DNA of 64,000 nucleotides from Alkalinema sp. FACHB-956. GTDB taxonomy: Bacteria > Cyanobacteriota > Cyanobacteriia > Leptolyngbyales > Leptolyngbyaceae. Location: the NCBI RefSeq assembly GCF_014697025.1, contig NZ_JACJRC010000016.1, forward strand, positions 1 to 64,000, in the 5' to 3' direction. Shown here piece after piece: positions 1 through 64,000 of this stretch. A model generated the notes under the pieces. That model was not told the DNA's origin and made no database searches. It saw only the letters and a list, made by a program, of their open reading frames with translations. Positions within the stretch are counted from its first letter, which is position 1, and the number at the start of each line of letters is the position of its first letter. The translations under genes and the position numbers were made by a program.

Positions 1-59
1 GCCGCTAAGGCTACTTTGGCTTTGAAGTCGGCGCTGTATTGTTTGCGTTTATTGCCCAT
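1..59 (-). CDS. IS3-family transposase OrfA, N-terminal 19 residues only
   Basis: On the minus strand an ATG at 59-57 opens a frame reading MGNKRKQYSADFKAKVALA and runs off the window. This is the characteristic start of the helix-turn-helix OrfA subunit of IS3-family transposases, which binds the element's inverted repeats. An AGGAG ribosome binding site sits about six bases upstream (around 66-70 on the plus strand). The family call rests on the conserved N-terminal signature plus the IS3-like terminus at 101-122. The remainder of OrfA and OrfB is not in the window. Confidence 0.75.
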   Translation of the reverse strand, partial: MGNKRKQYSADFKAKVALA

Positions 60-122
60 GAAATACTCCTATCACAGTTTGAGTTTTCAGAGCTTAACTA
101 CCTGTCCAGTTTTTGGGGTCCA
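1..122 (-). mobile_element. IS3-family insertion sequence, terminal part cut by window edge
   Basis: The outer end of the element is visible. An inverted-repeat-like terminus occupies about 101-122; read on the minus strand it is TGGACCCCAAAAACTGGACA, a sequence typical of IS3-family ends. A transposase gene starts inward from it on the minus strand. The rest of the element lies beyond base 1, so its completeness cannot be judged. No target duplication can be checked. Confidence 0.75.
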
Positions 123-148
123 CCGTACCTCTCGAGCGATCGAAATAC

Positions 149-210
149 AAAAACCGGGGTTCTTTGCACACTCTCAATTTTTAAAAGCCCCTAGAAGAAC
201 CCCGGTTTTT
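149..210. repeat. Palindromic repeat, copy A (AAAAACCGGGGTTCT type)
   Basis: Inverted repeat with arms AAAAACCGGGGTTCT (149-163) and AGAACCCCGGTTTTT (196-210) around a ~32-base loop. The loop resembles the loop of copy C at 1622-1683, so this is a dispersed element and not only a terminator. It lies between the IS end and the first Uma2 gene. Confidence 0.7.
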
Positions 211-261
211 AGTCCTCACGAGCGATCGATTACACTAGAACTAAGCACAACGGTCATCCCA

Positions 262-825
262 ATGGTTCCTAACTCCCTGCGGTGGACAACTCGCGATCTG
301 GATGTCATGCCCGACGATGGCGGCTGGAAACGCTATGAAATTATCGATGGAGAATTGTTTGTGACCCGCGCCCCCCACATCCGCCACCAAGCCTCAGGTG
401 GCCACATCTATGTAGAATTGGCAATCTGGTCAAGAACAACCCAACTGGGGGAACCCTTTCAAACTCCAGGCGTTATTTTCACCCCGACTGATGCCGTTAT
501 TCCGGATGTGGTTTGGATTAGTCGAAACCGCCTCGCGAATGGCGTGGATGAAGCCGGTCACCTGGTGGTCGCGCCTGAGCTGATGGTTGAAATTCTGTCC
601 CCCGGTGCCATCAACGAGCAGCGCGATCGGGAAGTCAAACTCAAGCTGTACTCCCGCCACGGTGTGCAGGAATATTGGATCGTCAACTGGCAACTCAAAA
701 CCCTAGAAATCTATCGCCGCACCAACGCCCAACTCCAACTGGTCACCACCCTCCTCGAATCCGACACCCTCACCTCCCCCCTACTACCGGGATTCAGCAC
801 CGCGATCGCTCAGATTTTTACCTAG
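262..825 (+). CDS. Uma2 family (DUF820) restriction-endonuclease-fold protein
   Basis: 187-residue protein of the Uma2/DUF820 family, a PD-(D/E)XK nuclease fold greatly expanded in cyanobacteria; its biological role is unproven. Family landmarks in order are the early YEIIDGELF strand, the acidic VIPDVVWIS motif, PELMVEILSP carrying the catalytic-type Glu, and the KLKLYSRHGVQEYWIVN block with the conserved Lys and Tyr. The frame is open from 16, but the upstream part translates the palindromic repeat. I therefore start at ATG 262, which gives the usual ~190-residue length. Palindromic repeats flank it on both sides. Nuclease activity is inferred from the fold only. Confidence 0.85.
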   Translation: MVPNSLRWTTRDLDVMPDDGGWKRYEIIDGELFVTRAPHIRHQASGGHIYVELAIWSRTTQLGEPFQTPGVIFTPTDAVIPDVVWISRNRLANGVDEAGHLVVAPELMVEILSPGAINEQRDREVKLKLYSRHGVQEYWIVNWQLKTLEIYRRTNAQLQLVTTLLESDTLTSPLLPGFSTAIAQIFT

Positions 826-836
826 CCCCTGCTAAC

Positions 837-898
837 AAAAACCGGGATTCTATTAGTAATCTAATTCTTCGAAGCATAATTTAAGAATCCCGGTTTTT
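837..898. repeat. Palindromic repeat, copy B
   Basis: Arms AAAAACCGGGATTCT (837-851) and AGAATCCCGGTTTTT (884-898). Both arms carry the same G-to-A/C-to-T change relative to copies A and C, so pairing is preserved. The loop differs from A and C. It sits in the gap between two Uma2 genes and could also act as a terminator. Confidence 0.7.
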
Positions 899-930
899 AG
901 GTCAAATTCTCCTACTTCCCATTGCTGCCC

Positions 931-1611
931 ATGGTTCTCCAGCCCTTTGCCCGCAACCAGCCGATTCCTCCCTTAGAAAGCGGCGATCGCTTAACCCGTG
1001 CAGAATTCGAGCGTCGCTATGAAGCAACCCCCGAAAAATTTAAAGCCGAACTGATTGAAGGAGTGGTTTACGTGGCATCCCCGGTTAGAGTCTTCCATGG
1101 AACCCCCCATGCGGCCTTAATCGGGTGGTTAACCGTGTATTGGGCTGCAACCCCTGGCGTCAGCGTGGCAGATAACACCACCACCCGACTGGACATGGAC
1201 AATGAACCCCAACCAGATGCCTTACTGCGCATTGAAACCGGGGGGAGTTCCACCATTAGTAACGATGGCTACATTGAAGGGGCACCGGAACTCATCGCCG
1301 AAATTGCGGCCAGTAGTGCTGCGATCGATCTGGGAGCCAAGCAAAACGCCTATCGTCGCAATGGAGTTCAGGAATATCTCGTCTGGCAAACCTTTGAAAA
1401 TCGTTTAAGTTGGTTCCGCTTGCAGGATGAGGAATTTGTGTTGGTGGAACCGGATGCCGATGGCATTATTCGCAGTCGTGTGTTTCCAGGATTATGGTTA
1501 GCAATGCCTGCGCTCTTGGATGGCAACATTGCTGAAGTTCTCAAGGTACTGCACCAGGGGCTCGCGGATCCCAGCCATCAAGCCTTTGTTCAGCAGTTGG
1601 CTAAGCGATAA
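931..1611 (+). CDS. Uma2 family (DUF820) restriction-endonuclease-fold protein
   Basis: 226-residue Uma2/DUF820 protein, only distantly similar to its neighbour at 262. Visible landmarks are FKAELIEGVVYVASPV near the N-terminus, QPDALLRI, PELIAEIAAS with the conserved Glu, and the AYRRNGVQEYLVWQTFENRLSWF block near residue 150. The C-terminus extends ~40 residues beyond the nuclease fold. A TTG at 922 is also in frame, but ATG 931 gives a start close to the conserved region. Same strand as the first Uma2 gene, with copy B of the palindrome between them, so they are probably separate transcription units. Function beyond the fold is unknown. Confidence 0.85.
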   Translation: MVLQPFARNQPIPPLESGDRLTRAEFERRYEATPEKFKAELIEGVVYVASPVRVFHGTPHAALIGWLTVYWAATPGVSVADNTTTRLDMDNEPQPDALLRIETGGSSTISNDGYIEGAPELIAEIAASSAAIDLGAKQNAYRRNGVQEYLVWQTFENRLSWFRLQDEEFVLVEPDADGIIRSRVFPGLWLAMPALLDGNIAEVLKVLHQGLADPSHQAFVQQLAKR

Positions 1612-1621
1612 ATCCTCAAAC

Positions 1622-1683
1622 AAAAACCGGGGTTCTCTCACACTCCCAAATTTTTAGAAGCACCCAGAAGAACCCCGGTTTTT
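1622..1683. repeat. Palindromic repeat, copy C
   Basis: Arms AAAAACCGGGGTTCT (1622-1636) and AGAACCCCGGTTTTT (1669-1683). The loop is clearly related to that of copy A (shared CACACTC..CAA.TTTTTA.AAG pattern). It lies between the convergent Uma2 gene and fabF and may serve both as terminator. Confidence 0.7.
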
Positions 1684-1701
1684 AAGCCTTCATCGATCGC
1701 G

Positions 1702-2958
1702 CTACGGCACAAACTTCTTAAAGGCCAGCGTTACATTGTGACCGCCGAATCCAAAGGAATTCGACAGCGCCACATCCACGACCTGTTCCCGGCTTTCGTT
1801 TGCAACGTAATCCAAATCGCAGCCCTCGTCAGGGTTGTCTAAGTTGATCGTCGGTGGCACCCGATCGTTCGCGATCGCCATCACACTGGCCACCGCCTCA
1901 ATCCCCCCCGCACCGCCGAGCAAGTGCCCGGTCATCGACTTGGTGGAACTCACCGTAATCTTGTAGGCATGATCGCCCAGCGCCAACTTAATCGCAGCGG
2001 TTTCGTTGGGGTCATTAATCGGCGTACTGGTGCCGTGGGCATTGATGTAACTGACCGACTCCGGCAACAAATCCGCATCCTTCAGCGCCAGGGAAATCGC
2101 CCGAGCCGCATCCTTCCCACCGGGCGTTTGACCCGTCATGTGGTAGGCATCACAGGTGGCACCGTAGCCCACCAGTTCCGCGTAAATTCTGGCACCCCGC
2201 GCGATCGCGTGTTCCATTTCCTCAATCACAAGGATCCCCGATCCTTCCCCTAGAACAAAGCCATTGCGATCGCGATCGAAGGGGCGGCTAGCATGGGTCG
2301 GGTCATCATTGCGGCTGGTGCAGGCCGCCTTACAAGCCACAAAGCCCGCCACCGACAAAGGCGTTACCGCCGCTTCCGTCCCGCCACAAATCATCGCCTG
2401 GGCATAGCCGCCGCGCACAATCCGGAACGCATCCCCGATCGCATTGGAACCCGCCGCACAGGCTGTTACAGAGCAGGAGTTTGGCCCTTTCGCACCCAAC
2501 TGAATTGCCGTCACCCCGGCTGCCATATTAGCAATCATCATGGGAATCATGAACGGGCTACAGCGATCGGGCCCTTTAGTGCGATAGACCTCATGCTGAT
2601 CCTCCAGCACCTTGAGGCCACCGATCCCTGTCCCAATCAGCACCCCGATTTGCTCGGCATTCAGTTCATTAATTTCTAACTTGGCATCGGCAACTGCCTG
2701 CTTACTGGCCGCCACCGCAAACTGAACAAAGCGATCCATGCGTTTCGCCTCTTTGGGCGGCATATACGCACTGGGGTCGAAGTTCTTCACTTCCGCTGCA
2801 ATCCGACAGTCGTGAGCGGCAGCATCAAACAACGTGATTGGCCCAATGCCATTCCGACCCGCCATCAATCCGTCCCAATACTCGTTCAAAGTATTGCCGA
2901 TCGGCGTAATTGCACCGAGACCTGTGACTACAACGCGCTTATATCCAGGATTTGCCAT
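1702..2958 (-). CDS. fabF: 3-oxoacyl-[acyl-carrier-protein] synthase II
   Basis: 418-residue KAS II condensing enzyme of cytosolic type II fatty acid synthesis; it elongates acyl-ACP with malonyl-ACP. The thiolase fold is complete. The nucleophile Cys lies in VTACAAGSNAI (about residue 167), and the two catalytic His lie in INAHGTSTPINDP (about 308) and TGHLLGGAGG (about 345). The Lys of SSTKSMTGH and the FGFGGHN glycine-rich end are also present. Length matches the family. It follows acpP on the same strand after ~105 bases, the standard acpP-fabF order, so co-transcription is likely. Start ATG 2958 gives the typical KRVVVTGLGAITPIGN N-terminus. Confidence 0.97.
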   Translation of the reverse strand: MANPGYKRVVVTGLGAITPIGNTLNEYWDGLMAGRNGIGPITLFDAAAHDCRIAAEVKNFDPSAYMPPKEAKRMDRFVQFAVAASKQAVADAKLEINELNAEQIGVLIGTGIGGLKVLEDQHEVYRTKGPDRCSPFMIPMMIANMAAGVTAIQLGAKGPNSCSVTACAAGSNAIGDAFRIVRGGYAQAMICGGTEAAVTPLSVAGFVACKAACTSRNDDPTHASRPFDRDRNGFVLGEGSGILVIEEMEHAIARGARIYAELVGYGATCDAYHMTGQTPGGKDAARAISLALKDADLLPESVSYINAHGTSTPINDPNETAAIKLALGDHAYKITVSSTKSMTGHLLGGAGGIEAVASVMAIANDRVPPTINLDNPDEGCDLDYVANESREQVVDVALSNSFGFGGHNVTLAFKKFVP

Positions 2959-2979
2959 GATTTACAGTTCAAAGGTGAG

Positions 2980-3060
2980 GTCAAAAGTTCTGAGTCTTGA
3001 AGCTTGAGTCTTGAGCCAGAGTCAGAACTGAAAACCCAAAACCCAGAACCCGAAACTTTA
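2980..3060. repeat. Short degenerate repeats in acpP-fabF spacer
   Basis: The spacer contains imperfect reiterations of TTGAG(T/C) and of AAAACCCA(A/G)AACCC. They are part of a window-wide habit of short tandem duplications in intergenic gaps. No gene fits here. Confidence 0.45.
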
Positions 3061-3064
3061 ACAA

Positions 3065-3307
3065 TTAAGCAGACTTCTCTTTGATAAAGTCCACAGCCGC
3101 TTGGACGGTCGCAATGCTTTCCGCAGCTTCATCGGGAATTTCGATGTCGAACTCTTCTTCCAAAGCCATCACAAGTTCAACGGTATCCAGGGAATCTGCA
3201 CCGAGGTCATTTTGGAAGCTGGCTTCAGGGACAACCTTGTCCGCTTCCACGCTGAGTTGATCCACCACGATGCCTTTTACTTTTTCAAAGATTTCAGTCT
3301 CAGTCAT
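3065..3307 (-). CDS. acpP: Acyl carrier protein
   Basis: 80-residue acidic ACP carrying the growing acyl chain on 4'-phosphopantetheine. The attachment site is the Ser of the [12 protein letters not shown] motif, residue 39 when counted from MTETEIF. The four-helix pattern and high Asp/Glu content are typical. The frame is open four codons further upstream (MRKV), but the ATG at 3307 matches cyanobacterial ACP starts. It lies directly upstream of fabF on the same strand. Essential housekeeping gene; nothing odd. Confidence 0.97.
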
Positions 3308-3540
3308 AACCTTCCTCAATTGTTTGCAGCCACTAATAGCAGCAATGCTCTCCTACAGAGACTTCATTATTCCATGAATTGGGATCTTGGAAGGGAGGAG
3401 GCCGGTTTGAGCCCAGGAAATTTTGCAATTAGCAACCTGTTGCGATCGCCCAGAAAGGCCGAGCCGCCGCAATGGAAGGTGCAAAAGCCCCGAGTTTCCC
3501 GAAGCGCTAGTCTGTTGCCCCAGCCGTGACCGATCGTAGG

Positions 3541-3634
3541 CGACTCCGTTAACTTTGGGCAACTCCGTTAACTCTGCATGATTCCTGCTGCACGATTCAC
3601 TTTGCACGGAACTTTGCACAATTAACTCTGCACA
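3541..3634. repeat. Degenerate short repeats (ACTCCGTTAACT / TTTGCAC units)
   Basis: GGCGACTCCGTTAACT, GGCAACTCCGTTAACTCTGCA, GCACGATTCACTTTGCAC and AACTTTGCACAATTAACTCTGCAC recur as overlapping imperfect tandem copies. They lie in the gap between acpP and the 3' end of the chorismate mutase gene. Confidence 0.55.
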
Positions 3635-4014
3635 AACGGGGTCACGAGTGCTAAGTCTGGACGCAGTATCCGCGCATCTCGCAAGTAGGGATGGTAGATT
3701 TTTTGGGCGGGATCGGGGGTGTTGAAATGCAGCAACAACCGAATACAACGCTCCAAGCTACCCGCCACATACATGTGCTGAAAATCCATCAGAGGAACCT
3801 GATCCCAGCCGGGACGTTTCCGGGCGATCGCCGCTGGAAAAATAGCATCTAGATCCCGAGTCACGGAGAACGTTACGCTAACCACTTCCGACAAATCCAG
3901 CGGATTTCGGGACTCTAGTTCATCCAATAACTCTGTCACTGCCTCTGCGATCGCGTCTTTCGTATTTTCAGTGACGGTGATTGCGCCCCGAATTGCTCGA
4001 ACTCGCCAGTGCAC
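3622..4014 (-). CDS. aroH: Chorismate mutase, AroH (monofunctional, Bacillus-type)
   Basis: 130-residue AroH-class chorismate mutase converting chorismate to prephenate for Phe/Tyr synthesis in the cytosol. The family signature is the start HWRVRAIRGAITV with the two active-site Arg region, then the TENTKDAIAEAVTELLDEL helix, VSVTFSVTRDLDAIFPA, and a C-terminal RCIRLLLHFNT with HPYLRDARILRPDL. I choose the GTG at 4014 because a GGAGG site lies about nine bases upstream and the protein then begins exactly at the family's usual position. The longer frame to 4074 adds an unrelated tail. Transcribed toward acpP but separated by ~300 bases. Confidence 0.93.
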   Translation of the reverse strand: MHWRVRAIRGAITVTENTKDAIAEAVTELLDELESRNPLDLSEVVSVTFSVTRDLDAIFPAAIARKRPGWDQVPLMDFQHMYVAGSLERCIRLLLHFNTPDPAQKIYHPYLRDARILRPDLALVTPFVQS

Positions 4015-4074
4015 GTTAGGTATCCTCCGGGTGTGAAATGAGGTGAGCAAACTAATCATAGGAGATCTGGACAC

Positions 4075-4433
4075 AACAGCCTCCCGGAGAACCGTCGCAA
4101 AATCGTAGAGGAACCTAGGATGATGGGATCCGGGAATTTTCGTAGAACCGGTCTATTCCAGTCGTCGTCGGGGATTGTCACCCCTGGGATCCCCCTGATA
4201 AATCCCCGCTACCAGACTAGCTAGGGAGAACCGCCTTTGCCAACCACGATCGGCCCTATTTTGTAGAAACAGTTTATTCCCACGCCCAACGCTTTACGGA
4301 ATTTTGATGTCTCCCTGTGAGACTTCCCTCCAACCACTGGGGATGAATGGGTCGGTCATTAGGCTAGCGTGACAGGCCAGGTTGACAGACTAGCGTGACA
4401 GGCCAGGTTGACAGACTAGCGTGACAGGCCAGG
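4075..4433. other. Intergenic region, no gene seen
   Basis: Gap between aroH and sppA, both on the minus strand. Apart from the 26-bp tandem repeat at its right end I see no coding frame with a ribosome binding site and no clear terminator. It presumably holds the aroH promoter. Confidence 0.5.
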
Positions 4434-4435
4434 TC
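4364..4435. repeat. 26-bp tandem repeat, 2.7 copies
   Basis: Perfect tandem copies start at 4364, 4390 and 4416 (unit begins CTAGCGTGACAGGCCAGGTT). The third copy is partial and runs into the stop codon of sppA at 4434-4436. A recent slippage or recombination product. Confidence 0.9.
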
Positions 4436-5270
4436 ACGGACGGTACAACCAGAGCGGCATACCCTGGGTTTCCAACTCAAACTCCAGCCAGTTGATCCCC
4501 GTTTGCAGGGCAGGTACCTTGGCCCAGGGTTGCAGGCGCGATCGGCTCCCCGTGACTCGACTCAGCAAGGGCTTGGGTTCCTCAAACCGAAAGACCTTGG
4601 CTTTGTCCGGATCTAGCCCTGCCAGTTCCGCAGCCCAGCGGCGAGCATCTTCCTCCGTTCCGAGGCGATCGATCAGTCCCAGCTTCAGCGCCTGCTCACC
4701 GGTAAAAATGCGACCATCGGCGAACTGCTTCACAGCATCCGGTTCCAACTTGCGGCCCTCCGCCACCACCTGAACAAATTGTTCATAGCTGGTGTCGATC
4801 AAGTCCTGGAGAATCTGCTGTTCTGGCTCCGTCAATTCCCGATCGAAGGAAAGGATATCTTTATACGGCCCCGATTTAATCACCTTAAAGGACACACCAA
4901 CCCGATCGAGCAGGCGTTCCAGGTTATTGCCCCGCAGAATGACGCCAATGCTGCCCGTAATGGTGCCGGGGTTGGCCATGATGTGCTGGGCCGCCACCCC
5001 AATGAACACGCCACCCGACGCAGAAATATTGCCAAAACTCGCCACCACCTTACAGCCCTTGTCCTGGAGCCGTTTAAGGGCGCTGTAGATTTCGTAGGAG
5101 TCGCCCACGGTGCCGCCGGGACTGTCGATCCGCAGCAGCAACACCGGAAATTTGCGCTCCTCCACCTCTTTCAGCGCCTCCAGTACCCGCTTGCGGGTGC
5201 CACTGGCGATCGCGCCTTGAACTTCAATGCGAGCAATTTGTTTTTTGTAGCGGGGACGAAATGGAAACAT
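4434..5270 (-). CDS. sppA: Signal peptide peptidase SppA (S49 family)
   Basis: 278-residue serine protease of the S49 family, the short bacterial SppA form that degrades cleaved signal peptides at the membrane. The catalytic Ser is in NISASGGVFIG (about residue 85) and the general-base Lys in SGPYKDI (about 137). The 52-residue spacing equals that in Bacillus SppA. LLRIDSPGGTV forms the oxyanion/substrate strand and NPGTITGSIGV is also conserved. I see no strong N-terminal membrane segment, so it may be peripheral. Cyanobacterial SppA paralogues include a light-acclimation protease, so the physiological role is open. The stop codon lies inside the 26-bp tandem repeat. Confidence 0.93.
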   Translation of the reverse strand: MFPFRPRYKKQIARIEVQGAIASGTRKRVLEALKEVEERKFPVLLLRIDSPGGTVGDSYEIYSALKRLQDKGCKVVASFGNISASGGVFIGVAAQHIMANPGTITGSIGVILRGNNLERLLDRVGVSFKVIKSGPYKDILSFDRELTEPEQQILQDLIDTSYEQFVQVVAEGRKLEPDAVKQFADGRIFTGEQALKLGLIDRLGTEEDARRWAAELAGLDPDKAKVFRFEEPKPLLSRVTGSRSRLQPWAKVPALQTGINWLEFELETQGMPLWLYRP

Positions 5271-5504
5271 GATTTGTGGGAGGTTGAGAGGGCCTAAGAT
5301 GCAGTCAATGGTGTGAAATGGGTGTGAAAGCTATGGATTGGAAGCCAGAGCGTAGAATCCAGAGTGCGCAGTAAACGCCATCCAGTCAACCCACATCGGG
5401 CAACCCGATCGAGCGAATTGAAGGATTTCTCTGCTTCACACCCTATACAAATACTTTACACAACTACATAATTTAACTAATCCTTCCACGCTCTTAACCT
5501 TGCC

Positions 5505-6596
5505 ATGCTGTCAAAGCTTTCCCAGGGGAAATCCATTTCGGCGCTGCTGTTGATTGCTCCCTTCTTCTTTTGGGGCACGGCTATGGTCGCCATGAAGGGC
5601 GCGATCGCCGATACCACGCCGTTTTTCCTAGCGGGATTTCGTCTTGTTCCGGCGGGCTGTTTAGTGTTACTAGCGGCCTTCCTGAGTCGCCGAGAACAGC
5701 CGAAAACCTGGCAGGCTTGGCTGTGGATCAGCCTGTTTGCCCTCGTGGATGGCACCCTCTTTCAGGGGTTTCTGGCCCAGGGCTTGACCCGTACGGGAGC
5801 TGGATTGGGGTCGGTGATGATTGACTCCCAACCCTTGGCCGTGGCGCTGCTGGCTTGGATTTTGTTTGGTGAAAAGATTGGTTTGATCGGCGCGATCGGG
5901 CTGCTCCTCGGGGTCGTGGGCATTAGCTTGCTGGGCTTACCCCAGGAATGGATTAGCCAGTGGGTGGATCCTGCTGCCTGGGGGGCAACGAGTTTCAGTT
6001 TTGTGCCCCTAGATCTGATCAGTAGCCTGTTTGATAACGGCCAATGGCTAATGCTGATGGCGGCCCTGTCCATGGCGATCGGGACGGTGATGGTGCGCTA
6101 CGTTTCTCGTTACGTGGATCCGGTGGTTGCAACGGGGTGGCATATGATCCTAGGTGGACTGCCGCTGTTTCTGCTCTCCGATTGGCTGGAAACTGGCCAA
6201 TGGACGGCCTTAACCTCTACCGATTGGCTAGCCTTGGGCTATTCCACGATCTTTGGCAGTGCCCTGTCCTACGGTTTGTTTTTCTACTTTGCCTCCCAAG
6301 GGAATTTAACAAGCCTCAGTTCCCTGACGTTTTTAACCCCTGTTTTTGCCCTGACCTTTGGTAATTTCTTCCTAGCTGAAAATTTAGAACCCTACCAGTG
6401 GCTAGGGGTTGCCCTCACCCTAGTCAGCATTTACGCAATCAATCAGCGGGATGTCCTCACCGCCAAGCTCTGGCCCACGGGGGATACCCCAGATTCCTCG
6501 CAGGCTTTAACCAATTCAGTGGCCGATCGCCCAGAGGGAAGCACCATGGCCACGGTGGCCGTAGGCTTGGCCGACGATCGGGGCTCTGAATCCTAA
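5505..6596 (+). CDS. EamA/DMT-family drug or metabolite permease
   Basis: 363-residue integral membrane protein with about ten hydrophobic segments in two EamA halves (residues ~14-140 and ~180-305). Typical opening LLIAPFFFWGTAMVAMKGA and second-half GSALSYGLFFYFASQGNLTSLSSLTFLTPVFALTFG. The family exports amino acids, metabolites or drugs across the inner membrane; the substrate cannot be read. A hydrophilic C-terminal tail of ~50 residues is longer than usual. It starts at ATG 5505 and is divergent from sppA, with ~230 bases between them for two promoters. Confidence 0.9.
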   Translation: MLSKLSQGKSISALLLIAPFFFWGTAMVAMKGAIADTTPFFLAGFRLVPAGCLVLLAAFLSRREQPKTWQAWLWISLFALVDGTLFQGFLAQGLTRTGAGLGSVMIDSQPLAVALLAWILFGEKIGLIGAIGLLLGVVGISLLGLPQEWISQWVDPAAWGATSFSFVPLDLISSLFDNGQWLMLMAALSMAIGTVMVRYVSRYVDPVVATGWHMILGGLPLFLLSDWLETGQWTALTSTDWLALGYSTIFGSALSYGLFFYFASQGNLTSLSSLTFLTPVFALTFGNFFLAENLEPYQWLGVALTLVSIYAINQRDVLTAKLWPTGDTPDSSQALTNSVADRPEGSTMATVAVGLADDRGSES

Positions 6597-6691
6597 AATT
6601 TCTGCACCGTAACCGGACTGGGAAGTTAGGATTGAACCAAGTTTGTGCAATCTGAAGAGTATTAAGACTTCTCTGAGCAAAATTGAACGTT

Positions 6692-7786
6692 ATGGCTTCT
6701 CGCTGCCCAAAATGGTTTTGGATTGCCTGTTTGACGGGGATCAGTTGGTGGATCCCGGTTTCAGTCCTGTCCGCTACCGCCCAGAGCGCTGCACCATCGG
6801 CCCCAGCTACCCAACCCGCAGCCGAGAAATCTGCCAAGAAATCTGCCGAGAAGTCTACGGAAAAACCAACCCCACCCTCAGCTCAATCCAAGACTGAAAA
6901 ATCCAGCAAACCACCCACCAAACCTTCCCTGAAAAGGCTACTCGTGCCAGGGGTGATGGGCCTCTCCGTTGTGGGTGTGGGCGTGGGGACTGTCGTATTA
7001 ATTTTGCGGCGATCGGCGATCGGGCAACCGTCCCAGCAAACCCGACCACTAGGAACCTCAACCGCTCCAGCCCCCCAAGCCTACATTCCCCTAGCACAAC
7101 GAGCAGCAGCAACCACTCCTCCCGCCGCCGTCGAACCCACCGTTCAACCCACCGTCGAACCTGCCGTCGAACCCACTGGTAAACCCACCGTCGAATCCAC
7201 AGCAGGTGCAACTCCCACAGCAGCCCCAGAGACAAACCATCCGATCGAGCCCCCCACCCTAGAGTCCCCCACTCCCCAATTTCCAATCTCCACTCCCCAA
7301 TCTCCACTCCCTACTCCCCAATCTCCACTCCCCACCCACCCCACTCCCCCTCTCCGCCTCAGCAAACACAACATCGTTGATACCCTCCTCCAAGAACTCC
7401 AACAATGCGATCCCCAAAAGCGTCAAAAAATTATTTGGGAATTGGGCCAACGGGGAGATAGTCGAGCGGTGCAACCCCTCGTGGATCTGCTGTTGGACTC
7501 AGATTCTCGGCAGCAGAGTTTAATCCTGTCGGCCCTCTCGGAAATTGGCACCCGCACCCTCAAGCCCATGAGCCGAGCCTTGGCACTGTCTTTACAGAAT
7601 GAAAATGCCGATGTGCGGAAGAATGCCATTCGGGATGTCACGCGCATCTATGACCTAGTGGCTCAGATTAGCCAACTCCTCCATAGCGCAGCAGAGGATC
7701 CGGATACAGAGGTGCAGGCAACGGCTCAATGGGCCTTAGGGAAAGTCAATCGGATTAAAGCTGCCCCGCCAGAATCCCTTAATTAA
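6692..7786 (+). CDS. Membrane-anchored HEAT-repeat protein with Pro-rich linker
   Basis: 364 residues from ATG 6692. Order of parts: an N-terminal hydrophobic signal (WFWIACLTGISWW..) ending near SATAQS; a Lys/Ser/Pro-rich stretch; a transmembrane segment around residues 90-110 (VPGVMGLSVVGVGVGTVVLIL); and a long Pro/Thr-rich linker. Part of the linker is a DNA-level tandem repeat (PTPQSPL, about 7262-7346). The C-terminal ~130 residues have the helical HEAT pattern (DSRAVQPLVDLLLDSDSRQQSLILSALSEIG). HEAT repeats suggest protein binding, probably on the cytoplasmic or thylakoid face. No specific function is recognised. Confidence 0.75.
   Translation: MASRCPKWFWIACLTGISWWIPVSVLSATAQSAAPSAPATQPAAEKSAKKSAEKSTEKPTPPSAQSKTEKSSKPPTKPSLKRLLVPGVMGLSVVGVGVGTVVLILRRSAIGQPSQQTRPLGTSTAPAPQAYIPLAQRAAATTPPAAVEPTVQPTVEPAVEPTGKPTVESTAGATPTAAPETNHPIEPPTLESPTPQFPISTPQSPLPTPQSPLPTHPTPPLRLSKHNIVDTLLQELQQCDPQKRQKIIWELGQRGDSRAVQPLVDLLLDSDSRQQSLILSALSEIGTRTLKPMSRALALSLQNENADVRKNAIRDVTRIYDLVAQISQLLHSAAEDPDTEVQATAQWALGKVNRIKAAPPESLN
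7262..7346 (+). repeat. In-gene tandem repeat (CACTCCCCAATCTC units)
   Basis: About five imperfect copies of a 13-18 base unit, (A/C)CTCCCCAATCTCC, within the Pro-rich linker of the HEAT protein. It encodes PQFPIST/PQSPLPT-like repeats and is probably length-variable by slippage. Confidence 0.7.
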
Positions 7787-7902
7787 CCCTCAAAATAATC
7801 GTCCAAGCCTCACTGACTCGGCTTTTCTTCCCTAGGGTTCTCCCAACGGAGAGCGACATGGGATACTAACGACGTTAAGCCTTTGGAGAGATGGACTAGG
7901 GT

Positions 7903-8982
7903 ATGCGATCGCTCAAACTGTTGTTTGTTTCAACCTCGGTGGGGGCCCTGGGCTCCGGATTGGGAGGGGGCGTGGAACTGACGCTACGCAATTTAGCGAT
8001 CGCCCTTCATCAGCGTGGCCATTCCGTCACGGTTGTTGCCCCCGATGGCTCAAAACTAGAAAGTTTTTCGCTGGTTGAAATCGTCGGGAATTTGCAAACG
8101 ACGGCCCAAAGCCAAGGTCGAGAAGCGCCGATTACCATGCCCAGCAATCCCGTCATCGGCAACCTGTGGAGCTATGTGCGGCAAGTTCAGTCCTGCTATG
8201 ACCTGATTCTCAACTTTGCCTACGACTGGCTACCGTTTTACCTGACGCCCTTTTTTACGACCCCGATCGCCCATTTGGTCAGCATGGGATCCCTCTCAGA
8301 TGCCATGGATCAAGCCATTCTGGACGTGGCAGACTCCTTCCCCAACACGATCGCGGTGCACAGCCATGCCCAAGCGCAAACCTTTGAAATGGGGTTTACC
8401 TACTTCAATCTGCAAAATGGGTTAGATCTCTCCCAATACCAGTTTTGTTTAGAGGCTGGCGACTTTCTGGCCTGGGTCGGGCGGATCGCACCGGAGAAAG
8501 GGCTGGAGGATGCCGTACAAGCAGCGGCCCAGACGGGACTTCCCCTGAAAATTTTTGGGGTGATTCAGGATGCCGCCTACTGGCAACAAATCCAAACCGA
8601 CTATCCCCAGGCGGCCATGGAATGGATGGGATTTTTGTCTACCCAGGAATTGCAGAAAGCCCTAGGCCCTGCCCAAGCCCTCCTGATGACGCCCAAATGG
8701 GTGGAAGCCTTTGGCAACGTCGCGATCGAAGCCTTGGCCTGCGGGGTCCCCGTAATTGCCTACCGCCGGGGCGGGCCAGCGGAAATTATCCAATCGGGTT
8801 ACAGCGGATGGTTGGTGGAACCCGACTCCGTGGAGGAACTGGTGCAAGCCATTCACAAAATTCCCCAAATCTCTCGCACCATTTGCCACCGAGAAGCCGA
8901 AATGCATTATTCCCTGGCGGCCTTGGGCGATCGGGCGGAGGCTTGGTTTAAGCTGATTCTGCAAAATGAAGCGATCGACTAG
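7903..8982 (+). CDS. Glycosyltransferase family 4 (GT-B) protein, possibly pterin glucosyltransferase
   Basis: 359-residue GT-B fold glycosyltransferase. The N-terminal Rossmann half starts LLFVSTSVGALGSGLGGGVELTLRNLA and contains HSVTVVAPDG. The C-terminal donor half has AWVGRIAPEKGLEDAV and the family-4 EX7E-type region EAFGNVAIEALACGVPVIAYRRGGPAEI. The glycine-rich opening recalls the UDP-glucose:tetrahydrobiopterin glucosyltransferase of Synechococcus, so an acceptor of pterin type is plausible. This is from memory and unproven. Stand-alone gene, 67 bases before the LD-carboxypeptidase frame and on the same strand. Confidence 0.85.
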   Translation: MRSLKLLFVSTSVGALGSGLGGGVELTLRNLAIALHQRGHSVTVVAPDGSKLESFSLVEIVGNLQTTAQSQGREAPITMPSNPVIGNLWSYVRQVQSCYDLILNFAYDWLPFYLTPFFTTPIAHLVSMGSLSDAMDQAILDVADSFPNTIAVHSHAQAQTFEMGFTYFNLQNGLDLSQYQFCLEAGDFLAWVGRIAPEKGLEDAVQAAAQTGLPLKIFGVIQDAAYWQQIQTDYPQAAMEWMGFLSTQELQKALGPAQALLMTPKWVEAFGNVAIEALACGVPVIAYRRGGPAEIIQSGYSGWLVEPDSVEELVQAIHKIPQISRTICHREAEMHYSLAALGDRAEAWFKLILQNEAID

Positions 8983-9054
8983 TGGGTTCTCTCGCGTCGT
9001 TCTGACAGGAATCAGGGACAATGAATGCCAAGAATTTCGTATGAGAGATTTTGA

Positions 9055-9969
9055 ATGCGTCCGTGCTGTTTCCCGACTCCGCTTAAACCGGGTGATTCAC
9101 TGTGTGCGATCGCGCCTAGTGGTGCCCTTCGAGAACAAACAGCCTTTCACCAAGGGCTAGAAATTTGGCAGGCACGGGGCTACCAGGTGGATGTGCTTCC
9201 CGGCTATGACGATCGCTGGGGCTACCTGGCAGGCACTGACAAAGCCCGCTGTCAGCAGTTAGCGACGGCCTTGGCCAACCCAGACTATCGGGCCGTTCTC
9301 TGTGTGCGGGGGGGCTGGGGCGGGGCACGCCTCTTGGAAACCTGGCAGGCCACCTGGGGAGATTTGATTATGGCTGAGCCGAAGTGGTTAGTGGGCTTTT
9401 CCGATATCACCAGTTTGCTGTGGGCCTTGAGTCTACAGGGCATCAGCGGCGTCCATGGCCCCTTACTAACAACGATCGCCCAAGAGCCGGGGTGGTCATT
9501 GCTACACTTATTCGATCTCGTGGAAGGTCGTGCCCTGGAACCCTTACAGGGCAAAGGCTGGGGTGGAGGCATTGCATCCGGGTTACTGCTTCCGGCCAAT
9601 TTGACCGTGGCAACCCATCTGCTCAATACGGCTTACCAACCGGATTTACAGGGCATTATTCTGGCGCTGGAGGATGTGGGAGAAGCCCCCTATCGCCTCG
9701 ATCGCATGTTGACCCAGTGGCGCATGACGGGAGCCTTGCGGCAAGTGGCGGGGATTGCCCTTGGTCGATTCAGCCTCTGTGATGCCCCCAGTCACATTCC
9801 CAGTTTTACCGTGGAAGAAGTGTTGCGCGATCGCTTAGGGGATCTTGGCATTCCGATCGTGGCGGATTTGCCCTTTGGCCATGAAGGTACGAATATCGCG
9901 TTGCCGGTTGGAGTTCCGGTGACGCTAGATGGCGATCGGGGCGCTCTTTACTTCGCTGAAGCCGAATGA
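9055..9969 (+). CDS. Muramoyltetrapeptide (LD-) carboxypeptidase, S66 family
   Basis: 304-residue serine peptidase that removes the terminal D-Ala from murein tetrapeptides during peptidoglycan recycling. The S66 triad is visible: Ser in LVGFSDITS (about residue 116), Glu in ILALEDVGEAPYR, and His in DLPFGHEGTNIALPVG. VRGGWGGARLL is the conserved glycine-rich turn. Length is standard. No signal peptide, so cytoplasmic like LdcA. Start ATG 9055 leads directly into the KPGDSLCAIAPSG opening of the family. Same direction as the preceding glycosyltransferase, with no obvious terminator between them. Confidence 0.92.
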   Translation: MRPCCFPTPLKPGDSLCAIAPSGALREQTAFHQGLEIWQARGYQVDVLPGYDDRWGYLAGTDKARCQQLATALANPDYRAVLCVRGGWGGARLLETWQATWGDLIMAEPKWLVGFSDITSLLWALSLQGISGVHGPLLTTIAQEPGWSLLHLFDLVEGRALEPLQGKGWGGGIASGLLLPANLTVATHLLNTAYQPDLQGIILALEDVGEAPYRLDRMLTQWRMTGALRQVAGIALGRFSLCDAPSHIPSFTVEEVLRDRLGDLGIPIVADLPFGHEGTNIALPVGVPVTLDGDRGALYFAEAE

Positions 9970-10122
9970 CCGATGCCTGATTGGGCGCTGGATTGACAAG
10001 CGTCACCAGGAATCGTAAAACTTTGCCATGCAGAGCTGGAGAGCTATGTTACATTGACAGCACTATTTCGGACAGCGCCATTTGGAAGTTAGTCCCTGTT
10101 TTAGGTCTGTGGAGTGCGATCG

Positions 10123-10932
10123 ATGGAATCTTGCTTGCAGTTGCTTTGGCGAACGCTCCGGTGGCCTCCTAGGGTTGCAGGAAAGCTGGGGGTCTACCGT
10201 ATTTTGATTGTGACGTTGATTCTGGGAACAGCTTTGCCCACCCAGGCTCAATCGATTCTGAATATGGTGATGGGAGAAACGCAGGATGCGCTCCCACCCC
10301 CCCCAGGGTTTACGGGTTCTGCTCCAGGCAGTTCCACGCCTGCTAGTGCCCCTACTCCTAGTGCCCCTGCTCCTAGTGCCCCTAGTAATTTTGTCGTCGT
10401 TCCCCCGACGGGCATTCCCCCCATGGGCACTGTTGCACAGGCCAATCCGGCAGCCCGTGCCCTCACACCGGCTTATCGAATTTTGGTGGACGATCGTGCC
10501 ATCAGCCTAGCGCAAGCGAAACAGATTGAACCCCAAGCCTTCATCACCACGATCGGGGGGCAGCAATGGATTCAAGTGGGAGCCTTTAGTACCCAAAATG
10601 CGGCGTTCCAGCAAGTGCAGCGTTTTGCGAAGCAGGGGATTTCCACGCGCGTAATCGGGGCAAATGATTCACCACAGCGTCCGCCAAACTCGCAAACGAC
10701 AATGCCCACGGGCTACTATGTGGTGGTTCCAGTCGCCATTGATCAAGTTAATCCAGTGGCGCGGCGGTTGGTTAATCTGGGCGTTTCAGCGCAGTATACC
10801 CAGTTGCGGGATAAACCCTTGGGTTTGCATTTTTCGATCGGAACCTATGCCGATCGAAAAACCGCTGAACAACTCAGTGATTATCTCCGGAGTGATGGAG
10901 AGTTGGATGCCCGGGTGTTCTATCAACCTTAG
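10123..10932 (+). CDS. Secreted SPOR-like repeat protein
   Basis: 269 residues. An N-terminal signal/anchor (VYRILIVTLILGTALPTQAQS) suggests export with cleavage after AQA. A Pro/Ala/Ser linker with reiterated SAPTPSAPAPSAPS follows. Then come two related ~75-residue units: GGQQWIQVGAFSTQNAAFQQVQRFAKQGISTRVI and GLHFSIGTYADRKTAEQLSDYLRSDGELDARVF. These have the beta-alpha-beta pattern and the W/H-x-Q/S-x-G-x-F/Y signature of SPOR domains, which bind denuded septal peptidoglycan. ATG 10123 is favoured by a GGAG at 10111-10114 over the in-frame GTG at 10114. Likely cell-wall associated; the exact role is unknown. Confidence 0.75.
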   Translation: MESCLQLLWRTLRWPPRVAGKLGVYRILIVTLILGTALPTQAQSILNMVMGETQDALPPPPGFTGSAPGSSTPASAPTPSAPAPSAPSNFVVVPPTGIPPMGTVAQANPAARALTPAYRILVDDRAISLAQAKQIEPQAFITTIGGQQWIQVGAFSTQNAAFQQVQRFAKQGISTRVIGANDSPQRPPNSQTTMPTGYYVVVPVAIDQVNPVARRLVNLGVSAQYTQLRDKPLGLHFSIGTYADRKTAEQLSDYLRSDGELDARVFYQP

Positions 10933-10968
10933 GGCCAGTAATGTTGAATTTTGGTACCCAGATATACC

Positions 10969-11394
10969 CTAGATCACTTGTCCCAGCATCCAGCCGGAGG
11001 CCAGCCCAATCCAAGCAGTTACGGTCATGATGACGGTTGATAGTTTTTCTCCGTAGCGCGCGGATTGCAGATCAATGCGGGCCAAGGCTTCACAGGCCAA
11101 CAGCATAAACACGGGCAAAAAGAGTTTGAACCAGTTCAGCAAAATGGATGCCATGGCTGCCAGTCCCACCAAAGTGGTAAATGCAACGGCATCGGATTCA
11201 AAGCGTCCATTCAGGAACCGTCCAATATTGGTGAGCGGATGGACGAAGAAAACGGCGAGAACCAGCGCCCAAACAGCCGCAATCCAAAAACTGGTCGGGG
11301 GATCGGCGGTTTCGGTTAAAAATTTACCAAAGGCCGTGTAGGCACCGAGGAGCAGAAAAACAGCCCCCCATGGAGATTGTTTGAATTGTGCCAT
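10969..11394 (-). CDS. Conserved hypothetical membrane protein (four TM segments)
   Basis: About 141 residues with four hydrophobic helices (AVFLLLGAYTAFG, WIAAVWALVLAVFFV, FTTLVGLAAMASILLNWF..PVFMLLA, TVIMTVTAWIGLASGWMLG). Short loops and a conserved-looking HPLTNIGRFLNGRF between helices 2 and 3. I do not recognise the family. ATG 11394 (MAQFKQSPW) seems the natural start; the frame continues 13 codons upstream to 11433 but there is no clear ribosome binding site for either. Convergent with the SPOR protein, with stops only ~37 bases apart. Confidence 0.6.
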   Translation of the reverse strand: MAQFKQSPWGAVFLLLGAYTAFGKFLTETADPPTSFWIAAVWALVLAVFFVHPLTNIGRFLNGRFESDAVAFTTLVGLAAMASILLNWFKLFLPVFMLLACEALARIDLQSARYGEKLSTVIMTVTAWIGLASGWMLGQVI

Positions 11395-11559
11395 TGAAGA
11401 AATCCCCGTTGTTTGAATGGACAGTTCCGACAAAAACGCTCGATCGCCGGTAATGATTATGGCATCACCAGCGATCGAGCGTTGTCCATGGGAGAGGAAA
11501 TTAAAATTCGAGGCAATTAAACGGGTTGCGATTGGAGTCTGAATAACCGTTAAGCGCTG

Positions 11560-12765
11560 CTAGAACTTCTCGCCCACTGAAATCATGCGGACTTCTCCGT
11601 TGCGGCGAATGGTGGCCACTGCGCCATTGGTATCGACCAATGTCCAACCGCTAGAACCAATGTTTTCTCCAATCCCTACGGTTTGCGTCACGCCATTCGA
11701 TCGGAAGATTCCGCCGGTACCTCCGGCAGCTCCAATAAATTCCCGTTGCGGCGCAGGGGCCGCCGCGGGGCGGTTCGCAGGGGCGGCCCCGGCACGGTTG
11801 GCCGATGCTCCTACGGCTCCCACGGACGCCACAGAGGATCCAACTGGAGCCCCATTGGGCGCAAAGCGATTGACCAGGGCCGTTAAGCGATCGAGCACTT
11901 GGTTTAACTCATTGCGAGTGGCATCGGGAGCAGCATTGGGAGCCGTGGGTAAGCCTGCATTGCCTGGAGCCTTGCCATTCATCGCGGCAGGTTTTGGCAA
12001 AAGCACACCAGAAGTGGAACCCAGCCCACTCGGGTTACCCGACACAGGGGTTCCCGGCACCACGACCTTAGGCACTCCCGCAACGACTCCATTGGCGGCT
12101 CCGTTGGGCGCAGGGCCGAGGGCAACAGAGGATGCGGAGCCAGAAGACTGGGCCACTTTTTGTTCAATGGATTCCAGCGATCGGCCTAGGTAATCTGCAA
12201 ATTTTTGATCAGCGGGACTGACGGTGGGCACAGTGGCCACAGGTTGGGTCGGTGCAGGCGGTTGACTCAGCGCTTGGATGACGCGGCTCAACACCCCTTG
12301 GCTCGCCAACCAAATCATGACAGCGGCAAGGGCGGAGGAAGCCCCCACAAACATCAATAGCTTTTCTGCTAAGCCATAGGATGCCTTGCGTTGTTCCTGG
12401 CGAGCCAACTCTGTCGGGGCGGCGGGCAATTCCAAAGATTCATTAAAATTGGCAACGGCGGGGACGATGGGTTCCTCTGGGCGAGCCATCACCAAGCCGG
12501 GACGGGAGGCCACAAAGGCTGCTAAATCCAAATTCAGAGCCGATTTAGCCGGTTCCGCCACTTTGACAGAATCGGTCGGGGGCAATAAACTGCCGTCTAA
12601 AATTTGATCGACATCTCCAAACAACTCGTCCATCAAGTTGTTGGCATAGATAGAGGACGGTGGAGACGACCGATCGGCAACCTGTTGTGTTTCAACGGGA
12701 GCCTCTAAATCTGCGTTCCATGACTGTTCCAGGAGGATGTGATCATTCTTAAGATCGTGTGACAT
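11560..12765 (-). CDS. Single-TM protein with disordered linkers and PilP/GspC-like C-terminal domain
   Basis: 401 residues. Residues 1-130 are acidic and cytosolic. A transmembrane helix near 137-155 (LLMFVGASSALAAVMIWLASQG) is followed by a long Ala/Pro/Gly/Asn-rich linker with a short helical part (QKFADYLGRSLESIEQKVAQ). The C-terminal ~55 residues (IFRSNGVTQTVGIGENIGSSGWTLVDTNGAVATIRRNGEVRMISVGEKF in part) have the beta-rich pattern of periplasmic PilP/GspC-type domains, where a G-V-x-x-G-D/E-x-I-x-x-G-W motif recurs. Possibly part of a secretion or pilus assembly complex, but no pil genes are near. The family is inferred, not certain. Confidence 0.6.
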   Translation of the reverse strand: MSHDLKNDHILLEQSWNADLEAPVETQQVADRSSPPSSIYANNLMDELFGDVDQILDGSLLPPTDSVKVAEPAKSALNLDLAAFVASRPGLVMARPEEPIVPAVANFNESLELPAAPTELARQEQRKASYGLAEKLLMFVGASSALAAVMIWLASQGVLSRVIQALSQPPAPTQPVATVPTVSPADQKFADYLGRSLESIEQKVAQSSGSASSVALGPAPNGAANGVVAGVPKVVVPGTPVSGNPSGLGSTSGVLLPKPAAMNGKAPGNAGLPTAPNAAPDATRNELNQVLDRLTALVNRFAPNGAPVGSSVASVGAVGASANRAGAAPANRPAAAPAPQREFIGAAGGTGGIFRSNGVTQTVGIGENIGSSGWTLVDTNGAVATIRRNGEVRMISVGEKF

Positions 12766-13082
12766 AGCGGTTCCACCAACCCATTCCGTCGGATTGACTC
12801 CAATAGATGCTTAGCAGTCTACTCGAAAAATCAAAAAACGCTACATATAATGTGGGACTTTTCTCAAAATCTGCCTTCAGGGCGATCGAACCGTCAGATA
12901 TAGCGGTTTTCCTCCGTGGAGGGGCTTGAGGGAAATGTGCCAATTTCCCAAGTGGCTGTTGAGCCAAAATGTTGCCTGATCCGCTAGCTTGGGAAAGGTT
13001 GGCATCGGCTAGGCGCTTGAATTTGGGAAACGGTAGATTGGGAGAACAATAGGTTCAGCTTTGGAAACCGGGGAGGTGGCGG
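12766..13082. other. Divergent promoter region, no gene seen
   Basis: 317-base gap between two divergent genes. It contains an AT-rich stretch (about 12815-12860) suitable for promoters. I see no RNA signature or convincing small ORF. Confidence 0.45.
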
Positions 13083-13604
13083 ATGAGTTACATCATGGTG
13101 GACGTGGAAGCGGATGGCCCTATTCCAGGGGATTATTCGATGGTTGCTTTAGGCGCGATCGTGGTGGAGCCGTCCCTCAGCCAGACCTTTTATGCAGAAC
13201 TCAAACCGATTTCCGATCGGTGGATTCCGGAGGCGCTCCAAGTGAGTCAGTTTACCCGTGAAGCAACCCTTCTGTTTGAGGAACCGCAGAGTGTGATGGA
13301 ACGCTTTGCCCAGTGGGTGGATTCTGTAAGTATTGGCCGTGCTTTTTTTATTTCCGACAATAACGGGTTTGATTGGCAGTTTGTGAATTGGTATTTCCAT
13401 CACTTTTGCGGGAGGAATCCCTTTGGCCATAGTTCAACGAACCTGGGTTCACTCTACAAGGGGTTAATGAAAGATGCATTTGTGAATTTTAAACATCTTC
13501 GCAAAACGAGTCATACGCACAATGCATTGGATGATGCGAGGGGAAACGCTGAAGCCCTCTTACAGATGAAGACGGAGTTAGGTTTGAAGATTAGCCTGAA
13601 GTGA
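13083..13604 (+). CDS. DEDDh-type 3'-5' exonuclease (DnaQ-like)
   Basis: 173-residue DnaQ-superfamily exonuclease; it hydrolyses RNA or DNA from the 3' end with two metal ions. Exo I is YIMVDVEADGP (Asp7 and Glu9), Exo II is ISDNNGFDWQFVNWYF, and Exo III is HTHNALDDARGNAEAL with the His and Asp of the DEDDh signature. The compact single-domain form resembles small stand-alone exoribonucleases annotated in cyanobacteria, so an RNA substrate is likely but not proven. ATG 13083 is preceded by GGAGGTGGCGG, a good ribosome binding site. Followed by a 17-bp tandem repeat. Confidence 0.87.
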   Translation: MSYIMVDVEADGPIPGDYSMVALGAIVVEPSLSQTFYAELKPISDRWIPEALQVSQFTREATLLFEEPQSVMERFAQWVDSVSIGRAFFISDNNGFDWQFVNWYFHHFCGRNPFGHSSTNLGSLYKGLMKDAFVNFKHLRKTSHTHNALDDARGNAEALLQMKTELGLKISLK

Positions 13605-13969
13605 TAGTAGACAAAGGTGTAAACGGTCTTTTGGTGTAAACGGTCTTTTGATGTAAACGGTCTTTTGGTGTAAACGGTCTCTTTAGGGTGCGATCGCGTA
13701 GATTTCGTCTCTGCTTGCCCGCTAACTTGCCGTCTGACTTGTCCACACCATAACGCCTACCCCATAACGCTCACAGCATCAAGGCAATCCATCGCAATCA
13801 AGGCGACCCATCGCACCAAAACGCAGGGGCATGAAATATCTGAATTGGGCACCACACAGTTCGGATCTTTAGGCGATCGAGGTGGGTGATCTCGCCTTGG
13901 GCAAGTCTATCCTCAGGGTTCCCTAGCCTGATAAACTTTTGTTAATCACCTCTCATGTAATCACCCACC
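13605..13969. other. Intergenic region with tandem repeat, otherwise empty
   Basis: 365 bases between the exonuclease and the HHL1-like gene. Besides the 17-bp array at its left end it contains reiterated AAGGC(A/G)A(T/C)CCATCGCA words around 13780-13815. No ORF with a binding site was seen. Confidence 0.45.
13616..13683. repeat. 17-bp tandem repeat, four copies
   Basis: Unit GGTGTAAACGGTCTTTT at 13616, 13633, 13650 (one mismatch, GATG) and 13667 (last bases differ). There are no spacers, so it is not CRISPR. Begins 12 bases after the exonuclease stop. Confidence 0.92.
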
Positions 13970-14401
13970 ATGACTAAAGGATTTGGGCAACCCAAGGTAG
14001 CTAAAAAGCCGCCCTCCGAAGCTGCTAAAAAGCGGGCTGAAGCGGCGAAGCAGATGGACGATATGAAAGCAAAGGGGATGCCCGAGTTTGAAATTTACCT
14101 TCGGATTCGGGATAAAAAGCCGTGGTATCCGGTGGGTGCCATTTCTGTCCAGCGTTCTAATCAGATTAACCAAGCGATTTACGCCAACGAAGAGGGCTTG
14201 CTACAAGGCGCATTTCGCCTTTTTCCTATTCTGAAAAAGAATGCGCAAAATTTGGAGTATGGCTATCGGTTGAAGGACTATCGGGATGAGGAAATTCAAC
14301 TCGCAGTGAAGCCCACTTCGATCGTGCCCAATGCGTTGCAAAATGCCGTTGCGAATGTTGGTGCAACGATCGGGGGACTGTTTAAGAAAAAATCTGTGTA
14401 G
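13970..14401 (+). CDS. HHL1-like photosystem-associated protein
   Basis: 143-residue basic protein conserved in cyanobacteria and chloroplasts. The Lys/Ala-rich N-terminus (GQPKVAKKPPSEAAKKRAEAAKQMDDMKAKG) is followed by the core MPEFEIYLRIRDKKPWYPVGAISVQRSNQINQAIYANEEGL and FRLFPILKKNAQNLEYGYRLKDYRDEEIQLA. The core matches my memory of HYPERSENSITIVE TO HIGH LIGHT 1, a plant thylakoid protein that aids photosystem II repair. A role at photosystem II in this organism is an inference from that homology. No signal peptide or membrane helix is seen, and the extreme C-terminus is basic (KKKSV). ATG 13970 is the only sensible start. Confidence 0.7.
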   Translation: MTKGFGQPKVAKKPPSEAAKKRAEAAKQMDDMKAKGMPEFEIYLRIRDKKPWYPVGAISVQRSNQINQAIYANEEGLLQGAFRLFPILKKNAQNLEYGYRLKDYRDEEIQLAVKPTSIVPNALQNAVANVGATIGGLFKKKSV

Positions 14402-14458
14402 TGTCCGTCTTTTTGACTCCCCGAAAGCTATACTGAATGCACTGTTGGTCGAAGGTTG

Positions 14459-14540
14459 CGGCCTACTAAACTTAAGTAGCTACTAAACTAAGTAGCCTAC
14501 TAAACTAAGCGGCCTACTAACAGGTTGTGGCCTGCTAACT
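14459..14540. repeat. Degenerate ~17-bp tandem repeat (GCCTACTAAACTAAGTA)
   Basis: Five imperfect copies of GCCTACTAAACTAAGT(A/G), with a decaying last copy (GCCTGCTAAC). They fill the gap before the ABC ATPase gene and run into an in-frame TTG at 14525. Confidence 0.85.
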
Positions 14541-14566
14541 TCGGGGAACGCGTTGCATTTCAGCCC

Positions 14567-15310
14567 ATGACTCCTGATACCGAGCATTCATCGTCATCCT
14601 GGGAGTCCCAGCCTGATCCCAGTGTACTCCCAGGGGAGTCAGCAGTCGTTGTTCAAGATATTGTTCTATCGTTGGATTCGGGAGCGGGTGTAATCCCAAT
14701 TCTTCAGGGGATTAGCTTTACCGTTCCTCGGCAGCAATTACAATTTTTGATGGGGCCATCGGGATCCGGAAAAACAACGCTTTTGCAAATTCTGGCTGGT
14801 TTTCTACGTCCGACGAGTGGGGATGTCCAGTTGTTAGGGCAGTCACTCAATTGTTTGACCAATGCACAATTGACACAATTTCGTTTGCGTCATCTCGGCT
14901 TCATTTTTCAGCATTTTAATTTGTTTCCAGCCTTGAATGCGGAAGAGAATGTTGCGCTGGCCTTACAGATTAAAGGCGTTCGCAAGCGGGAGTTGAAGGA
15001 ACGGGCGATCGCGTTGCTGAATCAAGTGGGGATGGCCCATAAAGCCGATCGACTGCCGCGAGATTTGTCCGGCGGGGAACAGCAACGGGTGGCGATCGCG
15101 CGGGCGCTGGCAGGTGACCCGGAAATTATTATGGCCGATGAACCGACGGCGGCTTTAGATTCGGCTAATGGAAGAGTTGTGATTGATTTATTGCGCGATC
15201 GGGTGGTGCAGTCTGGTGCAACGGTGCTGATTGTGACCCACGATTTTCGGTTGTTGGACAAACACGATCGGGTGTTGTTTTTGGAAGACGGTAAGTTACT
15301 GAATGTATAA
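14567..15310 (+). CDS. ABC transporter ATP-binding protein, LolD/DevA type
   Basis: 247-residue ABC ATPase of the LolD/MacB/DevA group, which powers lipoprotein, macrolide or glycolipid export together with FtsX-like permeases. Walker A is GPSGSGKTT (about residues 63-71), Q-loop FIFQHFNLFP, signature LSGGEQQRVAIARAL, Walker B EIIMADEPTAALD and the switch His in VLIVTHD. The in-frame TTG at 14525 lies in repeat DNA, so ATG 14567 (MTPDTEH) is preferred. No permease or membrane-fusion gene is adjacent, so it is an orphan here. Confidence 0.92.
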   Translation: MTPDTEHSSSSWESQPDPSVLPGESAVVVQDIVLSLDSGAGVIPILQGISFTVPRQQLQFLMGPSGSGKTTLLQILAGFLRPTSGDVQLLGQSLNCLTNAQLTQFRLRHLGFIFQHFNLFPALNAEENVALALQIKGVRKRELKERAIALLNQVGMAHKADRLPRDLSGGEQQRVAIARALAGDPEIIMADEPTAALDSANGRVVIDLLRDRVVQSGATVLIVTHDFRLLDKHDRVLFLEDGKLLNV

Positions 15311-15329
15311 GACTGGGGCGCGCGATCGC

Positions 15330-15746
15330 CTACTCACCCTGACTGTTTAACCAATTGGTGAGATCCTCAATCGATTCAAAATCCAGTAAGGCTTCACCAA
15401 GGGATTCAAGGTGTTCGATCGAGAGCGCATTGATGCAATCGAGGGTGTGATCGGGGAGGGCTCCCACCTTGCGAGTCAGTTGTCGTAAAATCAGCGATCG
15501 TTCACGTTCCAGCGATCGTTGGGCTTCTTCCAGCCGACCTTCCTGTCGGCCTTCAACCTTACCCCGATCGTAGCCAATTCGTTCCACGCTGGTAATGTAA
15601 GGCACTTTGCGCTCCTCCTCGTAGGCTTGCAACTCTTGCCAAAACTTACGCTCTAACGCTTTGGGTAACCCCAAAATCCAATCGATGAAGTTGAACAGAT
15701 TCAGCACATCTGTTTTATTATAGCCAGACTCATGCAGAGAGCTGAG
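15330..15746 (-). pseudogene. Remnant of Rpn-like PD-(D/E)XK nuclease/transposase-related protein (C-terminal part)
   Basis: The frame from 15746 to the stop at 15330 encodes SLHESGYNKTDVLNLFNFIDWILGLP and then a coiled-coil tail (RQEGRLEEAQRSLERERSLI). It ends in a helical DUF4351-like domain (LTRKVGALPDHTLDCINALSIEHLESL). In cyanobacteria this is the C-terminal half of ~270-300 residue Rpn-family (PD-(D/E)XK) proteins. The catalytic N-terminal half is missing, and an in-frame TAA sits at 15747-15749. The internal GTG (15707) allows a 125-residue product, so expression of the tail is not excluded. Confidence 0.7.
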
Positions 15747-15878
15747 TTACCCTGTAGCACGACGGTCGCCAATGTGGTTTCCCATCGCACAAAATTGCAA
15801 TACTCGTAGCATGGTGATCGAAATAATCGAAAATCCGAAATGAAATTCAAGATGGGCAATAGCGATACATGGCAGAAT

Positions 15879-15926
15879 GCGCCAGGATTTTCGATGATGC
15901 AAGTATCATTTGAAAAATCCTGGCGC
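15879..15926. repeat. 48-bp near-perfect palindrome
   Basis: Arms GCGCCAGGATTTTCGATGAT and ATCATTTGAAAAATCCTGGCGC around a six-base loop, with one bulged position. It could be a terminator, since no gene runs into it from the left, or a small mobile palindrome. It lies between two gene remnants. Confidence 0.75.
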
Positions 15927-15979
15927 AATTGATTTAGGAGATAGTCCTATCAGTGTCGCCTAAACAATCAAGGGAATGA

Positions 15980-16147
15980 TTAAGGAATTAATTCTCCGGT
16001 TTCTTGTAAGGCGTTTAATCTAGCGTAGATACCACCGTGATCGATGAGATCTTCGTGGCTACCGACTTCAACGATTTCTCCTTGGTTTAACACCACGATT
16101 TTGTCGGCTTCGCGCACGGTGCTGAGACGGTGGGCGATAATGATGAG
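15980..16147 (-). pseudogene. C-terminal fragment of an ABC exporter (HlyB/MsbA type)
   Basis: On the minus strand 16147 to 15980 reads [20 protein letters not shown], then a stretch including [35 protein letters not shown] and a stop. This is the switch-loop His (AHRLST) and C-terminal end of a fused membrane/ATPase exporter. An in-frame TAG lies immediately upstream at 16148-16150 and no Walker A, Q-loop or signature is present. About 56 of ~600 residues remain, so it is a deletion remnant. Confidence 0.85.
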
Positions 16148-16320
16148 CTACAGGTACCAAACAGCGATCGCCGAAACCGTCGAAAACGCCCAAGCCACAG
16201 CAGTCATGGTTTCTATCATAGTTAGGGGATGGAAAGATGACAGATCGCTACTATTCTAGTCACCCCACTCAAGGGTGCCAAGGATTTTGAAAAAATAGTA
16301 GAAATTGACCGTTAATGCCA

Positions 16321-17031
16321 CTAATGCCACTGCCCTTCCGCGATCGCATTTAACGCATCCCGATCGAGCACCGTAATCACGCCGCCCCGCCGATAGGCCA
16401 CTACCTCCTGCATCTGCCGCAGGAGCCGCACCGACTCCTCATAGGTAATCCCAATGCTCCGGGCAATGTGATGGTGAGACAGCCGGAACGTTAACGATGG
16501 CAGCTCCCCCTTCAGCCGTTGTTCAGAAAGCAAACTCTGCTGCAACAATCTCGCCAACCGAACAATCGCCCGCTCAGAAATCAAATCATGAATCGTTTGG
16601 TGCATCTGCTGCAAACGCTGGTTGTACACCTCCAAAATCCGAAATGCAATCTCTGGCTGATTGCGAATTTGCTGAAACAACGCCTCCCGTTCGATCGTCA
16701 GTACTTGGGAATCCGTCATGGCCGTCACCGTCGCCGGAGCCAAGCCATCCCCCACCAACGCAGGCGCAGCAAAATTCTCCCCCGGCAACAATACCCGCAA
16801 AATCGTCTCCTTCCCCGAAGTCCCCACCCGCGTCAACCGTAACGCCCCCTGCACCAACCCATACAGCCGAGGCAACAGTCGATCGCCCTCCATCATGACA
16901 ATTTCATTTGCAGCATAGTCATAGATCAACCCATGGGGCTGCAATTCCCCCAGATCCGCCAAGGATAAACCTTGGAAAATCGCCACTTCCGCCAGTTGCT
17001 GAATTGAAGCAATCTTAGATCCTTGAGCCAT
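16321..17031 (-). CDS. CRP/FNR-family transcriptional regulator
   Basis: About 236 residues from ATG 17031; the frame extends to 17109 with two more ATGs, and none has a convincing ribosome binding site. The cyclic-nucleotide-binding beta-roll occupies roughly residues 15-125 (IFQGLSLADLGELQPHGLIYDYAANEIVMMEGD..LYGLVQGALRLTR..GKETILRVLLPGENFAAPAL). A dimer helix and a winged HTH follow (SERAIVRLARLL, then LSHHHIARSIGITYEESVRLLRQMQ). The Arg/Ser pattern for cAMP contacts is not obvious, so the ligand is unknown. Related to NtcA/CRP-type regulators, but the recognition helix differs from NtcA. Confidence 0.87.
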   Translation of the reverse strand: MAQGSKIASIQQLAEVAIFQGLSLADLGELQPHGLIYDYAANEIVMMEGDRLLPRLYGLVQGALRLTRVGTSGKETILRVLLPGENFAAPALVGDGLAPATVTAMTDSQVLTIEREALFQQIRNQPEIAFRILEVYNQRLQQMHQTIHDLISERAIVRLARLLQQSLLSEQRLKGELPSLTFRLSHHHIARSIGITYEESVRLLRQMQEVVAYRRGGVITVLDRDALNAIAEGQWH

Positions 17032-17100
17032 AGGGTGTGGTGCTGGATTCCCAGTGCGATCGCGTTCTCCCATTGTCCCTCGATCCCCAGGGTCTTGAGT

Positions 17101-17186
17101 CAGCAACATTTGACGTAGCCATTTGAGTCAGCAATATTTGACGTAGCCATTCGAGACAACAATATTTGAGACAACAGCATTTAAGA
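17101..17186. repeat. Degenerate 28-bp tandem repeat upstream of CRP-type gene
   Basis: CAGCAACATTTGACGTAGCC-type units begin at 17101 and 17129, with shortened relatives CAACAATATTTGAGA and CAACAGCATTTAAGA after 17157. It fills the divergent promoter gap. Confidence 0.75.
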
Positions 17187-17238
17187 CCACAGCGGGGAAC
17201 CCTAAAAGTATTTAACAGAAACCAGCTTGGACAGAACC

Positions 17239-18021
17239 ATGCCTAAGAAATTTCCCCTTCTTACCACGATCGCGCTACTGAGCCTGTTCACAGTGAGTTG
17301 TGGCGGCGATCGGGCTACCTCCAACGCCAGCAGCACCCCCGCCCCTCAGCAACCCGCCTCTCCAACCCCCGTTGCTTCCACCAGTCCCGCTCCCCTGCCA
17401 TCGGCTTCCGCCCCCGCCACGCCCCAGGCAAATCTCACCCCTCAAAATGAATCCACCGCCCCAACGGGAACCCATGCGGGAACCAACGACAACACCTACC
17501 TTGTGCAAACCCAGGATGGATCAGCCTTAAATGTGCGGGCGGATATTTCCACCAATGCCGCGATCGTTGGTTCAATTCCCAATGGCACCCAAGTCCTGAT
17601 GCACCTCAGCGATCGGAGTGGAGAATGGCTAGAAGTCTCGGCTCCCGGCAATCTGCGGGGCTGGGTTTCTGCCCAGTATCTGGTCGATCGTAAAGGCAAC
17701 GTGGCCTCTCCCTCCCTTTCCGCAGCGGCCCAGCGTCTCGCCAACAGCACCCAAGCCAACAGCACTCAAGACAACACCCAAGACAACCCAGCCAACGAAT
17801 CGCCCTCTGAAAATGCATCAGGCAAAACCTATCGAGTCAAAACCGTCGATGGGACAGCCTTGAACCTGCGCGTCAGCCCCCAATTGGGCACAGATGTCGT
17901 GGCCAAACTCCCCAATGGCGCGATCGTCACCGAAGTCGGTACTGTAGGGCAATGGACGGAAGTGGTGACTTCGGATGGGTTACGGGGCTATGTGGCGACC
18001 AACTATCTGGTAGACAACTAG
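17239..18021 (+). CDS. Lipoprotein with two bacterial SH3 domains
   Basis: 260 residues. The N-terminus MPKKFPLLTTIALLSLFTVSCGG is a lipoprotein signal with lipobox FTVSC, so the mature protein should be lipid-anchored. A low-complexity Ser/Pro/Ala linker follows. Two SH3_3 domains are visible, about residues 88-153 (YLVQTQDGSALNVRADISTNAAIVGSIPNGTQV..GEWLEVSAPGNLRGWVSAQYLV) and 196-260 (YRVKTVDGTALNLRVSPQLGTDVV..GLRGYVATNYLV). Such domains usually bind cell-wall peptides. The in-frame TTG at 17227 is less likely than ATG 17239. Divergent from the CRP-type regulator. Confidence 0.85.
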   Translation: MPKKFPLLTTIALLSLFTVSCGGDRATSNASSTPAPQQPASPTPVASTSPAPLPSASAPATPQANLTPQNESTAPTGTHAGTNDNTYLVQTQDGSALNVRADISTNAAIVGSIPNGTQVLMHLSDRSGEWLEVSAPGNLRGWVSAQYLVDRKGNVASPSLSAAAQRLANSTQANSTQDNTQDNPANESPSENASGKTYRVKTVDGTALNLRVSPQLGTDVVAKLPNGAIVTEVGTVGQWTEVVTSDGLRGYVATNYLVDN

Positions 18022-18368
18022 CTGCGGGTCAGACCAGACGTGGCTTCCCCTGTGTGGCTTTCCATGTGTGGCGGCCTCGTCTTTAGCCAGGGAAGCTCAC
18101 TGAAGGCAAATTTCTCAAGAAAAAACGACCGCCCTGCTGGAATCCAGCCCTGCGATCGCGTTCAACTTTGATCCTCTGAATATGCTTCTATAAGATACTC
18201 AATTTGTTGAGTGAATGCTTCCCCCGATCGTCATCAAAAACAATGACTAAAGTCATGCTTCCAAAAATCAACCCCGGCTCCACTCTCCCCGGCGAACTGC
18301 GATAGGATGACAAAAGACTCCGTCCAGACAGTCCTCTCCATCGCGCCTTTAAGGGGTGCCATTGACCT

Positions 18369-19709
18369 ATGTCACCTGCTACCTCCATGCCCGAACGGGT
18401 TTCAGCCTCTCCCTCCATCCGACGCATTCTGCGCTATGTCGAGTGGACAGTCCTCACCGTCATTTTCATCGTGATTCTTGTCACCCCCCGGTTGACCCCT
18501 TGGCAGCAGTTACCCACTTGGATGGTATTTCCCTTCCTCGGAATGATTGCCGCGATGAGCTTTTGGATGCCCCTAGACCAACCTGCTTGGCAACGCCGCA
18601 GCTATGTCTTAGTTGAAATCCTCTTAGTCTTCGCCTGTCAGGTTGCTGGATTTAACTTTGATATTCTACTATATCTTTTCATTGCCAAAAGTTGTTTTCT
18701 TCTCAGTCGGCGGGACGTTGCTATTACGGTTATCGGTATTGGATGTTTCTGGCTCCCCTTCCAAGTGATGCTATTTCCCCATAGCGTTGAATTTATTCAA
18801 CGATTTAACCAGCCCCAGGAAATCCATAAACTTGTCTTTAGTAATGTAATTAATTACATTGGTTCCTACATTACTGCCAGTGTCTTTGTCCTGTTGTTTA
18901 GTTATACGATCGTCGCGGAGTACAAAAGTCGCCAACGGGCCGAAATCCTCGCCCAGGAAGTGGAAACCCTCGCCGCAACCCTGGAACGCACCCGCATCGC
19001 CCAGGAAATCCACGACTCCCTCGGCCACACCCTCACCACCCTGGATATCCAACTGGAAGTGGCTCAAAAAATGCGCGATCGCGATCCCAAAATTGCCCTG
19101 CAAGCTGTAGACACTGCCAAACAACTGGCCAGCCAATCCCTCCAAGATGTGCGCCATGCCCTGCAAACCCTGCGATCGTCCACCGTCAATCTTAACGACG
19201 CTGTCCTCGACCTTGTGGAACAAACCCGTCAGCATAGCCCCTTTACCATCCAAACCCATCTGGATCTGCCACCCCTGCCCCTTCAGGCCAGTCATCAACT
19301 CTACTGCGTCATCAAAGAAAGCCTAATGAATGTGCAAAAACATGCCCTAGCGAGTCAGGTGGTACTGAACAGCCGCACCACCGCCGAGGAAATTGATTTA
19401 TCGATCGCCGATGATGGTGTGGGATTTAACATGAATCTGCCCTATTCAGGCTTTGGCCTCCGGGGAATGCAGGAACGGATTGAATCCCTAGGCGGTAAAA
19501 TTCACATCAAAAGCAATCCCAACCAAGGCACCGAAATCACCATTAACCTGCCTCGGAGCAGCCTCTCCGCTGAATCCCCCTGCTGTTCGGTCAACTGGCT
19601 TGCGGGTATCGCCCAGCGATCGGATAATTTTCCAGTGAAAACTATGGGTTCTAGTATTATTTTTATGATGATCAGCATGGCAAGTTCTTGTTTCCAAGCT
19701 TTGGATTAA
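18369..19709 (+). CDS. Membrane sensor histidine kinase (NarL/DegS type)
   Basis: 446 residues. Four to six hydrophobic helices in residues 20-182 form a membrane sensor with little periplasmic sequence. HisKA_3 follows with the phospho-His in RIAQEIHDSLGHTLTTLDIQLEVAQK (His215), and an HATPase_c domain with IKESLMNVQKHALAS (N box), ADDGVGFN (G1) and GFGLRGMQERIESLGG (G2). The normal end of the family is near ITINLPRSS. About 50 further residues, partly hydrophobic (SSIIFMMISMASS), look like frame read-on. The response regulator gene follows after 48 bases, so the two form a two-component pair. The signal is unknown. Confidence 0.92.
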   Translation: MSPATSMPERVSASPSIRRILRYVEWTVLTVIFIVILVTPRLTPWQQLPTWMVFPFLGMIAAMSFWMPLDQPAWQRRSYVLVEILLVFACQVAGFNFDILLYLFIAKSCFLLSRRDVAITVIGIGCFWLPFQVMLFPHSVEFIQRFNQPQEIHKLVFSNVINYIGSYITASVFVLLFSYTIVAEYKSRQRAEILAQEVETLAATLERTRIAQEIHDSLGHTLTTLDIQLEVAQKMRDRDPKIALQAVDTAKQLASQSLQDVRHALQTLRSSTVNLNDAVLDLVEQTRQHSPFTIQTHLDLPPLPLQASHQLYCVIKESLMNVQKHALASQVVLNSRTTAEEIDLSIADDGVGFNMNLPYSGFGLRGMQERIESLGGKIHIKSNPNQGTEITINLPRSSLSAESPCCSVNWLAGIAQRSDNFPVKTMGSSIIFMMISMASSCFQALD

Positions 19710-19757
19710 GTCTTTCGTCAGTTTTATAATTTAGTTATTGAATGCATTTATCCCCGT

Positions 19758-20393
19758 ATGATTCGGTTGTTGTTAGTCGATGATCAAGACTTATTTCGCC
19801 AGGGATTGGCTTCCCTGCTGACGATCGAAGAAGATTTACAGGTGGTGGGGCAGGCGGGCAATGGCCAAGAAGCGATCGACTTTTGCAGTGAGTCCCAGCC
19901 CGACGTGATTTTGATGGATGTCCGGATGCCCATTTGTGATGGGGTCAAGGCAACCCAGGAAATTCACCAGCGTTATCCTTGGATTCGGATTTTGGTACTG
20001 ACGACGTTTGATGAGGATGAGTATATTTGGCAGTCCCTCCAAGCGGGAGCCATGGGCTATTTGCTAAAAAGTACCCCGTCTAACCAAGTGGCCAATGCCA
20101 TTCGTTCCTTGCATCAGGGGCATAGCCAACTGGGGCCGACGATCGCGCCCAAGGTCTTCGCCCAAATTAACCCCACGCTGACTAATAAAGAATCCCAGCG
20201 TCATTTATTTAGTGAACGGGAACTGGAGGTTCTGATGTTGCTGGGTCAAGGTCATAACAATCGCGAAATCGCCCAAACTTTGCACTTGACTGAAGGCACG
20301 GTAAAAAATCACATTACACGAATTCTGAGTCAACTAGGAATGCGCGATCGCACCCAAGCCGCTCTCTGGGCACAAAAAAATCTTATGGACTAA
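19758..20393 (+). CDS. NarL/LuxR-family response regulator
   Basis: 211-residue response regulator. The receiver domain has the acidic pocket LVDDQD (Asp8, Asp9), phospho-acceptor Asp54 in VILMDVRMPICDG, and Lys in LLKSTPSNQV. The C-terminal LuxR HTH has FSERELEVLMLLGQGHNNREIAQTLHLTEGTVKNHITRILSQLGMRDRTQAA. It follows the histidine kinase on the same strand, so phosphotransfer from that kinase is expected. Targets are not visible; the TIR-domain gene immediately downstream is convergent. Complete with nothing odd. Confidence 0.95.
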   Translation: MIRLLLVDDQDLFRQGLASLLTIEEDLQVVGQAGNGQEAIDFCSESQPDVILMDVRMPICDGVKATQEIHQRYPWIRILVLTTFDEDEYIWQSLQAGAMGYLLKSTPSNQVANAIRSLHQGHSQLGPTIAPKVFAQINPTLTNKESQRHLFSERELEVLMLLGQGHNNREIAQTLHLTEGTVKNHITRILSQLGMRDRTQAALWAQKNLMD

Positions 20394-20426
20394 GGCTCAA
20401 AATATAAGTTCGTCAATTATAAGACC

Positions 20427-21869
20427 CTAGGGCAGGGGCAACCCTTGCTGAAAAATTTTCTCTGGGCCTAGGGGCTCTGCATGATTAAATTGATTATCTG
20501 TAACAACTTGAATGATGTTAGCTTCGTTATTAGAAGTGCCATTGGATAAAGGTTGAATCGATCGAATAGTGATGCCTGCACGAATAAATGCAAAGGCAAC
20601 AATTTTGACATCTTCAGTACTCACACCCGAACCATACAAAATAGTATTGGGTATTTGCGTGGTTTCGGAGAGGGGCTGAATGTCCTGATCAAATCCCAAC
20701 TTAGTAAACACTCGTTTAAAATGCTGTGCATCAACGCCGATCGGTGTGTATTGCAGCGTAATTTTTTGCAGACGTTTGAGAACGGGTTTCGCCGTTGGTG
20801 AGGTTGGGTTGGGCGCGATCGGGGGTTGAATCCCTGCTCCTGAATTGGATGGGGAGGGTGATTTCCCCTCTGTTTCCGTAGCGATGATTTTAGCGGGGCT
20901 TGTGCCAGGATTGATCTGTTTTTCTAATTGCTTGAGTGTTTGCTGATAACAATCATCGGCTTGTTTGGCCTGCTGAAATTCCTGGGCTAGGATTGCGGGT
21001 TCCGCCTTTTGTAGGCTTTTAATTTTTTCGTCTGAGAATCCGAGCTTTTTTAGTTCCTGGCTGACCGTTTGGGTATCGCGGGCTAACTGGGTGCGAAGGA
21101 CATCAATTTCTAGTTCCTTTCTAGCAATGTCTTGATTGAGATGGCCAACTTCTTCCCTTGCTTTTTGTACGGTGAAAAACAGAGTCAGCCCCGCAACCAC
21201 GATCGTTCCAAGCGACACAATTGTACTGACTTGAATGATTCGTTTCGTCCGCAATCCAATTTCTGCTAGCCGTTGATTGGCAGATTCTACAATACGACTT
21301 TTAGTAATATATTGATGTTGTAATTCCGTCGGTTTTGGATTTTTATTTTCTGCTTCTATATACCATTGTTCACTCGTTTCTAAATCCTTACCCCTTAGCA
21401 AAAAACTATCGTCCCGATCGCGCTCCCATTCAATTGCTTTTACTAATAATCGAGTATGTTGCTGCACATGCTCCCAATCCGTTTCGATCGTCAGCGTCAG
21501 CGTCTTAAACATTTGCTGAAAATCATCACTTTCTCGAAAGAATAGCCAATTGTGGCGGCTGAGGGCTGGATGGACGAGGTTGGCATCGAACTGATCATCC
21601 CGTACCACTGGAATCAGCCGTTTGTTACACTTTACGGCATGGTCAATTTCCTGCTTGCATACAGTAGACAGAACAGAGTGGGGTGTCAGGATAAACAGAA
21701 AAATATTGGCCGACTCAATTCCGCGCTCAATGGCCTGCCACCAATCTGCGGCGATCGGAATATCTTCCCAGTCAATCCAAATATCGCGTTGTTGCTGCGA
21801 CAAAGCGCCATGGAGTTGCTGGACAAAGGGCTTATCCTTGCGGGAATAGGAGATAAAAACGTCAGACAT
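20427..21869 (-). CDS. Membrane-anchored TIR-domain protein with coiled coil
   Basis: 480 residues. Residues 1-130 are a TIR domain: DVFISYSRKDKPFVQQLHGAL, WIDWEDIP, the SVLSTVCKQEIDHAV helix with a Glu (about 74) at the NADase-type position, and RLIPVVRDD. A linker with charged helices is followed by one transmembrane helix (about 212-233). A strong coiled coil (~235-325, VQKAREEVGHLNQDIARKELEIDVL..) and a Pro/Ser linker come next. The C-terminal ~100-residue alpha/beta domain contains KRVFTKLGFDQDIQ..TILYGSGVSTEDVKIVAFAFIRAGITIRSIQP; I know such a domain only as a recurrent unnamed module. NAD cleavage in signalling or phage defence is possible, but activity is not established by sequence. 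Confidence 0.85.
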   Translation of the reverse strand: MSDVFISYSRKDKPFVQQLHGALSQQQRDIWIDWEDIPIAADWWQAIERGIESANIFLFILTPHSVLSTVCKQEIDHAVKCNKRLIPVVRDDQFDANLVHPALSRHNWLFFRESDDFQQMFKTLTLTIETDWEHVQQHTRLLVKAIEWERDRDDSFLLRGKDLETSEQWYIEAENKNPKPTELQHQYITKSRIVESANQRLAEIGLRTKRIIQVSTIVSLGTIVVAGLTLFFTVQKAREEVGHLNQDIARKELEIDVLRTQLARDTQTVSQELKKLGFSDEKIKSLQKAEPAILAQEFQQAKQADDCYQQTLKQLEKQINPGTSPAKIIATETEGKSPSPSNSGAGIQPPIAPNPTSPTAKPVLKRLQKITLQYTPIGVDAQHFKRVFTKLGFDQDIQPLSETTQIPNTILYGSGVSTEDVKIVAFAFIRAGITIRSIQPLSNGTSNNEANIIQVVTDNQFNHAEPLGPEKIFQQGLPLP

Positions 21870-21911
21870 AGCAGGATCCCCAGAGCACGGAGGGTATGAA
21901 GGAAACTAGAA

Positions 21912-21967
21912 TTTTAAGGTGTGCTATAGGCTTAAAAGTACGCTACAGCCTTAAAGTGCGCTACAGC
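21912..21967. repeat. Degenerate ~19-bp tandem repeat
   Basis: Three imperfect units of (T)TTAAA(A)GTGCGCTACAGCC in the leader between the TIR gene (divergent) and the DUF3370 gene. Confidence 0.7.
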
Positions 21968-22188
21968 AAGAAACAAAGACGTTTCTGAATCATTGTGCCA
22001 GTTGCGAAAATTGGTTGGCAAGGTTCCTAGATGCACTGCTCCCATACCATCTGCCTGTGGGACGATCGCTGGCTTTTCGGGCCTTGCGCTGATTTCCTGG
22101 ACTCACGTTGATTTCCTCGGCTCGATTTGGCTATCGTGGGGTGTATTGTGGAATGTGTTCTCCCGCATGTGCTCTCCCGATCGCGTCT

Positions 22189-23541
22189 ATGCTGTCTTTT
22201 CTTTCCGGTCTCATCGTGGCTCAGGCAACCCCGGCTCCCACCCCACGGGAAACTTTACGGCCCCAGGAAATGCGCAGTTTACCGGGGCAACTGGATAATA
22301 TCCCGGTTTTTAACAGCAACAGCCCAGAATTGGTCTTGAAGGAAGGCATTCTTCTGTCTACCTTTCCCAAGGCTGGCAAACGAGTCCCCGAGGCCCACCT
22401 CAACTACGCATTTTCGGGACGCTTTGATCTGTTTGCCCACCACATTGCCAAGGGCACGCCCGAGAACCTGCGGACTCTTTACCTAGGCGTTCTGGTGCAA
22501 AATCCTGGTTCCCAGCCCGTTACGATCGACCTTTTGCAAGCCGCCAGTTACCTCAGCCAACCCGACGCTCCTTTTATCGATCTGCCGCCCTACGTTAATA
22601 ATGCAGAAGGGACTGTCTATTCTGGCCCCGGTAGTCGGATTACCCATGAAGTGCTGCGGGGCAAGCGTCAAGATCTCTTTCCGCCCACGCTGACTCTGGC
22701 ACCGGGCGAGAGCCAGATGCTCATGAACCTACCGATTCCGGTCAAAACCTTAACTCCCCCCTTAAATGGCCGATCGAGCCTGCTGAAATTGCGCAGTACA
22801 GGCCCCGTTTACCTCGCCAGTATGGCTTTGTTCGCCAAGGATGATGCGACTGGCCAGGAACGCCCCCCTACCCTGGCAGAATGGGCTGATCTACTCCAAA
22901 CAGGTGAGCTATCCACCCCCCGCGATCGCGTTCCTACCCCGATCGAGCAAACCACGGGCCAGGTCATTTACGGTCGGGTGGCGGGAGTTTCCCTGGGGGC
23001 AGAATGGAAGGCTGTGGTGACTGACCCCGGACAGCCCAACCTGAAAATTCCTCAACCCGGCAATGCGTTTTCCTATGGCCTCAGTTTGCTCAATCGCGGT
23101 ACCCTAGGGACCCAGCAGAACCAAAGCGCCAAAATGCTTGTGCGCTATCCCGATACGGCCTATCAGTCCCACGGGAATTACGTCGTCCGCTACAGTCTGA
23201 CCTTACCCTTGGTTAATCCCAGCGATCGCACTCAGGCCGTGGCAATTATGGTGGAAACCCCCCTCAAACGCGAAGATACTCAACAGGGATTGCGCTTTTT
23301 TGACCCGTTACCGCGTCAGGTCTTTTTCCGAGGATCGGTGCGCCTTCGCTATACCGATGATGAGGGATTACCCCAATTGCGGAATGTTCATTTAGTGCAA
23401 CGCCGCGGTCAGGCTGGGGAACCTCTGGTTGTCATGAATCTACGATCTCAGGAACGGCGGCTGGTGCAATTTGATTTTCTCTATCCTCCTGATGCCACTC
23501 CCCCGCAGGTCCTCACGGTACAAACTCTCAACCGTCAATAA
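22189..23541 (+). CDS. DUF3370 family secreted protein
   Basis: 450 residues from ATG 22189. N-terminal hydrophobic signal MLSFLSGLIVAQATPAP, then the family hallmark RETLRPQEMRSLPGQLDNIPVFNSNSPE, a region recognisable from DUF3370 proteins found almost only in cyanobacteria. The body is rich in beta-type sequence (YLGVLVQNPGSQPVTIDLLQAASYL, YSLTLPLVNPSDRTQAVAI). Likely periplasmic or surface exposed; no function is known to me. In-frame upstream starts exist at 22108 and 22153, but they precede the signal-like segment with a Cys-rich stretch and seem less likely. No neighbouring operon partner. Confidence 0.8.
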   Translation: MLSFLSGLIVAQATPAPTPRETLRPQEMRSLPGQLDNIPVFNSNSPELVLKEGILLSTFPKAGKRVPEAHLNYAFSGRFDLFAHHIAKGTPENLRTLYLGVLVQNPGSQPVTIDLLQAASYLSQPDAPFIDLPPYVNNAEGTVYSGPGSRITHEVLRGKRQDLFPPTLTLAPGESQMLMNLPIPVKTLTPPLNGRSSLLKLRSTGPVYLASMALFAKDDATGQERPPTLAEWADLLQTGELSTPRDRVPTPIEQTTGQVIYGRVAGVSLGAEWKAVVTDPGQPNLKIPQPGNAFSYGLSLLNRGTLGTQQNQSAKMLVRYPDTAYQSHGNYVVRYSLTLPLVNPSDRTQAVAIMVETPLKREDTQQGLRFFDPLPRQVFFRGSVRLRYTDDEGLPQLRNVHLVQRRGQAGEPLVVMNLRSQERRLVQFDFLYPPDATPPQVLTVQTLNRQ

Positions 23542-23575
23542 CGCTACTCTCCAGTTAGGGGTAAGAGTAACTGCA

Positions 23576-24097
23576 TTACCCCTGCTCTGCTTCCTCGATC
23601 GGTTGAAAAATCGATCGCAGCTTTTGTAACGAAGAATTAATTCCCAGCAATTCAGATTCATTGAGCTGATCAAACCGCTCTTTCAAAAACAACATGTGTT
23701 CAGGAAAGACCCGCTCAAACACCGCATTTCCTTCTGGGGTCAGCTTAACAATGAAGCAGCGACGGTTGTTGGGGGGCACTTCCCGCCGGACTAACCCTTT
23801 TGCTTCCAATCGATCGACAATTCCCGTCAGTGTTCCTTTGGTGACTAACGTTCTGGCAGCGAGTTCATGCATCATCATGCCTTCGGTATTGCCTAAGGTG
23901 CAGATTACATCAAACTGGGGAGAGGTTAAGCCCAGCGATCGAATGTGGGGTTCATCCACTGCACAAAAGGCTTGGTAGGTTCTCACTAACTCTCGCAGCG
24001 TAACTATAAAGGTTGGCTTTTTTCCGTTTTGTTCAACGGGGATGCCTAGCGTCGAAGGACTGCCTGCCACCTCATCTGCACGTTTAGTCATCATCAT
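23576..24097 (-). CDS. MarR-family transcriptional regulator
   Basis: 173 residues from ATG 24097 (MMMTKRADEV). Winged HTH core about residues 60-130: SLGLTSPQFDVICTLGNTEGMMMHELAARTLVTKGTLTGIVDRLEAKGLVRREVPPNNRRCFIVKLTPEGNAV, in which recognition helix and wing (D-x-R-C-F-I) match the MarR pattern. N- and C-terminal helices form the dimer interface. It probably represses by binding a palindrome near its own promoter; a TGATTG..CAATCA pair lies 55-75 bases upstream. The frame extends to 24169 but that part crosses the palindrome. Convergent with the DUF3370 gene. Ligand unknown. Confidence 0.88.
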   Translation of the reverse strand: MMMTKRADEVAGSPSTLGIPVEQNGKKPTFIVTLRELVRTYQAFCAVDEPHIRSLGLTSPQFDVICTLGNTEGMMMHELAARTLVTKGTLTGIVDRLEAKGLVRREVPPNNRRCFIVKLTPEGNAVFERVFPEHMLFLKERFDQLNESELLGINSSLQKLRSIFQPIEEAEQG

Positions 24098-24150
24098 AAT
24101 TGTGAGTGTACTCCTCTGAGAACCAGTCTCAAATACAGCGATAAAGTCAA

Positions 24151-24172
24151 TGATTGACAATAAGAACAATCA
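24151..24172. promoter_or_regulatory. Candidate MarR operator
   Basis: Inverted repeat TGATTG (24151-24156) and CAATCA (24167-24172) with a 10-base spacer, upstream of the MarR gene. MarR dimers commonly bind such palindromes at their own promoter. Assignment by position only. Confidence 0.3.
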
Positions 24173-24544
24173 ATACAATGACCTTCGCAATATATTAGTA
24201 GACCTTATCACAAGCCGATAAAGTCTTCCTAAAGTTCAGGCTAGGTAACTTTACCGAAAATTAATCAGGTGATCAACCTTCTTCCAACCTAACTTTCTGA
24301 TTGTGTGACCACCTTTAACTGGTAATGTTCTCGCTTTAACTTTTCAATTGTTCAATTAAGTAATTTAGCGTCTGGATTCACGTTTTATCCAGCGTTGCTG
24401 TGTAGTTAAATTTAGTGCATACGTAATTTGGGTGATGTGCGGCGTTCAACCCCACATTGCACTCAACTCAACATTGCGCGCAACCCCACGTGTTCAACCC
24501 CACATTACCGATGCAAGCAGCACTAATCACGACTACTAGCAGCA
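24173..24544. other. AT-rich intergenic region with short direct repeats
   Basis: Gap between the MarR gene's promoter and the pentapeptide gene. It holds duplicated words GTTCAACCCCACATT (twice, ~24447-24505) and AGCAGCACTAATCACG (twice, ~24513-24555, the second reaching the stop of the next gene). No ORF or RNA fold is convincing. Confidence 0.5.
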
Positions 24545-25141
24545 CTAATCACGGCACCCCAAGCTTTCCCGCGTCTCAATGCCTGTAATTGGATTGGTGC
24601 CGGAGGCACGATCGCAGAGTTGCTTGACAACGTAGCGATCGACAATGGCATCGGTAAAGTCGGCATTCGTGACATCCGCTTCATCCATCATGGTCAGCGT
24701 CATGGTTGCCCCGGTTAAAACCGCGTTGCGTAGATTGGCTTTATAGAATGTGACGCGATCGAGTAAAGCATCCGTCAAGTCGGTATCACTTAAGTCAGCA
24801 CCTAACAAATTGGCTTTCGTAAACATTGCCCCTTTGAGGTTCGCTCCTTGAAACTTGGCATTACGTAACTCTGCACTGACAAATACCGCCCCTTGCAGAT
24901 CTTCCTTGGAAAAATCGCGCCCCGTTAAGTCCGTACTGGAATAATTAATCGTTTTGGATTGGGCCAAGGCAACGGCTCTGCCATCGAGCAACACTAGGGC
25001 GATCGCCAACAGGACAATGACTCCCCCAATCAATAGCCGAGCAACCCAATTCCGCCCAGAAAAAACGCCTAGGCTCCAAAAAGAGTTGTTGCTAGAAAAA
25101 ACACTAGAAAAAATGCCAGTGGAAGCGTCAGTGCGAGACAT
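24545..25141 (-). CDS. Membrane/lumenal pentapeptide-repeat protein (TL15/TL17-like)
   Basis: 198 residues. A ~35-residue polar leader and one transmembrane or signal helix (LIGGVIVLLAIALVLLDGRAVALAQS) precede roughly 17 pentapeptide repeats of A(D/N)LxX type (FSKEDLQGAVFVSAELRNAKFQGANLKGAMF..), which fold as a right-handed beta helix. The end RYVVKQLCDRASGTNPITGIETRESLGCRD is shared with the paralogue at 38041 and resembles chloroplast thylakoid-lumen pentapeptide proteins as I remember them. Two Cys frame that tail and could form a disulfide. Probable location is the thylakoid lumen or periplasm; biochemical role unknown. Confidence 0.8.
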   Translation of the reverse strand: MSRTDASTGIFSSVFSSNNSFWSLGVFSGRNWVARLLIGGVIVLLAIALVLLDGRAVALAQSKTINYSSTDLTGRDFSKEDLQGAVFVSAELRNAKFQGANLKGAMFTKANLLGADLSDTDLTDALLDRVTFYKANLRNAVLTGATMTLTMMDEADVTNADFTDAIVDRYVVKQLCDRASGTNPITGIETRESLGCRD

Positions 25142-25213
25142 CGTGGCCCTCAGAACATAGCTGCTTCCATTATGGCGGGAATTGTGGACTTCCTGGGGTG
25201 TTGCCCGATCGGC

Positions 25214-26623
25214 TTACTGGGGATTGGCGGATTTGGCGGCAGGGTTGGCCGATGGCTTCTGGCGATTCCAGTCATCCCCGATGCGTAGGGTCAAGTCAGA
25301 TTCCAAGTCCCCCGTTGAACTGGCCTCCACAGAGCCTAGGTGCAGCATTTTCTTCAGCATTTCCGCCGATTCCAATTGGCCTCCCTGGACAATGATTTGG
25401 GTTTGTTTTTGGGTTTCTGACCAGGGTTCGATCGCAAAGACATTGGTATAGCCCAATTGCAGCAATTCACCCACCACCTCTTGACCTGCATTGGGGTTAC
25501 TGGAAGCATTTTGTACGGCAATGCGTAGGCTGGCGATCGAGGTTTCTTCAGCAGTGCTGCTGCCTTGGTCAAAGTACTGCTTCATGACCCGATCGCGGCC
25601 TGCTTCGTTCATGATCCAGTAGCTGGCCCGAAATTCGTTGGGGGCACTAAATCGTCCGGGTAGCATCACCATCTTGACGTTTTTCTGATCCAACTTGAGG
25701 CCGAAGTTGACCAAGGCCAGCATTTCCTCAAAGCTGAGATTCGTATCAATATACTTTTGCATCGTGCTCAAAATTCCGGGCACGCGGGGAAAGACCATCG
25801 GTGAACTCACCTGCGATCGCAGTGCCTTCAGTAAGGTCTGCTGCCGTTGCACCCGGCCAATGTCGCCAAAGCTATCGTGGCGGAACCGGGCAAATTGCTC
25901 CGCTTGGTTGCCATCCAGGGTTTGCCAGCCTTTCTTGAGATCGATGAAAAGCTTCTGGGTTTTGTCCTGGTAGGACATATCTTCCGGAACGTACACCTTG
26001 ACGCCCCCCAGTTGATCCACCAGTTCCTTAAAGGCATCGGTGCTGACCCGCACGTAGCGATCGACTTCAATGTTATTCAGGGTTTGGTTGACGACCTGTT
26101 TAGCGAGGGCTGGCCCACCACTGGCGTTGGCTTGGTTGATTTTGGTAACGCCAATGCCCGGAATATCCACTTGGGTATCGCGGGGAATTGACAACAAGTT
26201 GACCGTTTGCTGCACCGGATCAATCCGCAGGAGCAGCATCGTATCGCTACGGCCAGAAAAAATCTCGTCGCTGCCTTCCTTGGCATCGGGCACGCGATCG
26301 ATCCCCATCACCAGCACAGTTACAGGTCGAGTAATTTGGTACTGAAAGCCGCTCTTAATCAGATCGCCCAGTAGGCGCTGTCCTTCTTGGGGCGGGATGG
26401 CTCCTGGGAGAGGCATCGTAACGGCTAAAAAAGATCCAGCCCCCGCCGCAACCACGGCAGTCAGCACTAACGATAGCCCTTGGGCGACGGATTGGATCAG
26501 GGGTGAGCGCCATTTTGGAACCACAGTCACCTGGTCAGCTTGCCGGGAAAAGGGGCTAGAATTGCCTGGGTTGGCAGGAGATGGGGATGATGAATGGTTC
26601 GTCAATGGTTTCACAAGCCTCAC
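25214..26623 (-). CDS. LytR-CpsA-Psr (LCP) family protein with LytR_C domain
   Basis: 469 residues. Cytosolic N-terminus, one transmembrane helix (SLVLTAVVAAGAGSFLAVTMPLP), then the LCP catalytic domain: VLVMGIDRVPD, SDTMLLLRIDPVQQTVNLLSIPRDTQVDIPGIGVTKINQANASGG, and RFRHDSFGDIGRVQRQQTLLKAL. These contain the Arg/Asp residues that hold polyprenyl-phosphate glycans. The C-terminal LytR_C domain follows (SLRIAVQNASSNPNAGQEVVGELLQLGYTNVFAIEP). LCP enzymes attach glycopolymers to peptidoglycan; in cyanobacteria the acceptor is uncertain. Monocistronic by spacing. Confidence 0.93.
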   Translation of the reverse strand: MRLVKPLTNHSSSPSPANPGNSSPFSRQADQVTVVPKWRSPLIQSVAQGLSLVLTAVVAAGAGSFLAVTMPLPGAIPPQEGQRLLGDLIKSGFQYQITRPVTVLVMGIDRVPDAKEGSDEIFSGRSDTMLLLRIDPVQQTVNLLSIPRDTQVDIPGIGVTKINQANASGGPALAKQVVNQTLNNIEVDRYVRVSTDAFKELVDQLGGVKVYVPEDMSYQDKTQKLFIDLKKGWQTLDGNQAEQFARFRHDSFGDIGRVQRQQTLLKALRSQVSSPMVFPRVPGILSTMQKYIDTNLSFEEMLALVNFGLKLDQKNVKMVMLPGRFSAPNEFRASYWIMNEAGRDRVMKQYFDQGSSTAEETSIASLRIAVQNASSNPNAGQEVVGELLQLGYTNVFAIEPWSETQKQTQIIVQGGQLESAEMLKKMLHLGSVEASSTGDLESDLTLRIGDDWNRQKPSANPAAKSANPQ

Positions 26624-26754
26624 ACTACGTTGGAAAAGATTGAGCGTATCCGGCGTATCTGTCTAACGTATCGATCCGTCTCAGGTCTCTAGCTGTTTTA
26701 AGGTTTCTAACCGTCTGACCTATCTAGAAAGCCTTTCGAGAAAGTCTCTGTAAG

Positions 26755-26808
26755 CAAGTTTTTGCCAACAAGTCTTTACAAGCAAGTCTTTGCCAACAAG
26801 TCTTTGCC
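26755..26808. repeat. ~27-bp imperfect tandem repeat
   Basis: Two copies of CAAGT(T/C)TTTGCCAACAAGTCTTT followed by ACAAG or GCC. The unit itself contains the sub-repeat CAAGTCTTTGCC. Confidence 0.75.
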
Positions 26809-26982
26809 GGACATCTCTCACCGAGCAACCCTGTCAATCCTAACGAATTTCTTAAGGACTATCCTGAACCTTGAAATCCGATCTTTTCAACAGTGTTTTT
26901 GCCTGTAAAGCAAATTCCCTGACTAGAGTCATTCATCCGGACAACGAGCAAGACGGGATTTCGGCGGGAAAGTTTCTGCCAG

Positions 26983-27028
26983 ACTGGGCAGAGTGCAAAC
27001 TGGGTAGAGTGCAAACTGGGTCAAGTCC
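26983..27028. repeat. 16-bp tandem repeat, about three copies
   Basis: Units ACTGGGCAGAGTGCAA, ACTGGGTAGAGTGCAA and a partial ACTGGGTCAAGT at 26983, 26999 and 27015. Confidence 0.85.
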
Positions 27029-27514
27029 AACGGCCTAGGTTGCAGGCCATGGAACCTAGGAAATGACGGTTGTCACCCCTCAAGGCAGATAACCTACCAC
27101 GATCGGGAACCCTGAACGACGGGGCTTGGGTAAATTACCCAGGGTCTTCACAGCTCGGAATCGATCATTCACAGATCATTCACTGGAACCCTAGAAACTG
27201 TCGGCAAAAAAATTTGTCCACGCTGCTAGTAATTTTTCCACAATCTTTATGCATCCTTTATGCATCGATCGTAAGATGCGGAAACCTAGGAAGAGTTGTC
27301 AAAGATCCCAGGTGTTTACTAGGCACTCGATCGAGTCTTCACTAAGATAGGGGCGAATTGAGGGGGGCGAATCCTGACTGCTCTGAAATCTTGGGGATGG
27401 TAAATCTATAGAGAGATGCTCCATCCACTGCTGACCCCCGTTCTGGGTTGTAGGCTGTCTGTGTCCCGTAATCCTGCCCCGTTGACAAACCTTGCACCGT
27501 ACCGTTGATTAACT

Positions 27515-28591
27515 ATGACCCAACCCCTGATTTCCGTAATTTTGGCTGGTGGTAAGGGGGAGCGCTTTTGGCCCCTGAGTCGCAAGCATCGCCCTAAGCA
27601 GTTCCTCAGCCTGGATGGCAGCGGTGAAAGCCTCCTCCAAACCACTGCCCAGCGTTTACTCAAGCCGGCCCAAGGCTGGGAAAACCTCTGGGTGATTACG
27701 GCCTCTCACCTGGCAGATGCTGTGCGGGCGCAGTTACCGGATTTGCCTCCCGAAAATCTGTTGGTGGAACCGGAAGGACGGGATACAGCTCCAGCGGTGG
27801 CCTGGAGTACATTAGAAGTGGCCAAACGCTACGGGGATCAAGCTGTGGTGGGGTTTTTCCCAGCGGATCATTGGATTGATGATGCCGATCGCTTTGCGGA
27901 AACCCTGCTGGCTGCCCAACATTTAGCACTCCAAGAGTCAGCGATCGTCACCTTGGGGATCCAACCCACCTATGCGTCAACGGGTTACGGCTACATCGAG
28001 CAAGGCAAAGCGATCGCCCAGTACGAGGCAGCAACGGGCAATACCTATCCCGCTAGCCAAGTGGTGCGCTTTACCGAAAAACCCGATCGAACTACCGCTG
28101 AAGACTTCATCCAGCAAGGCTGCTTTAGCTGGAATGCGGGCATGTTTGTCTTTCAGGCCAAAACCGCGCTGCAAGAGCTGCGCCAGCACGCCCCTGAAAT
28201 TTTGGAACCGCTGGAGGCGCAGGGGACTGCTGCCTATGGCGAAGTCCCGAAAAAAAGTATTGATTATGCCTTGATGGAAAAAACCCAGCGGGCTTGTGTG
28301 TTACCCGTCACCTTTGGTTGGGATGACCTCGGGGATTGGGGGGCGATCGAACGACTGCTGAAAAGTGACAATCCCAATGTCGAGTTAGCGCAGCATGTGG
28401 GTTTAGATACTCGGGGGGCCTTGTTCTACGCCACTCAAGAGGATGACCTGATTGTGACGATCGGTCTGGAAGATACGGTGATTGTGCGGGATGGCAAAGT
28501 AACGTTGATCGTGAAAAAGGATCGCACCCAGGAAATCAAATCCGTGTTGAAGACCTTGCAGGGCAATCCCGCCTATCAAGATTTTCTGTAG
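27515..28591 (+). CDS. manC: Mannose-1-phosphate guanylyltransferase
   Basis: 358-residue nucleotidyltransferase forming GDP-mannose from mannose-1-phosphate and GTP, for polysaccharide and glycoprotein synthesis. The N-terminal signature LAGGKGERFWPLSRKHRPKQFLSL binds GTP. LLVEPEGRDTAPAVAW and VVRFTEKPDRTTAEDFIQQGCFSWNAGMF are the conserved metal and sugar-binding blocks. VTFGWDDLGDWGAIERLL is the family's fourth block. It is the short form without the C-terminal phosphomannose isomerase domain. Followed by a hairpin-T terminator. Start ATG 27515 leads straight into the catalytic fold. Confidence 0.93.
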   Translation: MTQPLISVILAGGKGERFWPLSRKHRPKQFLSLDGSGESLLQTTAQRLLKPAQGWENLWVITASHLADAVRAQLPDLPPENLLVEPEGRDTAPAVAWSTLEVAKRYGDQAVVGFFPADHWIDDADRFAETLLAAQHLALQESAIVTLGIQPTYASTGYGYIEQGKAIAQYEAATGNTYPASQVVRFTEKPDRTTAEDFIQQGCFSWNAGMFVFQAKTALQELRQHAPEILEPLEAQGTAAYGEVPKKSIDYALMEKTQRACVLPVTFGWDDLGDWGAIERLLKSDNPNVELAQHVGLDTRGALFYATQEDDLIVTIGLEDTVIVRDGKVTLIVKKDRTQEIKSVLKTLQGNPAYQDFL

Positions 28592-28650
28592 AGTGCTTTT
28601 AAGGGCGTCGGATTGACAAAGACCACCCCAAATCGGTATGTAATGTAAGG

Positions 28651-28678
28651 CCATGCGCGGTAACGGGCATGGTTTTTT
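28651..28678 (+). terminator. Rho-independent terminator
   Basis: Stem CCATGC (28651-28656) and GCATGG (28667-28672), a 10-base loop and six T residues (28673-28678). It lies 60 bases downstream of the guanylyltransferase stop. Confidence 0.7.
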
Positions 28679-28851
28679 GTTGTTAAGATGAACCGCCGAA
28701 GAAAAAATAACTCGCTGTTTAGAATGTTAAATAAAACAGAATAAACATGAGTTGTCGGTTGGCTTGCTCCCCTTTTGTGGGATTTTAGGTCTTGGTCTTA
28801 CCCCGATACAGGACATCATTTATACCTTGGGGTTTATTCAACACTTGCCTT

Positions 28852-30474
28852 ATGACTTTTGAAGGAACCGCTCAATCGACCTTTGCGATCACCACACCGC
28901 TCTACTACGTCAACGATTTGCCCCACATTGGCAGTGCCTATCCAACGATGGCGGCGGATGCGATCGCGCGATTTCAGCGGCTTCGCGGCTATGACGTTCG
29001 CTTCATCACAGGCAGCGACGAGCATGGCCAAAAGATTCAACGGACGGCGGAAAGTCTCGGACGCACCCCCCAGGCCCATTGTGACCAGATTGTCCAAGGC
29101 TTTGATTCCCTCTGGAAGCTGTTAAATATTCGCTACGATCGCTTCATCCGCACCACCGAATCCCGCCATGCCGCTATCGTGCGGGAATTTTTCCAACGGG
29201 TGTGGGATAACGGCGATATTTACCTCAGCCAACAAAAGGGCTGGTATTGTGTTTCCTGCGAAGAATTTAAAGACGAAAAAGAACTGCTGGACGGTCATCG
29301 CTGCCCGATTCACGTCAACAAAGAAGTGGAATGGCGGGATGAAGAGAACTATTTCTTTCGCTTATCCAAATACCAGGATGCGTTGGAAAAACTCTATGCT
29401 GAACGGCCCGAGTTTATCCAGCCGGAAACCCGCCGCAACGAAGTCCTCAGCTTTGTCAAACAAGGGCTGCGGGACTTTTCCATTTCCCGCGTCAACTTTG
29501 ACTGGGGATTTCCCGTCCCCGCTGATCCCCACCACATCATTTACGTCTGGTTCGATGCACTGCTGGGCTACATTACGGCTCTGTTGGATGATGCCGATGA
29601 ACCCACCTTGGAGAACGCCTTAAAACACTGGTGGCCCATCCATACCCACATCATTGGCAAAGATATCCTGCGGTTCCATGCTGTGTACTGGCCTGCGATG
29701 TTGATGTCAGCGGGATTGCCCCTACCCCACCGCGTCTTTGGTCATGGATTCATCATTCGCGATGGGGTCAAGATTGGCAAAAGCACAGGCAACGCGATCG
29801 ATCCCGTGGGCTTGACCGAGCGCTACGGAGCCGATGCCATGCGCTATTACTTCCTCAAGGAGCTGAAATTTGGCCAAGATGGGAGCTTTGAAGAAGTTCG
29901 GTTTGTCAACACGCTAAATGCAGATTTGGCTGATAATTTAGGTAACTTATTGAACCGAACCCTCAAGCTTGCGGTAAAAAATTGTCAGGGCGCAGTACCC
30001 GATCTCAACGGAGCAACGGTTACAACAGACAATCCTCTGAAGTTAGAAGGTCAAGATTTGTGCGATCGCGTGACAGCGGCCTACGAAGCCTTGGCATTTC
30101 ATGACGCCTGTGAAGCAATTCTCAACCTCGTTCGGCTGGGAAATCGCTATATTGATGATCAAGCACCATGGAAACTCTATAAGTCTGGTGAAAGAGAAAA
30201 AGCGGATCAAGTGCTCTATGTAGTTCTGGAATCGGTTCGATTAGCCGCTTATCTCTTGTCGCCCATTACACCCAGTATCAGCACCGCCGTATATCAACAA
30301 TTAGGATATTCGGTTGACTTTAGTGAAACTCCCTTAATAGATGTGTCGATCGACTACTCGACCCATGGAACATGGGGAATACTGACAGATAAACAACCCC
30401 TTGGTGATCCCAAACCAGTCTTCCAGAAGCTCGAATTGCCAGATGTAGCCGCGAAGGGTGATGCTAGCGGTTAA
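28852..30474 (+). CDS. metG: Methionyl-tRNA synthetase
   Basis: 540-residue class I aminoacyl-tRNA synthetase charging tRNA-Met. The HIGH box is NDLPHIGSAYPT (residues 25-28, HIGS) and the KMSKS loop reads VKIGKSTGNAIDP. The connective peptide has the sequence YCVSCEEFKDEKELLDGHRCPIH, a CxxC/CxH metal-knuckle variant. The anticodon-binding helical domain spans about residues 370-500. The C-terminal dimerisation domain is absent, as in other cyanobacteria. ATG 28852 is chosen because the preceding 20 codons of open frame do not resemble the family. Complete and presumably essential. Confidence 0.95.
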   Translation: MTFEGTAQSTFAITTPLYYVNDLPHIGSAYPTMAADAIARFQRLRGYDVRFITGSDEHGQKIQRTAESLGRTPQAHCDQIVQGFDSLWKLLNIRYDRFIRTTESRHAAIVREFFQRVWDNGDIYLSQQKGWYCVSCEEFKDEKELLDGHRCPIHVNKEVEWRDEENYFFRLSKYQDALEKLYAERPEFIQPETRRNEVLSFVKQGLRDFSISRVNFDWGFPVPADPHHIIYVWFDALLGYITALLDDADEPTLENALKHWWPIHTHIIGKDILRFHAVYWPAMLMSAGLPLPHRVFGHGFIIRDGVKIGKSTGNAIDPVGLTERYGADAMRYYFLKELKFGQDGSFEEVRFVNTLNADLADNLGNLLNRTLKLAVKNCQGAVPDLNGATVTTDNPLKLEGQDLCDRVTAAYEALAFHDACEAILNLVRLGNRYIDDQAPWKLYKSGEREKADQVLYVVLESVRLAAYLLSPITPSISTAVYQQLGYSVDFSETPLIDVSIDYSTHGTWGILTDKQPLGDPKPVFQKLELPDVAAKGDASG

Positions 30475-30489
30475 CTCAGGAGGTTCCCT

Positions 30490-30570
30490 ATGCGACAGGA
30501 AGTGGTGCTTTCTCTCATCATGGTTATGGTTACGAAGCATCAGATGACTCGCATAAAAATTGAGGTATAG
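30490..30570 (+). CDS. Candidate 26-residue small ORF with strong Shine-Dalgarno
   Basis: ATG 30490 is preceded by CAGGAGGTTCCCT (AGGAGG, six-base spacing), the best ribosome binding site in this neighbourhood. It encodes MRQEVVLSLIMVMVTKHQMT followed by RIKIEV and a stop. It sits in the 137-base gap between metG and the NYN-domain gene, on the same strand. The peptide is hydrophobic then basic. It could be a leader peptide coupling the two genes or a small membrane protein. I know no homologue; the initiation site is the only support. Confidence 0.35.
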   Translation: MRQEVVLSLIMVMVTKHQMTRIKIEV

Positions 30571-30611
30571 AAACTGTGTTGAGCAATAATGTTCACCCTG
30601 AAGGAGAGATT

Positions 30612-31187
30612 ATGTTCTCTCCAGAACAGGTTCTCGAAAATCGAGGTCGAGTAGCTATCTTTATCGATGGCTCCAACCTGTTTTACGCAGCGCTTCAACT
30701 TGGCATTGAAATTGATTACACAAAGTTGCTCTGCCGCCTGACGGCAGGGTCGCGACTCTTAAGATCGTTTTTCTACACCGGAGTCGATCGCACCAATGAA
30801 AAGCAGCAGGGTTTTCTGCTGTGGATGCGTCGCAATGGCTACCGGGTGATTTCAAAGGATTTAGTACAACTACCCGATGGATCCAAGAAGGCTAACTTGG
30901 ATGTGGAAATCGCCGTAGACATGATGTCGTTGGTCGGCTCCTACGATACGGCGGTGCTGGTCAGTGGCGATGGGGATCTGGCCTATGCCGTCAATGCCGT
31001 TAGCTATCGTGGCGTGCGGGTAGAAGTGGTCAGCCTGCGATCAATGACCAGTGACAGTTTGATTAACGTGGCCGATCGCTACATTGATTTGGACACCATC
31101 AAGGAAGACATCCAGAAAACCCCTCGCAGCTATACCTATCGCCCGCTGTCTGGCATGGGCATCGCGGAAGAAGAAGGTGTGATGTAA
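30612..31187 (+). CDS. LabA-like NYN-domain protein
   Basis: 191 residues from ATG 30612, with GGAG seven bases upstream. NYN/PIN-like nuclease fold: VAIFIDGSNLFYAALQLGIEIDYTKLL has the first Asp, KKANLDVEIAVDMM the second, and AVLVSGDGDLAYAVNAVSYRGVRVEVV the third acidic cluster. The set could coordinate Mg for RNA cleavage. The sequence resembles the LabA/DUF88 group; LabA of Synechococcus damps KaiC-dependent transcription output, but which paralogue this is cannot be settled by eye. Small C-terminal tail RPLSGMGIAEEEGVM. Possibly coupled with the small ORF at 30490. Confidence 0.87.
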   Translation: MFSPEQVLENRGRVAIFIDGSNLFYAALQLGIEIDYTKLLCRLTAGSRLLRSFFYTGVDRTNEKQQGFLLWMRRNGYRVISKDLVQLPDGSKKANLDVEIAVDMMSLVGSYDTAVLVSGDGDLAYAVNAVSYRGVRVEVVSLRSMTSDSLINVADRYIDLDTIKEDIQKTPRSYTYRPLSGMGIAEEEGVM

Positions 31188-31341
31188 TTTCTGGATTGGC
31201 TCAGAACCGGGCATCGGCCCGTGATAGGAGATTCTGACCGGGGATTGAGCAAGGGGGTTGTGAAATAAATGGTGATCAGAGAGTTTGCTGTGGCTCCTAG
31301 GGGATGGCAGGGACTCTCTGATTCTGTTTTGAGGCTGGGGG

Positions 31342-31449
31342 GTTACAACCAATGGGCTGAACCCAGGAGTTGAACCCAGGAGTTAAACCCAGGGGTTGAA
31401 CCAATGGGCTGAACCCAGGAGTTGAAACAGGGGTTGAAACCAATTGGGT
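31342..31449. repeat. Degenerate 14-15-bp tandem repeats (TTGAACCCAGGAG)
   Basis: Seven or so copies of (G/A)(T/C)TGAACC(CAGGAG|AATGGGC) in mixed order, including a duplicated compound unit AACCAATGGGCTGAACCCAG. Immediately upstream of the lptC ribosome binding site. Confidence 0.85.
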
Positions 31450-31493
31450 AGAACAGCGTCTATTCTAAGGGAGGTGGCATTGGAGGAAGGACA

Positions 31494-32654
31494 TTGAGAG
31501 GATCCCAGGTTTTATGCGGAGTCTTGGCAGGTGTGGTGCTGGTGGCGGGTTGCGCACCAGGGGGAAACCGAACTGCGGATAAGCTCCAAAAAGATGTGCG
31601 GGATGCCCAATCCTTTGATCCCAGCTTGACGTTTAACGATTTGACCTTGGAGCAGGCAGACGAGCAAGGCAAACTGCTCTGGAAAGTCAAGGCCAAGCAA
31701 GCCATCTACAGCCGAGATAAAAAAGTGGCGGCGGTGATTGCGCCCCAGGGCGAGTTCTATCAAGATGGCAAAGCGGTCTTTAAAATTTCCGGCGATCGCA
31801 GTGATGTGATTGAAGATGGCAAGTCGATCATCCTTAAGGGCAAGATCACGGCGGTCAATCTGAAGGATGGGGTGGAAATTAAGGGCAACGAGTTGGAATG
31901 GCGACCGTCGGAAGATGTGCTGTTGGTCAAAAATAAATTTACCGGCACCCACAAGCAACTAAATATTGCTGCTAACGAAGGAAAATTCTACAGCCGCAGC
32001 CGGAAGGCGCAGATGAAGGGGCAAATTGTGGCGGATGTGAAAAATCCCAAGCTACAACTCCGCAGTGAGCAGTTAACTTGGCTGTTGGCAGAGGAAAAAG
32101 TGACCGCCGATCGCCCCGTGCAAATCGATCGCTACCGCAGCAACAACCAGGTCGATCGGGCCACGGCGGACAAGGCAGAATACGACCTAAAAACCAAGAT
32201 TGCCTCCCTGCAACAAAATTCCCAGGTGGTGATGGCGCAACCCGTTCTGCAAGCGAAAAGTAATGTGCTGACCTGGAATACCGATCTGCAAACCATTACC
32301 GCTCCCCAACCGATTAATGTGGTGAATGCCACGGATCAGGTGACGATTAGCGCCGATCGGGGGGAAATGAAGCTTCAGGAACAAATGGCATACCTCAACG
32401 GCAATGTGCGGGGGGTGAGTCAGAAAAATCAGGCCAATGTGGGGGCAGATCGGCTGACCTGGAATTTAGCGACCCAGGAATTTGAGGCCGATGGCAACGT
32501 GACCTACCAGCAGGCCAATCCGGTGTTTAACCTGGTGGGATCCCAGGCGCGGGGACGGTTGCAGGATCAGCAGGTGGTGGTGACGGGTGGCCCCGCCAGT
32601 AGCGATAACCGCGTCGTCACGGAAATTATTCCCAGCACGCTCAAGCAGAATTAA
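31494..32654 (+). CDS. lptC: LPS export periplasmic protein LptC
   Basis: 386 residues starting at TTG 31494, supported by GGAGGAAGG directly upstream. The signal QVLCGVLAGVVLVAGCAPG ends in a lipobox-like VAGC, so it may be lipidated. The rest is beta-jellyroll repeats of the LptC/OstA type: LTFNDLTLEQADEQGKLLWKVKAKQAIYSRDKKVAAVIAPQGEFYQDGK and later YDLKTKIASLQQNSQVVM. It is longer than the ~190-residue proteobacterial LptC, as usual in cyanobacteria. The role is transfer of LPS from the inner-membrane LptBFG complex across the periplasm. No other lpt gene is nearby. Confidence 0.85.
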   Translation: MRGSQVLCGVLAGVVLVAGCAPGGNRTADKLQKDVRDAQSFDPSLTFNDLTLEQADEQGKLLWKVKAKQAIYSRDKKVAAVIAPQGEFYQDGKAVFKISGDRSDVIEDGKSIILKGKITAVNLKDGVEIKGNELEWRPSEDVLLVKNKFTGTHKQLNIAANEGKFYSRSRKAQMKGQIVADVKNPKLQLRSEQLTWLLAEEKVTADRPVQIDRYRSNNQVDRATADKAEYDLKTKIASLQQNSQVVMAQPVLQAKSNVLTWNTDLQTITAPQPINVVNATDQVTISADRGEMKLQEQMAYLNGNVRGVSQKNQANVGADRLTWNLATQEFEADGNVTYQQANPVFNLVGSQARGRLQDQQVVVTGGPASSDNRVVTEIIPSTLKQN

Positions 32655-32857
32655 TCGACTTCCGGTGCCTGTTGCTGTACCCATTGCCGAAAAGCCTTCA
32701 ATGCCTGACGACGCACCTCTTGGGCGCAGCGATCGAGAAATTGGGGGAGAACTGCTGCGATCGGAAAGTTGGGAAAATGAAGACTGGTTTGGACTGCTTG
32801 ATATTTGCCATCCTGGAGTTGGTAGATGCGGAGTTGGCCCTGCTCCAACTGGCATAA
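32651..32857 (-). pseudogene. C-terminal remnant of a Uma2 family gene
   Basis: About 68 codons read LEQGQLRIYQLQDGKYQAVQ, then HFPNFPIAAVLPQFLDRCAQ and RRQALKAFRQWVQQQAPEVD. This is the C-terminal tail of a cyanobacterial Uma2 subgroup; the nuclease core is missing. The frame is continuous with dacB upstream, separated only by the dacB stop codon at 32858-32860, and its own stop overlaps the 3' end of lptC. Short internal TTG starts exist, but a functional product is unlikely. Confidence 0.65.
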
Positions 32858-34195
32858 TCAGCCCCCGGACAATAGCTCTGTCCGATCGCGGCTGCCTAAT
32901 TTCGCTACGGAAGCATTCGGGATGGGGCTGGGTTGCAGGCTCGCCGATCGCTGGGTGGGCTTGCCCCAGTAGGCTTGCAGTTGTTGCAGTAGAACATCTT
33001 GCTGGTTACGCAGGGCTTCAATATTGGTTCCCCGGTTGATAATCGTGAACCAGACCAAGCCCCGATCGCGGGTCGGCAGAACCCCGGACAGGGCGCTAAC
33101 TTCATTCAGGGTTCCGGTTTTGACCACGGAATTTTGGGGAATGGAGCGATCGATTAAGGTGCCAATGTCGGTGCCAGAAATGGGAAAGAGATCGGAAATT
33201 GTTAAGTTGTAAGTCTTGGCGTAGCGGGCTAAGGTCGTAAACAACGCTGTGACGCCGTGGGGGGTTAACCGATTGGGGGTGCCTAGGCCCGACCCATTTT
33301 CCAGCAGGATTTCGTCTGGACTGATTCCCGCTGCTGCTGCTGCCCGTTGCGCCGTGGCCTGTGCCCCTCCCATCAAGCGAGACAACCCTTCAGACATGGC
33401 GTTATTGCTGTAGACATTGATATTTTTAATCAGATAACGCAGGGGCAGAGATTTGCGCCGAAGCAACGGTTGACTGGCGGGAAGTTGGGGACTGTAAAGC
33501 ACGGTGCCCGCGATCGCAACCTGGGGCTTGGCGGGCTGGGGTTTCATCTGGGCGTACTGGGCTTGAATGGCCTCTTGCCAAGCCTTGCTGTTGATCGCTT
33601 GTTTGAATAATGTGCCGGATTTCATGGCATCCAGTTCGAAGTTCATGCCAAAGTTGCCCGTGATCACCAGATTGCCTGTGACTTGGCGAATGCCCAATTG
33701 GTTGAGGGCGTTCCCGATCGCGATCGCCTCTTCCCACACCAGCATCGGATCGCCCCCCCCTTGGATAACTAGATCACCTTGGAGGACCCCATTTTGCACG
33801 GGGCCAGTGCTACCCACGAGCGTTTCAAACTGATGATCCGGCCCCCAGGTCGATAGGGCAGCAAGGGATGTGGCCACTTTGGTCAGGGAGGCTGCCGAGA
33901 GAGGGGTGGAGCCTTGGTGGTTGACCAGCAGCGATGGCCCAGCCTGTAACCACACTCCCTGCTCCTGGACGTTTAGCCCTTGGCTAGTCAAACCGTTGAG
34001 GTACCGCCGCACAATTTCTTCAGCCCCCGCATCGGCGTCGGGTAGCACGATCCAGGGTGCATCCTGCAACATCTCCACGCCCACAGCCTTGGGGACATCC
34101 ATTGCCTTGAGGGTTAAGGGTTTAGAGTCCCCTAAAAACGGCAGGAGAAATAACAGAAAGCTTGTCTGGAGGCCAGGAAGCAGAAATTTCAGCAT
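32858..34195 (-). CDS. dacB: D-alanyl-D-alanine carboxypeptidase/endopeptidase (PBP4, S13 family)
   Basis: 445-residue penicillin-binding protein of the S13 family acting on peptidoglycan cross-links in the periplasm. The N-terminal signal is LKFLLPGLQTSFLLFLLPFLG. The three active-site motifs are SLTK (Ser103, Lys106), SNN in INVYSNNAMSEGLSRLMG, and KTG in SVVKTGTLNEVSALSGVLP. An S13-specific insert lies between SxxK and SxN. The stop codon is followed in the same frame by a Uma2 remnant, so the C-terminal TELLSGG may be truncated or altered by that event. Confidence 0.93.
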   Translation of the reverse strand: MLKFLLPGLQTSFLLFLLPFLGDSKPLTLKAMDVPKAVGVEMLQDAPWIVLPDADAGAEEIVRRYLNGLTSQGLNVQEQGVWLQAGPSLLVNHQGSTPLSAASLTKVATSLAALSTWGPDHQFETLVGSTGPVQNGVLQGDLVIQGGGDPMLVWEEAIAIGNALNQLGIRQVTGNLVITGNFGMNFELDAMKSGTLFKQAINSKAWQEAIQAQYAQMKPQPAKPQVAIAGTVLYSPQLPASQPLLRRKSLPLRYLIKNINVYSNNAMSEGLSRLMGGAQATAQRAAAAAGISPDEILLENGSGLGTPNRLTPHGVTALFTTLARYAKTYNLTISDLFPISGTDIGTLIDRSIPQNSVVKTGTLNEVSALSGVLPTRDRGLVWFTIINRGTNIEALRNQQDVLLQQLQAYWGKPTQRSASLQPSPIPNASVAKLGSRDRTELLSGG

Positions 34196-34673
34196 AGGGA
34201 TAGGGATGGTTGGAGCCCGAGAAGGACGAAGGGGATGGGGAGACTAGCAACTCTGAGGAAGCAAGTCTATTAAACAACAAGATTGCACACTAGGATGAAA
34301 CAACTAAGGTTAAATACTCATGAATAAAACCCAATATTGGGGCTCTTACCGGAAAATTTAAACTCTAGTAATCTGGACAAAATCAACAATCTTCACAAGT
34401 TAAGGTAAGCAGTAAATAACGGGGGCTGAGGCATAATCCAATGCATCCATTGGTGTCATTGATAGGAGAGATCCGTGCGGTTGCAGAAACCTATGGGGTG
34501 TCACGATCGCCCTTCTAAGGACTACAGACAATAGATTACAAAAATATCACAAAAGAAATATTACAAAAAATGTCGCAACCATCAGGCTGATATAGGTTGT
34601 CTATCACTAGCGTAATTCCGACAGAAAGGAGTCCTAGTGGCGTGCTGGGGGTGGTCTGATAGTCTTCTAGTAA
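34196..34673. other. AT-rich intergenic region, no gene seen
   Basis: Gap between dacB and the pentapeptide gene, transcribed the same way. It contains A/T-rich runs (34310-34400 and 34530-34620). An 18-codon GTG frame at about 34475 has AGGAG upstream but no recognisable content. The stretch presumably holds the dacB promoter. Confidence 0.45.
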
Positions 34674-34715
34674 GGCTAGGGCTAAAACAGGCTAGGGCTA
34701 ATAACAGGCTAGGGC
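34674..34715. repeat. ~17-bp tandem repeat overlapping a stop codon
   Basis: GGCTAGGGCTAAAACA, GGCTAGGGCTAATAACA, GGCTAGGGCGCG. The last unit contains the end of the pentapeptide gene, so the repeat was generated at the gene's 3' boundary. Confidence 0.8.
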
Positions 34716-35422
34716 GCGATCGTCCCATCGGGCATGATTGCGCCCTGCAAGTCAGCATCCTTCAAAATCGTGCCCGTTAAATCTGCGTTTTGCAAATTGG
34801 CGTTGCGTAAGGTGGCTCGTCTGAGGTCAGCATAGCTGAGGTCGGCTCCGGTTAAATTGGCTCCGGTCAAATCTACCGCTGGTAAATCCCGTCCGACGGT
34901 GCGATGCATATTAGCGCGGCAAAACTTAGCCCCTGCAAGATCCGCATTGCAGAATAACACCCCGTGCAACGTGGCATAGCTCAGATCGGCCCCTTGCAAA
35001 TTGGCGTTTTGAAAATCCGTAGGATGGGCGGTACTGGATTGCAAGTCAGCATCGTAGAGGATTGCGTTCACTAAACTGGCATGGCTCAACACTGCACCAT
35101 TCAGGGTCGCTTTGCAGAGATTGGCCCCATCCAAACAAGCATTGACGAAATTTGCCCCACTCAGATCCGCTTCTCGCAGAATCGCCCCTTGTAAATTTGC
35201 GCCAGTTAAATTCGCTCCCCACAAAATGGCTTCACTTAAATCTGCGGACTGGAACCAGGCTTGGGTTAAGTCGGTTTTGCCCAGCCGCGCTTGACGCAAG
35301 TCCGATCGACTGAAATTTGCCCCTTGGAGGTTTAAATTTGTTAACTCGGCCTCTTGCAAATTGAGTTGCAAAAAGTCTCGTTCTCCACGGAGATAACAGG
35401 TAATCAGATCGGTTACGTTCAT
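34709..35422 (-). CDS. Cytosolic pentapeptide-repeat protein
   Basis: 237 residues from ATG 35422 (MNVTDLITCYLRGERDFLQL). Nearly the whole protein is A(D/N)LxX pentapeptides (TNLNLQGANFSRSDLRQARLGKTDL, LSGANFVNACLDGANLCKATL), about 40 repeats, folding as a right-handed quadrilateral beta helix. No signal peptide or membrane helix. The short N-terminal helix before the repeats is common in cyanobacterial members. The in-frame start at 35467 adds Cys/Tyr-rich residues and is less likely. Such proteins may act as scaffolds; a specific function cannot be assigned. Confidence 0.85.
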   Translation of the reverse strand: MNVTDLITCYLRGERDFLQLNLQEAELTNLNLQGANFSRSDLRQARLGKTDLTQAWFQSADLSEAILWGANLTGANLQGAILREADLSGANFVNACLDGANLCKATLNGAVLSHASLVNAILYDADLQSSTAHPTDFQNANLQGADLSYATLHGVLFCNADLAGAKFCRANMHRTVGRDLPAVDLTGANLTGADLSYADLRRATLRNANLQNADLTGTILKDADLQGAIMPDGTIAP

Positions 35423-35887
35423 ACACACACAGCGATACGCGGATTGATAGAACAATTCAAAAAACAATTCAATCGAGCAATGCCAGGATCAGCGTCACCA
35501 GTCTCCGTGCGTTACACGGATCTGTGCGCTACGAGTCTGATCCAGTGCTTATTCAGTAATACGTCAGGGAAATACGTCAGGGATTGCAGGTAAAGCCTAT
35601 CACCAGACAGGATATCACCAACGATATAACAACGACATCACCAAGGAGTATAGCCAGAAGACCAACCCGCGTCTCTGGCTCAGCGAGCTGAGATTCATCG
35701 TTCCATGATAATTCACTGTTCTACTATATAGAGATATAGCGAATTTTGTTGAGAGACTTGAATAAAAATCTTGAGAAATCATTAACTCAGCCCTTCGATC
35801 GTGGGGATCTTCATTAAGATCGATAGAATATATTACCCGACGGTAGTATGTTAAGACTTGCTGTGTTTCGCTCCGGAGTCAATTCCT
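35423..35887. other. Divergent promoter region of pentapeptide gene and sqr
   Basis: 465 bases between divergent genes. Small duplications (ACAATTCAA twice near 35450; ATACGTCAGGGA twice near 35560; GTGCG(T/C)TAC twice). An AT-rich stretch around 35720-35850 likely carries the sqr promoter. No gene or RNA recognised. Confidence 0.45.
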
Positions 35888-37177
35888 GTGTCTTCTACCG
35901 TGAACTCTGCGCAAAATCCATCTTCCACCCCTGGCGCTGCTGGTAAACACCATCAAATCGTGATTGTCGGCGGAGGAGCCGCAGGCATTACCGTTGCGGC
36001 GCAACTACTCAAGCAGTCCCGATCGCTGGATGTGGCGATCATTGAACCCTCGGCGAAGCATGATTACCAACCGGGGTGGACTCTTGTAGGGGGTGGCGTT
36101 GCGCCCCTGTCCGACTTTGTGCGGGATGAAAAAGCGGTGATCCCTCCTGGTGCAAAGTGGTTGCAAACGGCTGTGGCTAGCTTTGATCCCGCTCAAAATA
36201 CCCTCACCACGATCGACGGCCAGCAGATTCACTACGATTACCTGGTGGTCTGTCCTGGGATTCAAATCAATTGGCATTTGATTAAAGGACTCAAGGAAGC
36301 CCTGGGCAAAGGCGGTGTCACGAGTAACTATTCCAAAGAGTTTGTCCCCTACACCTGGGAAACCATCCAAAATTTCAAAGGGGGCAACGCGATCTTCACC
36401 CACCCCGCTACGCCGATTAAATGTGGGGGCGCGCCGCAAAAAATTATGTATATGGCCGACGATGCCTTCAAAAATCGCGGTCTGGGCAGCAAAACTAACG
36501 TAACCTTCTGCATTGCTGGCCCCAAAATGTTCCCGATCGCGCCCTACTCGGCAACGTTGGATCAAGTGGTGGCTCGCCGGGGTATCACGCCAAAATTCCT
36601 GCATAACCTGAAGGAAATTAAAGCCGATACGAAGGAAGCGGTTTTTGATGTTACCTCTGCCGACGGCGTGCAGGAAGTCACCCTGCCCTACGACATGATC
36701 CATGTGACGCCGCCCATGAGTCCCCCCGACTTCATCAAGCAAAGCCCCCTCGCCAACGAAGCAGGCTGGGTCGATGTTCACAAACACACCTTGCAGCACA
36801 ACCGCTACCCCAACGTCTTTTCCCTAGGGGATGCCTCCTCCCTGCCCACATCTAAGACCGCTGCTGCTGCCCGCAAACAAGCCCCTGTTCTGGTGCATAA
36901 CCTGTTGGCGGTGATGAATTCCCAGTCCTGCGATGCCCAATACAACGGCTACACCTGCTGTCCGTTGATTACCGGCTACCAATCGGCCATGATGGCGGAA
37001 TTTGACTACGACGGTAATTTAACTCCGTCCTTCCCCCTCGATCCCACCAAAGAGCGCTACATCATGTATCTAGCCAAGGTGCACGTTCTGCCCTGGCTCT
37101 ACTGGAACCGCATGTTGGCGGGCGAAAGCTTTGAGGCCGATGTGTTTAAACCGCTGAAAAAGCTGGCGGGTTGGTAA
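35888..37177 (+). CDS. sqr: Sulfide:quinone oxidoreductase
   Basis: 429 residues from GTG 35888, with GGAG nine bases upstream. FAD-dependent disulfide oxidoreductase transferring electrons from sulfide to the quinone pool at the membrane. The FAD dinucleotide fold is HQIVIVGGGAAGITVAAQLL. Candidate redox Cys are in YDYLVVCPGIQINW, TPIKCGGAPQKIMYM and NGYTCCPLITGYQSAMMAEFDY. The last block resembles mitochondrial-type (type II) SQR. The C-terminus has the amphipathic region typical for membrane docking. An ArsR-type regulator is encoded convergently just downstream, suggesting sulfide- or thiol-responsive control. Confidence 0.9.
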   Translation: MSSTVNSAQNPSSTPGAAGKHHQIVIVGGGAAGITVAAQLLKQSRSLDVAIIEPSAKHDYQPGWTLVGGGVAPLSDFVRDEKAVIPPGAKWLQTAVASFDPAQNTLTTIDGQQIHYDYLVVCPGIQINWHLIKGLKEALGKGGVTSNYSKEFVPYTWETIQNFKGGNAIFTHPATPIKCGGAPQKIMYMADDAFKNRGLGSKTNVTFCIAGPKMFPIAPYSATLDQVVARRGITPKFLHNLKEIKADTKEAVFDVTSADGVQEVTLPYDMIHVTPPMSPPDFIKQSPLANEAGWVDVHKHTLQHNRYPNVFSLGDASSLPTSKTAAAARKQAPVLVHNLLAVMNSQSCDAQYNGYTCCPLITGYQSAMMAEFDYDGNLTPSFPLDPTKERYIMYLAKVHVLPWLYWNRMLAGESFEADVFKPLKKLAGW

Positions 37178-37203
37178 GTGGTTGGCCGCACTCAGTTTAA
37201 GTA

Positions 37204-37270
37204 TTTGGTAGCACTTAGTGGTTGGTAGCTCTTAGTTTTGGTAGCACTTAGTGGTTGGTAGCTCTTAGTT
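37204..37270. repeat. ~33-bp tandem repeat between sqr and arsR-type gene
   Basis: Two copies of TTTGGTAGCACTTAGTGGTT plus GGTAGCTCTTAG, the second reaching into the stop codon of the regulator (37265-37267). The unit itself has an internal GGTAGC(A)CTTAGT duplication. Confidence 0.85.
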
Positions 37271-37861
37271 AAAGTTACCGGCTTCTTGCAGCCATTCTGT
37301 AGGGGGAAGACGGCGGTAGGTGCCATCTTTGCGGCTCATGAGTTGATAGCCAATCAATTCCCGACGCAGGGTAGCGCAGTCTTCGTGGTGCTGCTTGAGG
37401 ATGGCGTTGATTTCTTTTTCGGAATAATCCCGATCGGGTTCAATTTTTTGGACTAACCATTTCAGCAAGACAAACCGCTTTTTGCGGGCTGCTGGAATTG
37501 TAAGAATGCGATCGTTTTCGACAAAGGCTTTCAGTACCGTTGTTTCCCAATCCTCTGGTTGCACCGATTGCGCCAGGGTTTTGAGTTGTTCGGAGGAGAG
37601 GAGGTCACGGCTGAGCAATTGAAGTTGTTCGGAGTTGAGCCGGTAGAGATGGGTATTGCCTTCGGGATTCAGCAGCACCAAGTTTAGAGACTTCAGCTTG
37701 GCGAGGTGGTGGGAGATGGTAGGCGCTTTGAGATGTAGCAGAGCGGCCATTTCTTCCACACTACATTCACGCTGGGCCAGTAGCCCTAGCAGTTTTAGTC
37801 GCGTTTCGTCGCTCAGGACTTTGAAGAAGTCCAGGAGGGTTTGTAGATTCTCAGGGGCCAT
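37265..37861 (-). CDS. ArsR-family regulator with DUF2087 domain
   Basis: 198 residues. N-terminal winged HTH of the ArsR/SmtB type (LLDFFKVLSDETRLKLLGLLAQRECSVEEMAALLHLKAPTISHHLAKLKSLNLV). It has one Cys in the helix-3 position (RECSVEE) and not the ELCVCDL metal motif. The C-terminal half is the DUF2087 domain (AARKKRFVLLKWLVQKIEPDRDYSEKEINAILKQHHEDCATLRRELIGYQLMSR), which contains a second Cys. The two Cys could sense sulfide or oxidants as in thiol-based ArsR repressors; this is inference from the neighbouring sqr. ATG 37861, with AT-rich palindromes upstream. Confidence 0.88.
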   Translation of the reverse strand: MAPENLQTLLDFFKVLSDETRLKLLGLLAQRECSVEEMAALLHLKAPTISHHLAKLKSLNLVLLNPEGNTHLYRLNSEQLQLLSRDLLSSEQLKTLAQSVQPEDWETTVLKAFVENDRILTIPAARKKRFVLLKWLVQKIEPDRDYSEKEINAILKQHHEDCATLRRELIGYQLMSRKDGTYRRLPPTEWLQEAGNFN

Positions 37862-37882
37862 GGGGCATTACCGGAAATACAG

Positions 37883-37922
37883 TTAATTAGATGCTTGTCT
37901 AATTAGAATTCTATCTAATTAG
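37883..37922. promoter_or_regulatory. Candidate operator of the ArsR-type gene
   Basis: Three related words TTAATTAG (37883-37890), CTAATTAG (37899-37906) and CTAATTAG (37915-37922), each 16 bases apart. They form overlapping palindromes 22 bases upstream of the regulator's start. The spacing of about one and a half turns suits side-by-side dimer binding. No TTGACA/TATAAT pair is needed to see the symmetry. Confidence 0.5.
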
Positions 37923-37936
37923 TTCCGGGAATGTCC

Positions 37937-37984
37937 ACTCGATGAGGCTTGCACTCGATGAGGCTTGCACTCGATAAGGCTTGC
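37937..37984. repeat. 16-bp tandem repeat, three copies
   Basis: ACTCGATGAGGCTTGC at 37937 and 37953 and ACTCGATAAGGCTTGC at 37969. It lies between the ArsR-type operator and the pentapeptide gene. Confidence 0.9.
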
Positions 37985-38040
37985 AATAGTATTCCACCGT
38001 TTATAAGTGACAATGAAGGGATTGAGTGGGAGGCGGCTAC

Positions 38041-38625
38041 ATGGCGATCGAAAGTCTGCGTCGGAGTTGGAGCAATCCGTGCGGGACGAGCATCGGGCAT
38101 AGACTACAAAGCGGGCATAGACTACAAAGATTGTGGCGTTTTGGTATTTGCTTGATCGCGCTCCTGGTAGGATTCTGGTTAAACCTCGCCCCTGCTCAAG
38201 CGTTGGACTATCCCCCGCCCCTGTCCTACAGCAACGCGGATTTAAAAGGCCAAAATTTTTCGGGTCAGGTTTTGCGCACGGCAGAGTTTTCCAATGCCAA
38301 TTTGGAAGATGTCAACTTTAGCGCGGCGGATCTGCGCGGGGTCGTCATGAGTGCATCGGTGTTGACGGGCACCAATCTCCACGCAGCGAACTTAGGCAAT
38401 GCCTTGATGGATCAGGTGAAGTTTAAGCAAACGGACTTGAGTGATGCCATTCTGACGGAAGCGATTCTCCTGCACTCCACCTTTGAAGCGATCGACATTA
38501 CAGGGGCCGACTTCACCGATGCCATTTTGGATGGGGCACAGATTGCCAAGCTTTGCCAAATCGCAGCGGGCACCAATTCCATCACCGGGGTTAGTACTAG
38601 AGACTCCCTCGGCTGCCTGGATTAG
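38041..38625 (+). CDS. Exported pentapeptide-repeat protein (TL15/TL17-like), paralogue of 24545
   Basis: 194 residues from ATG 38041, with GGGAGG 12-7 bases upstream. The signal helix LWRFGICLIALLVGFWLNLAPAQA ends in AQA, so cleavage and export to lumen or periplasm is likely. About 20 pentapeptides follow (YSNADLKGQNFSGQVLRTAEFSNANLEDVNFSAADLRG). The end AKLCQIAAGTNSITGVSTRDSLGCLD matches the paralogue at 24545-25141 almost motif for motif, including both Cys. The leader carries an in-frame duplication, GHRLQSGHRLQR, encoded by a 15-18-base tandem repeat at about 38096-38130. Function unknown. Confidence 0.82.
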   Translation: MAIESLRRSWSNPCGTSIGHRLQSGHRLQRLWRFGICLIALLVGFWLNLAPAQALDYPPPLSYSNADLKGQNFSGQVLRTAEFSNANLEDVNFSAADLRGVVMSASVLTGTNLHAANLGNALMDQVKFKQTDLSDAILTEAILLHSTFEAIDITGADFTDAILDGAQIAKLCQIAAGTNSITGVSTRDSLGCLD

Positions 38626-38828
38626 GTGGCTCAGATTTCCACGGGGCCAGTACCTGTTTCCAATAACCTTTTCAGATACTCTTGCCTTTTCAGATACACT
38701 TTGTTAGTGAGCGAGGGAATTTGTGAGCTGGTGACTGAATTCTGGTGATCTGGGTCACTAGGTTTAAATCCTCTGGGTCAATCCTCTGCGATCGTTTGTT
38801 AACGCTTTCCGCCCATTCTGTCAGTCCC

Positions 38829-40016
38829 ATGGTGAATTCCAATCCTGTTCAACAAACTGTACCGACTCAAGTACAACGGGTTGGAATCATTGGTGGAGGG
38901 CAATTAGCCTGGATGATGGCGGAGGCCGCGCAGAAATTAGGCATTGATCTGATTGTCCAGACGCCCCATCCCACCGATCCTGCTGTTACGATCGCGCGGG
39001 AATCGATTTTTGCCCCCGTCGCCGATGCAGAAGCCACAGCAACCTTGGCGCAACGCTGCGATGTGATTACCTTTGAAAACGAGTTTGTCGATCTGCCTAA
39101 GTTGAATCGACTAGCGCAGGAGGGCGTTATTTTTCGTCCCGGACTCAATTGCCTAACGCCCTTGCTGGACAAGTACCACCAGCGCTGTTTTCTGCGCCAC
39201 CGGGACTTGCCGACCCCCGATTTTTCGCTGCTGCCCACTTCTCCCTATCCGCTGATTCCCAACCGCCTGCCCTGTGTGCTGAAAACGCGCCGCCTGGGCT
39301 ACGACGGCTACGGCACCTTCATCGTTAAGACGGAGGATCAGTTTGAAGAGTTGATCTATAAAATTCCCGTCGATGCCCTGATGCTGGAAGAGTTTGTGCC
39401 CTTTACCCGCGAGTTGGCGGTGATGGCGGCCCGATCGCTCAGCGGGGAAGTGGTAGTCTATCCGATCGTGGAAACCCAGCAGGAAAACCAAGTCTGTCGG
39501 CGGGTGTTTGTGCCGACGGATCTGTTGCCACGGGTGGAACAGCAAGTCCACGCGATCGCCCAAACCATTCTGGAAAGCTTGCAGTATGTGGGGATCCTGG
39601 GGATCGAATTATTTCTGACAGAGGACGATCGGGTCTTGGTGAACGAGATTGCTCCCCGCACCCACAATTCCGGCCATTACACGTTGGATGCCTGCGAAGT
39701 CTCCCAGTTTGAACAACAGTTACGCGCGGTCTGTGGCTTGCCCTTGGGCAGTCCGGCGTTGAATTGTGCGGGGGCGGTGATGGTGAATCTGCTGGGCTTT
39801 GAAAGCTCCAGTGGTGACTATGCCCAACAACGCCAGCAGCTAGCGGCCATTCCTAACGCCCAGGTACATTGGTACGGCAAAACAGAATCTCGCCCAGGCC
39901 GCAAGTTGGGGCATGTTACGGTGCGGCTGTTCCAGGAAGAGAATTTAGCTGAGACCTCGATCGCCCTAGCCCAGGAAATTGAGCGCATTTGGTATCCTGA
40001 CCAGGCCCCTGCTTGA
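38829..40016 (+). CDS. purK: N5-carboxyaminoimidazole ribonucleotide synthase
   Basis: 395 residues from ATG 38829. ATP-grasp enzyme of purine synthesis: AIR plus bicarbonate plus ATP gives N5-CAIR. RVGIIGGGQLAWMMAEAAQKLG is the N-terminal Rossmann start, VITFENEFVDL a family hallmark, LPCVLKTRRLGYDGYGTFIV the ATP-grasp glycine loop, ALMLEEFVPFTRELAVMAARS the nucleotide-binding strand, and VNEIAPRTHNSGHYTLDAC the metal-binding end. The longer frame to 38745 is not family-like. The 6S RNA gene lies ~135 bases downstream, an arrangement I recall from other cyanobacteria. Confidence 0.96.
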   Translation: MVNSNPVQQTVPTQVQRVGIIGGGQLAWMMAEAAQKLGIDLIVQTPHPTDPAVTIARESIFAPVADAEATATLAQRCDVITFENEFVDLPKLNRLAQEGVIFRPGLNCLTPLLDKYHQRCFLRHRDLPTPDFSLLPTSPYPLIPNRLPCVLKTRRLGYDGYGTFIVKTEDQFEELIYKIPVDALMLEEFVPFTRELAVMAARSLSGEVVVYPIVETQQENQVCRRVFVPTDLLPRVEQQVHAIAQTILESLQYVGILGIELFLTEDDRVLVNEIAPRTHNSGHYTLDACEVSQFEQQLRAVCGLPLGSPALNCAGAVMVNLLGFESSSGDYAQQRQQLAAIPNAQVHWYGKTESRPGRKLGHVTVRLFQEENLAETSIALAQEIERIWYPDQAPA

Positions 40017-40150
40017 TCCCCCGTCGATACTGCTGCCTTCAGGTCAAACTAGCCAATCCCGACCTCCACCGTTTACAATACTGGAAGGTTCACGGCTACG
40101 TTGGTGACTGCCAATAATGTTTTTTGATCTATGTCTTTTCTTATAAGGGA

Positions 40151-40338
40151 ACCTCACGGATCTTGCGGCAGTAGACTGAGCTTGTACTCAGAAACTTTAT
40201 GCGAGATATAACGGTACCCACCTGGTTTAAGCCAGGTCTAAAACTGAGGTAAGACGGCGCAGCGGTGAACCCACTTAAGCAATTTGGTTCAGCCTTTGGC
40301 ATTGGTATGCAAGACGCTGACGAAAGGTCAGCCTTTAG
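40151..40338 (+). ncRNA. ssaA: 6S RNA (RNA polymerase-binding regulatory RNA), cyanobacterial type
   Basis: No ORF is present, but the stretch folds as a long rod. ACCT and ATCTTGC near the 5' end (40151-40166) face GCAAGA and AGGT near the 3' end (about 40310-40329). An apical near-perfect hairpin ACCTGGTTTAAGCCAGGT (about 40218-40235) is also present. Length of ~188 and location just behind purK match 6S RNA of cyanobacteria as I know it. A TTATAA at 40141-40146 could be the -10 box. A strong terminator follows at 40341. 6S RNA sequesters RNA polymerase by mimicking an open promoter. Boundaries are approximate. Confidence 0.65.
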
Positions 40339-40340
40339 AT

Positions 40341-40366
40341 CTCAACTGGATTCAGTTGAGTTTTTT
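40341..40366 (+). terminator. Rho-independent terminator after 6S RNA
   Basis: Perfect 8-bp stem CTCAACTG/CAGTTGAG with four-base loop GATT, followed by six T residues. It ends the transcript that starts near 40150. Confidence 0.88.
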
Positions 40367-40618
40367 AGTTTTTAGGCAAGTTGTTAAAACAATGTGAGTT
40401 CGATAGCTATTCGATAAATAAAAAAAGTCCTTCACAAATACCCTGGGCCTGGACGCAGAATTCACTTTCGGGGGGTGTCGGGGGAGTAGAGTCCCCTGAC
40501 ATAGCAGGGGCGCGGGGAGAAGTTCCCCGATCTTCGCTGCGCAGCAGCCCCGACGATCGCAACCTAGCACGAATCTATCGAACTCACCTTAAAACACGAT
40601 CGCCATAGCGGGGATCGG

Positions 40619-41989
40619 TTGAATGGATGGCAAGAAAGATGGTCGCTCTCAGCAGGTTACGGTAAGGTTAAAAGTAACTCAACTTCTTCTGCGGGAAAGA
40701 TTTCTCCATTGAACCTTTTGTCATTACCGATCGCTGCTCCTAGCGCTGTTTCTCGGGTTTGTTTAGACAACGGTTTGACCCTGATTCACCACCAAATGAC
40801 TGCGACCGATGCGATCGCAGTGGATGTCTGGGTGAAGGCCGGTGCAATTTTGGAACCCGATGACGCTTCGGGCATGGCGCACTTTCTGGAACACATGATT
40901 TTTAAGGGCAGCGATCGCCTTCTGCCTGGAGACTTTGACGCCATTATTGAAAATCACGGTGGTACCACCAACGCCGCCACGGGGCAGGATTATGCTCACT
41001 TTTTCCTAGTTTGTGGGGCGCACGCCCTGGGGGAAACCCTGCCCTGCTTGGCGGAACTGCTCCTGAATGCAGCGATCCCCGACGAAGAATTTGAGCGGGA
41101 ACGGGAGGTCGTATTTGAAGAAATGCGCCAAGCCTACGACAGCCCTGACTGGCTAGGCTTCCAAGCACTTCTGGAAACGGTGTATCAACGCCACGCCTAT
41201 GGCCGATCGATTCTGGGAACGACGGAAACCTTGATGCGGATGACCCCGGAACGCCTGCGCCAGTTCCATCGATCGCGCTACCAGCCAGAGCATATGACGG
41301 TGGTGATCACAGGCAATCTCAGCCAAGCAGAGGCTATCCAAGCCGTCAGCCAAGCTTTCCACACCTTCCCAACGCCCACGCCCTTTGATCCCTACCAGCC
41401 CGATGCCGAACCGCCGATCGTGGGGATTCGCCGTCAGGTCTTGCAACTGCCCCAGGCAGAACAGGCGCGGCTGATGCTGGCTTGGATTGCACCGGGATCC
41501 CAATCGAAGCGCGATCGCTGGTCGGTGAAAGGTTTGGATCTCCTCTCTGTGCTGTTGACCGAGGGACGCACCTCGCGCCTCGTGCGGGAATTGCGGGAGG
41601 AACGCAATCTCGTGCTGGATGTCAGTGCCGCCGTTTCCATGCAGCAGGATTCCAGCATTTTTACGATTACGGCTTGGCTGGATCCCGAAGATTTAGATCG
41701 GGTAGAGGCCATCATCGGCGATCGACTCTCGGAGTTGACCCATGCGCCCATTACGCCCACGGAACTGAACCGAGCCAAGCGACTCATTTGTAACGACCAC
41801 GCCTTTTCCTCGGAGTCGCCCAGCCAAATTGCCAGTCTCTACGGCTACAACCACACCTTGGCAGAACTGGAAGCAGCGCTGACCTATCCCGACGACATCC
41901 GATCGTTTGTTTCCGGCGATCTCTGTAATATTGCCAGTCAGTTCCTCTCGCCGTACCACTATGCAGCGGTGATTGTACGCCCGGAGTAG
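40619..41989 (+). CDS. M16-family zinc peptidase
   Basis: Up to 456 residues. The inverse zinc motif HxxEH is in GMAHFLEHMIFKGS, with the downstream Glu in EFEREREVVFEEMRQAYDSP, so this is a catalytically complete M16 subunit. The GTTNAATGQDYAHFFL segment and the second inactive-like half (residues ~230-456, QSKRDRWSVKGLDLLSVLLTEGRTSRLVRELREERNL) are typical of bacterial M16B proteins. These degrade small unfolded peptides or act as processing peptidases. No signal peptide is seen. There is no in-frame ATG: TTG 40619 gives the longest form, and TTG 40709 begins nearer the conserved fold. Confidence 0.88.
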   Translation: MNGWQERWSLSAGYGKVKSNSTSSAGKISPLNLLSLPIAAPSAVSRVCLDNGLTLIHHQMTATDAIAVDVWVKAGAILEPDDASGMAHFLEHMIFKGSDRLLPGDFDAIIENHGGTTNAATGQDYAHFFLVCGAHALGETLPCLAELLLNAAIPDEEFEREREVVFEEMRQAYDSPDWLGFQALLETVYQRHAYGRSILGTTETLMRMTPERLRQFHRSRYQPEHMTVVITGNLSQAEAIQAVSQAFHTFPTPTPFDPYQPDAEPPIVGIRRQVLQLPQAEQARLMLAWIAPGSQSKRDRWSVKGLDLLSVLLTEGRTSRLVRELREERNLVLDVSAAVSMQQDSSIFTITAWLDPEDLDRVEAIIGDRLSELTHAPITPTELNRAKRLICNDHAFSSESPSQIASLYGYNHTLAELEAALTYPDDIRSFVSGDLCNIASQFLSPYHYAAVIVRPE

Positions 41990-42010
41990 ACCTGTCTAAG
42001 TCTGCAAACA

Positions 42011-42050
42011 AAAATCCCCGATCGTTCTTTTTGGAGAGATCGGGGATTTT
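42011..42050. terminator. Bidirectional terminator hairpin
   Basis: Perfect 13-bp stem AAAATCCCCGATC (42011-42023) and GATCGGGGATTTT (42038-42050). A/T tracts lie on both sides, between the convergent M16 peptidase and ndhB genes. Confidence 0.85.
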
Positions 42051-42080
42051 ATTGAATTGATTGACTGTAGCTGGGGCTCT

Positions 42081-42179
42081 GATCCCCCCTAACCCCCCTT
42101 CAAAAGGGGGGGATTTGATTCTAATCCCCTTTTTCTTGGCATAGCCTCTCCGCAGGAGATAGGGGGATTTAGGGGGATC
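42081..42179. repeat. MITE-like inverted repeat (GATCCCCCTAA family)
   Basis: Termini GATCCCCCCTAACCCCCCT (42081-42099) and AGGGGGATTTAGGGGGATC (42161-42179) are inverted. An inner hairpin AAAAGGGGGGGATT/AATCCCCTTTTT lies between. The same family of words occurs at the 3' ends of the Uma2 genes at 53611 and 54319. Confidence 0.7.
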
Positions 42180-42219
42180 GAATCCATTCGTTAAACGCTG
42201 CCAATCACAGCCACGGAGC

Positions 42220-43830
42220 TTACTTCACCGTAGGAGCGACTGTACTGACGATCGGCGCTTTCGCGATCGACGTCGCCGACGCATCTACGGGAGATTCCGC
42301 TACGGTCTTTGCCTTGGTCACCGCTTGCAACATCGGTGTCTTTGCCACAGCAGCATCGGAGAAGGCAAACAACGGATTGGACAGAATCCCCGCGATCGAA
42401 GTCGCTACCAGGGAAATAATCAGCCCCACTTGCAGCGGACGCATTCCTGGCAGATCCCAAGTCACCGGCGGGTAATTCTTCACCACTTCCGACATTTCCT
42501 GGGGTTCCTTGACCACCATCATCTTGACCACACGGATGTAGTAGTAGATGGAGATCACACTCGTGACCAAGCCCAGCAGCACTAAGCCATAGGCTCCCGC
42601 TTGCCAACCCGCCCAGAACAGGTACAACTTCCCAAAGAAGCCCACCAGCGGCGGAATGCCACCTAAGGACAGCAGACAAATCGACAACGCCAAGGTCAAC
42701 AGCGGATCCTTTTGATACAGACCGGAGTACTCACTAATCTGATCCGTCCCTGTACGCAGCGAGAAGAGAATCACACAACTGAAAGCGCCTAGGTTCATGA
42801 ACAGGTAAGCCAGCAGGTAGAAAATCATGCTGGAGTAGCCTGCATTGGTGCCAATCACCAACCCGATCATGATGAAACCCGCTTGACCGATCGACGAGTA
42901 GGCCAGCAGTCGCTTCATGCTGGTTTGCGCCAGGGCGACCACGTTGCCCAGTACCATACTCAAAATCGCCAAAGCGGTCATGACAAAGCGCCATTGTTCA
43001 TCCACTAGGGGGAAGGCCGTCACCAACAAGCGGATTGCCAGGGCAAACCCGGCGGCCTTAGACCCCACGGACAGGAAGGCGACCACTGGCGTCGGCGATC
43101 CTTCGTAAACATCCGGCGTCCACTGGTGGAACGGCACCGCCGCGATCTTGAAGGCGATACCCGCGATCGCAAACACCAGGGCAATCACCAGACCGATCGA
43201 CGATCCCAGATCCGCACTGGCAATGTGAGCCGCAATCTCGCCCAGCTTGGTTTGCCCACCGGACAAACCATAGAGCAGCGAAGACCCGTAGAGGAAAATC
43301 GCCGAACTGGAGGCCCCAATCAGCAAATATTTCAGCGCCGCTTCGTTCGATCGGGGATCGCGTTTGGTGTATCCCGTCAACAAATAAGAGGCAATACTCA
43401 ACGTCTCCAACGAGACAAAAATCATGACTAACTCATCTGCGCCCGAGAGAAACATCCCCCCCAGCGTCGCGGTGAGTAGGATGGTGACAAACTCTGACAA
43501 CGCCGTTCCCGACTGCTCGACATAGCGCACAGACATCAGGATGGTCACCGCTGCCGAAAGGGCAACGATCCCCCGGAAGGCGACACTCAGCGCGTCCCCA
43601 TTAAAGCCACCCAGGAAAGAAATCGGATTCGCGACATTCCACTGTGTGGTGTAGAGCGCAACCACTGCCGCAAGAAGACCCGCGATCGCAACGTAGGGCG
43701 TCCACTTCGCGGAGTTAGTCCGTCCCACAATCAGATCGCCAACAATGACAATCATCAACGTGGTGATGACGATGCCTTCTGGCAGGATGACGCCCGCATT
43801 CAATTGACTGGCAAGGCTTGCAAAATCCAT
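42220..43830 (-). CDS. ndhB: NAD(P)H-quinone oxidoreductase subunit 2 (NdhB)
   Basis: 536-residue proton-pumping membrane subunit of the thylakoid NDH-1 complex, used in respiration, cyclic electron flow and CO2 uptake. About 14 transmembrane helices. Antiporter-type blocks include [18 protein letters not shown] (with the key Glu), [61 protein letters not shown] and [16 protein letters not shown]. Length is typical; a ~50-residue hydrophilic Ala/Ser/Val-rich tail follows the last helix. Start [21 protein letters not shown] is the standard cyanobacterial one. Confidence 0.97.
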
Positions 43831-44435
43831 AGAACCGTCTCTAGGCTGCGTTAATCATAGCGGGAGAAATCTTAATTCTCCCCATTGGATTGTACCGTGC
43901 AATTTGATAGGAGATTTTGCCTATTCCAGCTTTTTCGGGGGCCGAACGATTCGAGATCGCTAGGGATCGCCATAGAGACTGCACCGATCGCGCCCATCTC
44001 CCACCCCAGTCGCACCCCTGTTTTGTAGGTGGATCATTGATTGAATCTGGGTGGGCGACTCCCTTATAGGGAAGTCCACCCAGCCCCGACAAGTTCCCCC
44101 GACAAGTTCACAAGTGCCAGTTCATAAGTGCCAGCGGACTGTTATATATAGATATCCAGATATAGATGTTTTAGAGATTCACTGTTCAAATATCCGCTAC
44201 TAGCTGCTGCGAAACGTTTCCCCACTGGATTCTTGGATTGCATAGAAAGGTGGAAATTAGGGTGGCTAGTGGTACATCTACCCTCCGATCGGGGCACCAT
44301 TCTTACAAAAACCTTGTAGTCACGGCGAAACTAACTCGTTATGGTTATAAGTTAAACAGGATGTGTTCGATCGGAACTTGGATCCAGCACGATTTTACTC
44401 TAGTCCACCTACCGCCGCTGTTCAGTCGGATTCCC
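43831..44435. other. Divergent promoter region of ndhB and topA
   Basis: 605 bases. The open frame upstream of topA (from 44238) is probably leader, not protein. ATATAGATATCCAGATATAGAT near 44146-44167 is a short duplicated AT-rich word, and GACAAGTTC and AAGTGCCAG duplications lie around 44085-44135. No RNA gene was recognised. Confidence 0.45.
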
Positions 44436-47141
<2,706 letters not shown>

Positions 47142-47147
<6 letters not shown>

Positions 47148-47202
47148 CTGGCAAGTTAGCTTTAGCTGGCAAGTTAGCTTTTAGCTGGCAAGTTAGCTTA
47201 GG
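47142..47202. repeat. ~20-bp tandem repeat starting at the topA stop codon
   Basis: Three units of GCTGGCAAGTTAGCTTT(T)A. The first unit begins inside the last topA codons, so each repeat carries a TAG copied from the stop-codon context. Confidence 0.88.
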
Positions 47203-47279
47203 TGTGGTGTATCCCGATCGACCTGAGGGATCTGTCTAAACGATCGATCCTCCGGTCGATTGATGATCGTGACGCGGGG

Positions 47280-48539
47280 CTAGTGGCTGATTTGCTGGAG
47301 AAGTTGATCAATTAGACGCACCATTTGCTCGTTTTTTTGAGTTTGGGCAAGGAGTCTAGCTTGCTTAATGGCTGCTAGTCCTTCCTGAACTTGGCCACGA
47401 TCGTAGAGCGTCTTACCCAGCCGAAAGTGCGCAGGTGCATAATTCGGATTAATCTCCAGGGCAAGGCGATATTCAAAGAGGCAGTCCTCGATATGACCTT
47501 GCTGGCAAAGAGCCCCAGCGAGATTATCATGGGCTATGAAATTGTTGGGATCGTGGCGAATGGCGTGCCGATATTCTGCAATCGCCTCTGTAATTTTGCC
47601 TTGTTGGAACAGGGCAAATCCACGGTTGTTGTAGGCGATGGTCATGTCTGGAGCAAGTTCGATCGCCTTGTCGTATTCTGCGATCGCCTCTGTCAGCTTG
47701 CCTTGCTTGAACAGGGCTAATCCCAGATTATTGTGAGCCATCACGTTACTCGGGTCCAGTCGGATGGCTTGGTGGTATTCCGCGATCGCCTCTTCCAGTT
47801 TGTCTTGGCCCGACAGCAACAATCCCAGGTTATTGTGGGCGGAAGCATCCTTGGGGTCAAGCCGAATGACTTGGCGATATTCGGCCATGGCCTCCTCTGT
47901 CTTCCCTTGGGTCGTCAGGATTAACGCCAGAGAACTGTGTGTATGGGCAAAATTTGGATAAATGCGAAGAGCTTGTTGGTAGGCTACCACCGCTTCCTCC
48001 AACTTGCCTTGCGTAAAGAAAGCAAAACCTAGGTTGTTGTAGGCAAAGGGATCGTTAGGAGTCAAACGGATGGCTTGGTGGTATTCCGCGATCGCTTCAT
48101 CGACTTTGCCCTGGGCAAACAGCGTGAAGCCTAGATTGTTATGTACGGAGCCCTCCTTGGGATCTAAACGAATCGCTTGGCGATACTCCGCAATTGCGTC
48201 CTCTAGTTTGCCTTGGCCGAACAGAATAATTCCTAAGAAGCTATGGGTGTCTGCTAGGTTGGGTTCGAGGTGAATCGCTTGTCTCAGGGCCGCTTCTGCG
48301 CCAGCTAAATCACCATCCCCTAAGCGCTGTTGTCCTTGCTTTAGATAGTCCGCAGCAGAGGCCTGCGCAATCACGGCAGTCTGGGTAACAACAGAGAACT
48401 CCAAAGAGGACTCCAATGCGGGCCGCTGGAGCAGCCCATTGGTGGGAGTAAGGGCTAGTAGGGCAGGGTTGCCGAAGGGAAGATTGACTACGCCGATCGT
48501 GGCAGCCAGTAGGTATGGAAAAAGTGGTCGTGTACCCAC
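47280..48539 (-). CDS. Exported TPR-repeat protein
   Basis: 419 residues. N-terminal signal-like segment LFPYLLAATIGVVNLPFG, then at least nine consecutive 34-residue tetratricopeptide repeats of very uniform sequence (KLEDAIAEYRQAIRLDPKEGSVHNNLGFTLFAQGK, KVDEAIAEYHQAIRLTPNDPFAYNNLGFAFFTQGK and so on). The repeats are also similar at the DNA level, suggesting recent internal duplication. The last part (REVQ..AAIKQARLLAQTQKNEQMVRLIDQLLQQI) is capping helices. TPR arrays bind proteins, and a periplasmic assembly role is possible. No partner is evident. Convergent with topA. Confidence 0.87.
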   Translation of the reverse strand: MGTRPLFPYLLAATIGVVNLPFGNPALLALTPTNGLLQRPALESSLEFSVVTQTAVIAQASAADYLKQGQQRLGDGDLAGAEAALRQAIHLEPNLADTHSFLGIILFGQGKLEDAIAEYRQAIRLDPKEGSVHNNLGFTLFAQGKVDEAIAEYHQAIRLTPNDPFAYNNLGFAFFTQGKLEEAVVAYQQALRIYPNFAHTHSSLALILTTQGKTEEAMAEYRQVIRLDPKDASAHNNLGLLLSGQDKLEEAIAEYHQAIRLDPSNVMAHNNLGLALFKQGKLTEAIAEYDKAIELAPDMTIAYNNRGFALFQQGKITEAIAEYRHAIRHDPNNFIAHDNLAGALCQQGHIEDCLFEYRLALEINPNYAPAHFRLGKTLYDRGQVQEGLAAIKQARLLAQTQKNEQMVRLIDQLLQQISH

Positions 48540-48900
48540 ATATCATCGCCTCCTTAGCATATCTGAAACTGAAATACTGGGTGCTGAAAGACTCGTCGTT
48601 GGAATGCTGTAGGGGAGATCCGATAACGGGAATAACAACGCTAAGTATCTTTTGACGACTGGGGTATATCTATATTCTACCTTCCATCCATCTCCACTCG
48701 TTTTCTGGATTCATTCTGGACGGATCATCTCCATTCCCAAGGACGGTTAAGCGATCTAGGATTTTTGGAAGAATATTAGACACAGAATCCTCTGCACTGA
48801 GGGTAGCCTTTAGGTGTAGGGTTTTAAGGTGTCATCATTGACGCACACAAATTCTGCACCTATTCACCCACAATTTGCGATCGCGCTTAACGCACAGGTT
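48540..48900. other. Intergenic and leader region, no gene seen
   Basis: Between the TPR protein and raf1, divergent. GTG 48829 could open raf1 earlier. TATATCTATATTCTACC near 48665 is promoter-like. Otherwise nothing recognisable. Confidence 0.45.
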
Positions 48901-50004
48901 ATGACTGGAGAAAATCTGCCTAATCAAACTTCCCCTGATCAAACTTCCCCTGATCAAACGCCCATTGATGCTGAAGCGTTACTGACAGCGATGCGACGCA
49001 AGCAAGGCACTTGGGTGGAATGGGCGGAAGCTTGCCAAGCCTTGCAGAAAGCGGGACAGACCGATCAAGCGATCTTTGAAGCCACGGGATTTGAACCGAT
49101 TCAGCAGAATCAAATTATCGTTGCGATGCAGGTTTACAAATCCATTGTGCAAGTGGGCATTAATGATGCCACGCAGACCCATTTCGGGCAGCGGGCCAGT
49201 GATGTGTTGTATGAGTTCCGCATTCTGGCTCCTAGCGATCGGGCGACGGCGGCGGAATTTGCCTGCGATCGCAAAATTGACATGGATGAGGCGCGGGAAA
49301 TTGCTAAGGCGATGAAGGACTTTACGCGCCTGAGCCAACCGCCTGCGGAATTTACCAGTCATCCCGGCGATATCATGGCCTATTTTGCTTGGCGGGCGGC
49401 GAAACAAAAGACGGATTTGCAGGCGCGATCGTTGCTGATTGCCAAGGGCTTGAAATATGCCCACAGTGTCACGGCGCGGCGGCAGGTGGAAGGGTTGCTG
49501 ACGGATTTTTCGGCCAGTCCTGCCAAGGCCGCTCCCCGGTTACCCGTCTATCGCCTAGAGACCGATGAGGAGTTGCCCAGTGTGTTGCCAGTCGTGGGTG
49601 AAATGCCGTTGACGCTGGCGGATCTGCAAGCAGTCCCCCTCTATGAAACAGAGGAACCCTTTGGCATTGTCAAATTTTCTGGAACGGGGGCCTATGTGCC
49701 GGTTCCCGGTTGGCAGGTGATTCGCACGGCGTCCGATCCATTGGTGCTGTTGGCGATAAGTGATCAGTTGCCGACGCGCTTGCCGGGGAACGTGGAGCAG
49801 GTTTTGGTTGTGGTCGATCGGGCGCAGCGATCGTGGGATGCGGATAGTTATTTCGTGGTAGCGAATGAGGCCAACGAATTAGAAATCCAGTGGTTTGAGG
49901 AAGCTCCGGCGGGTTCGTTGCTGGGCCGGGTGATTCTGGTGATGCGTCCGAAGAAGATTTTGGATGAGAGCTATACGCAGGAACTTTGGCAGTTTGAGGA
50001 GTAG
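48901..50004 (+). CDS. raf1: RuBisCO accumulation factor 1
   Basis: 367 residues from ATG 48901. Assembly chaperone that brackets RbcL antiparallel dimers before RbcS binding. The alpha domain begins EALLTAMRRKQGTWVEWAEACQALQKAGQTDQAIFEATGFEPIQQNQIIVAMQVYKSI, the recognisable Raf1 opening, and continues through the RILAPSDRATAAEFACDRKIDMDEAREIAKAM helices. The beta domain starts near residue 215 (RLPVYRLETDEELPSVLPVVGEMP..FGIVKFSGTGAYVPVPGWQVI). An in-frame DNA duplication near the N-terminus gives QTSPDQTSPDQT. The start may instead be GTG 48829. No rbc genes in the window. Confidence 0.9.
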   Translation: MTGENLPNQTSPDQTSPDQTPIDAEALLTAMRRKQGTWVEWAEACQALQKAGQTDQAIFEATGFEPIQQNQIIVAMQVYKSIVQVGINDATQTHFGQRASDVLYEFRILAPSDRATAAEFACDRKIDMDEAREIAKAMKDFTRLSQPPAEFTSHPGDIMAYFAWRAAKQKTDLQARSLLIAKGLKYAHSVTARRQVEGLLTDFSASPAKAAPRLPVYRLETDEELPSVLPVVGEMPLTLADLQAVPLYETEEPFGIVKFSGTGAYVPVPGWQVIRTASDPLVLLAISDQLPTRLPGNVEQVLVVVDRAQRSWDADSYFVVANEANELEIQWFEEAPAGSLLGRVILVMRPKKILDESYTQELWQFEE

Positions 50005-50120
50005 CTGTTTATGCCTACTTGGATCTACATTATACCCTAGGAACTTTCCTACCCAATAGATGGGGGGATTCCAAGGGATATTTCGGGTAAGCCATTGAAG
50101 TACTAGAAGTCAACAAGCGT

Positions 50121-51134
50121 ATGGATAAAGATTTAACGTCATCTCCCTTGGAGCGCCAAAATATCCTGAATAATCGTTATGCTCTGGAGAAATTGCAAGA
50201 ACATCTAGGCTTGGGTGGCACGTTCTATGATGGGGAGTGGCTTTTCACCAAGCACCAGCTTGTTGAGATATTTGGCGTCAGTGGAAGCACGATCGAGAAG
50301 TACCTAGCTAGTCATAACGCTGAGCTAAGTGCTAATGGCTATATTGTTCTGCGAGGTTCAAAACTCAGAGCATTCAAGGCTTTGATAGGTGGTACCGTAA
50401 TTGATTACGGTACCAAAACCTCGATCTTAGGCGTATTCAACTTTAGGGCAATGCTCAATCTTGCTATGGTACTAGTGGAAAGCGATCGTGCTCGTGTCAT
50501 TCGATCTCGCATCCTCGATATCGTGCTTGACGTAATGGCAGAGCGAGTCGGAGGTCACACAAAATATATAAATCAGAGGGATTGTGACTATCTACCTGCT
50601 GCTTATCAAGAATTCAACTATCGTAAAGAGTTCACGAATGCCCTAGGTGACTATGTGGAAATGGGCAAGGCCAAGTACGGTATCTATACTAACAAGGTGT
50701 ATCAGATTGTTTTCCGAGAAAAGGCTCAGGAATATCGCCAAATACTAAAACTGAGCAACCGAGAAAATCCCCGAGACACTATGTACACCGAAGTTCTCAA
50801 GGCTATTGCAAGTGTTGAAAATGGCTTAGCCGCTGAGATCAAGGCTGCGGCTGAGCGGCTGAACCGAAAGTTACGTCCTCCAGAAGTAGATAATATTTGT
50901 GATGAGGCTGACAACAATCCATTCTTGAAACCCATCATCGAAGATGCTCGCATCAAAATGGCTAGCCGTGATTTAGGGTTTCGAGATGCTCTTCATCACC
51001 AATTAGAGGCATATATTCAGAGTGTTCCAGAAAGTGATTTTGAACGCTTTTTAGGTGAAGCAAGTCGTTCTCTAGAAGAACAACTCTCGGATCCTGAAAT
51101 TTTGGCGGTATTTAAGCGTTTGAAGGATCGCTAG
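50121..51134 (+). CDS. DNA-binding RhuM-like protein, putative partner of Doc
   Basis: 337 residues. The N-terminal ~100 residues look like a DNA-binding unit (WLFTKHQLVEIFGVSGSTIEKYLASHNAELSANGYIVLRGSKLRAFK), an HTH followed by a beta hairpin. A central block resembles RhuM/Fic-associated sequences (FRAMLNLAMVLVESDRARVIRSRILDIVLDVMAERVGGHTKYINQRDCDYLPAAYQEFNYRKEFTNAL). The C-terminus is helical. The next gene, a Doc-type protein, starts 12 bases after its stop, so the pair is probably an operon in which this protein acts as antitoxin/regulator. That function is inferred from context. Codon use is AT-richer than its neighbours, hinting at transfer. Confidence 0.7.
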   Translation: MDKDLTSSPLERQNILNNRYALEKLQEHLGLGGTFYDGEWLFTKHQLVEIFGVSGSTIEKYLASHNAELSANGYIVLRGSKLRAFKALIGGTVIDYGTKTSILGVFNFRAMLNLAMVLVESDRARVIRSRILDIVLDVMAERVGGHTKYINQRDCDYLPAAYQEFNYRKEFTNALGDYVEMGKAKYGIYTNKVYQIVFREKAQEYRQILKLSNRENPRDTMYTEVLKAIASVENGLAAEIKAAAERLNRKLRPPEVDNICDEADNNPFLKPIIEDARIKMASRDLGFRDALHHQLEAYIQSVPESDFERFLGEASRSLEEQLSDPEILAVFKRLKDR

Positions 51135-51146
51135 GGTTTGACAAAA

Positions 51147-51584
51147 ATGGTCTTCTACTTTGATATTCACTATGCCGTAAAAGTTCATGATTGGATTATT
51201 GAACAATCTGGGGGCGTATTTGGGATCCAAAATATAGGTTTACTAGAGAGTGCCCTAGAGCACATCCAAAACGATGATTACTATCCAGAGCTTCATCACA
51301 AGCTAACTCACCTTGTCTTTGCAATTAATAAATTCCATGCGTTCACCGATGGCAATAAACGGTCTAGTATTGCGCTTGGTGCTTACTTACTTCAGATTAA
51401 CGGTTACGAGTTTGCAATTCAGAAATTTGTGCTGGAGATGGAAAATATAGCGGTCTGGCTCGCTGATGGAAAAATCTCTAAAGAATTGCTAACCGAGCTA
51501 ATTGAGTCAATTCTTTTTGAAGATGACTTCAGTGAAGCATTAAAACTGAAGCTAGTTCTCGCAGTAAATATTGAAGAGCCATAG
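51147..51584 (+). CDS. doc: Doc/Fic-type toxin (death-on-curing family)
   Basis: 145 residues from ATG 51147. The active-site loop HAFTDGNKRSS (residues 64-74) matches the Doc version HxF(D/N)DGNKR. Doc uses it to phosphorylate EF-Tu, whereas canonical Fic (HPFxxGNGR) AMPylates. The upstream flap has LESALEHIQNDDYYPELHHKLTHLVFAINKFHAF, and the family length is ~125-145. All key residues (His64, Asp68, Asn70, Lys71, Arg72) are present, so it should be active. Directly downstream of a DNA-binding protein gene, forming a TA-like pair. AT-rich codon use like its partner. Confidence 0.88.
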   Translation: MVFYFDIHYAVKVHDWIIEQSGGVFGIQNIGLLESALEHIQNDDYYPELHHKLTHLVFAINKFHAFTDGNKRSSIALGAYLLQINGYEFAIQKFVLEMENIAVWLADGKISKELLTELIESILFEDDFSEALKLKLVLAVNIEEP

Positions 51585-51609
51585 CACAAAATTAATTCAA
51601 CCGCTCACG

Positions 51610-52854
51610 TTAATAGTCCTTGGCGATCTTGGCAACTTTGGTACCGGGGTAGTAGGAGCCGAGGATTTGTACGTATTTGTAACCCTGTTCCGCGAGGTTG
51701 AGTGCGCCGAGTTGGCTCATACCTTTGCCTGCGAAGGCTTCGGCTACGATGTCATCGGAAGCTGCGTAGAGGGATTCGACGATGCCGCCTTTATAGCTGA
51801 CGTATTCTCCAGAAGTCATGTCTACGGCTTGGTTGGTGCGATCGTCTTCTTTTTCGATGCCGCTATAGACTTGGAAATATTCGTCGTTGCCCAGGTGATA
51901 GAGCGGGTGGGCGGGTTTGAAATAGTAGGTCATAGCGTAGGAGCGGGCGGCAACGGCTTGGGCTTTGAGAGCTTCAGGACTCCAACTGGGGGACACTTCG
52001 CTAGCAACAACGCTGTAGAGATACTGACGCATATTGACATAGTTAACGGCTTGGAGTTGGCCCTGGTGAATGGCAAGTAGGAGTTTGCCGCGATAGGCGC
52101 GATTGTTGACGTAGAGCAGGCCGCCGGGTTCTGGGGTGATGAAGGCCCCGAGGGGCAGTTTGGAGCTACCGAGGCTAATGCCTTGGCCGTCGAATTGGGC
52201 GGTGTAGACTTCGCCTGCGGTCATGGTTGCAATCTTTTCACCCTTGTCGTTGCTGACAATACCGTTGGTGGAGCTAGCAATCACGATCGCGTTGCCTTTA
52301 GCGATGCCGACATGCATTTCGATATAGGCGTCTACAGGAGCATTGGTCGCTTCGAACAGAGCCTTGGCGCGGCGGTTCATCTCCTTTTGTTCGGGGGTGA
52401 GTTTGGAGAGATCGACGGGGGTGGGGCTGGGGGATGCGGTGGGTTTGGCGGCGGTGGTGGCGGCGGTGGAATTTGGGATTTGGGATGCGGGGGTGGGGAT
52501 TGGGGAGGCTGGGAGGCTGGGAGGGTTGACTAGGGTAGATTGGGGCGGGGTGGGGGGACGGTGTTGGTCTAGGCCCCAGGCGATCGCGGGGAAGATGCCG
52601 AGGAGGGGGAGGAAGATCCACGGGTGTTGGTGAACCCATTGGCGGAGAAGTTGTTTGGCGGAGGGGGTGGGGGTGGCTGGGGTGGGTTGGGTGAGTTCTT
52701 GGACGAGGGCTTCGTAGTCGGCGGAGCAGGGTTCAGCGGCTTGGGGTTGGGGAACAGCAGGATCGATCGTGGGGGTGGGGTTAGCGTCGGCTATGGGCTC
52801 CACGGTGGGGCTGGGGGGAGTTGCTGTTTTCGATCGTTTGAATGGGAAGTTCAC
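51610..52854 (-). CDS. SpoIID/LytB-domain protein
   Basis: 414 residues. Pro/Thr-rich cytosolic head, one transmembrane helix (HPWIFLPLLGIFPAIAWGL), a Pro/Ala/Ser linker, then the SpoIID domain from about residue 170. That domain includes EMHVGIAKGNAIVIASSTNGIV, AQFDGQGISLGSSKLPLGAFI, NNRAYRGKLLLAIHQGQLQAVNYVNMRQYLYSVVASEVSPSWSPEALKAQAVAARSYAMTYY and a GKGMSQLGALNLAEQGYKYVQILGSYYPGTKV end. SpoIID cleaves denuded glycan strands or stimulates amidases; non-sporulating cyanobacteria carry such proteins for cell-wall remodelling. Complete. Upstream is the Uma2 pair, divergent. Confidence 0.9.
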   Translation of the reverse strand: MNFPFKRSKTATPPSPTVEPIADANPTPTIDPAVPQPQAAEPCSADYEALVQELTQPTPATPTPSAKQLLRQWVHQHPWIFLPLLGIFPAIAWGLDQHRPPTPPQSTLVNPPSLPASPIPTPASQIPNSTAATTAAKPTASPSPTPVDLSKLTPEQKEMNRRAKALFEATNAPVDAYIEMHVGIAKGNAIVIASSTNGIVSNDKGEKIATMTAGEVYTAQFDGQGISLGSSKLPLGAFITPEPGGLLYVNNRAYRGKLLLAIHQGQLQAVNYVNMRQYLYSVVASEVSPSWSPEALKAQAVAARSYAMTYYFKPAHPLYHLGNDEYFQVYSGIEKEDDRTNQAVDMTSGEYVSYKGGIVESLYAASDDIVAEAFAGKGMSQLGALNLAEQGYKYVQILGSYYPGTKVAKIAKDY

Positions 52855-53031
52855 CGCTGTTTACCTGTTTGTTAACCGTTTGCTAACCCGTGGAAAATAC
52901 ACTCGCCTGTTTAATCAAGCTGTCCAGCTTTCTATGATAGCGATCGAGGTTACGGATTGACAGGTTTGTGGGAATGGGTGGGGGAGAACTGGTTAGACTA
53001 GAGGAATGATGGATCTACGGGAGGTGGCTGC

Positions 53032-53646
53032 ATGAATGTGTTGGCGGAACCGTTGACGATCGCGGCTTCGGCGATGTTGTTGAGTGATGAGCAGTTTTAT
53101 CAGTTGTGTCGGCAGAATGAGGCGCTACGGTTTGAGCTGTCGGCGGAGGGGGAGTTGATTGTTATGTCGCCGGTGGGTGGGGAAAGTGGCAAGCGGGAAA
53201 TGGCGCTGGGGTCGCGGGTGTGGAATTGGAATGAGGCGGCGCAGTTGGGGGAAGTGTTTAGTTCTTCGACGATTTTTCGGTTGCCGAATGGAGCAAAGCG
53301 ATCGCCGGATGTGGCGTGGGTGCGGGGCGATCGGTGGGCGAGTTTGACGCGGGAGGAGCGGGAACAGTTTCCGCCGATCGTTCCGGATTTTGTGATTGAA
53401 TTACGGTCTGCGACGGATGGGTTGGCGAGTTTGCAGCGGAAGATGGTGGAGTATCGGGATTGTGGGGTGCGGTTGGGCTGGTTGATTAATCCGCAGGATG
53501 AGCGGGTGGAGATTTATCGGCCTGGGATGGAGGTGGAGGAGGTGGAGTTGCCTGCGGTGCTGTCGGGGGAGGATGTGCTGCTGGGATTTGAGTTGGAGTT
53601 GCGACGGTTTGATCCCCCTAATCCCCATTATGAAGGGGGACTTTGA
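53032..53646 (+). CDS. Uma2 family protein, first of a tandem near-identical pair
   Basis: 204-residue Uma2/DUF820 protein: LRFELSAEGELIVMSPVGGESGKRE, RSPDVAWVRGDRWASLTREER, VPDFVIELRSATDGLASLQRKMVEY with catalytic-type Glu and Lys, and CGVRLGWLINPQDERVEIYRPG. ATG 53032 has GGGAGGTGG upstream. It is almost identical to the gene at 53740. The difference is a short patch, EMALGSRVWNWNEAAQ here against ESRLIARVDVWNEAAQ there. The last residues (PHYEGGL) are encoded by a dispersed GATCCCCCTAATCCCC repeat. Third codon positions are strongly G-rich, unlike most of the window. Confidence 0.9.
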   Translation: MNVLAEPLTIAASAMLLSDEQFYQLCRQNEALRFELSAEGELIVMSPVGGESGKREMALGSRVWNWNEAAQLGEVFSSSTIFRLPNGAKRSPDVAWVRGDRWASLTREEREQFPPIVPDFVIELRSATDGLASLQRKMVEYRDCGVRLGWLINPQDERVEIYRPGMEVEEVELPAVLSGEDVLLGFELELRRFDPPNPHYEGGL

Positions 53647-53655
53647 AAAATTGTT
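53611..53655. repeat. Dispersed repeat at the 3' end of Uma2 copy 1
   Basis: GATCCCCCTAATCCCC, then ATTATGAA, then GGGGGACTTTGAAAAA: a small palindrome of the same family as 42081-42179. It overlaps the stop codon of the Uma2 gene. Confidence 0.7.
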
Positions 53656-53739
53656 GGTGGGTATTCGATCGCGCAGTGGAAATAATCTGGGATGAAAAGG
53701 AATGACGTTTGTATTTGAGATTGTGGGGGAGGTGGATGC

Positions 53740-54354
53740 ATGACTGTGTTGGCGGAACCGTTGACGATCGCAGCTTCGGCGATGTTGTTGAGTGATGAGC
53801 AGTTCTATCAATTGTGTCGTCAGAATGAGGCGTTGCGGTTTGAGCTGTCGGCGGAGGGGGAGTTGATTGTTATGTCGCCAGTGGGTGGGGAAAGTGGGAA
53901 GCGGGAGTCGCGGTTAATTGCGCGGGTGGATGTCTGGAATGAGGCGGCGCAGTTGGGGGAGGTGTTTAGTTCTTCGACGATTTTTCGGTTGCCGAATGGG
54001 GCGAAGCGATCGCCGGATGTGGCGTGGGTGCGGGGCGATCGGTGGGCGAGTTTGACGCGGGAGGAGCGGGAACAGTTTCCGCCGATCGTTCCGGATTTTG
54101 TGATTGAATTACGGTCTGCGACGGATGGGTTGGCGAGTTTGCAGCGGAAGATGGTGGAGTATCGGGATTGTGGGGTGCGGTTGGGCTGGTTGATTAATCC
54201 GCAGGATGAGCGGGTGGAGATTTATCGGCCTGGGATGGAGGTGGAGGAGGTGGAGTTGCCTGCGGTGCTGTCGGGGGAGGATGTGCTGCTGGGATTTGAG
54301 TTGGAGTTGCGACGGTTTGATCCCCCTAATCCCTCTGATTCAGTGAGACATTGA
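53740..54354 (+). CDS. Uma2 family protein, second of a tandem near-identical pair
   Basis: 204 residues, the sister of 53032. DNA identity is essentially complete from about 54012 to 54330 (against 53303-53620) and high elsewhere. A divergent patch around residues 54-62 changes EMALGSRVWNW to ESRLIARVDVW. The family norm for this segment is closer to ESRLIARV as I recall it, so this copy may be the ancestral form. ATG 53740 has GGGAGGTGG upstream as in copy 1. The end (PSDSVRH) differs because the 3' repeat carries an insertion. Adjacent to the NACHT gene on the same strand. Confidence 0.9.
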   Translation: MTVLAEPLTIAASAMLLSDEQFYQLCRQNEALRFELSAEGELIVMSPVGGESGKRESRLIARVDVWNEAAQLGEVFSSSTIFRLPNGAKRSPDVAWVRGDRWASLTREEREQFPPIVPDFVIELRSATDGLASLQRKMVEYRDCGVRLGWLINPQDERVEIYRPGMEVEEVELPAVLSGEDVLLGFELELRRFDPPNPSDSVRH

Positions 54355-54377
54355 AGGATAAGCGGGACTTTGAAAAA
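54319..54377. repeat. Dispersed repeat at the 3' end of Uma2 copy 2, interrupted
   Basis: GATCCCCCTAATCCC, then a ~30-base insertion relative to copy 1, then GGGACTTTGAAAAA. Homologous to 53611-53655, it marks the right end of the duplicated unit. Confidence 0.65.
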
Positions 54378-54479
54378 ATTGTTTGTGAGTATGCGATCTT
54401 GGGGGGTTGATCGCTGCGGGGGTGGTTTGGCTGGGCTGGATATAATTGAAGCAATGATTATCCGTTCCTGGAATAGCAT

Positions 54480-57341
54480 ATGTTTTTTGAGGGATTGGCG
54501 ACGGCTGGGGCAGTGGGTGTGGGCCAACTGGTGTTTGACCAAGTGCTCAAGCTAGGACAGGCGGCGGCGGAAGATTATGTGAAGGATTTTTTTAAGGATT
54601 CGTTGAAGGCCGGGGTGGCACGGACGAAGCCGGATGTGACGAAGAAGGCGGTGGCGAGTGCGTTGCAGGAGTTTCTGGCGATCGTTGTGGAGGAGTTGGA
54701 GGATCGGGAACTGTCACGGGCGGAGATTCGCGATCGCTATGAGGTGAATTTGGTGCAGTTTGTGCAAGAGGCTGCGGTGAAGCCGTTGCTGGGGCAGGCG
54801 TTTGAGAAGGATTGCAAGCAGGTGGATACGGAGACTCTGGCGGCAGTTTGGCAGCGATCGCAGCGCAAAGGTAAGCCGTTTACGCCGATGCCGGAGGGGT
54901 TTGATTGGGATGGGGTGGGCAGTTTGTATTTGAAGAAGGTACGGCGGATTGTGCGGGAGACGCCGGAGTTGCGGGCACTGCTGGAGGTGGAGTTACAGGA
55001 GCAGCAGGCGGAGAGTTTGCAGCAGCTTGCGGGGGTGAATCCGGGGTTTGATGTGGTGAAGTACCGGGAGAGTTTGCAGTGTAGCTATGGCTATTTGAAG
55101 CTGTATACGTTGGATAGTACCTATCAGGCGGATGCGATCAAGCTGTGGCGGATGTTTATTGAGCAGACGGTGCGGGAGGCGTTGCCGCCGTTGCGCTATG
55201 AGATTCCGCTGGATGTGAAGCGGCAGTTACAGGCGGAGGGGGGATTGGAGGCGGATCTGTCGGCGGAGGCGTTGGCGGTATATCGGCAGGAGTATTTTCA
55301 GCAGCCTGCGCGGAAGGTTTTGGAGGCGGTGGCGGATGCGCAGAAAGCGGTAATTTTGGGTGATCCGGGGGCGGGGAAATCGACGTTGTTGCAGTATTTG
55401 GCATTGGAATGGGTGGAAGATCAAGGGGGTGAGGGGAAGACGCAGGCGTTGCCGTTACTGATTGAGTTACGGGAATATGTGCTGGATGGGGTGAAGGGAT
55501 TTTTGGAGTTTTGGCATCGGGGCAAGGGAGCGGATTGGCTGTTTGATTCGTTGCAGTTAGATCAGTATTTGCAGTCGCAGCCGACGATCGTGATGTTTGA
55601 TGGGTTAGATGAGGTGTTCGATCTAGCGACGCAGGAAGCTATCAAAGATGAGATTGTGCGGTTTAGCCAGCAGTATCCCAAGGCGAAGGTTTTGGTGACT
55701 TCTCGGATTATTGGCTATAACCCGGAGCGCTTGCAGCAGGCGGGTTTTCAGCAGTTTACGATTCAGCCGTTAGATCGGGAGGAGATGCATGAATTTATCG
55801 ATCGCTGGTACGATTTGGCGTTGGGCAGCGATTCGGATAAGGGGCGGTTGGTGACGCAGTTGAAGGATGCGATCGAGCAGTCTCAGGCGATTCAAGATTT
55901 AGCCGACAACCCATTATTGCTGACAATGATGGCAATTTTGAATCTAGAACCAGGGGAATTGCCACAAAAACGTACTGATTTATATAAGCGTGCATCGTTA
56001 CTTCTTGTAAGCAAATGGGATTTAGAACGTAAGTGTTTGCCAGAAGGTTGGGTCGAACCATGGGTAAAGCAAGAAATATTGAGTCTAATTGCTTATGAAA
56101 TGCAAGTGAGCAATGAAGGGTTAAGAGGGAATTTAATTAGCGCAAGACGACTAACACAAATTTTGACAAGTTATTTGCAAGATCAGTGTTTTGAAGCTCC
56201 AAGAGAAAAAGCGAAGAAGCTAATTGAAGAATTTCGGCATCGAAATTGGATTTTGTGCGATCGGGGGGCGGATACTTACGGGTTTGTGCATCGCACGTTT
56301 TTGGAGTATTTTTGCGCGATGGAGATTGTACATCGATTTGAGAAGTCGCGGGAGTTAACGTTTGAGCAGTTACGGGATGAGGTGTTTGGGGGGCATTGGC
56401 AGGATGAGACTTGGCATGAGGTTTTGAGGCTGATTTGTGGAGCGATCGATTCTCAGTTTGCAGGGCAGTTAATTGAATCTTTAATAGGTTTAAAGAGAAG
56501 TGATAGAAAAGATAGTAATCGATTAGAGCAAGAGCTTTATAGTATTTCATTGGCAATTGAATGCTTTGCTCAAATACATAATTCTCAGCCATCTCAGAGA
56601 GTATCAAATGTTTTATTGGAGGCAACTCAACAAGTCTTTCTGGCAGAAAATTATTCGTCATGGTATCCATTAGAACTTATTCGTATGGGCAATGCTGTTT
56701 CATCTATTTGGAAGGAAGATCAGGAGTTGCTGGAATGGCTAATATCTCATCTTGAAAGTTCTACTCCCTTTGCAATATTTGCATTATCAGCAATTTCTAA
56801 AGGTTGGCGAAATAGTATTGATGTACCTCGTTTTCTGATTGATCTAGCGCATAAAAATTACACCCATGCATCATCAGAGGCAGTTAGTGAACTAGCTCGA
56901 AGTTGGAAGTCTGATCCACGAACCTTACCATTACTCAAAACATTAATTCGCCAGAAAAAAAACATACGTCAACCTGCTATTCATGCATTAGCAAGGGGTT
57001 GGAAAGATGAGCCAGATACTTTACTTACTCTTCAGGTTATTGCCTGTGATGGTGATGATCCTTTTGCACAACACATAGCAGTACGGGGAATGCTGACTGT
57101 CTGGGAGGCAAATCTTGATGTCAGAAAATTTCTACTTGATTTCGTAATGGATGATTCTATCCATCAGAAGGAGCATCAAACTGATCATCCACGGCTAGTT
57201 GTACTCATAAGCCTTTCAGACGAATATCCCCTACATCCCGAAACGATCGAACTATTGCGCGATCGCGCCCTCAACGACCCCGACGAGCAACTCCGCCAAT
57301 GGGCACAAGAACAACTTCAAAAACTAGAAAATAGCCCTTGA
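54480..57341 (+). CDS. NACHT-domain NTPase with helical N-terminus and HEAT-like C-terminus
   Basis: 953-residue STAND-type NTPase. Residues 1-130 form a hydrophobic/helical N-terminal domain (FEGLATAGAVGVGQLVFDQVLKLGQAAAEDYVKDFF). Residues ~285-420 form the NACHT core: Walker A GDPGAGKST (294-302), Walker B IVMFDGLDEV (370-379), sensor VLVTSRIIGY. A winged-helix part (ADNPLLLTMMAIL, FVHRTFLEYFCAMEI) and ~330 residues of HEAT-like helices follow. It ends LLRDRALNDPDEQLRQWAQEQL. Bacterial NACHT proteins are known in antiphage immunity, sensing in the C-terminus and signalling through the N-terminus; that role is inferred. G-rich codons up to ~55.9 kb alternate with AT-rich stretches (55.9-56.2 and 56.5-57.2 kb), a mosaic pattern. 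Its last 100 bases recur four times downstream. Confidence 0.92.
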   Translation: MFFEGLATAGAVGVGQLVFDQVLKLGQAAAEDYVKDFFKDSLKAGVARTKPDVTKKAVASALQEFLAIVVEELEDRELSRAEIRDRYEVNLVQFVQEAAVKPLLGQAFEKDCKQVDTETLAAVWQRSQRKGKPFTPMPEGFDWDGVGSLYLKKVRRIVRETPELRALLEVELQEQQAESLQQLAGVNPGFDVVKYRESLQCSYGYLKLYTLDSTYQADAIKLWRMFIEQTVREALPPLRYEIPLDVKRQLQAEGGLEADLSAEALAVYRQEYFQQPARKVLEAVADAQKAVILGDPGAGKSTLLQYLALEWVEDQGGEGKTQALPLLIELREYVLDGVKGFLEFWHRGKGADWLFDSLQLDQYLQSQPTIVMFDGLDEVFDLATQEAIKDEIVRFSQQYPKAKVLVTSRIIGYNPERLQQAGFQQFTIQPLDREEMHEFIDRWYDLALGSDSDKGRLVTQLKDAIEQSQAIQDLADNPLLLTMMAILNLEPGELPQKRTDLYKRASLLLVSKWDLERKCLPEGWVEPWVKQEILSLIAYEMQVSNEGLRGNLISARRLTQILTSYLQDQCFEAPREKAKKLIEEFRHRNWILCDRGADTYGFVHRTFLEYFCAMEIVHRFEKSRELTFEQLRDEVFGGHWQDETWHEVLRLICGAIDSQFAGQLIESLIGLKRSDRKDSNRLEQELYSISLAIECFAQIHNSQPSQRVSNVLLEATQQVFLAENYSSWYPLELIRMGNAVSSIWKEDQELLEWLISHLESSTPFAIFALSAISKGWRNSIDVPRFLIDLAHKNYTHASSEAVSELARSWKSDPRTLPLLKTLIRQKKNIRQPAIHALARGWKDEPDTLLTLQVIACDGDDPFAQHIAVRGMLTVWEANLDVRKFLLDFVMDDSIHQKEHQTDHPRLVVLISLSDEYPLHPETIELLRDRALNDPDEQLRQWAQEQLQKLENSP
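57241..57341 (+). repeat. NACHT 3'-tail repeat, copy 0 (within the gene)
   Basis: The reference copy, encoding TIELLRDRALNDPDEQLRQW and AQEQLQKLENSP up to the stop. Four decayed copies follow at 57625, 58272, 59044 and 59588. Confidence 0.85.
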
Positions 57342-57376
57342 TATGCACATCATCCCCCGCAAAGAGAACAAAAACC

Positions 57377-57610
57377 ATGAAAACTCTAGACATCAACCAA
57401 ACCATCACCAACTGGACAAACCTTTCCAGCACTATCTTTGTTCCCCGCACTGAAGCTGAATATGACGCATTAGTCGAACTGCTCGATCGGTTAATCGATC
57501 AAGTCGGTGAAGACGAAACCCATCCCCTCGCCTCCATGATGGATGTCATTGGCGCACTCATCGAAAACTATGAAACTGCCAACGTACCAGAATTAGAAGC
57601 CGCTTCTTGA
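57377..57610 (+). CDS. HigA-like antitoxin N-terminal domain protein (no HTH)
   Basis: 77 residues from ATG 57377: MKTLDINQTITNWTNLSSTI, then EAEYDALVELLDRLIDQVGE, then DETHPLASMMDVIGALIENYETANVPELEAAS. This resembles the N-terminal helical part of HigA-type antitoxins, where an Asp/Glu-rich HPLA..LLG..IEDYE block precedes the HTH. The HTH is missing and NACHT-tail copy 1 begins 15 bases after the stop, so the gene may be truncated at the repeat; short family members also exist. No toxin gene is adjacent. 36 bases downstream of the NACHT stop. Confidence 0.7.
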   Translation: MKTLDINQTITNWTNLSSTIFVPRTEAEYDALVELLDRLIDQVGEDETHPLASMMDVIGALIENYETANVPELEAAS

Positions 57611-57624
57611 CCCGCGATGGAATT

Positions 57625-57722
57625 CGATCGAACGATTGCGCGATCGTGCCCTCAACGACCCCGACTCCAAACTCCGCCAATGGGCACAAGAATAACTGCA
57701 AAAGCTGGAGACTCAGCAATAG
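57625..57722 (+). repeat. NACHT 3'-tail repeat, copy 1 (decayed)
   Basis: In the NACHT frame it reads SIERLRDRALNDPDSKLRQW, AQE, stop, LQKLETQQ, stop. A TAA replaces the Gln codon of copy 0. No gene uses it. Confidence 0.9.
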
Positions 57723-57784
57723 CAGACTAGCTTGAATTGAGCTTATAATCGAGTATGGCATGGCTACCTCACAGGAGGCTAAAC

Positions 57785-58021
57785 GTGGAATCCACCATCG
57801 ACATCCCAGGACTTAAAGCCCTCATCAAAGAAACCATGCGAGAAGTCCTCCAAGAGGAACGAATTCTTCTCTGCAAAATGCTCATGCCCTACATTAGTGA
57901 CGAAGAGCAAGCTGAAATCAACGCTCAGTTTGGCAAACCTGGTGATGACGAAGATGAAGAATGGATTGACATGACAGAGTGGGTCAAACATGGTGGTCAG
58001 ATTCCGGAAACAAGCAATTAA
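57785..58021 (+). CDS. Antitoxin of RelE/ParE-type module
   Basis: 78 residues from GTG 57785, strongly supported by AGGAGG at 57772-57777. Sequence MESTIDIPGLKALIKETMRE, VLQEERILLCKMLMPYISDE, then an acidic C-terminus GDDEDEEWIDMTEWVKHGGQIPETSN. The helical N-terminus and acidic tail suit an antitoxin that binds and blocks a basic toxin. It overlaps the toxin gene at 57990 by 32 bases, so the pair is translationally coupled. The family name is not recognised; the call comes from arrangement. Confidence 0.75.
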   Translation: MESTIDIPGLKALIKETMREVLQEERILLCKMLMPYISDEEQAEINAQFGKPGDDEDEEWIDMTEWVKHGGQIPETSN

Positions 58022-58268
58022 GTTTCTCCAAAAATCAAACCCAAAGCTCGTTGCTGAAATTCAAGAACAGCTTAACCAGATTGATGCATCGATCGAACTC
58101 CAGTCAATCATCCCTTTCACAGAACTCGACATTACAAAGATGAAAGGAGATTGGGCTGGGTATTTTCGGCTACGTATCGGTGATATTCGAGTCATTTTCA
58201 CCGTAGATGATGAATCTGGCAACGTCGATGTTTACAAAATAGGCAATCGTGGTGATGTTTACAAGTGA
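57990..58268 (+). CDS. RelE/ParE-family toxin
   Basis: 92 residues, ATG 57990. RelE/ParE fold: VVRFRKQAIKFLQKSNPKLVAEIQEQLNQID helices, DITKMKGDWAGYFRLRIGDIRVIFTVDDESGNVDVYKIGNRGDVYK strands. The conserved R-x-R-x-G-D-x-R-V-x-F and the final I-G-x-R-G-x-V-Y motif of mRNA-cleaving RelE-type toxins are complete. The preceding overlapping gene is the antitoxin. NACHT-tail copy 2 begins four bases after the stop. Both genes appear intact and probably functional. Confidence 0.88.
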   Translation: MVVRFRKQAIKFLQKSNPKLVAEIQEQLNQIDASIELQSIIPFTELDITKMKGDWAGYFRLRIGDIRVIFTVDDESGNVDVYKIGNRGDVYK

Positions 58269-58271
58269 TTC

Positions 58272-58346
58272 TCTCCTCAATGACCCCGACTCCAACTCCG
58301 CCAATGGACACAAGAACAAATACAAAAACTAGAGCCTAGCTCTTGA
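58272..58346 (+). repeat. NACHT 3'-tail repeat, copy 2 (partial, frameshifted)
   Basis: Starts at the LNDPD portion (CTCAATGACCCCGACTCC), has a one-base deletion relative to copy 1, and ends AAACTAGAGCCTAGCTCTTGATA. Only the downstream two thirds remain. Confidence 0.85.
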
Positions 58347-58417
58347 TACAACAGAACTCGATCGACAGATAGAAGTCCCCAAAAAATTATAGTTTTACAA
58401 TAAAAGGAGTCCTCATA

Positions 58418-58666
58418 ATGGCTGAAAACACTGTGAAACTAGAACAACAAGTTGAGTTCGAGTCTTTACTCGCAGTAGTCTCATCTCTCAATAAGGCTGA
58501 TAAGCATAAACTCCTAGAAATCTTAGAGGATCAACTGTTTGACGATGCTCTAGAAAACGATCCAGAACTGATGGCAGAGATTGAAACCGCTCGTGCTGAC
58601 TATGCCGCAGGGGACTACATCACCTTTGAAGAATATCTTGCCCAACGTCGAGCCTCCGGTGTATGA
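58418..58666 (+). CDS. Antitoxin of a RelE module
   Basis: 82 residues: MAENTVKLEQQVEFESLLAV, then SSLNKADKHKLLEILEDQLFDDALENDPELMAEIETARADYAAGDYITFEEYLAQRRASGV. The C-terminal ARADYAAGDYITFEEYLAQR is the toxin-binding tail seen in cyanobacterial RelB/Phd-like partners of RelE. AAAAGGAG precedes ATG 58418. The ATGA overlap with the next gene indicates coupling. Likely intact. Confidence 0.8.
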   Translation: MAENTVKLEQQVEFESLLAVVSSLNKADKHKLLEILEDQLFDDALENDPELMAEIETARADYAAGDYITFEEYLAQRRASGV

Positions 58667-58923
58667 CCTATCAAGTTACTGTTCCCAAAGCTGTCCAAAA
58701 ACAAATTGATGCACTGCCGCTGGAAATCCTCGATCGTGTTGCAGAAATCATTCAGGATTTAGCTGAAAATCCACGCCCTAATGGTGTTACAAAACTAAAA
58801 GGCAGCGATCGTACCTATCGCCTCCGAGTGAGTGATTATCGAATTGTGTACGATATTTACGATAAGGAGTGAGTGATTGTGCTAATTCGATGTCAGCATC
58901 GACAGGAGGTTTATCGCAAATGA
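58663..58923 (+). pseudogene. RelE-family toxin with in-frame nonsense codon
   Basis: ATG 58663 gives MTYQVTVPKAVQKQIDALPL, EILDRVAEIIQDLAENPRPNGVTKLKGSDRTYRLRVSDYRIVYDIYDKE, then TGA at 58870-58872. The same frame continues VIVLIRCQHRQEVYRK to TGA 58921-58923. The continuation supplies the last RelE strand with the H-R-x-E-V-Y-R catalytic end, so an 85-residue toxin has lost its C-terminal 16 residues by a point mutation. The truncated 69-residue protein still has the RNA-binding strands but should be inactive. Confidence 0.87.
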
Positions 58924-59030
58924 TCCTGCACTATTCCGAAGACAATCAACTCGTACTCATTGAAATCCTCGACCTCGCTCAGTTTCTCGCCACCAATGAT
59001 GGTGAATTCCAAGAACTGATCTACACCTAA
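58920..59030 (+). CDS. Small ORF coupled to the relE pseudogene (DUF2283-like?)
   Basis: 36 residues: MILHYSEDNQLVLIEILDLA followed by QFLATNDGEFQELIYT. ATG 58920 overlaps the original relE stop as ATGA, and AGGAGG lies at 58904-58909, so translation is plausible. The opening (hydrophobic-H-Y-S-E-D) and VLIEILD recall DUF2283 proteins with an internal deletion; not certain. It may be a remnant or a small antitoxin-like protein. NACHT-tail copy 3 starts 13 bases later. Confidence 0.45.
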   Translation: MILHYSEDNQLVLIEILDLAQFLATNDGEFQELIYT

Positions 59031-59043
59031 GATCAAGGTCCTA

Positions 59044-59141
59044 CGATCGAACGATTGCGCGATCGCGCCCTCAACGCCCCTGACGATCAACTCCGCCAAT
59101 CGGCACAAGAACAACTGCAAAAACTAGAGCCTAGCCCCTAG
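59044..59141 (+). repeat. NACHT 3'-tail repeat, copy 3 (frame still open)
   Basis: Reads TIERLRDRALNAPDDQLRQS then AQEQLQKLEPSP and TAG in the NACHT frame; best preserved of the downstream copies. No start codon with a binding site precedes it. Confidence 0.9.
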
Positions 59142-59200
59142 GCCAACCGCTCCGCCTCCAACCCGCAAGATTTATAATTTTAATCAAGGAGGTTCATCCT

Positions 59201-59443
59201 ATGACACATCAGCTTCAACAGGCCATCACCCTGGCGCAGTCTTTATCGATCGAAGATCAGCTTGAACTCTTAAAAACCCTGTCAGCAATGATTCAGCAAA
59301 ATTATGCACTGGAAAATGGCGATAATGACAACGATGATGAAGTTAAATTCTCCGCAGAAAGTTTCAGCCGTTCTTGGCATCAAATGATGACCGGCCAAAC
59401 TTTCCCATTAGAACAGCTATGGGAAGACTCAGACGATGAGTGA
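59201..59443 (+). CDS. Antitoxin of a RelE/YafQ-type module
   Basis: 80 residues: MTHQLQQAITLAQSLSIEDQ, then LELLKTLSAMIQQNY and an acidic, Asn/Asp-rich spacer, ending SWHQMMTGQTFPLEQLWEDSDDE. A helical N-terminus plus an acidic C-terminus with conserved aromatic residues is typical of cyanobacterial antitoxins. CAAGGAGG precedes ATG 59201 closely. It overlaps the start of the truncated toxin at 59436 by eight bases. Intact, but its toxin is broken. Confidence 0.72.
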   Translation: MTHQLQQAITLAQSLSIEDQLELLKTLSAMIQQNYALENGDNDNDDEVKFSAESFSRSWHQMMTGQTFPLEQLWEDSDDE

Positions 59444-59672
59444 TAATCCTCCACCCATCCAGATACAATTCACCTCAGAATTTAACCGCAAATTCAAGGC
59501 TCTCAAAAAAAGATACCGAAATATTCAATCCGACTTGCAGCCTGTTCTAGAAGAATATTGCTCAATATCCTGTATCAACCATTTGGTAACGATCGTGCCC
59601 TCAACGATCCCGACGATCAACTCCGCCAATGGGCACAGGAACAACTCAAAAAAACTAAAGCCTAGCCCTTGA
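59436..59672 (+). pseudogene. RelE/YafQ-type toxin truncated by fusion with a NACHT tail
   Basis: ATG 59436 begins MSDNPPPIQIQFTSEFNRKF, then KALKKRYRNIQSDLQPVLEE, the first two helices of a RelE-family mRNA interferase. After about 59560 the sequence no longer resembles a toxin. From 59588 the DNA is NACHT-tail copy 4 read in another frame (ending STIPTINSANGHRNNSKKLKPSP). The catalytic strands are therefore missing. The 78-codon frame is open by chance. Confidence 0.8.
59588..59671 (+). repeat. NACHT 3'-tail repeat, copy 4 (fused into a toxin gene)
   Basis: In the NACHT frame reads DRALNDPDDQLRQWAQEQLK, KTKA, stop. Its left end replaces the 3' part of the RelE-type toxin gene. Confidence 0.88.
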
Positions 59673-59706
59673 AAGCGACAATATACCTGAATTTGAAGCA
59701 GCCTCC

Positions 59707-59739
59707 AAAAACCAGGATTTTTAGAAAATCCCGGTTTTT
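59707..59739. repeat. Palindromic repeat, short copy D
   Basis: AAAAACCAGGATTTT and AAAATCCCGGTTTTT around TAG: a shortened, diverged member of the family at 149, 837 and 1622. It also marks the right boundary of the TA array and could terminate transcription on both strands. Confidence 0.65.
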
Positions 59740-59747
59740 AAAGCGAC

Positions 59748-59966
59748 TTACTCCGCTGCCCGATCGCGCTCCATCATGCTGATGTATTTCCAATCGGAAC
59801 CGAGGACTGGAATCGGTGGACTCCAACGAATGCGTTCACAAAACCGCACCACTTGTAGTTGGTTAATCGTGGATTGGATCTCTTCGCGGGTGCCGAGCAG
59901 GTAGATTTGGAACGGTCTGCGGCTATCGTCGATCGCGCGATCGCTGCCGTCAAAGCCAGTAAACAT
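59748..59966 (-). CDS. Conserved hypothetical small protein
   Basis: 72 residues from ATG 59966, with AGGAG seven bases upstream: MFTGFDGSDRAIDDSRRPFQ, then IYLLGTREEIQSTINQLQVV, then RFCERIRWSPPIPVLGSDWKYISMMERDRAAE. Beta-alpha-beta pattern; no membrane helix. I believe similar short proteins occur in cyanobacteria but know no function. The frame is open to 60032, but the binding site decides for 59966. Its 3' end faces copy D of the palindrome. Confidence 0.65.
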   Translation of the reverse strand: MFTGFDGSDRAIDDSRRPFQIYLLGTREEIQSTINQLQVVRFCERIRWSPPIPVLGSDWKYISMMERDRAAE

Positions 59967-60311
59967 GGGATTTCTCCTAAACGTAGAGGGGAAGAAATCC
60001 CAAAAATTAAGACCACCCTCTGTGCAGGACAAGTAGGGTGGCCCGATCGAATGTTAAAATCCGTGTCAGACCGCCTAGCTGCTAACTCCAGCTTGGGGTT
60101 TAGCTACCCTCTGTTGGGTCCAATCAACGTTGGGTAGCGCCTTAATTTTTGGGGTCGTAGCTGATTCAATCGGGACTTTAAAACAACTTCAAAACACGGT
60201 TGTACTCAGCTATGAGAAGCAACAGTACTAAGAAACCAACTAACCTGTCAACCGTACTGAGACACTTCGCAACAGTGTGGATGAGCAACATCAAGCGAGA
60301 CTGACATAAAA
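59967..60311. other. Intergenic region with two hairpins
   Basis: Hairpin CCACCCT (60013-60019) with AGGGTGG (60035-60041), and hairpin GCTACCC/GGGTAGC at about 60102-60137. They resemble the GTAGGGTGGGC-type repeat debris common in cyanobacteria. The 60140-60311 part shows nothing. The plus-strand frame across it is not gene-like. Confidence 0.5.
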
Positions 60312-60719
60312 TCACAACTGAGCAAGCAAATCCATCGGAGTATAGACAGGTATACTCGACTCAGTAAAATCTTGATGATCGCGAGTAATGATTGCCTCTA
60401 GTTGATTCAAAGTCGCACAAGCCAGTTGAATACTATCTTCAAAATCCTTGAGATTCAAGCTTAGTGATGTTTCTACGACTTGACGATCAACTTGACAGAA
60501 ATTGAGTCCAGTCAAAATTCTCTGGATTGCAGTAATAGCAACTTCCCGCCCTTCAGCTTTACGAATAATGTAAAAAATATTGGTAATTGTTGTCGCAGCA
60601 ACGTAGCCCTCAAGCCGACCTTCTTCTATCTGTCTAAAAAGTTGAAAAGTGGATTCAACAAAGGGTTCTCGCTCTAGCAGTAAATCGAGAACAACATTTG
60701 TATCAATTAAAACTTTCAT
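60312..60719 (-). CDS. vapC: PIN-domain toxin (VapC type)
   Basis: 135 residues from ATG 60719 (MKVLIDTNVVLDLLLEREPF). PIN-domain ribonuclease with the acidic residues Asp6 in LIDTNVVLD, the Asp/Glu pair in LKDFEDSIQLACA, and ITRDHQDF near the C-terminus. Mg-dependent RNA cleavage is the family activity. Two further in-frame ATGs precede (60725 and 60722). The antitoxin gene ends nine bases upstream on the same strand, completing a VapBC-like module. Intact. Confidence 0.88.
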   Translation of the reverse strand: MKVLIDTNVVLDLLLEREPFVESTFQLFRQIEEGRLEGYVAATTITNIFYIIRKAEGREVAITAIQRILTGLNFCQVDRQVVETSLSLNLKDFEDSIQLACATLNQLEAIITRDHQDFTESSIPVYTPMDLLAQL

Positions 60720-60727
60720 CATCAAAC

Positions 60728-60988
60728 TTATTGATACTTTTCCGTAAGGTAGTCGGTATAGTCCGCTTGCAACTCCTCATCACTGAGAGTCTGTCCAGCA
60801 CGTTTCGCAATCCCCAGAAGTCCTGTTAGCGTTCCAGGTGCTACTTTTGGGACACTACTCGAAGACTGGCTGCTCGAAGCTTGACTGAGTTGTTTCTGGT
60901 GCAAAAATTCAGCAAAATCAAGAACCTCGCTGACTTGGTCATCTGGAAGAACCTTGATTAAAGCGTAAAGTTTTTCAGCAGCAGTCAT
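60728..60988 (-). CDS. VapB-like antitoxin (DUF2281 type)
   Basis: 86 residues from ATG 60988: MTAAEKLYALIKVLPDDQVS, then EVLDFAEFLHQKQ, a Ser/Gln-rich linker, and the tail GTLTGLLGIAKRAGQTLSDEELQADYTDYLTEKYQ. The N-terminal LPDDQVSEVLDFAEFL is the DUF2281 signature found in antitoxins paired with PIN toxins. The C-terminal helix would wrap the toxin. Frame open to 61024. Directly upstream of the PIN gene. Probably autoregulates the operon. Confidence 0.82.
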   Translation of the reverse strand: MTAAEKLYALIKVLPDDQVSEVLDFAEFLHQKQLSQASSSQSSSSVPKVAPGTLTGLLGIAKRAGQTLSDEELQADYTDYLTEKYQ

Positions 60989-61096
60989 AGAAAGTTCAGA
61001 AAGGGAAGCGAAAGGATAACTCAATTATCGCGTAGATTACTGGAGGCATTGGTAGGTGCGATCGAGCAATCCCCCACCCCTCAAGCACCTGCCCCC

Positions 61097-62587
61097 TCAA
61101 ACACCCTGCCAAGTCCCATGGAAACTCGGCGGAATCACCTCCGGCAACCCCAACCGACAGATCGGCCCCTCTGCCAACCGCTCAGCCCCATACACCCACA
61201 CCTCACTACAACCCCGATCGCCGTCAAACACCACCGTCAAAACCCAACCCCGCTCCGGATTCTCCCGATCGGGCGCATAGATCGGCTCCGTCGGATAGCG
61301 ATTCTCCCCACAATCCGCGATCGTCAGATCCCCCGTCTCCCCATCCACCCGCGCGATCGCCCCAAACAACTCACCCATCGTCTCATCCACCCCCGATCGA
61401 TGCACATTCACAAACGTTTCCCCCCACGGTTGCCCCACGCATTGCGGAGCCACCACCGGAAACTCACAATGCCGATCGACCAGCGGAAACGCTTCTAAGA
61501 CCCGCGATCGGGCCACATCCAACCGCAACCGCCACAACCGCGCCCCCGCCACCGTTTGCACCCGCCCCGTCGCCACCTCCCGCAGGAACTCATTCGTCGC
61601 AAAATCCTCATAGCGCACCACATCCAGCACCACCGTCCCATCCGCCAGTTCCGCCCCATTGCCAAAATGCCACTGGAACCAAGGCTCCACCCGCCACCGC
61701 GCTACTAATGCCAAGGACTCCCGATCGCACACCACAATCTCCGTCCCCAACTGTGGCTGCCACTGCATCCCCTCCGAAAACGTCTTCAGCTTCAACAGCA
61801 CCGGCGGCAAATTCAACTGCACCGGCGGAATGCAAAAAATCAAATACCGCCCCGCCAAGACAAAATCATGGAGCAACGGAATCCCCGCTAACTTCACCTG
61901 CCCCCGCTGCTGCACCTGGCCCGTCCGATCGCTGCGGTAGAGATGCAAAATCGTCTCCCGCCCAAAGGCCACCCCAAAATTAAAAATCTCCCCCGTCCGT
62001 CCATCCCGCTTGGGGTGCGCCGAATAACTCGCCTGCGGGGACAACCCACCTAACGGATCCAGCCCCCGCGTCTCCAACGTCTGCAAATCCAACCCGTGGG
62101 GCAGTCCCCCCTCCCACAGCGCCAACAGCCGATCGTCCAGCGCCAACACCGACGTATTCGCCGCATTCTTCAGCGATCGCCAGCGCTGCACCCAACTGTC
62201 TGACCCGTGGCTGCCATAGCCACCATAGAGGAACCGCCCCGCCTGCTCCTCCGCCAAGTAGCCCGCCGTTTCCACATAGCGATAGGTTGCCGTCACCCCC
62301 GCCGCCGCAAACTTAACCGCCAGAATCGCCCCATCCCCATCAAACCAATGGCCCACCCGGCGATGACCTCCGGTCGGTCGAAGACCATCCCCCCGTTCCA
62401 GCCGCCCCGGCCCATTGCGATAGAGCGTTCCCCGCAGCCCTGGCGGTACCTGCCCCGCCACCACGGGCAACCCCTGCGCCCCAAACCCCTGGGCCGTATG
62501 CAACACCGCCCCTGACCAAGCTTTTGCCCCAGCTTGATTTGCTCCAGTTTGATTTGACCCAGCGTTTGACTCAGCCTTCAGCACCAT
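61097..62587 (-). CDS. Carotenoid cleavage oxygenase (RPE65/ACO family)
   Basis: 496 residues from ATG 62587; a longer frame to 62635 adds a hydrophobic leader (MAMVVLLLSICYRSS). Seven-bladed beta-propeller dioxygenase with an Fe(II) held by four His: SYSAHPKRDG, PLLHDFVLAG, PWFQWHFGNG and PPSFHGTWQGV. The opening LRGTLYRNGPGRLERG and HWFDGDGAI are universal in the family. The substrate may be beta-apocarotenals giving retinal, as in Synechocystis ACO, or another carotenoid; not decidable. Coding strand is markedly G-rich at wobble positions, like the Uma2 pair and NACHT N-terminus. Confidence 0.93.
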   Translation of the reverse strand: MVLKAESNAGSNQTGANQAGAKAWSGAVLHTAQGFGAQGLPVVAGQVPPGLRGTLYRNGPGRLERGDGLRPTGGHRRVGHWFDGDGAILAVKFAAAGVTATYRYVETAGYLAEEQAGRFLYGGYGSHGSDSWVQRWRSLKNAANTSVLALDDRLLALWEGGLPHGLDLQTLETRGLDPLGGLSPQASYSAHPKRDGRTGEIFNFGVAFGRETILHLYRSDRTGQVQQRGQVKLAGIPLLHDFVLAGRYLIFCIPPVQLNLPPVLLKLKTFSEGMQWQPQLGTEIVVCDRESLALVARWRVEPWFQWHFGNGAELADGTVVLDVVRYEDFATNEFLREVATGRVQTVAGARLWRLRLDVARSRVLEAFPLVDRHCEFPVVAPQCVGQPWGETFVNVHRSGVDETMGELFGAIARVDGETGDLTIADCGENRYPTEPIYAPDRENPERGWVLTVVFDGDRGCSEVWVYGAERLAEGPICRLGLPEVIPPSFHGTWQGV

Positions 62588-62801
62588 AGGACTCGATCGA
62601 TAACAAATCGATAACAACAGGACAACCATTGCCACCCTAGCAGAAAACTTTGATCCGCCCAGATCCGCCCTCCAATCCCGTCCGGTGAACTGGCTCCTGT
62701 CCCCGCGATCGAATCTCTTGATAAGTAATCATGCCTAACCCTAGTGCCTAACCTAGATAGGTCTGGTACAATGCCGAATGTCGTTTTAGATAAATCGAAC
62801 G

Positions 62802-63305
62802 TTGAGCCAGTCGATTGATCTACCTAAGGTAGACGAATTTCTACAAGAGCTAGCAACCATTCAGCAGACAGGCTCGAAGCGGGTTGCTATGTTGGGGTCG
62901 CGTCATGTACCAATTACGCATCAAAAGCTGATTGAACTCATGACCTTTGCACTGGTGTCTGAAGGGAACCGAGTCATCACTTCGGGGTCAACGGGCACCA
63001 ACTTCGCCGCAATCCGGGGCGCACTCCGAGCTGATCCATCTCTATTGACCGTGATTTTGCCCCAGAGCCTCGATCGCCAGCCTACGGAATCCCGTGAGCA
63101 GCTTGAGAGTGTTATGAACTTGGTGGAACATCCCGAAAACAACGATTTGTCCTTGGGTGAAGCCAGCGCCCTGTGCAACCAAGAGATTATCTCGCGGTGC
63201 CAGCAGTTGATTTGTTTCGCCTTCCACGACAGCCGCACCCTGCTGCAAACCTGCAAGGAAGCCGAAGAACAACGCAAGGTCGTCACGATCTTTTATTTTG
63301 ACTAA
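62802..63305 (+). CDS. DprA/LOG-like Rossmann protein (DNA recombination-mediator protein A type)
   Basis: 167 residues from TTG 62802 (MSQSIDLPKVDEFLQELATI). SKRVAMLGSRHVPITHQKLIELMTFALVSEGNRVITSGSTGTNFAAIRGALRADPSLLTVILPQSL is a Rossmann-like nucleotide- or DNA-binding fold. Its GSR and SGSTGTN glycine motifs resemble DprA/SMF and LOG proteins. FAFHDSRTLLQTCKEAEEQRKVV ends it. It is conserved in cyanobacteria, often annotated as DNA recombination-mediator protein A. It lacks the DprA SAM and winged-helix domains, so a role in DNA uptake is uncertain. Confidence 0.8.
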   Translation: MSQSIDLPKVDEFLQELATIQQTGSKRVAMLGSRHVPITHQKLIELMTFALVSEGNRVITSGSTGTNFAAIRGALRADPSLLTVILPQSLDRQPTESREQLESVMNLVEHPENNDLSLGEASALCNQEIISRCQQLICFAFHDSRTLLQTCKEAEEQRKVVTIFYFD

Positions 63306-63448
63306 ACCATTCTGGCGAGCCAACAATAACGATCCTGCATCAACCAGCCACTCAGTCAGGTCATTCTGTCTGTGTGGGTTTATTGTGCAGCTTCAAAATT
63401 GTTGGATGAGAGTGGATTTTTTGATGGCATAATCCTTGTCTGACAAGG

Positions 63449-63478
63449 CTAGGCAAAACTAGGCAAAACTAGGCAAGA
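63449..63478. repeat. 10-bp tandem repeat, three copies
   Basis: CTAGGCAAAA at 63449 and 63459 and CTAGGCAAGA at 63469. It ends two bases before the ATG of the MAPEG gene, so it occupies the ribosome binding region. Confidence 0.88.
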
Positions 63479-63480
63479 TC

Positions 63481-63903
63481 ATGTTTCTTTCTCAATTACC
63501 GATACAAACGGTGCTGCTAGGGGCGATCGCCACAGCAGCCTTTTTAGTGTATTTGCCCTTTATGGCGGTGGGCTATGCACGGGCCACTAAAGGCTACGAC
63601 ACCTCGGCTCCCCGCGCCATGTTTGACCAACTGCCAGACTGGGGCAAACGCGCCACCTGGGCTCACCAGAATGGTTGGGAAGCCTTCGCGATTTTTACAG
63701 CCGCCGCTCTAATGGCCTACGTTGCGGGGGTAGACTCCGATAGCGCTCGTTGGGCTGTGGTGCTGCATTTGATCGCTCGCACTCTCTTTCCCCTGTTCTA
63801 TATTTTCAACATCCCACCCCTGCGATCGTTGATGTTTGGGATCGGGTCGTTAGCCAGCTACAGCCTGATGTATTTAAGTATTCTCCAGAGCTTATCGAAG
63901 TAA
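63481..63903 (+). CDS. MAPEG-family membrane protein
   Basis: 140 residues with four hydrophobic helices: VLLGAIATAAFLVYLPFMAVGYA, EAFAIFTAAALMAYVAGV, WAVVLHLIARTLFPLFYIFNIPPL and MFGIGSLASYSLMYLSIL. The R-A-(M)FDQLP..KRATWAHQNGWEAF segment between helices 1 and 2 corresponds to the MAPEG motif with the N-x-x-E glutathione-binding pair. Bacterial members are mostly uncharacterised; some act as glutathione transferases or peroxidases. ATG 63481 lies directly behind a 10-bp tandem repeat with no clean Shine-Dalgarno. Confidence 0.87.
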   Translation: MFLSQLPIQTVLLGAIATAAFLVYLPFMAVGYARATKGYDTSAPRAMFDQLPDWGKRATWAHQNGWEAFAIFTAAALMAYVAGVDSDSARWAVVLHLIARTLFPLFYIFNIPPLRSLMFGIGSLASYSLMYLSILQSLSK

Positions 63904-63943
63904 CCCCAGTTTGGGTCATCATTTGTACCAGGCTGGTTACTCA

Positions 63944-63984
63944 ACCGAGTGGATTCATCGAGTTGATTCACCGAGTGGATTCAA
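63944..63984. repeat. ~16-bp imperfect tandem repeat
   Basis: ACCGAGTGGATTCATCGAGTTGATTCACCGAGTGGATTCA: alternating CCGAGTGGATTCA and TCGAGTTGATTCA words. Another member of the short intergenic duplications. Confidence 0.75.
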
Positions 63985-64000
63985 GGACAAGCGCGTCCCC

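Follow-up and report, generated by a model that had tools for sequence, protein, structure and literature searches.

The repeated 3' end of a cyanobacterial NACHT gene: a candidate recombination joint for sensor swaps and toxin-antitoxin cassettes

The window (the whole 64,000-nt stretch of DNA analysed here) contains a NACHT gene followed by a row of toxin-antitoxin (TA) modules (Table 1). The NACHT reading frame is open throughout. Pfam assigns the N-terminal domain to NNH2 (E = 3e-59), the NACHT domain scores 38.9 bits against a cut-off of 26.7, the Walker A motif GDPGAGKS is invariant across the homologue alignment and a HEAT_2 match falls just below its cut-off. The AlphaFold model (mean pLDDT 78, pTM 0.62) has a tripartite fold with a C-terminal repeat sensor. 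It was matched by Foldseek to NLRC4, NOD2 and NLRP3, with low full-length TM scores (0.24-0.34 of the query for most); a PDB sequence search gave no match. Judged from sequence and model, the predicted product is a bacterial NLR-related STAND ATPase with a helical NNH2 N-terminus, a NACHT/winged-helix switch and a HEAT superhelix as putative sensor, the last HEAT repeat being conserved. No recognisable N-terminal effector domain was found in the Pfam scan, which gave the helical NNH2 domain alone; this agrees with the initial annotation, where no effector signature had been seen. We know of no effector activity of NNH2. Two distant relatives (44% and 42%) are located on plasmids.

Table 1. Features of the NACHT gene and of the array downstream of it
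Feature	Position	Strand	Basis
NNH2-NACHT-HEAT STAND ATPase gene, 953 aa	54480..57341	+	ORF; Pfam NNH2, NACHT; HEAT_2 slightly below cut-off; AlphaFold model; Foldseek
G-rich-wobble part of conserved core, residues 1-480	54480..55919	+	Third-position counts; conserved in alignments
AT-rich patch within conserved core, residues 481-580, possible gene conversion	55920..56219	+	Third positions; homologue comparison
G-rich conserved core end, residues 581-650	56220..56429	+	Third positions; alignments
Hypervariable HEAT sensor, residues 651-915, AT-rich	56430..57224	+	Third positions; alignments; core vs sensor identity
Tail repeat as found in the gene, C-rich and encoding the last HEAT repeat	57243..57337	+	Repeat comparison
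Antitoxin ORF without HigB partner, presumed HigA-like	57377..57610	+	No Pfam match; homologues adjoin Pfam HigB in L140, L067, L070
Orphan tail 1, 82%, has stop	57624..57718	+	Repeat comparison
RelB-like antitoxin, pool member RelB1	57755..58021	+	Pfam RelB_like_antitoxin E 6e-4, under its cut-off
ParE-type toxin	57990..58268	+	Pfam ParE_toxin over cut-off
Orphan tail 2, 85%, shortened	58275..58348	+	Repeat comparison
Antitoxin-like ORF, pool RelB2	58418..58666	+	tblastn to L173 module; family matches weak only
ParE-type toxin, stop-shortened	58663..58872	+	Pfam ParE_toxin; homology runs on to 58920
DUF2283-like remnant	58917..58997	+	tblastn 70% to L172 module
Orphan tail 3, 91%	59043..59137	+	Repeat comparison
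Antitoxin-like ORF, pool Anti4	59201..59443	+	tblastn 54% to L069 module; no Pfam match
5' part of RelE-type toxin gene, broken off before tail	59436..59555	+	tblastn 47% over 40 residues
Orphan tail 4, 87%	59590..59672	+	Repeat comparison
HigA-like C-terminal remnant behind last tail	59671..59724	+	Translation compared by eye with 57377-57610

The last ~95 nt of the gene, its C-rich tail, recur four times downstream, each copy closing a TA module; the initial annotation had noted the C-rich tail but made no connection to these repeats. Counting the gene's own, five copies lie in 57.2-59.7 kb, none was found elsewhere in the genome, and their borders vary, with differing start points. Across loci, orphan tails are closer to the gene tail of their own locus (0.81, n = 20) than to those of other loci (0.69, n = 260), and six carry a 22-26-nt insertion that, we presume, recalls the small dispersed repeats of cyanobacteria. 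Pfam scans revealed no recombinase among the proteins of the array units; no tRNA genes were found in the window and no Rfam families in 52-64 kb. The idea that the tail contains a recombination site of its own was considered and, on the following results, not retained. The excess of synonymous-site conservation there is not significant (z = 1.3; 11 of 109 core windows are equally high), DNA folds in the tail are unremarkable (z -0.8 to -2.1), Rfam lent no support, and a crude scan of the array gave no attC-like site, although that scan picked up nothing convincing in the vicinity of five integrase genes either and hence had no positive control. Integrase is not tied to the arrays, and these searches found neither a dedicated site nor an enzyme for tail recombination.

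Base composition changes along the NACHT gene. Third-position counts place the borders near 55,919, 56,219, 56,429 and 57,224, in close agreement with the mosaic described in the initial annotation. GC3 is 0.69 in residues 1-480 (G3 0.61, C3 0.07), 0.29 in residues 481-580, 0.54 in residues 581-650 (G3 0.49) and 0.25 in residues 651-915; in residues 916-953 (57225-57338), C3 rises to 0.37, with G3 at 0.11. The range of GC3 over 60-codon windows is 0.58, whereas the 32 genes of at least 600 codons taken from the window and 400 kb of the same genome average 0.31 (sd 0.12). This range is unusual, not unique: it is reached by 3 of the 32. Of 252 ORFs sampled, five reach a G3 of at least 0.55, among them the two Uma2 genes immediately upstream of the NACHT gene.

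Among homologues, sensor GC3 is 0.26-0.35 across the 22 near ones listed (against 0.33-0.72 in their core bins for residues 1-480) and 0.30-0.57 in nine more distant ones, three of which have a sensor not below the core. Only in this gene does GC3 drop in residues 481-580 compared with its own core (-0.39; the next largest drop among 31 homologues is about -0.05); over residues 481-530 identity is 62% with the nearest relative and 43-52% with the remaining 30. This AT-rich stretch is possibly a gene-conversion patch. The switch at 55.9 kb, earlier placed near a domain border, falls within the conserved core. It had also been proposed that the same composition profile in homologues would count against exchange; by that criterion the low sensor GC3, which the near homologues share, would have spoken against it. 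Since an AT-rich sensor is common to near homologues and the 55.9-kb switch is no domain border, the compositional argument for exchange is weakened, and composition alone was ruled out as proof.

DNA comparison is what upholds the earlier suggestion of a swapped sensor, as block-wise exchange within the family and with the border shifted from 55.9 kb to ~56.40-56.49 kb. In several pairs the cores are 90-96% identical yet the HEAT sensors only 24-32% (core/sensor protein identity 96/27% for L065-L066, 96/31% for L073-L074, 95/32% for L068-L069 and 92/28% for L075-L077); other pairs keep the sensor (93/86% for L066-L067 and 91/65% for L075-L079). In several pairs core DNA is ~80-100% similar up to gene nt ~1920, and one or two 90-nt windows further on the similarity is at background level, so that similarity in exchanged pairs ends at nt ~1920-2010, about residue 640-670; it is mostly back in the last ~33 residues. 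Sensor exchange in the receptor family is well supported by these alignments. Core and sensor identity are correlated over 1,891 pairs (Spearman 0.40), and therefore sensors are inherited vertically as well. The tree was built for the core alone because sensors do not align.

The tails were compared across loci. The 51 comparable loci have 14 extra tails downstream, none upstream and none on the minus strand. L052 (second tail, 15.7 bits) and L103 (weak upstream match, E = 0.006) were excluded before counting; L115 (tail far beyond the frame end) and L118 (tail at the contig start, upstream of the NACHT match, with the frame running off the contig; probably the end of another gene) were dropped and lie outside the 51. 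Orphan tails of L064 (E = 1e-4) and L079 were detected by DNA profile only. In the near clade, orphan tails are present in 11 of 27 loci and absent from 16, and a TA-pool gene lies within 2 kb downstream in 19 of 27, is absent in 8, and lies within 2 kb upstream in 1 of 23. We count TA-pool genes in 22 of the 24 inter-tail intervals, their order changing between loci; the other two hold no TA. The pool queries were taken from these same arrays and the Pfam scans alone are independent; these identify PemK, ParE, ParE-like, PIN, RelE and HigB toxins between tails. TA families differ between loci and many members are broken. A copy of the 3' end within 5 kb accompanies 9 of 26 NACHT genes versus 8 of 323 other ORFs (odds ratio 21). 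Solo tails also occur in other genomes, either with no adjoining TA-pool gene (L175, L177) or with a RAYT gene only (L176).

Three pairs of loci part at the tail. An orphan tail and RAYT gene in L068 line up with the gene tail and RAYT gene of L069, the difference being one unit of ~646 nt; the L087 gene tail-Anti3/RelE3 segment equals L069 orphan tail 2-Anti3/RelE3; and L073 and L074 diverge at the end of the second tail. The comparisons show repeats, a common pool of TA modules in varied order, block-wise sensor differences and these three partings; the direction of unit gain versus loss is not polarised by them.

We consider it fairly probable that the tail is a recombination joint for both sensor swaps and the gain and loss of TA cassettes. 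The 3'-terminal ~95 nt of the gene would serve two kinds of exchange. In one, recombination with relatives would exchange the whole hypervariable sensor between core end and tail, guided by homology in the core on its left side and in the tail on its right. In the other, TA modules ending in a tail copy would be gained, lost or exchanged through crossing-over between tails. A TA-plus-tail unit added at the gene's own tail would leave the receptor gene whole with the TA behind it, so that arrays would grow in the pattern gene-tail-TA-tail-TA-tail. Ordinary homologous (RecA-type) recombination is the presumed agent; the receptor may sense phage, and TA addiction may help to keep the arrays. Less in keeping with this reading are the ordinary synonymous-site conservation of the tail, the clade loci that have no orphan tail or no pool TA nearby, the two TA-free intervals, the solo tails of other genomes and the loose coupling of sensor and TA exchange.

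A stronger version, which we regard as speculative and on balance doubtful, is that a 'sensor - tail - TA - tail' package recombines at core and tail, swapping the sensor and leaving a new addiction module. Loss of the package would harm cells, the TA would thereby select for the new sensor, and the TA-tail row would be a layered record of sensor changes. The L068-L069 pair is in keeping with this, as its members differ both in the sensor and in the first TA-tail unit. Unlike this case, L066 and L067 share the sensor and differ in the first TA, so that sensor and TA can part; a strict coupling of the two exchanges is contradicted by this pair.

The tails might instead be deletion scars, left between TA modules when tandem NACHT-TA operons lost their NACHT bodies through recombination between homologous genes. 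Such an origin would account for the differing start points of tails, for a sensor-plus-tail fragment kept ahead of its array in L172 and for a solo tail before TA, with no NACHT gene, in L173 and L174. We nevertheless think it unlikely: what separates L068 from L069 is just a TA-plus-tail unit that contains no NACHT body, the same modules stand in different order at different loci, and many independent losses would be needed, all ending at the same ~95 nt. Site-specific accretion of a CIME- or integron-like kind, in which an integron integrase or another recombinase acting in trans would mobilise the TA units as small integrative cassettes, with the 3' end of the gene serving as their attachment site, appears distinctly improbable. 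It would suit the tandem arrangement of units between direct repeats at the 3' end of a gene, the duplicated 3' ends of other genes in this genome (see below), and the integron integrase (profile TIGR02249, the one recombinase profile used for the genome outside the array) found above its curated cut-off in 28 of 42 family genomes, this one included. However, that integrase is absent at E <= 1e-60 from an array-bearing genome (G020), the unit proteins include no recombinase in Pfam scans, and the variable tail borders and unremarkable folds speak against it, as would the negative attC scan, subject to its missing positive control.

It is highly improbable that no exchange took place and that the sensors simply change at a very high rate under selection, with codons drifting towards AT, and the downstream tails are chance duplications: low sensor GC3 in near homologues would fit, but identity is lost abruptly after nt ~1920 in several pairs while others with similar cores keep 65-86% sensor identity, and tail copies are ~20 times commoner than for other genes. 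Equally hard to credit are TA toxins acting as working partners or effectors of a NACHT protein that has no recognisable effector of its own; NNH2 lacks a known effector activity and TA genes stand directly behind the receptor in 19 of the 27 clade loci, but their families change between loci, many are broken, and eight clade loci have no pool TA within 2 kb.

A scan of 1.26 Mb of this genome found four other genes with duplicated 3' ends around small modules (recN-like, metH-like, ribF-like and a second NLR); two further matches, C2 (41-48 nt) and C3 (copy directly behind the gene, unconfirmed), were not counted as modules. If the package version were true, the receptor locus would exemplify a general process in this genome by which small TA or defence modules are placed at gene 3' ends and those ends are rebuilt. 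The family, with near-identical signalling cores, unrelated sensors and a narrow interval where exchange begins, bears on the question of how bacterial NLR-like receptors acquire new specificities, and the tail repeat would link sensor exchange with the gain and loss of TA modules. Two testable questions follow: do TA systems stabilise the diversification of receptors or drive it, and by what route do small recombinase-less modules arrive at gene 3' ends? New defence modules could also be sought in a simple way, by looking for orphan copies of the 3' ends of genes.

In the open-licence PMC literature searched, we recognised no publication describing TA arrays behind NACHT genes. Accretion of ICEs and CIMEs yields tandem units flanked by copies of a host gene's 3' end, and direct repeats of a gene 3' end likewise surround each unit here; however, these units are below 1 kb, their ORFs include no recombinase by Pfam and the repeat borders vary. 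Integron arrays with TA cassettes (PMC11023631) resemble this array in their rows of small units with one repeat each and TA cargo. They differ from it in that the array here has no integrase beside it and no attC by the crude scan lacking a positive control, and its repeat is the receptor's coding end; the above-cut-off integrase of this genome is on contig C24, the array on C16. The bNACHT proteins (PMC12169576) have a central NACHT, C-terminal sensing repeats and an N-terminal domain in effector position, an arrangement shared by the receptor. An NNH2 domain lacking a known effector, the proposed exchange of the sensor block and the TA-tail array set this predicted receptor apart from them. 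Polymorphic toxin loci, with their strings of 3' immunity genes (PMC3482391), offer a parallel in a constant 5' body, a 3' part replaced by recombination and downstream genes that would be remnants of earlier events. The variable part here, by contrast, is a HEAT sensor behind NACHT, not a secreted toxin, TA modules lie downstream, and the role of conserved repeat falls to the 3' end of the gene itself, which closes each unit. Finally, diversity-generating retroelements act on NTPase-linked sensors, and hypervariable sensors occur in filamentous cyanobacteria (PMC10907252); the differences in this family point to block replacement over ~250 residues and not to targeted point changes.

Pfam places NNH2 at residues 26–212 and NACHT at 291–444 of the protein encoded by the NACHT gene, and a HEAT_2 stretch scores just below the Pfam cut-off. 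In the AlphaFold prediction (alignment of 31 rows; mean pLDDT 78, pTM 0.62), a helical N-terminus is followed by an NTPase, and residues 643 to 951 form a helical superhelix; the top solved structures by Foldseek were NLRC4, NOD2 and NLRP3, with low full-length TM. When seven relatives were aligned, similarity was tight up to about residue 655 and then lost, and the last ~33 residues were again tightly similar in six of them (the remaining one, L046, is truncated by the end of its contig).

Core and sensor identities were compared across 62 loci (1,891 pairs). Cores are 90–96% but sensors 24–32% identical in L065–L066, L065–L067, L073–L074, L068–L069, L075–L077 and L077–L079; L065–L070 falls in the same group, over a short compared stretch. 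The sensor is retained in L066–L067 (86% identity) and L075–L079 (65%), and core and sensor identity are still correlated across all pairs (Spearman 0.40). In sliding 90-nt windows, DNA identity drops at gene nt ~1920–2010 in every exchanged pair examined and recovers in the tail, the C-rich 3' end of the gene, for most of them. The pair L076–L114 has a diverged sensor between flanks of 91–98% (upstream) and 83–100% (downstream); the L076 copy may be broken, as its frame spans just 732 aa and the tail is in a different one. These comparisons of DNA and protein argue that the sensor of this NACHT family is exchanged between relatives. Six distant relatives (L054, L056, L057, L059, L061 and L062) contain runs of near-identical 102-nt (34-aa) repeats within the HEAT region, as if their sensors grew through repeat duplication. 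In L055 (G025), a split NACHT relative is followed by a very long self-similar repeat region, about 6.7 kb in length, which is possibly a CRISPR-like array.

The sensor swap proposed in the initial annotation is thus supported for the family by these comparisons; the composition from which it had been read is a weaker argument. The mosaic itself was confirmed with its borders: third-position composition breaks near 55,919, 56,219, 56,429 and 57,224, with GC3 passing from 0.69 through 0.29 and 0.54 to 0.25 before a C-rich end of 38 codons. The within-gene GC3 range, 0.58, is high compared with 32 long genes from the window and 400 kb of the same genome (mean 0.31, sd 0.12), 3 of which equal it. 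Sensor GC3 is 0.26–0.35 in 22 near homologues (core bins 0.33 to 0.72) and 0.30–0.57 among 9 distant ones. Because low sensor GC3 is common to the near homologues, the AT-richness of the sensor is largely shared by the family and does not mark recent import here. In the patch 481–580 GC3 lies 0.39 below the gene's own core, a drop found in none of the 31 other homologues, and the first half of this patch is 62% identical to L046 and 43–52% to the other 30. GC skew is strong in two regions (52000–57000, 61000–63000) and does not follow gene strand: the + strand is G-rich at ~52 to 56 kb and C-rich at 61–63 kb. Directly upstream of the NACHT gene lie two nearly identical tandem Uma2-family genes, spaced by 708 nt; the wobble positions of both are extremely G-rich (G3 0.64, C3 0.03–0.04).

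Searching the genome with the protein gave two further places matching residues 921–953 only; the other matches cover the NACHT part at 27–32% identity. Repeat and DNA searches found five copies of the tail in the whole genome, all within 57.2–59.7 kb; all finish close to the stop codon, and their start points vary. Toxin–antitoxin (TA) genes and gene remnants lie between them, and one remnant lies after the last copy (see table).

Features of the tail arrays, TA pool and duplicated 3' ends
Feature	Locus	Position	Remarks
Uma2-family gene	window	53032–53646	
Uma2-family gene	window	53740–54354	
HigA-like ORF	window array		between tails
RelB-like/ParE pair	window array		between tails; sole unit looking whole
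Second pair with shortened toxin, DUF2283-like remnant	window array		between tails
Antitoxin-like ORF, cut RelE-type gene	window array		between tails
HigA-like remnant	window array		after last tail copy
RelB1/ParE1	window, L068, L077, L172		
HigB/HigA	L067, L069, L070, L140, L172		HigB partly broken in L069, L172
VapC5	L071, L075, L140		
Anti6	L069, L079, L084, L096		
RecN-like gene	L192	6454–8045	182-nt copy, 97%, 1.27 kb downstream; ORF without Pfam match between
MetH-like gene	L194	7636–8705	109 columns, 83%; XisH and XisI between gene end and copy
NNH5-NACHT-WD40 gene (second NLR)	L196	14454–15353	85 nt, 92%, copy 0.77 kb downstream; 84-aa ORF and HNH gene between
RibF-like gene	L199	15368–18727	71 nt, 99%, copy 3.25 kb downstream; DUF2283, DUF4258, AAA/TPR gene between

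Tail protein and DNA profiles were run on 78 loci from one scan of the genome collection, on the window and on stretches of further genomes. Where the gene end could be located (51 loci), 14 extra tails were downstream, none upstream and none on the minus strand. In the core tree, window included, all labelled rows but one (11 of 12) fall within a clade of 27 rows (support 100/100), the one outside being the distant L057; supported branches of the tree require at least 7 changes. Orphan tails occur in 11 of the 27 near-clade loci of the collection, and a gene of the TA pool lies within 2 kb downstream in 19/27 and within 2 kb upstream in 1/23. Distant loci have no orphan tail (pool gene downstream in 2/22, upstream in 0/22). 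A 3'-end copy within 5 kb was found for 9/26 NACHT genes versus 8/323 other ORFs (odds ratio 21, P = 3e-7). Extending the tail search to 42 genomes of the window's family revealed L172, in which four TA modules with tails between them come after a fragment of sensor plus tail, and solo tails preceding a RelB2/ParE2 pair (L173, L174 and L179, the last at a contig start), a RAYT gene (L176) or no pool gene (L175, L177). Many loci are MAG contigs, but the same pattern is present in records from isolates, for example Nodosilinea nodulosa PCC 7104 and Stenomitos frigidus ULC18.

The modules form a common pool whose order varies between loci. By the author's count a pool gene is present in 22 of 24 inter-tail intervals; in the other two (L073, L074) a second, shortened tail stands directly behind the first, and the L085 interval (5 kb) carries other genes besides. 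As the pool queries derive from the arrays, Pfam scans offer a fairer control. In 38 loci that lack orphan tails, they gave ParE 3, PIN 3, HigB 2, RelE 2, PIN_2 1 and Gp49 1 among the 97 ORFs downstream (a single protein may match two families). Upstream, in 45 loci with 104 ORFs, they gave ParE, Unstab_antitox, DUF5615 and DUF433, one each (25 of 33 families shown).

In three pairs of loci the junction falls at the tail. L068 and L069 are 88% identical over 3.4 kb that begin 1.5 kb upstream and run into the core; since the orphan tail and RAYT gene of L068 align as one block with the gene tail and RAYT gene of L069, the two differ by one ~646-nt unit (RelB1/ParE1 plus tail) and the sensor. 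The L087 gene tail with Anti3/RelE3 matches the second orphan tail of L069 with Anti3/RelE3 (748 columns, 85%). L073 and L074, with cores 94% identical, also match through both tails (200 nt, 86.5%) and part behind the second, where they carry HigA and RelB2/ParE2. Orphan tails resemble their own gene tail (0.81, n = 20) more than those of other loci (0.69, n = 260), and a few are closer to another locus's. A 22–26-nt insertion at one tail site, present in six orphan tails (three of L069 and those of L087, L081 and L085) and absent from all 14 aligned gene tails, suggests that tails also move along with their units.

A scan of 1004 ORFs (100 aa or longer) in 1.264 Mb of the same genome found 10 whose 3' end recurs within 4 kb; 7 of these are classed 'end only'. 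Apart from the NACHT gene, four carry a repeat that is at least 71 nt long and reaches the stop codon (see table). The control scan for 5'-end copies upstream gave 3/982: the duplicated Uma2 gene and two copies 25 and 31 nt long. A general process duplicating gene 3' ends around small modules is a lead here, not proven. By eye, a DUF433-like sequence follows the 3'-end copy in L196.

Homologous recombination is the simplest account of both exchanges: the sensor would be replaced through homology in core and tail, and TA units would be gained, lost or exchanged between one tail and another. Synonymous sites, DNA folds, an integrase survey and a crude attC scan (run without a positive control) gave no sign of a dedicated site or enzyme. 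An integron integrase scores above the curated cut-off in 28 of the 42 family genomes; around five of these integrase genes there was no tail and one weak TA-pool match only. TA systems are credited with a stabilising role in integrons by the title of a work that PMC11023631 cites, and by this analogy we infer that TA addiction may stabilise the arrays. For 3' genes standing in a row as leftovers of earlier exchanges, the closest precedent is the polymorphic toxin model (PMC3482391).
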